Below the pieces are notes generated by a model. It was not told the DNA's origin, made no database searches, and was given only the letters and a program-made list of their open reading frames with translations. From contig JANXSD010000051.1 of NCBI GenBank assembly GCA_025352785.1, positions 1-38,964 on the forward strand: a stretch of DNA of 38,964 nt, read 5' to 3'. This DNA comes from Bacteroidota bacterium (lineage in GTDB: Bacteria > Bacteroidota > Bacteroidia > AKYH767-A > OLB10). Position numbers and translations under genes: made by a program. Of this stretch, positions 1 to 38,964 are shown one piece after another (the first letter of the stretch is position 1; each line of letters opens with the position of its first letter).

Positions 1-123
1 TGCGATGCGATGAAACGCATCGCAACCTAATTAACCTGTAATAACTGTGGGGATGCGATTGATCGCATCCCCACAGTTATTATTTTTCATTGTTTGGATG
101 CGATGAATCGTATCCAAACAATG
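1..123. repeat. Three tandem hairpins with a shared GATGCGAT core
   Basis: Three adjacent inverted repeats. Arms 1-9/16-24 (TGCGATGCG/CGCATCGCA). Arms 40-59/62-81, a perfect 20-bp stem with a 2-nt loop. Arms 88-104/107-123, 17 bp with one G-T type mismatch. All three carry the core GATGCGAT..ATCGCATC, but the outer arms differ between copies (AATAACTGTG versus CATTGTTT) while each stays complementary to its own partner. The third hairpin ends one base before the stop codon of the minus-strand DUF2795 gene, so it could act as its terminator. What kind of element this is remains inference. Confidence 0.75.
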
Positions 124-345
124 TCAATACTCATCTTCATTAAAGAAGAAATCATCCTTAGTAGGATAGTCAGGCCAGATCTCTTCGATAGTTTCGTACG
201 GCTCACCTTCATCTTCCAATTCTTGAAGATTTTCTATCACCTCCATCGGGGCACCTGAACGAATGGCATAATCAATCAATTCGTCTTTGGTTGCCGGCCA
301 AGGAGCATCTTCGAGATGTGAAGCAAGTTCTAGAGTCCAGTACAT
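124..345 (-). CDS. DUF2795 family small acidic protein
   Basis: A 73-residue protein starting MYWTLELASHLEDAPWPATK. It resembles the short DUF2795-type proteins that are very conserved in Bacteroidota. No biochemical function is known to me. It is strongly acidic towards the C-terminus (DEGEPYETIEEIWPDYP, then DEY at the end) and has no signal peptide or membrane segment, so it should be cytoplasmic. The ATG at 345 is the only plausible start. It lies downstream of the adenosyltransferase gene on the same strand, separated by a hairpin at 401-415, and its own stop abuts the hairpin array at 88-123. It is probably transcribed alone. Confidence 0.8.
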   Translation of the reverse strand: MYWTLELASHLEDAPWPATKDELIDYAIRSGAPMEVIENLQELEDEGEPYETIEEIWPDYPTKDDFFFNEDEY

Positions 346-400
346 ATTATGATAATTTAAATTCGGTATTCAACGGGTTAATGATAGGTTGGTTGCAAAA

Positions 401-415
401 CCTCCTTTTCGGAGG
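401..415 (-). terminator. Candidate terminator after the adenosyltransferase gene
   Basis: On the minus strand CCTCC-GAAAA-GGAGG is followed by TTTTGC, about 55 nt past the stop codon at 471. Flanking TTGCA/TGCAA bases could extend the stem. The T run is short, so it may instead be a leader hairpin of the DUF2795 gene that begins 56 nt further on. Confidence 0.4.
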
Positions 416-470
416 GCTGCAAAAGTAGTAAAATAATATTCTAAATTTTCAAAGAATCCAAGCACTTTTT

Positions 471-1019
471 TTATATTCTCGGATTCCATGGACTTTCAGG
501 CACATTTAGGTTCTGTGCGAAGTATCTAGAAAGGACAAAAAGATAATCGGAAAGTCTGTTTAAATAGATACCTATTTGTGGATCAATCGGATTTTCTTCT
601 GTAAGATGTACCACTAAACGTTCACATCTTCTACATACGCATCTTGCAATATGCGTATAAGATACAGTAGTATGCCCGCCCGGGAGGATAAATGATTTCA
701 ACTCCGAAAGATGAGTTTCCATCGTATCCATCTCATTTTCTAGAATAGTAACATCCTCGATAGTTAGTTCGGGCAATTTCATCTTGCTTTTTTCAGGATC
801 ACTCGCTAATAAAGAACCTATCGTAAATAATCGATCCTGAACATCCATCAAAATTCTCAGTGAATGATCATCAATAGCTTGATCACGAATTAATCCTAAC
901 CATGAATTTAATTCATCAACAGTTCCATACGCTTCAATGCGTAAATGATATTTGGGAACCCTTGTACCTCCAATGAGTGATGTCTGGCCTTTATCTCCTG
1001 TTTTTGTATAAATTTTCAT
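471..1019 (-). CDS. Cob(I)yrinic acid a,c-diamide adenosyltransferase, PduO type
   Basis: 182 residues. The family transfers the 5'-deoxyadenosyl group of ATP to cob(I)alamin, making adenosylcobalamin in the cytoplasm. Visible signatures are the N-terminal ATP-binding motif [14 protein letters not shown], then [17 protein letters not shown] near residue 115, the conserved [10 protein letters not shown] helix and [15 protein letters not shown] near the C-terminus. This is the normal length for the PduO group. The ATG overlaps the TGA of the upstream ABC ATPase gene (ATGA), implying translational coupling. I see no cobalamin riboswitch, since the upstream DNA is coding. A possible consumer of the product is the CarH-like regulator at 19937-20827, but that link is inference. 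Confidence 0.93.
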
Positions 1020-1741
1020 TCGTTAATAATTATGCTCTTCGCCATCACAATTTTATTATTATTAGGGCCATCAGACTCCACCAACCCATCTTTCAAACGT
1101 ACAATACGATGGGCATGTCGGGCAATATCTTCCTCGTGGGTAACCAAAATAACAGTATTTCCCTTAGAATGAATATCTTGAAAAAGAGCCATAATTTCCT
1201 CTGAAGTTTTTGAATCTAAGTTTCCTGTTGGTTCATCTGCTAAAATTATTGCAGGCTTTGTTACCAATGCACGTGCAATTGCCACTCTCTGACGCTGGCC
1301 ACCCGATAATTCATTGGGACGATGTGTTACACGATCACCCAAGCCTACTTCTTGAAGTACTTTTAGCGCTCTTTCCTCACGTTCTTCTCTCGACACACCG
1401 GCATAAACTAATGGCAGTGCTACATTGTCAAGTGCTGTACTTCGTGGTAATAAATTAAATGTTTGGAAAACAAAACCAATCTGACGATTACGAATATCAG
1501 CAAGTTCATTATCACTCATCCCTGCTACATCGATACTATTCAAAAAATAATCACCACCAGAAGGAGTATCTAAGCAACCAAGCACATTCATTAATGTCGA
1601 CTTGCCAGATCCAGAAGATCCCATCAAGGCAACGTATTCATTTTTATTGATGGATAATGAAATGGATTTCAATGCATAAATCGTTTCCGTTCCTACCTTG
1701 TAAATTCGTGAGATATCACTCAACTTTAAAATTGGTTCCAA
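1016..1741 (-). CDS. ABC transporter ATP-binding protein, MacB/LolD type
   Basis: 241 residues forming one complete ATPase domain: Walker [10 protein letters not shown] (about residues 41-49), Q-loop [11 protein letters not shown], signature [15 protein letters not shown], Walker [12 protein letters not shown] and H-loop ILVTHEED. The sequence type is that of the MacB/LolD/FtsE group, which powers lipoprotein or peptide release from the inner membrane. The permease is not adjacent, so it is encoded elsewhere. The frame has no ATG near the 5' end. The start is TTG at 1741, giving [16 protein letters not shown] as expected for the family, 17 nt after a good promoter -7 box. A C-terminal tail of about 20 residues follows the conserved domain. 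Confidence 0.92.
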
Positions 1742-1758
1742 TGAATCTAGTGTTTGTT

Positions 1759-1788
1759 CAAATGTATTAAGGAAATTGATATCTCCAA
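1759..1788 (-). promoter_or_regulatory. Bacteroidota-type promoter of the ABC ATPase - adenosyltransferase pair
   Basis: Reading the minus strand, TTG (1788-1786), a 19-nt spacer, then TACATTTG (1766-1759) matches the Bacteroidota consensus of a -33 TTG, about 19 bp, and a -7 TAnnTTTG. It lies 17 nt upstream of the TTG start codon and supports that start. Confidence 0.7.
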
Positions 1789-2162
1789 CTCAATTCAGAA
1801 TAGAAATGTAGCGTTTTAGAAGTCAATCGCAGCAGATGAGAAATATTTTTAAAATAAATCTATACAATTGATGGCAGATAAAATAGAAATTTATGCGTTT
1901 CGAATAACTTTAATTCTAATTTTTCTAGGATTTTTATTTAGCCTTTTCGCGCTTTGTTTGTTAGATGAACGAACACCTTCATTTATCCTTTCGTTCTTTA
2001 TAGATTATTTTTTTTATCGTACTTAATATATTGTTTGAGACATTTGCTTTCGAAATCATCAAATTTACTTTCTTGCTTTTATCATAAATTTTCAAGTGGA
2101 TCTGTATTACATTCACTAACGTGTTTGTCAAAATCAAAATCATTATTTAAAAGAAATTAATT
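1789..2162. other. Intergenic region with a possible small membrane ORF at 1871-2026 (+)
   Basis: AT-rich spacer with no convincing gene. On the plus strand an ATG at 1871 opens a 51-codon frame ending with TAA at 2024-2026. It encodes a hydrophobic segment (ITLILIFLGFLFSLFALCLL) after a short charged N-terminus. Such a frame can arise by chance in T-rich DNA, and I see no ribosome-binding site or recognised family. The remainder shows no repeats or strong hairpins. Confidence 0.2.
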
Positions 2163-2948
2163 CTAATAGCGAATACTAAATTGCTCTTTACTTAAATCAC
2201 GATTAATAAATAAAATTCCTAGCATAAAAAGATCAATACTAACTGTAACTCTAGAATGGTTTTGCAATTTCTTCCAGGCTTCCTTCATTCCCTCCGACCA
2301 ATTAATATCATCAATAACAATTATAGAATCATTATGGAAATAGGGAAGACATTGTTCGAAATAATTTAACGTTGGCTCATACTTATGATTGCCATCGATA
2401 AACACATAATCAAGTTTAGCAATTTTTTTTAATGAGGATGTTAACATATCATCGAAGGTTCCTTCTACAATTTCAATCTTACATTCTGGAAATTCAGCGA
2501 AAGATTTTTTTGCAATTGCTGCAGTATTTTCACATCCTTCCATCGTAATTAATTTCGCCTTTGAATTTCCAGCTGATTGGTACAATGCACTTATTCCAAC
2601 AGAGGTTCCTATTTCTAATAAATTCTCGGAATTTGTGTATCTGATCAATCGCGATAAAAGTCGAGCATATTTGGCAGGTTTACTAGAATGCTTCGTGATA
2701 TAATTTACGCTTCGCTCCTTATAGATTTTACCACCAAAACCAGCACCAAAATCACGAACTTGAATTAATGAATGATCTTCAAGTAAACGAGAGCGCAGGT
2801 TTTCAATTTTATTAAACTTCAATTCAACTTTATCGTATCGGAAAACATTTTCATAGAGTTGATACATGAATGGAGATTGCAAATCATGACGGTTCTGACT
2901 TCGTAAACAATACCTTATATAACAAAAGATGAAATTTAAACTACGCAT
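2163..2948 (-). CDS. Class I SAM-dependent methyltransferase (O-methyltransferase-like)
   Basis: 261 residues from the ATG at 2948. A GTG five codons upstream is also in frame, but the ATG sits one base after the terC stop (TAAtATG), a typical coupled arrangement. The SAM-binding motif LLEIGTSVGISALY, the acidic loop after beta-2 (LITMEGCE), and KLDYVFIDGNHKYEPTLNYF followed by DSIIVIDDINW match the Methyltransf_24/O-methyltransferase fold. The substrate cannot be told. The first 90 or so residues contain an aromatic-rich helix region seen in Bacteroidota orthologues. It is the last gene of the minus-strand run that starts at holB. Confidence 0.82.
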   Translation of the reverse strand: MRSLNFIFCYIRYCLRSQNRHDLQSPFMYQLYENVFRYDKVELKFNKIENLRSRLLEDHSLIQVRDFGAGFGGKIYKERSVNYITKHSSKPAKYARLLSRLIRYTNSENLLEIGTSVGISALYQSAGNSKAKLITMEGCENTAAIAKKSFAEFPECKIEIVEGTFDDMLTSSLKKIAKLDYVFIDGNHKYEPTLNYFEQCLPYFHNDSIIVIDDINWSEGMKEAWKKLQNHSRVTVSIDLFMLGILFINRDLSKEQFSIRY

Positions 2949-2949
2949 A

Positions 2950-3870
2950 TTATTTTGTTTCACTTTGTGATTTCATCATTGAAAAAAAGATACTTAATGA
3001 AAGAGTGACAATAATTACAAGTAACGTTAGTAATGTTGGCACTTCAAAATAATGAGATATCAACATTTTTGTTCCCACAAATGTTAAAATTATTGCAAGA
3101 CCATATTTGAGATAATGAAACATTCCCATCATTCCAGCTAATGCAAAATACAAAGAACGTAATCCTAAAATAGCAAAGATATTACTCGTATAAACGATAA
3201 AAGTATCTTGCGTAATCGACAACACAGCAGGAATTGAATCTACTGCAAATATCAAATCCGTAAAATCAATTACTAATAAAACAAGGAACAATGGTGTTGC
3301 AAACAGGACGCCTGATTTCCGAACAAAGAAATTTTTACCTGCGTACTCATCTGTTATTGGAAATATCTTTTTACACACTTTCACCAATAAATTATCATCT
3401 AACTTAGGATCATCATCTTCCTTTTGAAACAACATTTTTATTCCAGTGAATATTAATATTCCACCGAAAATAAATATCATCCATGTGAACATGTTAAACA
3501 ATGCTATTCCGACAAGTATAAATGTTCCTCGTAAAATTAAAGCGCCTATAATTCCCCAAAATAATACGCGATGCTGAAACTCCTTCGGAACTTTGAAATA
3601 GGTAAATATGAGAATGAATACAAAAAGATTATCAACACTTAACGACCATTCAATTACATATCCGGTAAGGAATTCAACAGCTTTTATTTTTCCGAACCAA
3701 ATATAAACAAGCACATTAAAAATAAAAGCAAGTGTTACCCAAAAGCACACCCACTTCAATGATTCACCTATCGAAACTTCACGCGATTTTTTATTAAGTA
3801 CGATGAGATCTAGCGCAAGCATCGCTAGAATAAAAACATTAAACCAAATCCAGAAACTCAGTGAAATCAT
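2950..3870 (-). CDS. TerC family integral membrane protein
   Basis: 306 residues with about eight hydrophobic segments. The family signatures are EWSLSVDNLFVFILIFTYF and DFTDLIFAVDSIPAVLSIT, whose membrane-embedded acidic residues are thought to bind metal. TerC/Alx proteins are inner-membrane proteins linked to tellurite resistance, manganese export and metal loading of secreted proteins. A charged cytoplasmic loop (QKEDDDPKLDDN) separates the two halves. It lies 33 nt downstream of the thioredoxin-like gene, leaving no room for a yybP-ykoY manganese riboswitch, so expression probably follows the operon promoter. Confidence 0.92.
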   Translation of the reverse strand: MISLSFWIWFNVFILAMLALDLIVLNKKSREVSIGESLKWVCFWVTLAFIFNVLVYIWFGKIKAVEFLTGYVIEWSLSVDNLFVFILIFTYFKVPKEFQHRVLFWGIIGALILRGTFILVGIALFNMFTWMIFIFGGILIFTGIKMLFQKEDDDPKLDDNLLVKVCKKIFPITDEYAGKNFFVRKSGVLFATPLFLVLLVIDFTDLIFAVDSIPAVLSITQDTFIVYTSNIFAILGLRSLYFALAGMMGMFHYLKYGLAIILTFVGTKMLISHYFEVPTLLTLLVIIVTLSLSIFFSMMKSQSETK

Positions 3871-3903
3871 TCAACCAAATATTAACGATATCGTAACGGA
3901 TCT

Positions 3904-4431
3904 CTATTTTTTTATTACTTGCTCGTATTGTTTTGGATCCAAAGCTCGAGAACTCCATTGGTTTAAAAACTCCAACGTACGTTCTTTACTGTATCCTTCG
4001 CCATCTTCAAGATAAGACGAGTTTTGTGTGTGTATGCGTTTTCCATCAACATCAAGAACAACAAATACAGGGTACCCGAAGCGTTGCGGAAAATCAAGAG
4101 CCTTTAGCGTTTCTAAATTGGGAACTTCCTTACTGTAGTTGATATGTTCCATCACAAAATCCTTTTTCAACAACGAGTCGATTGTTGCATCTGTTTCAAT
4201 AAATTTTTGAAACATTCTACACCATCTACACCAATTCCCTCCAACCATTAACAATACATGTTTATTTTGTTGCTTCGCAATTTTTACGGCATCAGTAATT
4301 TGCTTTCTTGCATCCAACTCCGGATGATAAATTAGCATTGCATTTTTTATTGCAGAACTATCTTGAGCAAGTAATGAAGAAGATGCATTCATCAATAATA
4401 ATAGAAGCAAATATTTTGCGATGTATTTCAT
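3904..4431 (-). CDS. Secreted thioredoxin-like protein (CRWC active site)
   Basis: 175 residues. A signal peptide (KYLLLLLLMNASSSLLAQ) targets it to the periplasm. The fold signature is VLLMVGGNWCRWCRMFQKF with the redox pair C68-R-W-C71, then a cis-Pro-type segment FGYPVFVVLDVDGKRI. This is the thioredoxin_7/DUF255-like group, with a CxxC that differs from the CGPC of thioredoxin. The physiological partner is unknown. It sits between gldH and terC with gaps of 27 and 33 nt, so it is very likely co-transcribed with them and might keep secreted proteins reduced or correctly disulphide-bonded. Confidence 0.85.
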   Translation of the reverse strand: MKYIAKYLLLLLLMNASSSLLAQDSSAIKNAMLIYHPELDARKQITDAVKIAKQQNKHVLLMVGGNWCRWCRMFQKFIETDATIDSLLKKDFVMEHINYSKEVPNLETLKALDFPQRFGYPVFVVLDVDGKRIHTQNSSYLEDGEGYSKERTLEFLNQWSSRALDPKQYEQVIKK

Positions 4432-4458
4432 TTTAATTTTAATAAAAATAGTTTACAA

Positions 4459-4959
4459 TTATTTCTTCTCCTTGGCTTTTTCAATACGAAGACCTACATC
4501 CATCATACCAGATAATGGATTCATTCGCATAGCTTGTATTAACTCAAAGCGATATTCTCCAGCTTGTGGAAAACGAACATTATGTTTGAACAGAATTCTA
4601 TTATCCCAAATATCACCTAAGCCATTTCCCAACCATTTACCATCCGCATTCGCTAACATAATTTCTGCTGTATCACGATCTAATTGTCCTCCAGGAAAAC
4701 GGGTATTGATAAATAAAAATAAATTACTAAACGGATACGATCCTGCATTTCGAATATTGAGATAAACATTTTGAGCATGAACAGTGTCCGTTATTTGAGC
4801 TGTAAACACTACTGGCTTATCTACATCCCACAACGATTTTTCAATCTTTTGATTCTGTTCAAAAACCACCGTATTGTCGCACGAAGTAAATAACATTGCT
4901 GCAATTACTGCTGATAAAATTATACTTCCTGAAAATTTATTTCTCGGCACTTCTTTCAC
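4459..4959 (-). CDS. gldH: Gliding motility lipoprotein GldH
   Basis: 166 residues with a lipoprotein signal peptide (lipobox LFTSC, acylated Cys27), then a beta-rich domain containing the GldH hallmarks FPGGQLDRDTAEIMLA and DGKWLGNGLGDIWDNRILF. GldH is required for gliding and secretion in Flavobacterium johnsoniae and is carried by many non-gliding Bacteroidota. The start is GTG at 4959. No in-frame ATG occurs before residue 22, so GTG is needed to give a complete signal peptide. The ricT stop lies 17 nt upstream. Four T9SS sorting-domain proteins or fragments elsewhere in the window fit an organism that runs this machinery. Confidence 0.92.
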   Translation of the reverse strand: MKEVPRNKFSGSIILSAVIAAMLFTSCDNTVVFEQNQKIEKSLWDVDKPVVFTAQITDTVHAQNVYLNIRNAGSYPFSNLFLFINTRFPGGQLDRDTAEIMLANADGKWLGNGLGDIWDNRILFKHNVRFPQAGEYRFELIQAMRMNPLSGMMDVGLRIEKAKEKK

Positions 4960-4976
4960 GTTGTTAGTTATAATTA

Positions 4977-6734
4977 TTATTCACTAGTTCCAGGTCGCTG
5001 ACGAGGAGGACGTGTTGAACCACTACTTGTTGAAGGAGCATTTAGAGGTGCAATACTTGGTGAAGGAGGAGGTACTTGTTGTGTAGGTTTTGGTGTCGAT
5101 TCTACTGGTGCTGCTGGTCGTGGTGTTGGAGGTTGCACCGGCGCCGATGGTTGCGAAGCATCTGATGGATTAGCATTCGGATTTGGAACAGCTTGTCGTG
5201 GTGGTCGGTTACTTGGAACTTGCTCACTACGTTTTTCTTGAACTTGTGGTCGAGGTGTTGGATGCGTTTGTTGAGGCTCCGCTTGATCGGATGATTGTTC
5301 TACAGGCTTAACAGGTTGCGGTCTATTTCCTTGATTTTTATTTTGGTTCGGATTCACACCTTGGCTTGGATTCTTTCTCGGTGCGGGCTGATTTCCTTGT
5401 CTCGAAGGTTGTTCGGTAGGATTATTTTGTGGAGTAACTTGTTGCGTTCTCGCTTGCTGCGGAGATACTTGTCGTGCTGGGCGGTTTGTTCCTTGTGGAC
5501 GATCGCCTTGCGTAGTAGCTAATGGAGTATTTCCCGTTACTAGAGCAGGACGATTTCCCTGATTTGGTCGTTCAGCATGATCATTCCCTTTTTTCTTTTT
5601 CTTCTTTTTCTTATGATCCATTCGTGTAAGACTATCTTGTCCTACAACATCTTTGAAATCGTGCTCATCTTCTTCTTCCTCTAAATCAAGACTACCAAAA
5701 TCATCTGGACGCTCGTTTAGTTTATTCATTGCCACAATTTCTTTAACACGATCAACTGCCATTGGAATCCAACTTTCGGCTGCAAAAAATGTTCGCTCTT
5801 CTCCTTCTTTCGGTTCAGGAATAATATTATACCACATGATCCGCTTGAAAATATCTGTCTTGCGATGAACCATCGTTCCTTTTCCAGTCAGCAATTTAAC
5901 ATTCGACTCTGGAATGTCTTTTATTGCATCCATATACGTATCTAACTCATAATTCAAACAACATTTCAACTTGCCACATTGTCCGGCAAGCTTTAAGGGG
6001 TTGAGCGATAAATTCTGATAACGTGCGGCACTTGTTGATACAATCTTAAAATCTGTAAGCCATGTAGAACAACAAAGTTCTCGTCCGCAAGAGCCGATTC
6101 CGCCCAAACGAGAAGCTTCCTGACGCTTACCAATCTGACGCATCTCAATTCTAACTTTAAATTCATCAGCAAGTTTTTTTATCAACTCACGAAAATCTAC
6201 ACGTTCATCGGCAGTATAATAAAAAGTTGCCTTTTTTCCATCACCCTGAAACTCTACATCACTAAGCTTCATCTTTAAGCCAAGCTCTAAAGCAAGCGTA
6301 CGCGAGCGATGCATCGTTTTATGTTCGAGGTCTTTTACTTCTTGCCACTTCTCAAGATCTGCTTGCTTTGCATGGCGATACAAGAGTTTTATCTCTGCTG
6401 AATCCTCTTTCACATCTTCTTTACGGAGCTGAAAACGAACAAGCTCACCTGCTAAACTAACCTCACCGATATCATGACCGGGGTTTCCTTCAACTGCCAC
6501 AAATTCACCAACCTTAAGATCAAGGTTATTGATATTCCGAAAAAACTCTTTCCTGCTGCCTTTAAACCTGATTTCTACTATGTCAAAAGGTTTTTGTCCT
6601 TGGGGAAGGACCATATCAGCAAGCCAGTTATATACATTCAGTTTATTACATCCGCTAGTGCCACAAGTACCATTACTTTGGCAACCACCAGGAGTTGAAT
6701 CGGTTGTGGTGGTTGAACATGTGCTACATCCCAT
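4977..6734 (-). CDS. ricT: RicT/YaaT-like PSP1-domain protein with a long Pro/Gln-rich tail
   Basis: 585 residues. The N-terminal tip is Cys-rich (C3, C6, C18, C24, C29). Residues about 45-340 form the PSP1/RicT domain, with two conserved clusters, C216/C221/C222 (GSCGRELCCSTW) and C253/C258/C259 (GQCGKLKCCLNYE). In Bacillus the RicT family binds an iron-sulphur cluster within the Ric complex affecting RNase Y and mRNA maturation. After an acidic stretch (LEEEEDEHD) and a run of eight lysines at about 375-382, the last 200 residues are low-complexity Pro/Gln/Asn/Thr/Arg. That tail is absent from the Bacillus protein. It lies between holB and gldH, the usual Bacteroidota order. Confidence 0.9.
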   Translation of the reverse strand: MGCSTCSTTTTDSTPGGCQSNGTCGTSGCNKLNVYNWLADMVLPQGQKPFDIVEIRFKGSRKEFFRNINNLDLKVGEFVAVEGNPGHDIGEVSLAGELVRFQLRKEDVKEDSAEIKLLYRHAKQADLEKWQEVKDLEHKTMHRSRTLALELGLKMKLSDVEFQGDGKKATFYYTADERVDFRELIKKLADEFKVRIEMRQIGKRQEASRLGGIGSCGRELCCSTWLTDFKIVSTSAARYQNLSLNPLKLAGQCGKLKCCLNYELDTYMDAIKDIPESNVKLLTGKGTMVHRKTDIFKRIMWYNIIPEPKEGEERTFFAAESWIPMAVDRVKEIVAMNKLNERPDDFGSLDLEEEEDEHDFKDVVGQDSLTRMDHKKKKKKKKGNDHAERPNQGNRPALVTGNTPLATTQGDRPQGTNRPARQVSPQQARTQQVTPQNNPTEQPSRQGNQPAPRKNPSQGVNPNQNKNQGNRPQPVKPVEQSSDQAEPQQTHPTPRPQVQEKRSEQVPSNRPPRQAVPNPNANPSDASQPSAPVQPPTPRPAAPVESTPKPTQQVPPPSPSIAPLNAPSTSSGSTRPPRQRPGTSE

Positions 6735-6792
6735 AATTTATAGGTTTATATGTTCAATTACCATTTATCATAAGCTGTTGTTAATAGCTTAA

Positions 6793-7926
6793 TTATTTAA
6801 TTTGAAGAATTCGACTAATCTTCAAGGACAAATCTAAGAATAAGATCTTAGCATTGGCATTTCTTTCCACATGATAATGCGCCTTATTTAACTCAGCAAC
6901 AAAAGAATCAACATTATTTTTATTTACGAAGGGTAAAAATAACTTTAATTTCTCTTTTTGCTGATGATCTAGTTTCACCATTTCGGTACTAGCCATATTC
7001 ATCATCAAGCACTCTCTCACCACTTGAATATTGCTGAAAAGAAAACTCTTCTGTTGATCTCTGCTCAAGCTAGACATGGTATCTACCCATGTAACTAGAT
7101 TACTCATAGATTTTTCCGGTTTAAAACATAGTCGCATCCAATTCACAAAATCTTGCTCGTGGCTTCCCTCTCCTGGTTCTTGCAATGCTAATTCAAGGGC
7201 TTGATGGAAATCCCCATCTGCAAACCGAGCTATTTCTTTCGCCTTTTCTGCTGAAATATCTTTTCGAATTAAAGCATCAACGATCTCACTATCTTTCAAA
7301 CGACTAAGCTTCACCATTTGCGTTCTAGAGATAATAGTTTGCAACAATTGATCACGTTGTTCACTCGCTAGCAAAAAGATGGTTTTGTCGGGTGGCTCCT
7401 CAAAACTTTTCAATAATTTATTCCCTACCGATGCATTCATCCTTTCAGGCAACCACATAACTATCACTTTATATAGTGCCTCAAACGCTTTAAGATTTAT
7501 TTTATGGAGAATATCAGCCACCTCCTCCGTCATGATTGTTGCTTGTTTGGTTTCTGTTTCTGCAATTACCTCTACCCAATCATTGTAATCGAGATAAGGA
7601 TTTGCCAAAGTCGTTCGACGCCATTCAGCTATATAATCGAAACTTTTTGGGGTCTTAAACTTTTTCGATGTCATTACTGGAAATACGTAGTGTACGTCAG
7701 GATGAACCATTTTCATGTTCTTCTTGCAGGATAAACAAGTACCGCAACTATCAATAAGAGTTGGATTTTCACAAGTTAGATATTGTGCAAAGGCATTGGC
7801 AAGGGGCCACATCCCAGCACCCTTCGGACCAAAAAACAATTGTGCATGGCTTACTCTTCCATCCTTGTAGGATGCAATTAATTTCTCCTTCACAGGATCC
7901 TGACCGATTACTTCGCTAAATAACAT
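6793..7926 (-). CDS. holB: DNA polymerase III delta' subunit (HolB)
   Basis: 377 residues. HolB is the clamp-loader delta' subunit of the replicative polymerase. The AAA+ N-terminus reads MLFSEVIGQDPVKEKLI, followed by a P-loop-like GPKGAGMWPLANA in which the catalytic Lys is Met, so it should not hydrolyse ATP. A zinc-finger set CxxxxxxxxxCxxCxxC follows (about 50-65), and ISRTQ occupies the sensor region. The frame is open for 31 more codons upstream, but that extension is hydrophobic and non-conserved. The ATG at 7926 is preceded 4 nt away by a -7 box (TATTTTTG), so I place the start there. It heads the operon with ricT. Confidence 0.93.
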   Translation of the reverse strand: MLFSEVIGQDPVKEKLIASYKDGRVSHAQLFFGPKGAGMWPLANAFAQYLTCENPTLIDSCGTCLSCKKNMKMVHPDVHYVFPVMTSKKFKTPKSFDYIAEWRRTTLANPYLDYNDWVEVIAETETKQATIMTEEVADILHKINLKAFEALYKVIVMWLPERMNASVGNKLLKSFEEPPDKTIFLLASEQRDQLLQTIISRTQMVKLSRLKDSEIVDALIRKDISAEKAKEIARFADGDFHQALELALQEPGEGSHEQDFVNWMRLCFKPEKSMSNLVTWVDTMSSLSRDQQKSFLFSNIQVVRECLMMNMASTEMVKLDHQQKEKLKLFLPFVNKNNVDSFVAELNKAHYHVERNANAKILFLDLSLKISRILQIK

Positions 7927-7930
7927 TTCG

Positions 7931-7938
7931 CAAAAATA
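7931..7938 (-). promoter_or_regulatory. Promoter -7 box of holB (TATTTTTG)
   Basis: TATTTTTG on the minus strand matches TAnnTTTG and ends 4 nt before the holB ATG at 7926. Transcription would start at or within a few bases of the start codon, giving a nearly leaderless mRNA. I found no TTG at the ideal -33 distance. Confidence 0.5.
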
Positions 7939-8081
7939 GCAAACAATAATATGTAGATTATGGAAATTTAAAATCCAGTAATGAATCGTGATGAGAATTA
8001 AAAAATTTGTGGTATTCACTAAAATACTCGTAACAATTCAATACAATGCCTTATTTTTATCGTTCTAATAGAAAATGAATT

Positions 8082-9293
8082 ATGAAATTAAAAACTATCG
8101 ACAATTATAATTTTTTAGAAAAGAAAGCTTTGGTAAGAGTAGATTTTAATGTACCACTCAACAGTGATTTTGAGGTTTCTGATTCAACAAGAATAAAAGC
8201 AGCAATTCCCACCATCAATAAAATTTTAAGTGATGGCGGAAGCGTAATTCTTATGTCGCATTTAGGCAGACCAAAAGAAGGTCCGACAGAAAAATATTCT
8301 TTAAAGCATACTATAAAAACTATTTCAGATTTATTAAATCGTCCTGTAAAATTTGCAAGTGATTGCATTGGGACTATAGCAAAAGATGCATCCGATACAT
8401 TAGCACCTGGAGAAGTTTTATTACTAGAAAATTTACGTTTTCATAAAGAAGAAGAAAAAGGAGATATCAATTTTGCAAATGAACTTGCTTCACTTGGTGA
8501 CGTATATGTGAATGATGCATTCGGGACGGCGCATCGTGCGCATGCAAGTACCGCTGTTATTGCACAATTTTTTAAAGGAAAAAGTATGTTTGGATATGTG
8601 ATGGCTAGTGAATTATTAAATGCTGAAAAAGTTTTGAATAATGCACAACGTCCTTTTACTGCCATCATGGGTGGAGCAAAAGTGTCGGATAAAATTCTCC
8701 TCATCGAAAAATTGATGGAAAAAGTTGATCACTTAATTATTGGTGGAGGTATGGCATATACCTTCATCAAAGCTCAAGGTGGAAATATTGGTTCCTCACT
8801 TTGTGAAGCTGAAAAATTAGAACTTGCATTAGAAATTTTAAGTCGTGCTGCAGCGAATAATGTTACTATTCACCTTCCAGTGGATTCCGTTAACGCTGAT
8901 AAATTTGATAAAGATGCCAAAACGAATACAACTGCAATTAACAATATTGCTGATGGTTGGATGGGATTAGATATTGGTCTAAAAACAGTTGATATTTTTA
9001 CAAAAATTATTGCTGAAAGTAAAACCATTTTATGGAATGGTCCGATGGGGGTTTTTGAAATGTCGAAATTTGAGAACGGCACTAAAAAAGTTGCTGAGTC
9101 AATTGTTGCAGCAACAAAAAAGGGGGCATTTTCGTTAATCGGTGGTGGTGATTCAGCAGCTGCTATCAACCAATTTCATTTTACTAATGAGGTAAGTTAT
9201 GTTTCAACAGGTGGTGGTGCACTGCTCGAATATATCGAAGGCAAAGAATTACCTGGATTGAAGATGGTGATAGATGCTGGATTAGAGGGATGA
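8082..9293 (+). CDS. pgk: Phosphoglycerate kinase
   Basis: 403 residues, normal length. The enzyme converts 1,3-bisphosphoglycerate plus ADP to 3-phosphoglycerate plus ATP in glycolysis, and the reverse in gluconeogenesis, in the cytoplasm. The substrate-binding start ALVRVDFNVPLN, the motif ILMSHLGRPKEG, VNDAFGTAHRAHAST, the hinge/nucleotide region MGGAKVSDKI, LWNGPMGVFE and the C-terminal GGGDSAAAINQF are all present. ATG at 8082. It is divergent from holB across about 155 nt. It stands alone, as pgk often does in Bacteroidota. Confidence 0.98.
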   Translation: MKLKTIDNYNFLEKKALVRVDFNVPLNSDFEVSDSTRIKAAIPTINKILSDGGSVILMSHLGRPKEGPTEKYSLKHTIKTISDLLNRPVKFASDCIGTIAKDASDTLAPGEVLLLENLRFHKEEEKGDINFANELASLGDVYVNDAFGTAHRAHASTAVIAQFFKGKSMFGYVMASELLNAEKVLNNAQRPFTAIMGGAKVSDKILLIEKLMEKVDHLIIGGGMAYTFIKAQGGNIGSSLCEAEKLELALEILSRAAANNVTIHLPVDSVNADKFDKDAKTNTTAINNIADGWMGLDIGLKTVDIFTKIIAESKTILWNGPMGVFEMSKFENGTKKVAESIVAATKKGAFSLIGGGDSAAAINQFHFTNEVSYVSTGGGALLEYIEGKELPGLKMVIDAGLEG

Positions 9294-9343
9294 AAATAAT
9301 AAATTAAATACCCACTAAATTATTACATGTTTTATAAAAAATC

Positions 9344-9649
9344 ATGAATAATATACACCCTAATTTTCAGCCCAGTATTCCTGTTATTATTGATATTTTA
9401 AAAAAATATAAAATAAAGAATGCATATTTATTTGGTTCTGTACTTACGAATAAATTTAATGATAAAAGTGACTTGGATATTTTAATAAACTTTCAAACTG
9501 ATGTTACAGATCCATTACTTAAAGGTGAATTATTGTGGAGCTTACAATTTGCCATTGAAGATGTCTTTCATCGAAACGTAGATTTATTACAAGAAACAAC
9601 TCCTAAAAACCCGTATTTTATAAAGAGCTACATAAAACAAGGCAACTAA
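9344..9649 (+). CDS. MNT-type nucleotidyltransferase domain protein (orphan)
   Basis: 101 residues. The minimal nucleotidyltransferase motif is visible as FGS (G31, S32), ten residues, then D43-L-D45 (SDLDILINF), i.e. GSx10DxD. Such MNT proteins usually pair with a HEPN RNase as toxin-antitoxin modules, where the MNT partner AMPylates and silences the toxin. No HEPN gene is next to this one: upstream is pgk (50 nt away), and downstream are 75 AT-rich bases and a convergent stress-protein gene. It may be a domesticated or solitary copy, or act on a partner elsewhere. Confidence 0.85.
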   Translation: MNNIHPNFQPSIPVIIDILKKYKIKNAYLFGSVLTNKFNDKSDLDILINFQTDVTDPLLKGELLWSLQFAIEDVFHRNVDLLQETTPKNPYFIKSYIKQGN

Positions 9650-9724
9650 TCTATGAACAATAAATAGTATCAGGCAATTTAGATTTAAATTTTACTAGTA
9701 AATTTTTAATTCGTAATTCGTAAT

Positions 9725-10522
9725 TTATTTATTACAACACAACACGGGAATTCCAGCAGGATTCGTCAAGAAATTTTCTTTGTCTGTTCTACCAATGTAA
9801 GCATCATCAACGGGAACATCCGACATTAAAGATATTAAATCAAACTTATTTTCTTCAGCATAATTTATTGTTTGTCGGGCAAATCCTACGGAAATAACTT
9901 TACTGTCTTCTTTAATTTCACTAAAACGATTGTTTGACGTTTGAAAATATTCCTTCGCCTCTTTCATGTTTTTTATGAGTGCGGGATCTGGAGTGATTAA
10001 TGGTCGTTCAATTTCATATTGAACGATATCAGCATCAAAAATTTTGGCAACCATAGCAGTTTGTTCTGTTTTAATAGCATACATTTTATGCGGACCAACA
10101 GGAAATAAAATTTTCTTAATTCCTGCAGCATTCACTTTCGTGTTTTCCTGAACTACTAAACATGGATAAGGAATTGCTTGAACCAATTTGAGAATATGTG
10201 CTCCAAAAAGATTTTGTTTTATTCCTTTTACACCATGCGTTCCAACAACTACCATCAAAGGATTTATACGACCTAATTCGGATGCTGCATTGTGCATTAG
10301 CTCACCGGCTGCAATAACGGTTTCAAAATTTGTTTCTTCACCCATAGCATTACCCGTGAAAAGGGTTAGTTTTTTTTCAACCTCATTTGCATCATCATTT
10401 TTCATTAAGAAATGCACGGCAACAATCTTTGCATCTGCAACCTTCGCAATAACTTTTGCTTGTTCAATAGCTACTTTACAACCATCCGTAAAATCAATTA
10501 ATACTACTATGCTGTTCATCAT
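9725..10522 (-). CDS. Universal stress protein (UspA family, tandem-type)
   Basis: About 265 residues. The first half (residues 1-140) is a canonical Usp domain starting SIVVLIDFTDGC and ending with the ATP-binding signature VVGTHGVKGIKQNLFGAHILKL (the G-2x-G-9x-G(A/S) pattern, followed by PCLVVQE). The second half has weaker similarity to a second Usp fold and lacks a full nucleotide motif. A TTG two codons upstream (10528) is part of a TATATTTG promoter box, so translation should begin at ATG 10522 or 10519. It converges with the MNT gene. Exact role unknown; cytoplasmic. Confidence 0.88.
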   Translation of the reverse strand: MMNSIVVLIDFTDGCKVAIEQAKVIAKVADAKIVAVHFLMKNDDANEVEKKLTLFTGNAMGEETNFETVIAAGELMHNAASELGRINPLMVVVGTHGVKGIKQNLFGAHILKLVQAIPYPCLVVQENTKVNAAGIKKILFPVGPHKMYAIKTEQTAMVAKIFDADIVQYEIERPLITPDPALIKNMKEAKEYFQTSNNRFSEIKEDSKVISVGFARQTINYAEENKFDLISLMSDVPVDDAYIGRTDKENFLTNPAGIPVLCCNK

Positions 10523-10525
10523 TTT

Positions 10526-10533
10526 CAAATATA
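10526..10533 (-). promoter_or_regulatory. Promoter -7 box of the usp gene (TATATTTG)
   Basis: TATATTTG on the minus strand, followed by AAA and then ATGATG. It overlaps the in-frame TTG and therefore decides the start codon in favour of the ATG pair. The transcript would be essentially leaderless. Confidence 0.5.
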
Positions 10534-10598
10534 GTCAAAGTTAATTCTTAATTTTTAATCTTAATATTATTGGAACTTTATTCCATATACTTTTTCGA

Positions 10599-10630
10599 AA
10601 TTCAGATCCGATAGCTATCGGATCTGAATT
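10599..10630. repeat. Perfect 32-bp palindrome, core ATCCGATAGCTATCGGAT
   Basis: A perfect palindrome centred at 10614/10615: an 18-bp core (10606-10623) flanked by AATTCAG and CTGAATT. It overlaps the last two bases of the cvpA gene (stop 10629-10631) and could end that transcript. The same 18-bp core recurs at 11241-11276 with different flanks. Confidence 0.8.
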
Positions 10631-11135
10631 AAATCCTCTTACTAAACTCCGATTTCACATCTTGTAATGCGGGAAATAAATAATGCGCCACACTTAAAAC
10701 AGGAACATATAAATGCGACTCCGATTTTGTTTTAGCACTAAGGATTCCAATGCGTGCATCAACAGGTCGTAGGAGGGAAAGCATTACGCTTATTGCTAAT
10801 CCAAATTTTACACATCCGAAAAGTGCACCCAAAACTTGATTAATCGGTGTAAGAGATGACATTTTCAATATGCCTTCTAAAAATTTCGCTAGTAAAATCA
10901 TCATGATGATTACGCCAATAAATACAAGAAAAAAAGAAATATAGGGTAAGGCTGAACTGCTTCCATGAATATAAGTGCCTACTAGATGCTCGAATAAACT
11001 AGAGAATTTAAAAGCTAGATAAATTCCAAGGATCATTCCAATGATCATTGCGATCTCGAAAATTAATCCCTTTTTCCATCCCATATATGCGCCCCACAAA
11101 AGTGGTATGGCGATTACAACGTCTAAGTAGTTCAT
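10629..11135 (-). CDS. CvpA family membrane protein
   Basis: 168 residues with four hydrophobic segments starting at MNYLDVVIAIPLLWGAYMGW. The GAYMGWKKGLIFEIAMIIGM opening and the internal SSLTPINQVLGALFGCVKFG are typical of CvpA/colicin V production proteins, inner-membrane proteins linked to envelope stress tolerance and bacteriocin export. The C-terminal 35 residues are soluble. Its stop codon lies inside a perfect palindrome. Upstream is a 337-nt repeat-containing spacer without a clear -7 box. Confidence 0.88.
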   Translation of the reverse strand: MNYLDVVIAIPLLWGAYMGWKKGLIFEIAMIIGMILGIYLAFKFSSLFEHLVGTYIHGSSSALPYISFFLVFIGVIIMMILLAKFLEGILKMSSLTPINQVLGALFGCVKFGLAISVMLSLLRPVDARIGILSAKTKSESHLYVPVLSVAHYLFPALQDVKSEFSKRI

Positions 11136-11240
11136 CTTTTTAATTCAAAATGCAGAATTCAGAATGCAGAATTATTTAATAGCTATCCGATCTAAAATTC
11201 CCTTTCAAGGGTCAAAGCTACAATAATACATTTCAATTCT

Positions 11241-11276
11241 GCATTCTACATCCGATAGCTATCGGATGTAGAATGC
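11241..11276. repeat. Perfect 36-bp palindrome, core ATCCGATAGCTATCGGAT
   Basis: A perfect palindrome with no loop, centred at 11258/11259: core 11250-11267, flanked by GCATTCTAC and GTAGAATGC. The core is identical to that at 10606-10623, but the flanks are unrelated while still perfectly complementary to each other. Confidence 0.85.
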
Positions 11277-11460
11277 AAAATTAATGTAATAAATGTTTGA
11301 GGAAACTGATAGTAATGGTTTCAGAATTACTATTTCAAGAGGTCAAAGTTATTATTTTAATATCCAATCCTGAATGATGTTCCTAGTATCTATTAATTCA
11401 TAATTCTGCTTTCTTCATTCTGTGTCCCCAATTCTTAATTTTTAATTCTTAATTACCGAC

Positions 11461-11468
11461 TACCTTTG
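11461..11468 (+). promoter_or_regulatory. Promoter -7 box (TACCTTTG)
   Basis: TACCTTTG matches TAnnTTTG and is followed by CCCT and the ATG at 11473. A start of transcription at the ATG is implied. There is no TTG at the ideal -33 distance; the region is AT repeats. Confidence 0.5.
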
Positions 11469-11472
11469 CCCT

Positions 11473-11853
11473 ATGTTACATCTACGAAATATTGAAGAGC
11501 TAAAAAAAGATTGGGATCTTCTTTTAGATAAAATAAATGATCATTTTGATGCCGAAGTAGATCTGCAAGGTTTGCTTTTTCTTATTGGAATACAAGAATT
11601 AGGACAGGGCACACGTAAATTTGCTAAGCACGAAAAACAGGATTTGATGCATATTGCAACATGCAAATTGTTGAGTTTGTACGGTTTCTATAATTTAGAA
11701 GGAGTGGATATAGAAGGCTGGCCACATTGGAAATTAGTTCAACAATTACCTCGTATGAACTTAGGCGAACAGGATTATCTTCTCAAACAATCCGCAATCG
11801 AATATTTCCGTGAACAAGGGTTATTTGTTTCTGAATCTTCTGACAACCACTAA
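11473..11853 (+). CDS. Conserved hypothetical protein of Bacteroidota
   Basis: 126 residues, predicted soluble and mostly helical. I recognise the type from Bacteroidota genomes by the sequence LLFLIGIQELGQGTRKFAKH, KQDLMHIATCKLLS and EGWPHWK, but I know of no function or named domain. There is no signal peptide, membrane segment or catalytic motif that I can name. The ATG is fixed by the -7 box 4 nt upstream. It is monocistronic and followed by a hairpin at 11895-11920 and then the REP/RAYT patch. Confidence 0.8.
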   Translation: MLHLRNIEELKKDWDLLLDKINDHFDAEVDLQGLLFLIGIQELGQGTRKFAKHEKQDLMHIATCKLLSLYGFYNLEGVDIEGWPHWKLVQQLPRMNLGEQDYLLKQSAIEYFREQGLFVSESSDNH

Positions 11854-11894
11854 AATTATTTTTAATTAGATAACCTAACTTGCCTTTTAGGTAT

Positions 11895-11920
11895 TTTAAA
11901 GGCTAAGAAATGCCTTTAAA
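11895..11920 (+). terminator. Candidate hairpin terminator
   Basis: TTTAAAGGC (11895-11903), loop TAAGAAAT, GCCTTTAAA (11912-11920), followed by TTG. It lies about 40 nt past the stop at 11853. The arms are AT-rich, so it is only moderately stable. Confidence 0.4.
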
Positions 11921-12070
11921 TTGTATAAAAAATTGGATTACACCTGCTATCCTGAGTTTGCAACTCAGGATAATATTTTTTCTTGTAAATACATCCACCC
12001 ACTCGACTACAGCAAACGTAATGAAGTATGCTCCTTCCTTATTTCTGATTTTGTAGCCTCCATCATTCAT
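11903..12070 (-). pseudogene. 5' remnant of a REP-associated tyrosine transposase (RAYT)
   Basis: An ATG at 12070 opens a frame of 55 codons. Residues 1-32 (MNDGGYKIRNKEGAYF, then ITFAVVEWVDVFTRKN) look like the N-terminus of the Y1/RAYT transposases common in Bacteroidota, which are normally about 180 residues. After residue 32 the frame runs into the hairpin at 11948-11972 and non-homologous sequence and stops at 11903. The catalytic HxH and Tyr regions are gone. This is a truncated copy enclosed by two hairpins, a probable deletion derivative. Confidence 0.7.
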
Positions 12071-12113
12071 TGTACAAAGTTATAAGGAACGTCTTTAGTT
12101 GCAAACTAAAGAC
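11948..12113 (-). mobile_element. REP hairpin - RAYT fragment - REP hairpin, copy 1
   Basis: The unit has hairpin A at 11948-11972 (TATCCTGAGTT-TGC-AACTCAGGATA), the RAYT 5' remnant (12070 down to about 11975), and hairpin B at 12091-12113 (GTCTTTAGTT-GCA-AACTAAAGAC). Hairpins A and B share the AGTT/AACT core with complementary loops, i.e. the same element type in opposite orientation, as expected for REP pairs around a RAYT. A second unit with the same layout lies at 12360-12532. Confidence 0.65.
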
Positions 12114-12263
12114 AGCTATGTTTTCGAAAGTAAACCTGCTGTCCGAGTTGATTGAATTTGTTTTGAACAGGATTGAAAAGATAACTCTGATTAACAGGAT
12201 TATTATCGATTGCATTAATCAATATTAATAACCAAAACTTACTCTTTCATAATCTTCCCCTGC

Positions 12264-12288
12264 TGTCCTGAGTTTGCAACTCAGGACA
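12264..12288. repeat. Solo REP-like hairpin
   Basis: TGTCCTGAGTT-TGC-AACTCAGGACA, a perfect 11-bp stem. It has the same core as the hairpins at 11948, 12091, 12360 and 12510. Between this and copy 1 (12114-12263) I see only AACAGGATT repeats (about 12165-12201) and no gene. Confidence 0.75.
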
Positions 12289-12359
12289 TTCCAATTATCT
12301 TACAACCATTCTATATTTAGTAGACCAACATTTTTCTAGAACGTCTTTAGTTGCAAAAA

Positions 12360-12532
12360 TGCTGTCCTGAGTTTGCAACTCAGGACAGCAGTATTTTTTC
12401 TTGTAAACACATAGATCCACTATACTAAAGCAAACGTAAGGAAGTGTGCGCCCTTTTTTATTTCTGATTTTGTAGCTTCCATCATTCATTGTAAAAAGTT
12501 ATAAGGAACGATTTTAGTTGCAAACTAAAGAC
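12360..12532 (-). mobile_element. REP hairpin - RAYT fragment - REP hairpin, copy 2 (decayed)
   Basis: Hairpin A' at 12360-12390 (14-bp perfect stem TGCTGTCCTGAGTT), the RAYT 5' remnant reading down from ATG 12489, and hairpin B' at 12510-12532 (one arm mutated, GATTTTAGTT versus AACTAAAGAC). About 150 bp align with copy 1. Here the transposase remnant has a 1-nt frameshift after about codon 12 and then a stop (GAHFLTFALV, stop, WIYVFTRKK), so it is older or unselected. A half-element GTCTTTAGTTGCAAA (12343-12357) abuts hairpin A', as if one hairpin had inserted into another. Confidence 0.65.
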
Positions 12533-12539
12533 AGCTATG

Positions 12540-12560
12540 GGTTTCATTTTAATGGATTAC
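12540..12560. repeat. 21-bp direct repeat, copy 1 (pseudogene 3' end)
   Basis: GGTTTCATTTTAATGGATTA plus one C, identical to 14010-14030. In the minus orientation it spans the stop codon of the pseudogene (12557-12559) and, immediately after it, a second copy of the same leader and start codon (ATG 12547, Met-Lys-Pro). This suggests that a second paralogue once followed in tandem. Confidence 0.7.
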
Positions 12561-14017
12561 TCCTTTAAAATTTTTGCAACAAACATTTTATTACCCGAAA
12601 TAAATTGCAAGAAATAAATTCCACTTGATAGGCTTTCTACATTTATTGTTGTTTGCAAGTCGTGAAATATATTTTGTTGTACTATTTTTTTCCCTTTTAA
12701 ATCATACAGAAGCAACTCGCCAACCAAATCATTTGTTTGTACCGTTAATTGATCCTTTACAGGATTAGGAAATACTATTAACGGTTGATTAACCATTACC
12801 TCGTGAATACCTGTATTAATAACGCAATTGCTATCCAGTTTCATTATCCATGAAGTTTGAAAATGTGCACTTGTATCTTAGGTTGTACCGCATACTATAA
12901 ATCCATGATCAAAAGTTTCCTGAAAATCTATTATGTAACTAAAGAGACCCGATCGATTATAAAAATGTTCCCAAAGCTTATTTCCACTACTGTCTACTTT
13001 AGCAATCCAACCTACAGGAGTGTTATTTGATGAACTATCATGTTTACTACCAACTAAAACAATTCCGCCATCCGAAATTTCACGACTTATAAAATACTGT
13101 TTCCATTCAGTTGAGTTAAAAATTGTTTTCCATTTAAAATTAAAATTGCTATCAAGTCGCGCTATATAAAATGGATCACTGGCGTCCGTAATATTAATGA
13201 CAGTGTATAATGCAGCATTTAATAAATAGTCATTAGTGCCATACTTCCATATTGCCCCACCACCACCACTATTTAAAGCACCCTGAATAAACTTTTTTGT
13301 GCTAATTAAATTTCCTTGCAAATCATAAACAGCTACATAAGGGTGATGAAAATTACTTGTATTTGCTTCTGAACCGCTAACAACCAATTGATGTTTGAAA
13401 TTTTCAATTACATGAAATGCTTGTTCATCAACGCCAACTCCTAAAGTACGTTGCCAAAGCACATTTCCAGAAGTATCGGTTTTTACCACCCAAAAATCAT
13501 TATTAATGTTTGGAGAATATTTTACATGATTACCTACAAACACAAATCTACTGTCACTACTTTGGATACAATCATAAAAAACATTATCTAATGTATCACC
13601 AATCAATTTAACAAATTCCGTATCACCGATTGCATTGTATTTTATAGCCATACCCATACCATGATTAGTAGTAGTATTTATAGCTGCTCCTAAAATCCAA
13701 CCACCATCAAAAGTTGGTTTTAATGAACCTGAAAATCCAACAAAACATTGTGCACCTGGATATTCAAAATACTTTTGGATTGCTATTGTTCCATCTTTAT
13801 TTAACTTACCAAATTCAACTCCTTAAGTATTGTTTAAATCGGCTCCATAAGTACTGTAAACATAACCACTATCAGCAGTTTGATGGATACTGTACGGTAA
13901 TTCCTCATAAATACTATAATGATAAGTAGTATCGAAATTTTGCTATGCTTCGCAAAAAAAAGATAATAAGTAGGCACTTAGAAAAAGTGCGTGCTTAAAT
14001 ATGAAGGTTGGTTTCAT
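12557..14017 (-). pseudogene. T9SS-exported protein interrupted by three in-frame stops
   Basis: 487 codons from ATG 14017 to TAA 12557 stay in one frame with no indel, but carry TAG at 13943-13945 (codon 25, at the end of the signal peptide), TAA at 13823-13825 and TAA at 12878-12880. The product would have a signal peptide (MKPTFIFKHALFLSAYLLSF), WVVKTDTSGNVLWQRTLG-type repeats as in large Bacteroidota secreted propeller proteins, and a type A sorting domain (VFPNPVKDQLTV, ending KILKE). Each stop is one C-to-T change from a Gln codon. Either a young pseudogene or, less likely, readthrough. REP elements lie directly downstream. Confidence 0.85.
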
Positions 14018-14030
14018 TTTAATGGATTAC
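14010..14030. repeat. 21-bp direct repeat, copy 2 (pseudogene 5' end)
   Basis: Identical to 12540-12560. Here it carries the true start codon (ATG 14017-14015) and the 13 nt of leader before it. Confidence 0.7.
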
Positions 14031-14038
14031 GCTACCTA

Positions 14039-14046
14039 CAAATATA
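14039..14046 (-). promoter_or_regulatory. Promoter -7 box of the T9SS pseudogene (TATATTTG)
   Basis: TATATTTG on the minus strand, 21 nt before ATG 14017, matches TAnnTTTG. No TTG lies at the -33 distance. The promoter box seems intact although the gene is broken. Confidence 0.4.
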
Positions 14047-14148
14047 TCAGAATATCAAACGGTTATATTGTTATTAGAAACATAAAATAGAAGACACCTT
14101 ACGTTTTTTCACTACATAATTTAGCCTGATAACCTAACAACATTAAAA

Positions 14149-14496
14149 TTATTTTAAAACTACCGTTTTTCTTACCAACTCAGATTGCTCCAAACGGATA
14201 TAATCTTTCGCAGAAAGTAGGTCAAGAGAAGCTTCGAGGTTTAAAACTGCTTCCAATTTAATTTCGAAATGTACTTCGCCATTGCCAGCGGTAATCCCAT
14301 CGGCTAAAATATCAGCACGAATACCCGTTGTTGGATTGATAACGCTATCCTGCCGTAAAACTACTCGAGCACCCGCTACTGGCAACCCTAAAGTATCCAT
14401 AACTGTAACAATAGCCTCACAGGGCTTCGTTTTTTTACAAGAGGTAGAAGCAAATATTGCTGTAATTGCAAGGAGGAGAAGTGCGTAGCGAAACAT
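14149..14496 (-). CDS. Small lipoprotein with a carboxypeptidase-regulatory-like beta domain
   Basis: 115 residues. A lipoprotein signal peptide ends in the lipobox STSC (Cys20), followed by KKTKPCEA. The rest reads IVTVMDTLGLPVAGARVVL, typical of CarboxypepD_reg/Ig-like domains in Bacteroidota envelope proteins. The mature protein is probably outer-membrane anchored, with a structural or ligand role that I cannot assign. It is divergent from the cyclophilin gene across about 127 nt. Bacteroidota often keep this type of lipoprotein gene beside a peptidyl-prolyl isomerase gene, which might mean a shared envelope-folding role (inference). Confidence 0.72.
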   Translation of the reverse strand: MFRYALLLLAITAIFASTSCKKTKPCEAIVTVMDTLGLPVAGARVVLRQDSVINPTTGIRADILADGITAGNGEVHFEIKLEAVLNLEASLDLLSAKDYIRLEQSELVRKTVVLK

Positions 14497-14623
14497 GTGG
14501 TTTATATTGGTAAGGGATTATACGAATTGGAGTTAAATTTGTTCAAATTTAACTATCATTGCAGAACAAAACAGATCAATAATGGTCTGGCTGTTACACT
14601 CCAAAGTTAACGATTTCTCTAAA

Positions 14624-15289
14624 ATGAAAAACGGTATCCGAATTTGTCTGGCCATGCTGATGGTTTTTAACCTTGCATCTGCCCAAAATAACAAGAAAAA
14701 AATGGAAAAAGAAACTGTTGTTGCCATCACAACTGATTATGGTGTTATCAAAGTTCAATTGTATAATCAAACGCCAAAACACCGCGATAATTTCATCAAA
14801 TTAGCGAAAGAAGGTACCCTTAACGGCACTTTATTTCACCGCGTAATCAAAGGATTTATGATTCAAGGGGGTGATCCAGATTCTAAAAATGCCAAGCCAG
14901 GTCAGATGTTAGGAAGTGGGGATGTTGGTTATACGATCCCAGCTGAATTCGTGGATTCATTGAATCATATTAAAGGCGCATTATCAGCAGCAAGAACTGA
15001 AAATCCTACAAAAGCTTCTAGTGGTTGTCAGTTTTATATTGTTCAAGGAAAACCTGCAACGGATGCAGAATTAAATAGCAATGAAACTCGACTTGGTATT
15101 AAATATACTGCAGCGAATCGTGAAGCATACAAGACATTAGGAGGAACTCCTTTTCTAGATATGAACTACACCGTTTTCGGTCATATTGTTGAAGGTTTAG
15201 ATATCCTTGATAAAATTGCTAATGAGCCAACAGCACCTGGCGACCGTCCTTTAAAGGATATCAAAATGACTGTAAAGGTTATCGAATAA
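14624..15289 (+). CDS. Secreted cyclophilin-type peptidyl-prolyl cis-trans isomerase
   Basis: 221 residues from ATG 14624. A 14-codon in-frame upstream extension exists, but this ATG gives a clean signal peptide (KNGIRICLAMLMVFNLASAQ). The mature enzyme catalyses proline isomerisation during folding in the periplasm. Cyclophilin motifs are FHRVIKGFMIQGGDP (catalytic Arg and Gln), the GCQFYIV core strand and FGHIVEGLDILDKIA. An insertion of about 25 residues (TDAELNSNETRLGIKYT) before the last core region is common in Bacteroidota members. It is 65 nt upstream of pheS on the same strand and may be co-transcribed. Confidence 0.92.
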   Translation: MKNGIRICLAMLMVFNLASAQNNKKKMEKETVVAITTDYGVIKVQLYNQTPKHRDNFIKLAKEGTLNGTLFHRVIKGFMIQGGDPDSKNAKPGQMLGSGDVGYTIPAEFVDSLNHIKGALSAARTENPTKASSGCQFYIVQGKPATDAELNSNETRLGIKYTAANREAYKTLGGTPFLDMNYTVFGHIVEGLDILDKIANEPTAPGDRPLKDIKMTVKVIE

Positions 15290-15354
15290 AAAAATCTGTT
15301 TCGTAATTTCATTTATTTCCTCAACGGGAAACAATCTCTTATTCAAATTAATTC

Positions 15355-16398
15355 ATGTTCGAAGTAGTTCGTGCATACATCGCAGAAGCAAAAAGTTTTC
15401 AGCCTTCCTCTAAAGAAGAGTTAGAGCAATTCCGATTGCGTTTTATTTCCAAAAAAGGATTACTTGGCGATTTATTTTCTAAGCTGAAAGATGTTGCTGC
15501 TGAAGAAAGAAAAGAGTTTGGGTTATTAGTGAATGAATTAAAACAAGCGGCAGAAGGAAAAATTCTTGAATTCAAGGATGCTTTTGAAACAGAGAGTAGT
15601 ATTGATTTTAAAGGTCAGGATTTAACACTACCTGGCGAGCCACTAAACACAGGATCTTTTCATCCACTTACATTGGTGCGTAAAGAAATCATCAGCATCT
15701 TTTCACGTATTGGTTTCAATGTGAGTGATGGGCCGGAGATCGAAGACGATTGGCATAATTTCTCAGCCTTAAATTTTCCTCCAGAACATCCCGCGCGTGA
15801 TATGCAGGATACTTTTTTTATTGATTTAACACCAGACCAAACAATTTATAATGGATCGCTGGCACTGCGTACGCATACCTCTTCTATACAGGTACGGGTG
15901 ATGGATAAACAAAAGCCTCCTATTAGAACCATTTGTCCGGGAAGAGTGTATCGTAATGAAGCAATTTCTGCTCGTGCACATTGTTTCTTCCATCAAGTGG
16001 AAGGTTTTTATATTGATGAAAAAGTTTCGTTTGCTGATTTAAAACAAACACTTCTTTATTTCGCACAAGAAATGTTTAATGCGGATACAAAAATTCGTTT
16101 ACGTCCTTCGTATTTCCCATTTACTGAACCTTCTGCTGAGATGGATATCTCTTGTCAGATTTGTAAAGGCAGCGGATGTAACGTATGTAAATACAGTGGC
16201 TGGGTAGAAATATTAGGTTGCGGAATGATTGATCCTGCAGTATTAGAAAACGGAAAAATTGACCCTTCTACCTATTCTGGATTTGCTTTCGGAATGGGCA
16301 TTGAAAGAATTGCCATGATGAAATATGCTGTAAATGATCTGCGTATTTTTTCAGATAATGATGTACGCTTTTTACGGAACTTTAAAGGAGTTCTTTAA
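15355..16398 (+). CDS. pheS: Phenylalanine-tRNA ligase alpha subunit
   Basis: 347 residues, full length. It is the catalytic alpha subunit of the alpha2beta2 class II synthetase charging tRNA-Phe. Motifs in order are an N-terminal coiled coil (1-90), DGPEIEDDWHNFSALNFP, class II motif 2 IRTICPGRVYRNEAISARAH, FHQVEGFYID, PSYFPFTEPSAEMDI and motif 3 GFAFGMGIERIAMMKY. A Cys-rich insertion CQICKGSGCNVCK (about 264-276) occupies the position of the small loop seen in many bacterial PheS and could bind zinc. pheT is not in this window. It converges with the S41 protease gene, 12 nt away. Confidence 0.97.
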   Translation: MFEVVRAYIAEAKSFQPSSKEELEQFRLRFISKKGLLGDLFSKLKDVAAEERKEFGLLVNELKQAAEGKILEFKDAFETESSIDFKGQDLTLPGEPLNTGSFHPLTLVRKEIISIFSRIGFNVSDGPEIEDDWHNFSALNFPPEHPARDMQDTFFIDLTPDQTIYNGSLALRTHTSSIQVRVMDKQKPPIRTICPGRVYRNEAISARAHCFFHQVEGFYIDEKVSFADLKQTLLYFAQEMFNADTKIRLRPSYFPFTEPSAEMDISCQICKGSGCNVCKYSGWVEILGCGMIDPAVLENGKIDPSTYSGFAFGMGIERIAMMKYAVNDLRIFSDNDVRFLRNFKGVL

Positions 16399-16410
16399 AA
16401 CAAATCTACG

Positions 16411-18114
16411 TTAGTATTTATTTGCTTTCCCGATCACTTTATACGATCCTTCTCCTTTCAAAATTGAATTGTACAATGTAGGATCACCTAAAACTAATAG
16501 TGCTTCTTTAATGATCGGATCTGTTCGGAACATATATTGATAACGACCTTTGCTAAAATAGTATCGACCAATAATTTCTTGCTCCAACATCAATTTGATT
16601 TCCGGTTTAAAAGTGATCAAATCCTCATCCTTATTATGCATGATTTTTTTTCCTAAACCCGTTAATTCATTACTCACATTTGCATAGTATTTATCTTTAA
16701 TTGCAGTCTCTTTTAAATCGTTAAAGGCAATCTCCGTTTGCGTGGTGTAATCGTAATTTTTAGCATCCACATATTGTACAAACTCTTTGTATTCCTCATC
16801 TGTTAATTTAAAATTTTCAGCAGGTGCTATACTTAATTTTTTAGAACGATAAAGTGATGCATAATCAAATATCAAAAGACGATGGTATAAACTTTTCGCA
16901 ATATTACTGGTATCAAAAGGAGCTATGTAACGATCTGGATAAACTGCGCTTGCATCATAAACGGTACGTCCATTTTTTGTTTTGAATTCTTTAATAATGG
17001 AGTCTGGTAATTCTTCCATGTTACCTTCTTCACCACGATGTGTATACACTTTTGTCTGAACACATCTTCCACTTGCTGTATAATATTTTGCAACAGTAAC
17101 TTTCAACTGACAATTATAACTCAATGGACGTGTTTGTTGCACTAAACCTTTACCATAACTACGCTGACCAATTACAACACCTCGATCCACATCTTGAAAA
17201 TTTCCTGCAGTAATTTCACTCGCAGAAGCAGAATGCTTATCTACTAAAACGGCAACGCGAATTTGATTATCGAGCGGAAGCGCTTTAGTAACATATTCAT
17301 TATTGGAGCTACTTAATTTCCCTTTTTGAGTAACTAATAATTGATCCTTATCAATAAAGAGATTCAGAATATTTACTGATTCTTCCAGCAAACCACCCCC
17401 ATTACCACGAAGGTCAAATACCAATGATTTTATCTTAGGATTTTTCTTCAACTCCACTAAAGCATCATGCACTTCGCTATAACAATTCTGTAAAAATTTA
17501 TCGAGTTTAATATATCCCGTGCTATCATTTAGCATGCAATAATAAGGTACATTGTTCACTTTCACATCTGCACGTACAATTGATTTTTCAATCATTTGTA
17601 ACTCGCCAATTCTAGCAACACTTAGCTTTATTGTTGTACCACTTTGACCTTTTAATAGCTCATCAACTTCTTCTGCTGAAAGTCCTTTTAGGGATTTTCC
17701 ACCCACCGCTACAATAACATCCCCGGCACGTAAATCAGCTTTTTGAGCTGGGTAACTATCTAACACATCTAAAACAATAACACTATCACCTGTTCGAAAA
17801 GAACTAGCTCCAATTCCACCATACTCAGCACTAACATGTTTGATACGATAATCTTCGATCTCTGATTCAGGGTAATAATTGGTATAAGGATCCAGATTTG
17901 TAAGCATTCCGTTGATACCTGTTTTCATTAAATTACCTGGATTCACATCATCCACATAATAATGGTTCACTTCACGATAAACGTTAGCGAAAATTTCTAG
18001 TTGTTTTCCATATTCGAAAAAGTCATTGCCAAATCCCCAACTAATTACCGCAAATGGGATAAGCATGAAAGGAATTAACCACCTTCTATTCAACGATTTT
18101 AACTTACTGATCAT
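16411..18114 (-). CDS. S41 family carboxy-terminal processing protease (CtpA/Prc type)
   Basis: 567 residues. An N-terminal membrane anchor or signal (WLIPFMLIPFAVISW) exports it. A PDZ domain lies at about 88-175 (AEYGGIGASSF to SVARIG). The S41 protease core follows, with FDLRGNGGGLLEESVNI, the catalytic-Ser region KHSASASEITAGNFQD (Ser within residues 295-299) and the general-base Lys322 in SYGKGLVQQ. Residues about 400-567 are a helical C-terminal extension typical of Bacteroidota members. The family cleaves C-terminal tails of envelope proteins. A -7 box TATCTTTG lies at 18153-18146, 31 nt before the ATG. Confidence 0.94.
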   Translation of the reverse strand: MISKLKSLNRRWLIPFMLIPFAVISWGFGNDFFEYGKQLEIFANVYREVNHYYVDDVNPGNLMKTGINGMLTNLDPYTNYYPESEIEDYRIKHVSAEYGGIGASSFRTGDSVIVLDVLDSYPAQKADLRAGDVIVAVGGKSLKGLSAEEVDELLKGQSGTTIKLSVARIGELQMIEKSIVRADVKVNNVPYYCMLNDSTGYIKLDKFLQNCYSEVHDALVELKKNPKIKSLVFDLRGNGGGLLEESVNILNLFIDKDQLLVTQKGKLSSSNNEYVTKALPLDNQIRVAVLVDKHSASASEITAGNFQDVDRGVVIGQRSYGKGLVQQTRPLSYNCQLKVTVAKYYTASGRCVQTKVYTHRGEEGNMEELPDSIIKEFKTKNGRTVYDASAVYPDRYIAPFDTSNIAKSLYHRLLIFDYASLYRSKKLSIAPAENFKLTDEEYKEFVQYVDAKNYDYTTQTEIAFNDLKETAIKDKYYANVSNELTGLGKKIMHNKDEDLITFKPEIKLMLEQEIIGRYYFSKGRYQYMFRTDPIIKEALLVLGDPTLYNSILKGEGSYKVIGKANKY

Positions 18115-18145
18115 ATTTTATTTTAATAAAGGCTTAAAAGCTGCT

Positions 18146-18153
18146 CAAAGATA
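18146..18153 (-). promoter_or_regulatory. Promoter -7 box of the S41 protease (TATCTTTG)
   Basis: TATCTTTG on the minus strand, 31 nt before the ATG at 18114. No TTG at the ideal -33 position. Confidence 0.45.
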
Positions 18154-18298
18154 TAAATCCACAACGTATAAAATTAATGTTTTCCATTGTGTAATTAACA
18201 ATTCGATGCGGATTATTAACTGCTTAAGATACCTTCCAACTGAAACTAAAATCCGATATTAATATTGCCTTTACAGCGAAATTGGTCTGCAATAAAAA

Positions 18299-18325
18299 AA
18301 AGTCTCACCCAAAAGGTGAGACTTT
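18299..18325 (-). terminator. Intrinsic terminator of the ECF sigma gene
   Basis: AAAGTCTCACC (18299-18309), loop CAAAA, GGTGAGACTTT (18315-18325). On the minus strand the stem is followed by a run of about eight T (18300-18293), a classic terminator about 22 nt after the sigma-factor stop codon at 18348. Confidence 0.85.
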
Positions 18326-18347
18326 ATCAACCTATACCTACCCCATT

Positions 18348-18875
18348 TTAATTAATTGAATAACCATAACGTGTTCCGTATGATTGGAGTGTTTGTTTTA
18401 GCTTTTGTCGTGCAACGTGAATTCTAATTTTGACCGTTCCAAGTGGAACGGCGAGATAGTTAGCAATCTCATCGTATTTGTACCCTTGATAGCTCAACAA
18501 AAATGGTGTTTTCAAATTATCTGAAAGTGCATTGATGGCATTTGTCAAGTCCTTCATTACCAATCTACTTTCCCCATCATTACGGGTGGTATTACTTGCA
18601 TAATTTAAATGGAATTGATTTTCAGTATCATCGCTAAAAATATTCCCTTTTACAAACCTCCTATAATTGTTGATGAAAACATTTTTCATGATCGTGTAAA
18701 GCCAACCTTTTAAGTTCGTCCCATCTTCAAATTTATCTTTATTTACAAATGCTTTTAACATGGTTTCTTGAACTAAATCATTTGCGTCTTCAGGGTCTTG
18801 CGTTAGCTTAAGCGCATACCCTCGAAGTGGTTTGTAATTCTCTTTTACTTTGAAATTGAATTCTAATTGTGTCAT
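18348..18875 (-). CDS. ECF-type RNA polymerase sigma factor
   Basis: 175 residues with the two ECF regions. Region 2 reads YKPLRGYALKLTQDPEDAND then LVQETMLKAF and LKGWLYTIMKNVFINNYRR. A short linker leads to region 4, LSDNLKTPFLLSYQGYKYDE then IANYLAVPLGTVKIRIHVAR. No anti-sigma gene is adjacent, unusual for membrane-regulated ECFs and suggesting transcriptional control instead. Similar sigma genes accompany MerR/CarH-like regulators, photolyases and carotenoid genes in Bacteroidota, which fits the neighbourhood here. A housekeeping -7 box (TAACTTTG, 18913-18906) and an inverted repeat (18942-18973) lie in the 308-nt region shared with folE. Confidence 0.9.
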   Translation of the reverse strand: MTQLEFNFKVKENYKPLRGYALKLTQDPEDANDLVQETMLKAFVNKDKFEDGTNLKGWLYTIMKNVFINNYRRFVKGNIFSDDTENQFHLNYASNTTRNDGESRLVMKDLTNAINALSDNLKTPFLLSYQGYKYDEIANYLAVPLGTVKIRIHVARQKLKQTLQSYGTRYGYSIN

Positions 18876-18905
18876 GATGTTTAAGTATTAGTCTTATTCC
18901 TTCAA

Positions 18906-18973
18906 CAAAGTTACGGGATTAAGTTATTAGAAAACTAATTTTTGTTTAATTATTTAGTAATAATGTTAAACAA
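18906..18973 (-). promoter_or_regulatory. Promoter and operator-like repeat of the sigma gene
   Basis: On the minus strand TAACTTTG (18913-18906) matches the -7 consensus, 30 nt before the sigma ATG. Further upstream TTGTTTAA (18942-18949) and TTAAACAA (18966-18973) form an 8-bp inverted repeat with a 16-nt spacer. The same GTTTAA half-site appears in the folE promoter, making it a candidate site for the local MerR regulator or the ECF factor. This is inference from position and sequence. Confidence 0.45.
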
Positions 18974-19110
18974 GATATAATGCGCTGAATATCTAATACA
19001 AAACTTTATTTATTGATAATTGAACAATATAGGAGCCATTTATAAGATGAGAAAAAAAATACACATATTGTTTCTATTTATCCATTTAACGTTTAATATA
19101 ATATTAGATA

Positions 19111-19139
19111 TGTTAAACAGTTTAACACACTATGTGTTA
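19111..19139. promoter_or_regulatory. Two overlapping 7-3-7 inverted repeats upstream of folE
   Basis: TGTTAAA-CAG-TTTAACA (19111-19127) overlaps TAACACA-CTA-TGTGTTA (19123-19139), both perfect, with centres 12 bp apart. They end 44 nt before the folE ATG. A related TTTAACGTTTAA block sits at about 19085-19096. The arrangement looks like a dimeric operator in the folE promoter. The protein that binds is not proven. Confidence 0.5.
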
Positions 19140-19183
19140 TTAGACCATTATCCATACTTTAACCTAATAACCTCCAATCAATC

Positions 19184-19924
19184 ATGAAAACCGACTTAGG
19201 AAAGAACAAAAACCACTATTCACTTCCTTCAACAGTAACATTAGCTACAGAAGAAAAAGAGGAAATAATGAATGGTTCTTCCTTTATACTTGAGGAATTG
19301 CTTATGCATAAAAGCGATAATAATAAGGTTTCAATCCGAAACAATTCCCTGACATTGAGTGCTACTGAAAAACTAGAACGGATTAAAAATCATATTCATG
19401 GAATCATGACTACTCTTGGTTTGGACATGACAGATGATAGCTTACGTGATACGCCGTTAAGAGTGGCCAAAATGTATCTTAATGAAACTTTTAGTGGATT
19501 GGATACTGCTAACGAACCAAAACTAACTTTATTCAACAATGATTATCAATACACACAAATGTTGCTCGTAAAAGATATTACGATTCATTCTACATGTGAA
19601 CATCACCTGGTTCCCTTTTATGGCAAAGCCCACATTGCTTATTTTTCAAGTGGAAAAGTTATCGGCTTATCAAAATTAAATCGTGTTGCTAAATATTTTT
19701 CAAGCAGACCACAAGTACAAGAACGATTAACTGTGGAAATATCGAATGCGTTAAAACAAGCATTGGGAACAGAGGATATTGCAATTGTAATTGAAGCGAA
19801 CCATTTATGTGTATCCTCTAGGGGTGCTCAAGATGCAAATAGCAGCACAACAACGGCAGAATATTCAGGTAAGTTTTTAAATTATGATATTCGAAATGAA
19901 TTTCTTTCGCATTTGAAAAAATAG
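19184..19924 (+). CDS. folE: GTP cyclohydrolase I
   Basis: 246 residues. The enzyme converts GTP to 7,8-dihydroneopterin triphosphate, the first step to folates and tetrahydropterins. Zinc ligands are Cys138 and His141 in STCEHHLVPFYGKAH, and Cys209 in NHLCVSSRGAQ. RVAKYFSSRPQVQERLT forms the substrate pocket. The catalytic domain starts near residue 60. The first 60 residues (Lys/Asn/Ser-rich) are an extension not seen in E. coli FolE, although an internal Met29 could be an alternative start. Divergent from the sigma gene and convergent with the CarH-like regulator (12 nt). In this context it may supply folate or pterin for the photolyase antenna (inference). Confidence 0.95.
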   Translation: MKTDLGKNKNHYSLPSTVTLATEEKEEIMNGSSFILEELLMHKSDNNKVSIRNNSLTLSATEKLERIKNHIHGIMTTLGLDMTDDSLRDTPLRVAKMYLNETFSGLDTANEPKLTLFNNDYQYTQMLLVKDITIHSTCEHHLVPFYGKAHIAYFSSGKVIGLSKLNRVAKYFSSRPQVQERLTVEISNALKQALGTEDIAIVIEANHLCVSSRGAQDANSSTTTAEYSGKFLNYDIRNEFLSHLKK

Positions 19925-19936
19925 GAAGAATGATTG

Positions 19937-20827
19937 TTAATTTAATCGCAAGTAAATTAACAAATCAACCAACTCTTGAATCGAATATATAAAGCGAACA
20001 TTACTGGGCAGTTGAATATTCGCGTTAAAAATTTGAGTTCCTGAAATAAGAATAGTTGTTTTTGGGAAATTCTTTCCTAATTTATTTGCTACCGCTAAAG
20101 GTGTTTGCTTTGGAATTGCGGCAGTGAGAACAGTTAAAATATAATCAGCTTTATAAACTTGCATGATGGAAGCTAAATCATCCATCGGTAAATTAACCCC
20201 AAGATAACTGGTATGATGACCATGTGATCGGATCAGATAATTAGCAAATAACAATCCTATTTCATGCGATTCATTAGAAGGCAAAAACAAAATAAATTTT
20301 TTTGATGCAGGATTTAAATTCTTTGGTTGAGAGTCACAAGCTACAAATAATTTTTGACGAATTAAATTTGTAATGAAATGCTCATAAGCAGGATTGATTG
20401 CTCCAGTTTGCCAAAGAACTCCAATGCGTAATAAAAAAGGAAAAATAATATCTAAATAGGTTCTTTCAATTCCATATTGCAAAATATTAGAAGAAAGAAT
20501 TTTTTCATACGCCACTTCATCAAGACTCAACATGGCACTTGTTAGGGATTCAACATGAACTATTTTATCGGTTGTTTCATGGCTAAGTTCTAATACTAAA
20601 GTATCAAGAACCTCTTTCGACATTTTCGTAATCTTTGAAATCTTATGTCCTTGACGATTGAGCATTGCGACACTCAACAACAATTTAATATCCTCATCAT
20701 CATAATAACGAATATTGGTTGCAGTACGCTTAGGTTGTGGAATTCCATATCGTTGTTCCCAAATACGTAGTGTATGTGGTTTGATACCCGTGAGGGCTTC
20801 AACATCTTTTATTGAGAAATGATTCAT
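19937..20827 (-). CDS. MerR-family regulator with cobalamin-binding domain (CarH/LitR-like)
   Basis: 296 residues. The MerR winged helix is at 1-70 (FSIKDVEALTGIKPHTLRIW, then EQRYGIPQP). A helical bundle contains W139-x9-E149-H150 (LWQTGAINPAYEHF), the CarH signature packing over adenosylcobalamin. A Rossmann-like B12-binding domain at about 177-296 has E186-S-H188-E-I-G (the ExHxxG cobalt-ligating motif) and SYLGVNLPMDDL. In Thermus and Myxococcus, CarH-type proteins with AdoCbl repress in the dark and release DNA on light. All key residues are kept, so photoreception is plausible. It lies downstream of a 112-residue gene on the same strand and next to folE. Confidence 0.88.
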   Translation of the reverse strand: MNHFSIKDVEALTGIKPHTLRIWEQRYGIPQPKRTATNIRYYDDEDIKLLLSVAMLNRQGHKISKITKMSKEVLDTLVLELSHETTDKIVHVESLTSAMLSLDEVAYEKILSSNILQYGIERTYLDIIFPFLLRIGVLWQTGAINPAYEHFITNLIRQKLFVACDSQPKNLNPASKKFILFLPSNESHEIGLLFANYLIRSHGHHTSYLGVNLPMDDLASIMQVYKADYILTVLTAAIPKQTPLAVANKLGKNFPKTTILISGTQIFNANIQLPSNVRFIYSIQELVDLLIYLRLN

Positions 20828-20895
20828 TAGTAATTTTTCCGATGGACTACTTTAAACGGAGGTCATGTTTGCCATGGATTCTGATAAATAACATA

Positions 20896-21234
20896 TTATC
20901 CTATATAAAGTTTTCGCATCACCACTTTTATTAACTCACGCTGTAAGATAACTTCAGCGGTACGTTTTGGATCCGCACAACCGGAACGTGGAGGGAGTAA
21001 ATGCTCTGGCACATCAATACCATATAACAGCGAAGATAAGCGGTTGGAATCAGTCTTGCAGCAAACTTTTATAAAGTCGCACAATTGATCTACATAATTG
21101 TAAAAATTAACTGGAAGTTGTTCATTAAATTGCAGATCATAGTTAAACCGATCAAAATCCTTTATTGTTTGATCGGCCATCATCCTCAAAAATGCAAGGT
21201 CATATCGGTATTTTTCTAACTCGGTAGAATCCAT
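20896..21234 (-). CDS. Unrecognised small protein upstream of the CarH-like regulator
   Basis: 112 residues beginning MDSTELEKYRYDLAFLRMMA. I do not recognise a domain. It appears soluble and helical, with three Cys in the middle (LCDFIKVCCKTD, about residues 52-60) and a fourth in PPRSGCADPK, then a basic amphipathic C-terminus (ILQRELIKVVMRKLYIG). It lies 68 nt upstream of the merR gene on the same strand and so probably shares its transcript. It is divergent from the beta-barrel/photolyase operon. Its position suggests a role in the same response. The coding signal is good and the ATG is unambiguous. Confidence 0.7.
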   Translation of the reverse strand: MDSTELEKYRYDLAFLRMMADQTIKDFDRFNYDLQFNEQLPVNFYNYVDQLCDFIKVCCKTDSNRLSSLLYGIDVPEHLLPPRSGCADPKRTAEVILQRELIKVVMRKLYIG

Positions 21235-21318
21235 TTTGTAACTTGATAGTATCTGAACAAAATTAATTGATTGCAGGATATAAATAATTTATTATAGATT
21301 TAAAAATTGTCCGCAATA

Positions 21319-21415
21319 GTAAATTAAATTTACCAGTCATAAAAAATAGAATATCAAAATAAACCAACTATGAAACCCCTGAAATTGTTTATTTGAATCG
21401 CTTACTGTACATTTG
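21319..21415 (+). promoter_or_regulatory. Promoter of the beta-barrel - epimerase - photolyase operon
   Basis: TTG (21385-21387), a 20-nt spacer, then TACATTTG (21408-21415) fits the Bacteroidota -33/-7 consensus, about 59 nt before the TTG start at 21474. TGTACA (21406-21411) overlaps the -7 box, and TnTACA is the kind of half-site reported for CarH proteins. An inverted repeat GTAAAT-TAA-ATTTAC lies at 21319-21333, in the divergent region shared with the 112-residue gene. Regulator binding is inference. Confidence 0.5.
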
Positions 21416-21473
21416 ATTTTTACATACTTTATATCAGTAACTTTCGTTTTAACACGCATAAAAAACTTAACAA

Positions 21474-22469
21474 TTGCCAAAACATCATCCTACATTAATT
21501 AAATATTTCGTAATTATTTTATTAATGTATAACACTACCAATTTGTATGCACAGGAATATCGCCCTCATCCATTATTATCATCCATGTGGCAAGCCGATG
21601 TTGAATATCTTGCTCCAAGTCAAGTGGAAGATACAACTATTAAAAATGGTTTTACCGGTGGCTCATTTAATTTTCGATTACCTCTTTTCACAGGTAAAGA
21701 CTGGCTAAGTGCGGATGGGGGGAAACCTTTTATTGCGGTGTTAGCACAAGCGGGAGCAACTGCGCGTCAAACTGAAATCAATTATATTGAGCCTTCTCGA
21801 TTATTAACAAATGCCAAACTTAGTGTAACAGGTTTAATTGCTACTGGGGCAAGTAGTTTACGTAATCTATTTCTTGTTCAATTAAGTACTTCATTACCAA
21901 CAGAGAATTTTTGGTTTAAACCTGAATTTATTCGTATTAATGGATCTCTAATTTGGAGAAAACTCTATCACAATAATCGATTTTGGCATACATTAGGAAT
22001 TACATACAGTCCCTTATCAGGACGAGATTATCCCTTGCCAGTAATTGGCGGTGGTTATAAGATAAATAAAGAAAATCAAATTCAATTTACCTTTCCTTTT
22101 AATTCAGCCTATACACACAAGTTTAGCAATAAATTTAGTTTGAGTTTGAAAGTGAATTCCAATGGAAGCTACAATTATCTAAAACCTGACACACTACATG
22201 TTCATGATCCATTAGTTTATCGGCAACGTTTCCAAAAATTTAGTATCGTAGGAAGATATTATACCGATCGTCATGTTGTTTTATCACCTGAAATTGGTTT
22301 CGTTGGTAGATCCAGAATGATGTTAGATGAAGTGAAAAGTAAACAAGCAGCCACTTTCTATTTCAAACTTTCCCTACAAGTAAGATTTGGTAAACGACCA
22401 GCTGCATCACCGATATTGAATTTTGATCCGGGTGATTCGGGATTCGATCCAAATTATCTTCTAGAATAA
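21474..22469 (+). CDS. Predicted outer-membrane beta-barrel protein (DUF6268-like)
   Basis: 331 residues. The start must be TTG at 21474, because a stop precedes it by one codon and only this start yields a full signal peptide (LIKYFVIILLMYNTTNLYAQ). The mature protein alternates polar and hydrophobic residues in repeated strands (SFNFRLPLFTG, NQIQFTFPF, KFSLSLKVNSNG, ATFYFKLSLQVRFGKR), as in outer-membrane barrels. It resembles the DUF6268 group. Ligand or function unknown. First gene of the operon, with 36 nt to the epimerase gene. A barrel leading a photolyase operon is not an obvious partner. Confidence 0.7.
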   Translation: MPKHHPTLIKYFVIILLMYNTTNLYAQEYRPHPLLSSMWQADVEYLAPSQVEDTTIKNGFTGGSFNFRLPLFTGKDWLSADGGKPFIAVLAQAGATARQTEINYIEPSRLLTNAKLSVTGLIATGASSLRNLFLVQLSTSLPTENFWFKPEFIRINGSLIWRKLYHNNRFWHTLGITYSPLSGRDYPLPVIGGGYKINKENQIQFTFPFNSAYTHKFSNKFSLSLKVNSNGSYNYLKPDTLHVHDPLVYRQRFQKFSIVGRYYTDRHVVLSPEIGFVGRSRMMLDEVKSKQAATFYFKLSLQVRFGKRPAASPILNFDPGDSGFDPNYLLE

Positions 22470-22505
22470 AACTTTTTAAGTAGTTGTTTGTTTATCAAAA
22501 TAGAA

Positions 22506-23414
22506 ATGATGAATCAAAAACCTCACATACTTATTGCTGGTGGAACTGGATTAATCGGTAGCCGACTTACAACTTTATTGCTAGAAGAAGGTTTCCAGGT
22601 TAGTTATTTAAGTCGTGAAGCAAAAACAAAAAATGGAATTCCTACATATCAATGGAATCCAGCAACAAAAACTCTCGATGCATCAGCATTAGTCGGGATA
22701 ACTCATATTGTAAATCTTGCTGGAGAGTCAATTGCAGGTTCACGTTGGAGTGATTCATTCAAAGAAAAAATTATTAAAAGTAGGTTAGATGCTTCTGCAA
22801 CTTTATTAAATGCTTTACTATCGAATGAAAATAATGTTAAAGCAATAATTGGTTCTTCTGCGATTGGAATTTATGGTGATCGCTCTGATGAATTGCTATT
22901 TGAAGAAAGCAAATCAGGAAATGGATTTCTATCCGAAACGGTTATAAAATGGGAATCTAGTTACGATCACTTTCCAATACGCAAAGTTTTATTAAGAACA
23001 GGAATTGTACTTTCAAAAAATGGTGGTGCTTTAGTTCCAATGGCAACACCAATTAAATTTGGAATAACTCCACTATTAGGTTCAGGAAAGCAATACATGA
23101 GCTGGATACATATCGATGATATTTGTAAAATGTATATTCATGCAATAAGAAATGAATCAATGGTAGGCGTTTATAATGCGGTAGCGCCAACAGCAATTCA
23201 TCATCATGCATTTATGCTTTCACTACGATCAGTAATTAATAAAATAAGTATCCCAATTCCAATACCCTCATTTCTATTAAACATCATGATGGGAGAACAA
23301 AAGTCAATTGTTTTAGATAGCATCAATGCCTCTGCAAACAAAATTATTAAAAGTGGTTATGAATTTCATTTTACAAACCTTGATATAGCGTTAGATGAAA
23401 TCTATGCAAAGTAA
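22506..23414 (+). CDS. TIGR01777 family epimerase (SDR fold)
   Basis: 302 residues from ATG 22506 (a TTG six codons upstream is in frame but unneeded). The extended SDR fold has the NAD(P) motif GGTGLIGSRLTTLL, then IVNLAGESIAGSRW and GSSAIGIYGDR, where the usual YxxxK is modified as in this family. A C-terminal DUF1731 segment contains NIMMGEQKSIVLDS and GYEFHFTNLDIAL. The substrate is unknown; members are often next to photolyase or carotenoid genes in light-regulated clusters. Its end overlaps the photolyase start by 20 nt, indicating translational coupling. Confidence 0.9.
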   Translation: MMNQKPHILIAGGTGLIGSRLTTLLLEEGFQVSYLSREAKTKNGIPTYQWNPATKTLDASALVGITHIVNLAGESIAGSRWSDSFKEKIIKSRLDASATLLNALLSNENNVKAIIGSSAIGIYGDRSDELLFEESKSGNGFLSETVIKWESSYDHFPIRKVLLRTGIVLSKNGGALVPMATPIKFGITPLLGSGKQYMSWIHIDDICKMYIHAIRNESMVGVYNAVAPTAIHHHAFMLSLRSVINKISIPIPIPSFLLNIMMGEQKSIVLDSINASANKIIKSGYEFHFTNLDIALDEIYAK

Positions 23415-24729
23415 TATACCTATAAATATTCATTGGTTTCGAAGAGATTTACGCCTTGAAGATAATGCTGCGCTATACCATGCACTTAAAAGTGAATTTC
23501 CTGTCTTAACACTTTTCATCTTTGATAAAGTCATATTAGATAAGCTCGAAAATCGATTAGACCATCGGGTAATTTTTATTCATCAACAATTGACATTATT
23601 AAATCAAGAGATTCAAAAATATGGCAGTACTTTACTTATAAAATATGGTGATGCTAGTGAATGTTGGAATGAAATTATTGAAGAGTTTTCTGTACAGGAA
23701 GTGTTTACAAATCACGATTATGAGCCGTACGCGCTTGAACGCGACAAAAAAATTGCTGAACAATTATTATCTAAAGGAATTACATTTAACACTTTTAAAG
23801 ATCAAGTAATTTTTGAGAAAGAGGAAGTGACAAAAGACGATGGAAAGCCTTATACCATTTTTACTCCTTATTCTCGTAAGTGGATGGCAAAGTTGAATGA
23901 CTTTTATTTATCCTCTTATCCAAATAAAAAATATTTTAATAATTTTTTTGCAAGAAAATTTACGAAGATTATTTCACTAAAAGAAATGAATTTCAAGGAT
24001 GATAACTTTGAATTTCCTTCGGTCAAATTTTCGAATGAAATACTTATCAATTATGCTGATCGTCGTGATATTCCTTCTGTAAAAGGGACATCAAGAATTA
24101 GTATTCATTTACGCTTTGGAACCGTGAGCATTCGTGAGTTAGCGCGCCACTCGAAAGAAATAAGTTTTAAATGGTTGAATGAATTAATATGGAGGGATTT
24201 TTATATGTGTATACTTTGGTATTTTCCACATGTAATATCGGGTTCATTTAAACCAGCTTATAATAAAATTCAGTGGAGAAACAATGAGTTAGAATTTGAA
24301 AAATGGTGCAAAGGAGAAACTGGATATCCTATTATTGATGCTGGAATGCGTGAATTAAACGCAACTGGATTTATGCATAATCGCGTGCGTATGATTACAG
24401 CAAGTTTTTTAGTAAAGCATCTTCTTATCGACTGGCGATGGGGAGAGGCATACTTTGCATATAAATTATTAGATTTTGAATTGTCATCAAACAATGGTGG
24501 ATGGCAATGGGCTGCAAGTTCAGGTTGTGATGCCGCACCTTATTTCCGAATCTTTAATCCTACTGAACAAACAAAAAGATTTGATCCTGAATTTAAGTAC
24601 ATAAAAAAATGGGTTCCCGAATTTCAAGATTTGAATTACCCTCCACCAATCGTCGATCATAAATTTGCTAGAGAACGCGCACTAGCGACCTATTCAAAAG
24701 CAGTAGGCAAACAAAAGGAATTGGAGTAA
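23395..24729 (+). CDS. phrB: Deoxyribodipyrimidine photolyase (class I-type)
   Basis: 444 residues. It repairs UV-induced cyclobutane pyrimidine dimers using blue light. The N-terminal antenna domain (INIHWFRRDLRLEDNAALYH) is followed by a FAD-binding helical domain with KGTSRISIHLRFGTVSIREL, WRDFYM, GYPIIDAGMRELNATGFMHN, and the strongly conserved SNNGGWQWAASSGCDAAPYF then FNPTEQTKRFDP. Trp residues of the electron-transfer triad are plausible. The antenna would be methenyltetrahydrofolate or a flavin; which one cannot be told. Start at 23395, with ATG 23404 also possible. It is encoded between the epimerase and riboflavin synthase genes. Confidence 0.95.
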   Translation: MKSMQSNIPINIHWFRRDLRLEDNAALYHALKSEFPVLTLFIFDKVILDKLENRLDHRVIFIHQQLTLLNQEIQKYGSTLLIKYGDASECWNEIIEEFSVQEVFTNHDYEPYALERDKKIAEQLLSKGITFNTFKDQVIFEKEEVTKDDGKPYTIFTPYSRKWMAKLNDFYLSSYPNKKYFNNFFARKFTKIISLKEMNFKDDNFEFPSVKFSNEILINYADRRDIPSVKGTSRISIHLRFGTVSIRELARHSKEISFKWLNELIWRDFYMCILWYFPHVISGSFKPAYNKIQWRNNELEFEKWCKGETGYPIIDAGMRELNATGFMHNRVRMITASFLVKHLLIDWRWGEAYFAYKLLDFELSSNNGGWQWAASSGCDAAPYFRIFNPTEQTKRFDPEFKYIKKWVPEFQDLNYPPPIVDHKFARERALATYSKAVGKQKELE

Positions 24730-24809
24730 TTATTTGACAGCTTTGCAAAATTCAAACAACTTTTTCGTTCGTATTTTGTAATTTCGTGACTTATATTTAT
24801 CAAATACCA

Positions 24810-25412
24810 ATGTTCACAGGCATCATTGAATCTCAAGGCACCGTTGAATCAATTATCGAATTTGGTTCCAATAAAACGTTCACATTTTCCTGTCCTTTTA
24901 CTTCTGAATTAAAAATTGATCAAAGTCTTGCTCATAATGGGGTATGCTTAACCGTGATGGCAATTCAAAATAATCGCTATTCGGTCACAGCTATTTTAGA
25001 GACACTTAATAAAACAAATATTGGATCTTTAAAGATTGGCGATAAAGTAAATTTAGAACGTTGTATGCTTGCTAATGGTCGTTTAGATGGACATATTGTT
25101 CAAGGACATGTTGATCAAACTGGAGTTTGTGAAAAAATTATTATTGAAGATGGAAGTTGGATTTTTCATTTTAATTATGATGCGACATCAAATAATTATA
25201 CGGTTGCAAAAGGATCGATTTGCATCAACGGTGTTAGCTTAACGGTTGTTGAATCATCTTCTGGAAAATTTTCAGTAGCTATAATTCCATATACTTTTGA
25301 ACATACAAATTTTCATCAATTAAAAAGTGGTGATATGGTAAATTTAGAATTCGATATTATAGGAAAATATGTTGCAGGATATATGGAACGAAGTAATTTG
25401 AAGATGTGTTAA
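24810..25412 (+). CDS. ribE: Riboflavin synthase alpha subunit
   Basis: 200 residues from ATG 24810, giving the canonical N-terminus MFTGIIESQGTVES. A GTG eight codons upstream is in frame but not conserved. Two lumazine-binding repeats: the first has SLAHNGVCLTVM and the second GSICINGVSLTVVES, with GHIVQGHVDQTG between. The enzyme dismutates two 6,7-dimethyl-8-ribityllumazines into riboflavin, the precursor of FMN/FAD. It lies 80 nt after the photolyase, whose cofactor is FAD. Other riboflavin genes are absent here, so this is a detached gene placed with a flavoenzyme. Confidence 0.95.
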   Translation: MFTGIIESQGTVESIIEFGSNKTFTFSCPFTSELKIDQSLAHNGVCLTVMAIQNNRYSVTAILETLNKTNIGSLKIGDKVNLERCMLANGRLDGHIVQGHVDQTGVCEKIIIEDGSWIFHFNYDATSNNYTVAKGSICINGVSLTVVESSSGKFSVAIIPYTFEHTNFHQLKSGDMVNLEFDIIGKYVAGYMERSNLKMC

Positions 25413-25457
25413 TTTGAAAATTAAATTATTTAAAAATAGTTATCATTAAAGCGATAA

Positions 25458-26648
25458 TTACAATACCATTTTTTGTTTGAGATTATTCATCTTTAAGATG
25501 AGAACAATCATTGAAATTAATGCTCCAGCTGTAGTTACTAAAAAGGCTGCCTTGATTCCATAAGAACCAAACATCCAGCCTGTCCATGCACCTGCGATTA
25601 ATGCTGCGATGCTACTGGTACTAGAATAAAATCCAATTGCTGTTCCTCTTTCTTTATCAGGAATAAATCCAGAGATTAGGGCTTTCACAACACTTTCTGT
25701 ACATGCCATTGAAAGTGCATATACCATAAATAGAATTACAAACTCAGCAAGTGTTGACGAATACGCCATCCCGCAATAGGTAATTACAAATAACACTATT
25801 CCAACAATCAACACTTTCATCTTTCCGATTTTATCCGCTAATTTCCCAATAGGATACGATAACAATGCATAGATCAAATTATAAAACACATAAGCACCAA
25901 TCATCGTTTGATCAGAAAATCCTGCTGCTTTAATTGTGAGTAATAAAAACACATCTGGACTATTTACTAAAGCAAAAAATATTAATGTCCCAACAAGAGA
26001 TTTATATTCTTGCTTCGCATTTTTCCAGTAACCAAAATGGCTAAAAAAACCGCCTTTTTTTTCTAAACTAACAACTGGCTTTTCTTTAATCGATTTATCC
26101 TTTACAATTAACGTAAGCAACCATGATGCTACTGCAGGAAAAACAGCGATCATAAACATTCCTTTGTAATTGCCTGGATAAAAATATAACCATATCAATC
26201 CAATCACTGGTCCAACAACGGCTCCCGTTGTATCCATCGCACGATGAAATCCAAACACTGCAGCGTATGTTTCTTCTGTACTTTCTGCGGCAAGAATTGC
26301 ATCGCGAGGTGCAGTACGAATTCCTTTTCCTAAACGATCAGTTAATCGTGATAAATAAATGATCGGTAATGCAGAAGAAATTAAGAGCAATCCTTTTCCT
26401 ATAGCTGAAAAACCGTAACCAGTTTTCACAAAAACACTTCGTTCACCTCGTTTATCAGATAACTTTCCAAAATATCCTTTCGCAATTCCAGCAACTAGAT
26501 TTGCTACTCCTTCCAATAAACCAATGGCAATAAATGAATAGCCTATCGACTTTAAATAAACTGGCATAACAGGATACAAAAGTTCGCTTGCGATGTCAGC
26601 AAGTAAACTTACAAATGATAAAATTAAAACAAGACGACTAATTTTCAA
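25458..26648 (-). CDS. MFS transporter
   Basis: 396 residues with about 11-12 membrane segments. The loop 2-3 signature appears as GKLSDKRGERS, repeated in the second half as GKLADKIGKMK. It opens RLVLILSFVSLLADIASELL and continues YPVMPVYLK, resembling a Bacteroidota group of uncharacterised permeases. The substrate cannot be assigned. The start is TTG at 26648: no ATG occurs before residue 28, which is already inside the first conserved segment, and a stop lies four codons upstream. It converges with ribE (45 nt) and lies 31 nt downstream of rlmN on the same strand, so it may be co-transcribed. Confidence 0.88.
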   Translation of the reverse strand: MKISRLVLILSFVSLLADIASELLYPVMPVYLKSIGYSFIAIGLLEGVANLVAGIAKGYFGKLSDKRGERSVFVKTGYGFSAIGKGLLLISSALPIIYLSRLTDRLGKGIRTAPRDAILAAESTEETYAAVFGFHRAMDTTGAVVGPVIGLIWLYFYPGNYKGMFMIAVFPAVASWLLTLIVKDKSIKEKPVVSLEKKGGFFSHFGYWKNAKQEYKSLVGTLIFFALVNSPDVFLLLTIKAAGFSDQTMIGAYVFYNLIYALLSYPIGKLADKIGKMKVLIVGIVLFVITYCGMAYSSTLAEFVILFMVYALSMACTESVVKALISGFIPDKERGTAIGFYSSTSSIAALIAGAWTGWMFGSYGIKAAFLVTTAGALISMIVLILKMNNLKQKMVL

Positions 26649-26679
26649 GCGTTGAAATAATTAGAAAAAAAATAAATTA

Positions 26680-27729
26680 TTATTGAAGAACTTTTTTCTC
26701 CTTATTGGCTAATTGTCCACAAGCAGCATCAATATCTTTACCTCTGCTTCGTCTAAGATTTACAACTAAACCATTCTTCGACAAATACTGATAAAATTGA
26801 TTTAACTTTTCATCACTAGTATTTTGAAACTCACCATCACCAATCGAATTGTATTCTATCAAATTGATTTTCGAAGGAACTTTTTTAGAAAATGCTAACA
26901 ACTCTTTCGCATCTTCAATATTATCATTAAAGTTTTTGAAAACGATGTATTCAAAAGTCACACGTTTACCTGTTTTATCATGAAAATAATTTAATGCTTC
27001 TTCTAAAACCTCTAACGTGTTATGCTCGTTAATTGGCATAATCTGACTTCTTTTTTTATCATTTGCAGCATGAAGTGATAAGGCTAAATTAAATTTCACT
27101 TCATCATCACCTAACTTTTTAATCATCTTCGCAATACCTGCAGTAGAAACAGTAATGCGAGAAGGAGCCATACCCAATCCCTTTTGAGAAGTGATATGTT
27201 CAATACTTTTTAAAACGTTGCTATAATTCAGTAATGGTTCACCCATTCCCATGTAAACAATATTTGAAAGTGGAATGCCGTAATTTTTTTCTGCTTGCTC
27301 ACGAATAATTGCCACTTGATCAAAGATTTCATCATGGTGCAAATTACGCACGCGATCTAATTTACCCGTTGCACAAAACTTACACGTCAAACTACATCCC
27401 ACTTGCGAAGACACGCACGCCGTCATGCGTGAATCAGTCGGAATTAAAACTCCTTCGATGATATATCCATCATGTAATTTGAATGCATTTTTAATGGTGC
27501 GATCACTGCTAATCTGTTGACTATCGATGGTGATAGGATCCAACACAAAATTCTCTTCGAGCAATGTTCTAGTTTCTTTCGAAAGGTTAGTCATATCCTC
27601 AAAAGAGCGTGCTGCCTTTTCCCAAATCCACTCTTGCACTTGCTTTGCACGGAACGGTTTTTCACCTTTACTGACAAAAAATTCCTTCAAGAATTCAGCG
27701 TCGAGGTGGCGGAGATTGGGCTTTTGCAT
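26680..27729 (-). CDS. rlmN: 23S rRNA (adenine2503-C2)-methyltransferase RlmN
   Basis: 349 residues from ATG 27729. An in-frame TTG at 27753 is upstream of the promoter box and rejected. This radical-SAM enzyme methylates A2503 of 23S rRNA and A37 of some tRNAs. The [4Fe-4S] motif is CSLTCKFC, preceded by MTACVSSQVG. GMGEPLLNY and SLHAANDKKRSQIMPIN are present, as are the C-terminal methyl-carrier Cys in DIDAACGQL and LRRSRG. The -7 box TATCTTTG (27744-27737) lies 7 nt before the ATG. Confidence 0.97.
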   Translation of the reverse strand: MQKPNLRHLDAEFLKEFFVSKGEKPFRAKQVQEWIWEKAARSFEDMTNLSKETRTLLEENFVLDPITIDSQQISSDRTIKNAFKLHDGYIIEGVLIPTDSRMTACVSSQVGCSLTCKFCATGKLDRVRNLHHDEIFDQVAIIREQAEKNYGIPLSNIVYMGMGEPLLNYSNVLKSIEHITSQKGLGMAPSRITVSTAGIAKMIKKLGDDEVKFNLALSLHAANDKKRSQIMPINEHNTLEVLEEALNYFHDKTGKRVTFEYIVFKNFNDNIEDAKELLAFSKKVPSKINLIEYNSIGDGEFQNTSDEKLNQFYQYLSKNGLVVNLRRSRGKDIDAACGQLANKEKKVLQ

Positions 27730-27736
27730 GATTCGG

Positions 27737-27744
27737 CAAAGATA
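27737..27744 (-). promoter_or_regulatory. Promoter -7 box of rlmN (TATCTTTG)
   Basis: TATCTTTG on the minus strand, 7 nt before ATG 27729. The mRNA would have almost no leader. The box rules out the upstream TTG as start. Confidence 0.5.
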
Positions 27745-27875
27745 CGACCCCAAAGCCGATTATGAACCATAAAATCATTCATAGATATACTGAATTGATG
27801 CAAAACTGTGAAATTCGCATCTAGAATCGTCCATTATAAATGATTCAGCTAATTTTGAAGACGAAATCTCCTCCT

Positions 27876-29057
27876 ATGAACCATCTGTTTTCCGCCGATT
27901 TAATTTTCTCAGGTAATCGACCAGTAATTAAAAATGGATGGATTGAATGTAATCCTGAGGGAAAAATTATTAGCATTAATGAAAGTGCCATTCCTGAAAA
28001 TACGAAAATTCTAAATGGAATAATTGTTCCAGGTTTTATTAATGCGCACTGTCATTTGGAATTATCTCACTTACATGGATGCATAATTGAAAAGCAAGGT
28101 ATGAGTGCATTCATACGTAGCTTATTTGCGCAACGCTTTACTTTTTCTGAAGAAGAACAATTAGTTGCAATGCAAAAATCAGAAGACGAAATGTGGCGCA
28201 ATGGAATTGTTGCAGTGGGTGACATTTCCAATTTCGAAAATTCCTTTGAAGTGAAAAGAAAATCACAGTTGCATTATCATACTTTCGTAGAAGTATTTGG
28301 GTTAGATCCAAGGAGAGCAGAGGAAATAATATTAAAAGCAAAATCACTTTCAGAAAAATTTTCTTCGATAGAAAAACATACTTCAAGCCTTGTTCCACAT
28401 GCACCCTATTCGGTTTCCGATTGGCTTTTCGAATTACTTAGTGCTGAATATAAAAAGAAGGTTCCAATATGTATTCACATGGAAGAAAGCATAGATGAAT
28501 ATCAATTCTGCGCAGATAAAACTGGCCCGTTTGCGAAATTATTTAGTGATTTCGGATTGGATTATTCACTCTTCAAAGTAACACCTGATTCTACACCATT
28601 ACAAAGAACATTGCCAAAATTAGTAGCAAGTAATAATTTGCTTATGGTACACAATACTTACACTAACGCAGAAGAAATTGCCTGGGCAACTTCACAACAT
28701 GAAAATTTTTATTGGTGTTTATGTCCGAATGCAAATCAATACATCACTAACCGCCTACCTAATGTAAATCTCTTTAATAACGATCAAATAAAAGTTACCA
28801 TTGGCACTGATAGTCTTGCTTCAAATCATAGTTTAAACATCCTCGATGAATTGAAAACCATTCAACAATCTTACCCCGAAATTCCATTTGATCGTCTCAT
28901 AAAATGGGCGACCATTAACGGCGCAGAATTTTTAGGAATTGAAAATGTTTTTGGATCCATAAGCGAAGGGAAAACGCCTGGATTAGTTTTACTAGAAGGA
29001 ATTAATATGGAGAGCTTAATTATAAATGATAGTGTTAAGATTAGGAGAATAGTTTAG
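27876..29057 (+). CDS. Amidohydrolase of the ATZ/TRZ - deaminase group
   Basis: 393 residues from ATG 27876; an ATG at 27840 is in frame and cannot be excluded. A metal-dependent TIM-barrel hydrolase with the HxH motif GFINAHCHLELSHLHG, metal His in VPHAPYSVSD, HxxE in ICIHMEESIDEY and catalytic Asp in TIGTDSLASNHS. The subgroup contains SAH/MTA, aminofutalosine and chlorohydrolase-type deaminases. The exact substrate (a purine-like amine is likely) cannot be read from sequence. The HCHLELSHL variant is common in Bacteroidota. Divergent from rlmN. Confidence 0.85.
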   Translation: MNHLFSADLIFSGNRPVIKNGWIECNPEGKIISINESAIPENTKILNGIIVPGFINAHCHLELSHLHGCIIEKQGMSAFIRSLFAQRFTFSEEEQLVAMQKSEDEMWRNGIVAVGDISNFENSFEVKRKSQLHYHTFVEVFGLDPRRAEEIILKAKSLSEKFSSIEKHTSSLVPHAPYSVSDWLFELLSAEYKKKVPICIHMEESIDEYQFCADKTGPFAKLFSDFGLDYSLFKVTPDSTPLQRTLPKLVASNNLLMVHNTYTNAEEIAWATSQHENFYWCLCPNANQYITNRLPNVNLFNNDQIKVTIGTDSLASNHSLNILDELKTIQQSYPEIPFDRLIKWATINGAEFLGIENVFGSISEGKTPGLVLLEGINMESLIINDSVKIRRIV

Positions 29058-29188
29058 ATTGTAACGCTAGAAAATAAATTACTTCGTTACGTTAAAGTAA
29101 AAACTTTTAATGCATTCGGAACTGAGATTTTTAAAAAGAAAATTGAGCATCTAGAAATCAGCATTCGGCTTCCAACAACAAACTTTTC

Positions 29189-30559
29189 TTAATATTTAAG
29201 CAACTTACTAATCCCAATAGTATTTTCTTCCGTATAGCGTAGCAAATAAAAACCTGGCAATAATTTTTCAGTATTGATTTTAGTTTCCAAATTAAAAGTC
29301 ATTTGCTTTTGAATTTGTTTTCCGCTTACATCAAAAATTGTTGCTATTCCATTTTCATCGGTTCCGTTTATTACAAACTCATTTTTAAAGGGATTTGGAA
29401 AAACAGAAATGCTTGAAGAACCTGTCATTTCATTTATTGAATTAGAAATTTGACACAATCCTGTTACCTGCACAGGAACATTACTATCAGCGTATGTTCC
29501 GTTTCCTAGTTGTCCATAAGTATTATAGCCCCATGTCCACGCAGTGCCATCATTCTTCATCGCAATAGAATGCCCATATCCTCCTGCAATGGCAACTATG
29601 CCTGTAAGTCCGGTTACCTGCAAAGGAATATGACTATCTGCATTTGTTCCGTTACCAAGTTGACCATACAAATTAAATCCCCACGTCCACACAGTTCCAT
29701 CGCTCTTTAGTGCGAGTGAGTGATAAACGCCTCCCGCAATAGCTATGATTCCTGAGAGTCCACTCACTTGAACAGGAACTATACTATTGGTTGTAGTTCC
29801 ATTTCCAAGTTCGCCTTCGTTATTGCCTCCCCAAGCCCAAACTGTTCCATCACTTTTAAGAGCGAGCGAAAAAGTATTTCCACCTGCAATTGCAATGATG
29901 CCGCTAAGATTATTTATTTGTGCTGGTGCATTGGTGTATCCACTTTGTCCGTTTGCTAATGCATAACCCCAAGCCCAAACAGTACTGTCACTTTTAATAG
30001 CAAGTGAATGGTAATATCCACATGCAATATGAATAATGCCTGTGAGGTTAATCACCGGTACTGGAACATTGCTGGTTATGTTGGTTCCGTTTCCAAGTTC
30101 TCCAAAATCATTGTAACCCCATGCACTTATGGTACTGTCATGTTTTAAAGCAAGTGAATGATACATGGAGGAAATGGCAACGATATCTGAAAGCCCGATT
30201 ACTTGTGTTGGAATATTAGTATTAGTATTAGTTCCATTGCCAAGTTCCCCAACCAAATTATCTCCCCAAGCCCATACGGTGCTATCATTCTTGAGAGCTA
30301 CGGAGTGATTGACTCCTGCGCCAATATTTGTAATTCCGCTGAGTGAGGTTACTACCAGTGGTACATTGCTATTGGCTAATCCATTACCCAACTGACCAAA
30401 CTGATTCGCTCCCCAATCATTCACTATGCTATCACTGCAAATGAAAAGAGAATGTTGCCCGCCACATGCAATTTTTTGTGCGGTGGAAGTAGTCGGCATC
30501 ATGGATGAAACCGTTAGTATAAATATACACAGTCGGATAGTAAAGATTTGTTTTTTCAT
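29189..30559 (-). CDS. RCC1-repeat secreted protein with T9SS sorting domain
   Basis: 456 residues. A signal peptide (MKKQIFTIRLCIFILTVSSM, ending at STAQ) is followed by about seven 50-residue RCC1 repeats of the form HSLALKSDGTVWAWGxNxxG-QLGNGT, enough for one seven-bladed propeller (residues about 30-370). The C-terminal 75 residues are a type A sorting domain (ISVFPNPFKNEFVING, YLLRYTEENTIGISKLLKY). The protein should be exported by the type IX system and anchored at, or released from, the surface. Binding partner unknown. It follows the M4 protease gene on the same strand, separated by a terminator-like hairpin. Confidence 0.92.
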   Translation of the reverse strand: MKKQIFTIRLCIFILTVSSMMPTTSTAQKIACGGQHSLFICSDSIVNDWGANQFGQLGNGLANSNVPLVVTSLSGITNIGAGVNHSVALKNDSTVWAWGDNLVGELGNGTNTNTNIPTQVIGLSDIVAISSMYHSLALKHDSTISAWGYNDFGELGNGTNITSNVPVPVINLTGIIHIACGYYHSLAIKSDSTVWAWGYALANGQSGYTNAPAQINNLSGIIAIAGGNTFSLALKSDGTVWAWGGNNEGELGNGTTTNSIVPVQVSGLSGIIAIAGGVYHSLALKSDGTVWTWGFNLYGQLGNGTNADSHIPLQVTGLTGIVAIAGGYGHSIAMKNDGTAWTWGYNTYGQLGNGTYADSNVPVQVTGLCQISNSINEMTGSSSISVFPNPFKNEFVINGTDENGIATIFDVSGKQIQKQMTFNLETKINTEKLLPGFYLLRYTEENTIGISKLLKY

Positions 30560-30582
30560 TTGTTTTTTTTTGAGCAGAATAT

Positions 30583-30610
30583 AAACCCGTCTCTATAGTG
30601 AGACGGGTTT
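30583..30610 (-). terminator. Terminator of the M4 protease gene
   Basis: AAACCCGTCTC (30583-30593), 6-nt loop, GAGACGGGTTT (30600-30610): a perfect 11-bp GC-containing stem about 18 nt after the protease stop at 30629, bordered by A/T on both sides. On the minus strand only three T follow directly, then ATATT. Confidence 0.65.
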
Positions 30611-30628
30611 TAAATCAGATCGCTATAA

Positions 30629-33600
30629 CTATTTCGTTAAAATTAATTTCCTAACAATGCTTTCACCGTTTTCCTTTTTGAGATAGAGGAAATAGACTCC
30701 ATTCGAAAGAAGATTCCCCGCAAAGGTTGACTCATAAATATTTCCTCCTACCGTTTTTCCTGCAAATAACAATGCTTTTTCTCTACCTGAAAGGTCATAG
30801 ATTTTTACCGTGACGTTATCATTTTCAGATAGCTTAAATCTTATTGTTGTTATATCGGAAAATGGATTAGGGAATGCTCCGAGATAAGCATCATCTCTGT
30901 TGATTGCGTCGTCACTTGAATAATCAAATCTTGCCACTACTCCAGAAAAATTGCAAACCTTAACAATGCCGCAGGTTGCAAGCTGGTCGCCAATGTGATT
31001 TAGGAAGTGTGCCTTTGCTCCCTGCTTATCAAGACAAAGAGTAACGTACGGATTGGTGACACTTCCTGTTCCATGACAGATCGTAACATTCTTAAGTCCT
31101 GGTCCACACCTCACATCAATAACACAAACTCTTACACTGTCGGTAGCGGAGCATCCATTGGCATCCGTTATTGTGAGGTAGTAAATGGTTGAAGCAATTG
31201 GACAAACATTGATAAACGCTGCATGACTGCCGTTACTCCACGTTAACGTGCGCGGAGGCACACCACCACCTGCTCCTGATGACTGCAATTTTGCACAAGA
31301 GGAATCAGGATATCCAAAGTAAACAATTTTGTTTGCTCCTGCATCAATGGTTAATTGTGGCGGCTCCGTTAATGTTGTGCTTGCTATTTTCGTACAGCCG
31401 TTTGCATCAGTAACAATCACTGTATAGGTTCCTGCTGAAAGTCCCGTTGCAGGATTTGTTGTTGCACCGTTACTCCAGTAAAATGTGAATGAGCCAACAC
31501 CGCCCGAAGGAGATGCAGCCGCAGCACCATCGCTTCCTCCATGACATCGCACATTGTATCCATTGTAATTGGTGGTGGGTGCAGCTGTAGTTGCAACAGC
31601 GGGTGGTTGAGTTAATGTAGCGCTTTGGGTGATAGAACATCCGTTTACATCTGTGACTGTCACCGTGTAGGTTCCAGCCGTAAGTCCAGTTGTTTTTGAA
31701 GAACTCTGACCATTACTCCATGAATAACCGTAAGCTGCTGTTCCGCCCGAAGGGGTTGCTGCTGCAGTTCCGTCATTACCGCCATTGCAGGAAATATTAT
31801 ATCCATTGTAGTTGGATAAAGTTAGTGCAGGAAGTACAAGTAAAGGGGTGTTATTAATAATAACGGTCTTAGTTACAACGGCACATCCTAATCCTGAAAC
31901 ATTAGTGACGGTTACTGTATAATTTCCGGGGCAAAGTGCGCTGATAGATGATGTTGTTGCCCCGTTGCTCCACAAAAAGGCAGGTGAAATTCCGCTGATA
32001 ACATTAGCAACAGCCGATCCATCGCAGGCATCGTGGCAGGAAACATTCCTGTTATTGTAATCAGAAGTTATAACAGCATTTACATCAAAATAAGGTGCCC
32101 CTACTCCTACTGCACGCCAAGCGTTGGTAGCTTGTTTCAATTCATTGGAACATGCTCCGAACAAATCAACTGCTGCCTGCAATGACCCGGCTCGAGCATC
32201 AGAATAATTTGAGTTATTGTTTAAAATGGCCGTAAGATTCCGTGCTGCAATGCTGGCTGCTTTTAGAATTCCGATTCCTGAAATATTGTATGTAATGCCA
32301 TTGTCATTGGTTCCCGAACCACCCACTGCCAAAAGATAAAACCATTTATTCTGAACACCGCTATTAGTATGAACACCTCCTGCGTCATTCATGGTGCAGG
32401 GCAAACCTGCATTTGTATAATCACACCAATTAGTTCCGGTAAGATAAGTAGCAGGGTCGCCATACGGAGCTGCACTGGGATCTGCCATACTTCTGAAGGC
32501 ACCAGACGTGCGTTCGCTGCCTAACAGCCAATCGTTTGTTCCTGTAATATAATTTTCTGTTGCTTCTCCAAAAATATCACTGAAGGATTCGTTCAATGCA
32601 CCGGATTCATTGGCATAGGTTAATGCAGCCGTGGAACCTGTTACAGCATGCGTATATTCATGACCGAGAATATCAAGGGTAGCAAATGAATTAGCCAACG
32701 TACCTGTACTTGCTCTACCCACTTTTAATTGGCCTCCAGTGAAAGACATAGACGCATTATTTCCGTTAGCGCCTACACAACAAGGATTTGGAGAACATGG
32801 TCCGCTGAATATAGCATTAATATACCCATCAACATCTCCTCCTGCATTGTCATAGCTGTTACGTCCCCGTACTGTAAACCAATACCAGTATGCCTGTCTT
32901 GTCTCCCAAAGCACAGTGGCACCAAAAGTTTCGTTGTTGTTGTTATTCCATGTATTAGAAGTATTTTGAATTTCACTTGGCGACGGAGTGCAACTTACAC
33001 TGTTCCATGCTCTGATTTGTATTTCTGCAGACTGGCAGTCATCTTTTAAACGATAATTTGTGCCATCATAAAAGTCAGTAAAAACAGGACGGTTACCATT
33101 AAAAATTGTATTGACAGGCGCTCCGTTACAATTAGATTCGAGAGCTAAAGTGGCAAGAATTGCTCCTGAGTTTGCATCTACATATATCCGCTTTTCACTT
33201 GCCGGACTTGCTGCTGAAATATCAAAGCGGTATGCAAGTTTGAATGTTGAAGTTTGTCCGGGCGTATTAAAGTAAACCGAATACCAGCATAGTTCCCCCT
33301 TTGGAAAATAAGTTGCGGCAGGATTTTTTGTTCTCTCTTTCAAATTATTTTCCCAAAATTGATCCTCCCATTTGTAGCGTTCAGCTCCTACATATTTTTT
33401 TGCAGCATCAAACGCGGCATCTTCCTTTAGTGCAGGCACCGAAGAAAGAGCAGAAGACATGTCTGCCGCCTGTCCGTTGAAATAACTTACAATTCCATTT
33501 TTAACATGAACAACATAAGTCGCATTCTCAACAGGCACTCCTTTGAATGTTTGCTGATAACGCTCGTGTGTAAATCCGATTTCATCTTGTTCCTTTTTAA

Positions 33601-33877
33601 AGGATTTGAAATCAACCTCCGCATTTGTCTTCATCGTGCTTTTAAGCCACGGAATAAAATCAGAGCTGCTGATTTTATTTGTTTCCTCAAAGCGAACGAA
33701 GGAAGGAAAAGATGTTTCCATGCCTTCTTTGACAAATGAAGCTCCCGGAATTTTTTGTTGTGCCTCTCGTCCATAATATTCCTTTGGAAGTGTTGATGGA
33801 CGGCTCTGCGAATAAAGCATTGGACCAGTCAAGCTAATCAATGCTATCAGAATAGCAAATTGTTTGATTGTTTTCAT
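30629..33877 (-). CDS. M4 (thermolysin-like) metalloprotease with SprB-like repeats and T9SS domain
   Basis: 1082 residues. Signal peptide 1-23; an FTP/PepSY propeptide at about 40-240; M4 catalytic domain at about 255-595 with zinc-binding HEYTH (His406, His410), Glu430 in GALNESFSDIFGE and His503 in GGVHTNSGVQN. About three SprB-type repeats (610-840) of pattern CxGGxDGxAAAxPSGG, then WSNGxTT and GLSAGTYTVTVTDxNGC. A further Cys-rich segment is followed by a type A sorting domain (AFPNPFSDITTIRFKL, ending KLILTK). All catalytic residues are present, so an active secreted endopeptidase is expected. Upstream spacer 33878-34010 shows no -7 box that I trust. Confidence 0.95.
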   Translation of the reverse strand: MKTIKQFAILIALISLTGPMLYSQSRPSTLPKEYYGREAQQKIPGASFVKEGMETSFPSFVRFEETNKISSSDFIPWLKSTMKTNAEVDFKSFKKEQDEIGFTHERYQQTFKGVPVENATYVVHVKNGIVSYFNGQAADMSSALSSVPALKEDAAFDAAKKYVGAERYKWEDQFWENNLKERTKNPAATYFPKGELCWYSVYFNTPGQTSTFKLAYRFDISAASPASEKRIYVDANSGAILATLALESNCNGAPVNTIFNGNRPVFTDFYDGTNYRLKDDCQSAEIQIRAWNSVSCTPSPSEIQNTSNTWNNNNNETFGATVLWETRQAYWYWFTVRGRNSYDNAGGDVDGYINAIFSGPCSPNPCCVGANGNNASMSFTGGQLKVGRASTGTLANSFATLDILGHEYTHAVTGSTAALTYANESGALNESFSDIFGEATENYITGTNDWLLGSERTSGAFRSMADPSAAPYGDPATYLTGTNWCDYTNAGLPCTMNDAGGVHTNSGVQNKWFYLLAVGGSGTNDNGITYNISGIGILKAASIAARNLTAILNNNSNYSDARAGSLQAAVDLFGACSNELKQATNAWRAVGVGAPYFDVNAVITSDYNNRNVSCHDACDGSAVANVISGISPAFLWSNGATTSSISALCPGNYTVTVTNVSGLGCAVVTKTVIINNTPLLVLPALTLSNYNGYNISCNGGNDGTAAATPSGGTAAYGYSWSNGQSSSKTTGLTAGTYTVTVTDVNGCSITQSATLTQPPAVATTAAPTTNYNGYNVRCHGGSDGAAAASPSGGVGSFTFYWSNGATTNPATGLSAGTYTVIVTDANGCTKIASTTLTEPPQLTIDAGANKIVYFGYPDSSCAKLQSSGAGGGVPPRTLTWSNGSHAAFINVCPIASTIYYLTITDANGCSATDSVRVCVIDVRCGPGLKNVTICHGTGSVTNPYVTLCLDKQGAKAHFLNHIGDQLATCGIVKVCNFSGVVARFDYSSDDAINRDDAYLGAFPNPFSDITTIRFKLSENDNVTVKIYDLSGREKALLFAGKTVGGNIYESTFAGNLLSNGVYFLYLKKENGESIVRKLILTK

Positions 33878-34010
33878 GTTAGTTTGGTTTAAATATTAAT
33901 AATTAAATTGATAATTCCTAAAGAATATTGTAGTCAAAAACAACGCTTATCAACGAGTGTTTCCTTGTGTAATTCTATGAATAAAAATAATATCGTGAAA
34001 TAACATAAAA

Positions 34011-34185
34011 GTGTTATACCAGTTGCAAATATGTTTTAGTCCAAAGATGCGATGTAATTTTTTTATCAAGACGATTTAAAAAAATCGTTGCATAGCCTTT
34101 GTCTAAGGAACTATTTTTTTAAGAAGTAATGATGAAAAAGGACAAGTAGATTGGACTAAAACATATTGGCAATTGGTATTAGCAC
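34011..34185. mobile_element. MITE-like element with 35-bp terminal inverted repeats
   Basis: Left arm 34011-34044 and right arm 34151-34185 are inverted copies matching at 31 of 35 positions. The best-conserved inner part is ATATGTTTTAGTCCAA. About 106 bp lie between and contain no complete gene, only an inner inverted repeat ACGATTT/AAATCGT (34071-34089). I find no clear target-site duplication. It occupies most of the 361-nt gap between the protease and the response-regulator gene. The element family is not recognised. Confidence 0.6.
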
Positions 34186-34238
34186 ATGCATCTGGAAATT
34201 AAAGTCGCATAGAAAGTTAAAAAGGTTAAGGAAATATT

Positions 34239-34868
34239 TTAATGAAACGCTTTGTTGATCGCATCGGTGCGCGACTGCACATGGAGTTTGCGGTAAATAC
34301 TTTGCGTATGCCTTCTTACCGTTTCGATGGAGATGGAAAGTTTTTCAGCGATTTCCTTATAACGATAACCATGAGAAAGCAGATGGAGTAATTCCTTTTC
34401 ACGTGAAGTTAAAGAAGACGTTTCTTCCGTCAACACAGGCTTATGAGCGAGCATCATGGAGACCACTCTTCGCGCTATGCTTGCTGACATGGGTGAACCA
34501 CCTTGGTGTAATTCGCGTATCGCCTCCACCAATTTCTCAGGAGAAGTTTTCTTTACTATGTAACCTGTGGCTCCGGCAAGTAGGGCGTTGAAAATTTTTT
34601 CATCTTCATCGTACACCGTACACATCATTACTTGGATGTCTGGACAAACTTCCATGAGACGTTTCACACATTCAATCCCATTCATACCTGGGAGATTGAT
34701 ATCCATCAATACTATATCTGGTTTTCTCAATGGAATTTTTTTTAATGCGTCTTCAGCATTTTCAAAAACAGCATCGCACACAAATCCTTTTTCCGACGAA
34801 ATGGTTTCTTCGAGCAGCCTCCGGATGTCGGGATCATCCTCTACTATCGCAATACGTATATCAGGCAT
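34239..34868 (-). CDS. NarL/FixJ-type response regulator
   Basis: 209 residues. The receiver domain (RIAIVEDDPDIRRLL, phospho-acceptor Asp56 in DIVLMDINLPGMNG, Lys in YIVKKTSPEKL) is followed by a LuxR-type helix-turn-helix (LTSREKELLHLLSHGYRYKE, then IAEKLSISIETVRRH). It lies 61 nt downstream of the sensor kinase on the same strand, its obvious partner. Target genes are unknown; the adjacent secreted protease and RCC1 genes are candidates by position only. Its ATG and stop are clear, and the 3' side borders the MITE-like element. Confidence 0.94.
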   Translation of the reverse strand: MPDIRIAIVEDDPDIRRLLEETISSEKGFVCDAVFENAEDALKKIPLRKPDIVLMDINLPGMNGIECVKRLMEVCPDIQVMMCTVYDEDEKIFNALLAGATGYIVKKTSPEKLVEAIRELHQGGSPMSASIARRVVSMMLAHKPVLTEETSSLTSREKELLHLLSHGYRYKEIAEKLSISIETVRRHTQSIYRKLHVQSRTDAINKAFH

Positions 34869-34929
34869 TTGCTTTTTATCAGACGTAAAAATATTTCATT
34901 AAATTATTCTTTACAATAGCAATTTTGTG

Positions 34930-37900
34930 TTATGAAAAAGGAAATGAAACACTTACATGCGTTCCTTTGTCATTCTTTGCGGGTGAATCAATTGTAAACG
35001 TTCCGCCAATTTCGATCATCCGTTGTTTCATATTTCGAAGCCCATTTCCTGAATTATTATTAGCAAAACCACGACCGTCATCAGAGATATTCACAAGAAT
35101 TACTTTTCCGGATAATTCAATATGGATGAAAACAATCTCCGCCATGCTGTGCTTTGAAATATTATGAAGTGCTTCTTTAACTACCAGAAAAATATTTCTT
35201 CTTGCTTCTCCAGAAAGTGCGGCTTCGGGAATCATTTCCGGAATGAGCATCTGCAATTTGATCTTCGAGTCATCAAAATATTCGTATCCGTATTTATGGA
35301 TGTGCGCGATGAGATTTTGTAAAGAATCATTTCGCATATTAAGTGCCCAGATTATATCATTCATATTGTCAACTAATTCGCGTGCAAAAGATGACATGCG
35401 TGAAATTAGCTGCTCATTTTTAGTGTCAGCATTCTTTCTCAACTGATCGCCCATCATCACAATTTTAGTAAGGCCTGAACCAAGATCATCATGTAATTCA
35501 CTGCTAATGCGTGTGCGCTCCGAATTTATTCGCTGTTGTTGCTCGAATGCACGATATTCAATATTTATTTTTCGTCTGAAATATAATGCAACGGCGCATG
35601 CAATACATCCTCCTGAGAGTAGCGCAACAATAATCCTGAACCACCAGGTCGACCAAAATGGTGGAAAGATGGTGAACGTAAGTGCATTTATTTCAGTACT
35701 ACTTGCGTCATTTCCCGCAGATGTTTTTAATTTGAAAATATATTTTCCGGGTGCAAGATTCGAATAGTTTGCAAACGTGTTGTTGCCTGCTTCATTCCAT
35801 GCTGCATCCAATCCTTCCAGAAAATAAGAGAACCTTATTTTATCTCCGTTCTTAAAATCAACACACGTATATTCAATGCTAATATAATTCCGGTTGTATG
35901 ATAATTGCAGTGGTTGAGATAAATCAACAGTAGTATCCTTTCCGTTGATTTGAATTTTTTGAATGTAAAGATTCGGTGTCGTTTCTTTTTTATTTAGATC
36001 ACGAGGATTAAAATAAACAACAGCATGAGAAGTTAATAGATAAACTAGATTACTTGCGGTATCAAAAAAAGATGTGCGCGTGAATTCCTCATCAGGCAAA
36101 CCGTCCGTAAGGTCAAAGTTTTTAAATTTCCTTTCGACAGGATTAAATACTGCAAGTCCGCTATGTGTTCCCAACCAGAGATTTCCTTCATGATCTCGCG
36201 CAATGGATTTGACAATTTCGTTGTTCAGTCCATAACTCCGGGAGAAGCTTTCGGTTTTATTGGAAACATAATTATATCGGAGCAACCCATGACCCGCTCC
36301 AGAGGCAAGCCATATTGTGTTGCCGGAATCTGGCATAACATCACAGATGCTTTCTGAAAAATGTTCATCAGTATATTTTGTTGCCGGAAGCTGGATAAAA
36401 GAATCGGATGTTCTGTTCCATAAAGCGAACCCTTCTGGAAGAACAGTTGAAAACCAGATATTACCTTTTGGATCTTCTTTGATTTTATTGATGTAATATA
36501 ATGGAAAATCTTGCGAACCATGTTTATCATGATAATAATACCTTTTCATTTTTTTCTCAGCGTTCGAGTAGTGAACTAGTGAAAGCCCACTCCTAAAACC
36601 AAACCAGTAGTCATCATGAGAATCCTGAAAAATTGCAGAGACTTCGTCATTAGGTATTGTTGCGAATATGCCCGATGGCCTAGTAAAAACATTCTTAATT
36701 ATATCATAGAAGAAAAATCCTGCTGCGGTTCCCACCCAAATATTTTTCATTTTGTCAACATACACTCTATTTATAATATTTTCATATCCCGACAAAGTAC
36801 CACTGACTATTTTTTGTTTTACAGCTCCTGATTTCAAATCGATAACTGATAATCCGTTATTCATCGTTCCGACGAGAAGACAGCAGGAATCATAAAGAGT
36901 CATGCTTGTCAATTCCGCAAGCGGTTGATTCAAGCCGGTTCTGAATTCATTGGAAAAATAATGGAAGGGCGATTTTGCAAGATGCACTTTACTCAATGCT
37001 TCGCTGTTGGCAATCCACAGATTTTGCTCTTTATCCAAATACATTCTTGAAATTTCATCTGAAGCGAGGGAGGAAGGATTGTAAATATCATGTATATATA
37101 TTTTACTGGTTCCATCTACAGGATTGAAATCAAATAAGCCTCCACTTTCACTACCTAAAATCAATTTATCGTTCCACGGAATTATTCCATTAATGGTATT
37201 ATAAGTATTGGAAAATATGGTTCCTTTCGGAGCAAACGAATAATTCTTCAACGTTTTATCCTTTACATCAAACTTCAATAATCCATAACCCCAAGGAGAA
37301 TACCAAATAATTTTATTTTGCTTGTCGAAGTAAAATCCACGAATTGCCATTTTTTGAAAAAGCGAGTCGTGTGAATTTTTAAAGCAAGTTACTTTTAGCG
37401 TTTTATTTTCAACCATCACAACGCCCATATTATCAGACGGAATCCACAGATTACCGCAGTCATCGATTGTCGAATGATTATAGACAATCGTGATTCCTTT
37501 TAAAAATTTTCCCTCAGGTGAATCAGTAAACCGGACCTTAAAATTAAGCAGCGAATCGAAAATATCTATGATGCCGTTATAATTCACCCAAAGATTTTTT
37601 TCTGAGTCAGTAAATACATTCCTAATAAATATATTTTTTCTGGCTACGGAATAATTTTTTTTTAGCCGGAAGTTTTCAAAACGATTATTATAAATATTGT
37701 AAACACTTAACCCGTCATTGGTTCCAATAAGGAGCAACCCACCAGGCATTTCTGTCATTGAATTAATAACATTGCCGGAAAGCGAATTGGAATCAGACGA
37801 ATTATTATAAAACTTTTGAAAGGAGATTCCATTATAACGGTTTAACCCATTCTGGGTGGCAATCCATAAAAAGCCGCGACTGTCCTGTAAAATCTGACCG

Positions 37901-38037
37901 TATTCTTTTGCCGATATGCCGTCTTTGACAGTAAAATTTTTGAAACGGAATTGAACGGGCTGACAGTATGAAAAATTAACCAGCAGTGCAAAACAAAAAA
38001 TTCCTATTAAGAAAACGGTTTTTATTTTATCTGACAT
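34930..38037 (-). CDS. Two-component sensor histidine kinase with Reg_prop propeller
   Basis: 1035 residues. A signal or first membrane segment (TVFLIGIFCFALLVNFSYC) exports a large periplasmic sensor made of many Reg_prop repeats (DSRGFLWIATQNGLNRYNG type, about 40-650), then a Y_Y_Y domain (YTCVDFKNGDKIRFSYFLEG) and a membrane helix near 785-810. The cytoplasmic part has a HisKA_3 box with His849 (SSELHDDLGSGLTK) and an ATPase domain with EALHNISKHS and ISDDGRGF. Unlike the hybrid systems of gut Bacteroides that sense glycans, this one has no fused receiver and uses the separate regulator downstream. The ligand is unknown. Confidence 0.95.
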   Translation of the reverse strand: MSDKIKTVFLIGIFCFALLVNFSYCQPVQFRFKNFTVKDGISAKEYGQILQDSRGFLWIATQNGLNRYNGISFQKFYNNSSDSNSLSGNVINSMTEMPGGLLLIGTNDGLSVYNIYNNRFENFRLKKNYSVARKNIFIRNVFTDSEKNLWVNYNGIIDIFDSLLNFKVRFTDSPEGKFLKGITIVYNHSTIDDCGNLWIPSDNMGVVMVENKTLKVTCFKNSHDSLFQKMAIRGFYFDKQNKIIWYSPWGYGLLKFDVKDKTLKNYSFAPKGTIFSNTYNTINGIIPWNDKLILGSESGGLFDFNPVDGTSKIYIHDIYNPSSLASDEISRMYLDKEQNLWIANSEALSKVHLAKSPFHYFSNEFRTGLNQPLAELTSMTLYDSCCLLVGTMNNGLSVIDLKSGAVKQKIVSGTLSGYENIINRVYVDKMKNIWVGTAAGFFFYDIIKNVFTRPSGIFATIPNDEVSAIFQDSHDDYWFGFRSGLSLVHYSNAEKKMKRYYYHDKHGSQDFPLYYINKIKEDPKGNIWFSTVLPEGFALWNRTSDSFIQLPATKYTDEHFSESICDVMPDSGNTIWLASGAGHGLLRYNYVSNKTESFSRSYGLNNEIVKSIARDHEGNLWLGTHSGLAVFNPVERKFKNFDLTDGLPDEEFTRTSFFDTASNLVYLLTSHAVVYFNPRDLNKKETTPNLYIQKIQINGKDTTVDLSQPLQLSYNRNYISIEYTCVDFKNGDKIRFSYFLEGLDAAWNEAGNNTFANYSNLAPGKYIFKLKTSAGNDASSTEINALTFTIFPPFWSTWWFRIIVALLSGGCIACAVALYFRRKINIEYRAFEQQQRINSERTRISSELHDDLGSGLTKIVMMGDQLRKNADTKNEQLISRMSSFARELVDNMNDIIWALNMRNDSLQNLIAHIHKYGYEYFDDSKIKLQMLIPEMIPEAALSGEARRNIFLVVKEALHNISKHSMAEIVFIHIELSGKVILVNISDDGRGFANNNSGNGLRNMKQRMIEIGGTFTIDSPAKNDKGTHVSVSFPFS

Positions 38038-38439
38038 GTATGTTTTCGTTTGATCTCATGTTTGCCTAGAGCAAACAAGGAAACAGGGGATACGGAAATT
38101 AAGCACATTACGAAAGTATAAATTAATTAACCGAAATTATCAATAATATAAATTAAAAGCCAATTGATGTAAGATAGGCATAGGTTTCTAATTTCTTAAT
38201 CGGTAAACCAGTAGTCGGTTCGCTCGTATGCTTGACCACAACACACTTCTAATGCTCAAATTTTAGACATAGAAGATTATTTAATCTTCGTAGAAAAATT
38301 TTTAATTGTCTTGAACCCATGAAGAACAAGTCTCCTTGGCAATCAGGATGTGAGGGATTACTATGATTAACTAAGAAAAAAAAGTCTTATTGGCAATCAG
38401 AATTAATTTTTTTCAATCACATTAATTAGTATCCAAAAA
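38038..38439. other. Intergenic region with a short repeat pair
   Basis: No gene seen. It holds an 8-bp inverted repeat GAAGATTA-TT-TAATCTTC (38272-38289), a possible weak terminator, and an imperfect 19-bp direct repeat AAGTCT..TTGGCAATCAG at 38328-38346 and 38382-38400 (17 of 19 positions equal). The kinase promoter should lie near 38040-38110, but I find no exact TAnnTTTG. Confidence 0.5.
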
Positions 38440-38751
38440 TTAACGAATTATAACCACTCTACCACTATACACTTTATTTGTTGTTTGAATAGTAATGCAA
38501 TAAGTGCCTTGTGCGAGTGAATGAAGTTCTAAATCGAATTGATTGTTTTTAATATTTTGTTTTGTTTGATAAACGATTCTTCCAGAGATATCCAATAGTG
38601 AAATTGTTGTTGCTGATTCTGGAATAATGAGTTCGTCAAAAACAATGCTTGCTTTATCAGTTGCTGGGTTCGGAATAATTTTAAAACTTTTATTGCGTGA
38701 ACTAATTTCATTTACTCCAACGGCTGTAATACGTGGAATGAAATACGACAT
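38440..38751 (-). pseudogene. Detached T9SS C-terminal sorting domain (left copy)
   Basis: 103 codons from ATG 38751. Residues about 23-103 form a type A sorting domain: FKIIPNPATDKASIVFDEL, ISLLDISGRIVYQTKQ, SLAQGTYCITIQTTNK and the end YSGRVVIIR. A sorting domain without a cargo domain or signal peptide should not be exported or functional. The frame begins in the 26-nt centre of an inverted duplication, so the body of the protein was probably lost in that rearrangement. I treat it as the 3' remnant of a secreted-protein gene. Confidence 0.7.
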
Positions 38752-38964
38752 TATATAACCGTATTAAATACCGTTGGCGTAAATGAAATTAGCTCACGCA
38801 ATAAAAGTTTTAAAATTATTCCGAACCCAGCAACTGATAAAGCAAGCATCGTTTTTGATGAACCCATTATTCCAGAATCAAAAACAACCATTTCACTATT
38901 GGATATTTCTGGAAGAATCGTTTGTCAAACAAAACAAAATGTTAAAAACAATCAATTCGATTTA
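38530..38964. repeat. Head-to-head inverted duplication, arms about 204 bp
   Basis: Left arm 38530-38733 and right arm 38760-38964 are reverse complements with roughly 5% differences plus one 1-nt indel, around a 26-nt centre. The right arm runs to the window edge, so it may be longer. Both arms encode the same T9SS sorting domain, pointing outward. Confidence 0.85.
38773..38964 (+). pseudogene. Detached T9SS C-terminal sorting domain (right copy, cut by window end)
   Basis: 64 open codons reading VGVNEISSRNKSFKIIPNPA onward to NNQFDL at the window end. Compared with the left copy there are about six amino-acid changes (for example DEPIIPESKTT versus DELIIPESATT). No ATG and no upstream protein body are visible on this strand. 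It is the mirror copy of 38440-38751. Confidence 0.65.

Follow-up and report, generated by a model that had tools for sequence, protein, structure and literature searches.

How can two palindromes that flank a single gene share an identical centre while each carries its own pair of perfectly matched outer arms? This question is raised by a short neighbourhood in the window, that is, the whole 38,964-nucleotide stretch of Bacteroidota DNA that was analysed. A sequence-only reading of the same DNA had described two perfect, loopless palindromes of 32 and 36 bp with a common core. Both palindromes are real, ATCCGATAGCTATCGGAT is indeed present in each, and the length of the first was right, but the second measures 38 bp. 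The outer arms had also been called unrelated to each other; both are in fact built of AATT-type words, as in the period-7 filler of the host genome. The features of the locus are as follows.

10599-10630, no strand: palindrome 1, perfect and loopless, 32 bp, AATTCAG-ATCCGATAGCTATCGGAT-CTGAATT
10599..10605, plus strand: left outer arm of copy 1, AATTCAG, a heptad word of the host filler
10606..10623, no strand: copy 1 of the 18-bp element, form ATCCGATAGCTATCGGAT, between the 3' end of the cvpA-like gene and the usp-like gene
10624..10630, plus strand: right outer arm of copy 1, CTGAATT, overlapping the stop codon of the cvpA-like ORF
10629..11135, minus strand: cvpA-like gene (Pfam Colicin_V), flanked by the two palindromes
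11144..11176, plus strand: period-7 filler array AATTCAA AATGCAG AATTCAG AATGCAG AATT, between the two palindromes
11178..11199, plus strand: possible decayed copy, AATAGCTATCCGATCTAAAATT, resembling the right half and right arm of copy 1
11235..11249, plus strand: left arm of copy 2, AATTCTGCATTCTAC, a perfect match from 11240
11240-11277, no strand: palindrome 2, perfect and loopless, 38 bp, TGCATTCTAC-ATCCGATAGCTATCGGAT-GTAGAATGCA
11250..11267, no strand: copy 2 of the 18-bp element, form ATCCGATAGCTATCGGAT, between divergent ORFs (10629-11135, minus strand; 11473-11853, plus strand)
11268..11282, plus strand: right arm of copy 2, GTAGAATGCAAAATT, a perfect match up to 11277

If one mismatch is allowed, the arms of palindrome 2 extend to 11235-11282, with a single mismatch retained in an arm that is otherwise 24 nt long. 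The letters of a third core, TAGCTATC, are present at 11180-11187; they look like an altered right half of copy 1 and are missed when up to two mismatches to the 12-mer are allowed. Copy 1 lies upstream of the usp-like gene. As RNA, it folds at -18.8 kcal/mol and the 48-nt stretch around copy 2 at -27.6 kcal/mol, compared with -9.1 kcal/mol for the 18-mer alone, and Rfam gave no match in the window at the gathering threshold. Long perfect hairpins are common in the host genome, with 19 in 281 kb (arms of at least 12, loops of at most 8), four of which hold the core. At 39-82 of the window, a 21-nt perfect inverted repeat with a 2-nt loop and a following T run, but without the core, has the look of an ordinary terminator.

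Taken as a whole, the best explanation, which we consider probable, is that the feature is an 18-bp palindromic element dispersed in Bacteroidota, a very small mobile hairpin that is present or absent as a unit and whose matched arms would mainly belong to the host site.

The 18-bp unit and its outer arms

The 18-mer forms a stem of seven pairs around an AGCT tetraloop (TCCCGAT-AGCT-ATCGGGA) and exists as TCCCGATAGCTATCGGGA as well as in the forms ATCC..GGAT and TTCC..GGAA, with the outer pairs AT..AT and TT..AA. Its 14-bp core, CCGATAGCTATCGG, has 13 exact copies in the 3.46-Mb host genome, where the reversed control has none; with up to two mismatches, the counts are 43 and 5. Positions 8-9 pair in 22 of 26 cases in the host's own genome against a permuted mean of 13.1 (reached in 1 of 2000 permutations), and in 37 of 38 cases in relatives against 27.4 (reached in none). 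Farther out, at positions 10-19, the paired fraction is 56/130 in 13 own copies (51.5 when permuted), 62/190 in 19 copies from relatives (54.1) and 219/890 in 89 copies from named Bacteroidota loci (242.1), the named set comprising the first 80 of at least 118 loci. At the five positions adjoining the element, pairing in the named loci even falls below chance (96/445 against 125.7), and the first base outside the 18-mer is A in 5% of 330 flanks. Since pairing is in excess at positions 8-9 and none is in excess beyond, TCCCGATAGCTATCGGGA together with the ATCC..GGAT and TTCC..GGAA forms constitutes the element. Copies with fewer than 40 nt on either side, and context duplicates, were left out of the flank, direct-repeat, offset-stem and tetranucleotide counts.

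The core occurs in 21 of the 41 genomes searched, the host included, at 0-58 copies per genome, and the reversed control was always 0. Copy number is patchy inside genera; for instance, one genus has 1, 35, 0 and 11. A GTDB scan for the 18-mer returned at least 118 stretches, where simple arithmetic predicts about 4 chance matches in 257 billion bases; among the 118 matches listed, 117 are titled with Bacteroidota taxa and one with 'uncultured bacterium'. The 18-mer is also found in 37 viral-contig stretches, which were scanned for open frames only. In viral contigs L238, L242, L239, L262 and L261 it lies in open frames and reads ..PDSYRE or ..PDSYRD. The element is undescribed in the literature searched, which left out most subscription journals and covered Bacteroidetes palindromic repeats, small dispersed repeats, Flavo-1, the GUCCY hairpin, GIY-YIG with tRNA or YhbQ, and Rickettsia elements; an earlier account may exist elsewhere. 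Papers that print part of its sequence concern, by title, unrelated subjects. The GUCCY-hairpin motif is named in the accessible portion of PMC2864571.

The sequence-only reading had proposed that a process copying the flank in inverted orientation, or strong selection on stem length, seems needed. Beyond the 18-mer, however, flank pairing is no better than chance in all three sets (13, 19 and 89 copies), an outcome that the reading itself had named as a refutation. Fixed-position flank complementarity was accordingly rejected as a general rule, and inverted copying of flanks is unsupported and plays no part in the spread of the element. Certain host copies do have truly matched arms: at no more than one mismatch, 4 of 27 have inverted runs of at least 9 beyond the 14-mer, compared with 0.27 expected from cross-paired flanks. 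These four are both window copies, L001 and L047, the latter two with T-rich, terminator-like ends. When stems were sought at offsets of up to 4 nt, an inverted score of at least 12 was reached in 13 of 165 copies (3.9 expected), and direct similarity was found in 21 (3.6 expected).

In 47 kb of host intergenic DNA, AATT follows AATT at a distance of 7 in 64 cases against 18.0 ± 4.8 expected, and at a distance of 14 in 46 against 16.9. Single filler words are at or slightly above the Markov model, and the filler is therefore shown by its period rather than by single words. Degenerate period-7 AATT arrays enrich this intergenic DNA, for example at 11144-11176 and 11424-11454 of the window. By eye, other genomes have filler words such as CAAATTAG, AATTTTG, CACTCAC and CGCAAAG, and L354 has inverted head-to-head filler without the 18-mer.

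The outer arms seem to be part of the landing site and not of the element. Most simply, the element would have inserted into, or persisted in, the middle of inverted filler or of hairpins that already existed. In the window, both copies may have landed in AATTNNN filler, close to or exactly at the midpoint between inverted filler words, in which case the matched arms would be the stem of the host site. No empty allele of this locus came to light: seven same-family cvpA orthologs have no core within 200 nt on the 3' side or 420 nt on the 5' side (one 3' side being incomplete) and, apart from a single AATTCAG in L344, lack the arm words as well, these relatives being too distant to reveal the ancestral site. 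A scan of genome contigs with the cvpA-like protein gave no relative.

A somewhat unlikely course of events is that the element inserted into imperfect inverted AATT filler and that template switching at the hairpin perfected the arms later. Such quasi-palindrome correction is established in other bacteria, and applying it here amounts to the template-switch idea of the sequence-only reading, moved to after insertion. The host-genome excess of long matched arms and the one mismatch that copy 2 keeps would fit with it, and several other own copies with AATT on both sides and unmatched spacers (judged by eye) could be precursors. The same chance-level pairing beyond the 18-mer in the three sets argues against its being general, and a pre-existing stem is enough at L001 and L047, since both, out of the four copies with long arms, resemble terminators and end in T-rich sequence. 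Correction could act on the same sites as a pre-existing stem and is a fair rival. Our best reading of the matched arms is that they are mainly pre-existing stems with swapped tips, or the outcome of later quasi-palindrome correction.

Presence and absence of the 18-mer as a unit at orthologous loci

Orthologous sites with and without the element support a mobile copy, a possibility that the sequence-only reading had set aside. The 18-mer is either there in full or missing at four such loci: two in Flavobacterium, one in the aroA gene of Lacibacter and one in a regulator gene of Aequorivita. Where it is there, it takes the place of 3-5 nt of the target or, in one case, brings a 3-bp duplication. 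The first Flavobacterium locus is intergenic; five of 11 genomes could be aligned, two filled and three empty, the six further genomes being unalignable at the site. The filled sites belong to F. pectinovorum and F. bizetiae, the latter reading ..TAGC[18]TTGCGG.., where the nearest empty relative has TAGC-GAACC-TTGCGG, so that GAACC has given way to the 18-mer.

The second Flavobacterium locus, 5' of a peptidase-like gene, was searched for in 121 genomes, of which 88 had a match, and the best 30 loci were aligned. Six of these 30 are filled like the query (L268, L269, L272, L276, L286 and L288, with one edge letter differing in L276 and L286). NGCC occupies the slot in 12 (L270, L271, L274, L277, L279, L280, L284, L287, L289, L290, L292 and L294), CCTTTGA or a near form in five, and a different palindrome, CCCCGAAGCTTCGGGA, in L291. 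Among the rest, L273, L275 and L293 have other short text, and L295, L296 and L297 are unalignable at the slot. A related shorter palindrome, CCCGAAGCTTCGGG, occurs in L291 and L136, and in L291 it sits in the same orthologous slot as the 18-mer. Because several lineages are filled at this slot, exchange between arrays fits as well as repeated insertion.

Insertion relative to empty relatives was seen in two coding frames only. The aroA gene of Lacibacter cauensis has the 18-mer in place of CAC within an older 14-bp tandem repeat, with the frame kept (compared with L322, L323 and L324); EPSP synthase chain 7tm4, the sole chain aligned, is missing seven residues at this place. In the response-regulator gene of Aequorivita aquimaris, the 18-mer comes with a TCG duplication and is likewise in frame (compared with L303 and L307); in other species, this slot holds other text. 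Other short inserts, such as GACTCCGCTCA in aroA, occupy the coding slots in L325, L326 and L330 (aroA) and in L304, L305 and L313 (regulator), which indicates that these slots tolerate filler.

Could the 18-mer be a mere passenger of gene conversion, spread by recombination between filler arrays with no mobilising enzyme? We think this unlikely, even though NGCC, CCTTTGA, the 18-mer and another palindrome take turns at the slot of the second Flavobacterium locus, and even though the 14-bp tandem repeat of Lacibacter aroA resembles an array of intergenic type in which two further Lacibacter genomes (L335 and L336) have the core. Gene conversion leaves unexplained both the replacement of 3-5 nt in the loops of tRNA-gene copies, described below, and the recurrence across the phylum of a single 18-mer whose flanks are unrelated.

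Host sites, junctions and candidate enzymes

The mobile hairpin that we favour is repeatedly found in copies of tRNA genes. Once context duplicates were removed and six tandem copies in L181 counted as two, 192 distinct copies remained, four of them short of flank; in 15 of the 188 usable copies, from 11 loci, the joined flanks match a tRNA gene from the same set across the junction. Flanks re-paired between loci gave 0-5 such matches (mean 1.95, 20 shuffles), and random 18-nt cuts 1-5 of 188. Three nucleotides are missing at the junction in seven copies, four in three and five in five, and, judged by eye, it is the D, T or variable loop, or its border, that has lost these letters. Ten of the 11 loci contain the matching tRNA gene themselves; L182 matches a tRNA of L176. 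Copies in L166 and second copies in L152 and L182, which are tRNA-like by eye only, were left out of the 15. The intact tRNA-Trp gene of L181 comes after six tandem 66-bp repeats of its first part, every one with an 18-mer. L176 (Gillisia limnaea) has three tRNA-Asn-like copies whose variable loop holds the 18-mer; the intact gene comes next, then a GIY-YIG gene and another fragment with the 18-mer. ARAGORN calls two of the three copies tRNAs. Overall, 11 copies lie less than 100 nt from a tRNA, compared with 4.0 for random places in the same loci.

Open reading frames hold few of the copies. When loci shorter than 4 kb were dropped, 108 loci with 115 copies were kept (25 copies lacking an ORF on one side), and 104 of the 115 lie outside ORFs of at least 100 aa, where crude ORF calls predict about 27; nine lie between divergent genes. 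Open frames contain 15 of 165 copies in the named and viral loci, including L067, L070, L074, L131, L161 and L174. The RNase HII frame of L067 has about 28 extra residues relative to 3o3g, those of the 18-mer among them, and in the IspG-like frame of L174 the 18-mer falls outside the stretches aligned to 3noy.

Some copies sit within larger hairpins. In L128 and L148 the 18-mer forms the loop of a hairpin that looks like a terminator, and in L157 the surrounding hairpin, whose loop it forms, is similar to the element, one nested in the other. A T run occurs within 22 nt of 34 of 100 non-ORF copies, where randomly chosen positions outside ORFs in those loci would give 36.7; a general terminator role was rejected on this ground, while single copies (L047, L128 and L148) do look like terminators. 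It is quite improbable that the 18-mer is the tip of functional RNA or DNA hairpins whose arms are kept complementary by selection. The covariation of outer pairs 8-9 and the terminator-like copies in L128 and L148 are in keeping with such selection. It is contradicted by the unexceptional T runs, by flank complementarity that is not general, by a copy number that ranges from 0 to 35 inside one genus, and by the diversity of settings: tRNA-gene copies, in-frame positions in genes and spaces between divergent genes (9/115).

The 18-mer also meets a known RNA motif. Flavo-1 (RF01705) hits were found in three of 18 named loci scanned at the gathering threshold: in L163 the 18-mer is inside the hit, in L092 the hit ends directly before the 18-mer and in L113 it ends 21 nt before. 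Flavo-1 is similar to the 18-mer in being dispersed in Bacteroidetes, with the hit in L163 holding a copy, but differs from it in sequence. In the accessible part of a transcriptome study (PMC9723704), Flavo-1 hits are reported sense and antisense alike, many of them outside new transcribed regions. Flavo-1 may be in part a dispersed DNA repeat, which fits what is available of that report (PMC9723704), and the overlaps suggest that it belongs with the 18-mer to the same world of dispersed repeats.

The junctions carry a further signature. Flanking direct repeats of at least 3 bp occur in 27 of 141 copies, with about 4.5 expected; repeats of 3, 4 and 5 bp number 12, 9 and 2, against 3.6, 0.67 and 0.21, and four copies have repeats of at least 8 bp. 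Among the 27 copies of the host genome, eight have direct repeats of at least 3 outside the 18-mer, compared with 1.56 expected. The repeat sizes of 3-5 are the same as the losses in tRNA copies. The direct repeat at aroA is already present in the empty allele, so that direct-repeat counts overstate duplication. Target-site duplication as a general signature is weakened, given that the long repeat in aroA predates the insertion. No direct repeat of any kind accompanies 87 of the 141 copies.

How might such a unit move? At 18 bp, it would seem too short for ordinary paired-end transposition. In the mechanism that we propose, the hairpin would insert at a staggered cut of about 3-5 nt. Trimming of the overhangs would give a loss and filling them a short direct repeat, so that both the 3-5 bp repeats and the 3-5 nt losses could arise from one type of cut. 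Copies would then survive where the hairpin does little harm, and imperfect stems may perhaps be perfected later by quasi-palindrome correction. It counts against this explanation that most copies have neither a direct repeat nor a recognisable stem.

The best candidate for the enzyme would be, by position only, a small GIY-YIG nuclease. This is the commonest protein family encoded within 1 kb of copies (5 loci), the next being a broad signalling cluster (4). In a more sensitive search of the collected loci, a core lay 8-99 nt away from 7 of the 9 GIY-YIG open frames, with distances measured to stop-to-stop frames; as most of these loci were chosen for the core, it is mainly the short distance that is informative. 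The core is 11-44 nt from the 3' end of the gene in L037, L152, L176 and L182, and on its 5' side in L077, L104 and L140, where the start codon is farther than the frame distance. Six of the seven core-adjoining loci are tRNA-type loci, and in L152, L176 and L182 the gene has hairpin-carrying tRNA-like pieces on both sides. Among 30 GIY-YIG loci not picked for the core, one has a core, with cores counted regardless of ORF; the strict motif filter recognised 3 of the 30, and some are long UvrC-like frames. GIY-YIG and core counts show no correlation inside the family (rho -0.03, n = 24) and reach rho 0.31 (p 0.051) across 41 genomes. The link between GIY-YIG genes and the element is a lead, not a result. 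A doubtful extension of it is structure-directed loop swapping, by which an 18-nt hairpin would exchange 3-5 nt loops at hairpin tips cut by small GIY-YIG nucleases; if this were true, each insertion would yield a longer palindrome with locus-specific matched arms.

The other enzyme considered is a RAYT, a Y1 transposase that would mobilise the 18-mer as a REP element. The 18-mer is a small palindrome of high copy number, and core counts correlate with PF01797 counts, weakly across 41 genomes (rho 0.37, p 0.018) and with rho 0.57 (p 0.003) in 24 genomes of the family. Against this stand the absence of the core from all seven PF01797 loci of the host genome, the lack of a common tetranucleotide tag of the GTAG/CGTC type beside the 18-mer (the commonest are GAGC and CGAA, 10 each of 330 flanks), and genome G037, which has 58 copies but no PF01797 matches other than two distant ones (E 5e-14 and 7e-4). 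A neighbour search with three seed proteins and ORFs of at least 100 aa found Y1-like ORFs near two loci only, 718 and 739 nt away, and the Y1 gene in L021 adjoins a different repeat, TGTCCTGAGTTTGCAACTCAGGACA. A RAYT is thus disfavoured as the mobiliser by PF01797 loci, genome counts and copy neighbours alike, and we regard it as highly improbable. The second palindrome family, TGTCCTGAGTTTGCAACTCAGGACA with near forms, occurs at 11948-11972, 12264-12288 and 12355-12395 of the window and at 835-1246 of L021. Elsewhere in the host genome, five copies of it with a spacing of about 92-99 bp lie beside a Y1 transposase gene (PF01797), and the two look like a REP/RAYT pair.

Likeness to known dispersed repeats

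Few proposed mobile DNAs are as small as this 18-bp unit, which appears and disappears as a block and is widespread in a phylum; ordinary transposition offers no explanation for it. A mechanism becomes directly testable through the exchange of 3-5 nt, the hairpin-tip sites and the repeated occurrence in tRNA-gene copies, of which some adjoin a nuclease gene. There is also a caution for annotation: extra residues of the type ..PIAIG.. or ..PDSYR.. in Bacteroidota proteins can be an inserted repeat, as can hairpins in tRNA-like sequences and beside Flavo-1 hits.

Several known systems invite comparison. Cyanobacterial small dispersed repeats, as described by Elhai and colleagues in 2008, are reportedly about 20 nt long, dispersed, present or absent as a block and often found inside other repeats. 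The 18-mer is similar in being a short unit with block presence or absence at four orthologous loci; it differs in belonging to another phylum, in replacing 3-5 nt and in often lying in RNA-gene loops, and the likeness is one of description. A MITE was rejected, because the 18-mer has no inner part, its junctions lose 3-5 nt or gain 3, and its direct repeats vary in length. HIP1, as far as the accessible part of PMC4390886 describes it, is an 8-bp cyanobacterial palindrome modelled as biased point change with a methyltransferase. Like the 18-mer, it is an over-represented palindrome in many members of one phylum, whereas the 18-mer comes and goes as an 18-bp block and not by point change. The REP/RAYT elements outlined in the available portion of PMC3733652 are likewise small palindromes in many copies, mostly between genes; in contrast, the 18-mer is a perfect palindrome of 18 bp with no common tag, and no adjacent RAYT was found. 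Rickettsia palindromic elements, in what could be consulted of PMC10969869, are about 150 bp long, contain a conserved peptide ORF and are inserted in frame in unrelated genes. The 18-mer is palindromic too and is found in frame in unrelated genes, but it is 18 bp long and lies mostly outside ORFs, compared with the ORF-containing units of about 150 bp in Rickettsia. Taken together, our best reading is that the 18-mer probably works like cyanobacterial small dispersed repeats and Rickettsia palindromic elements.
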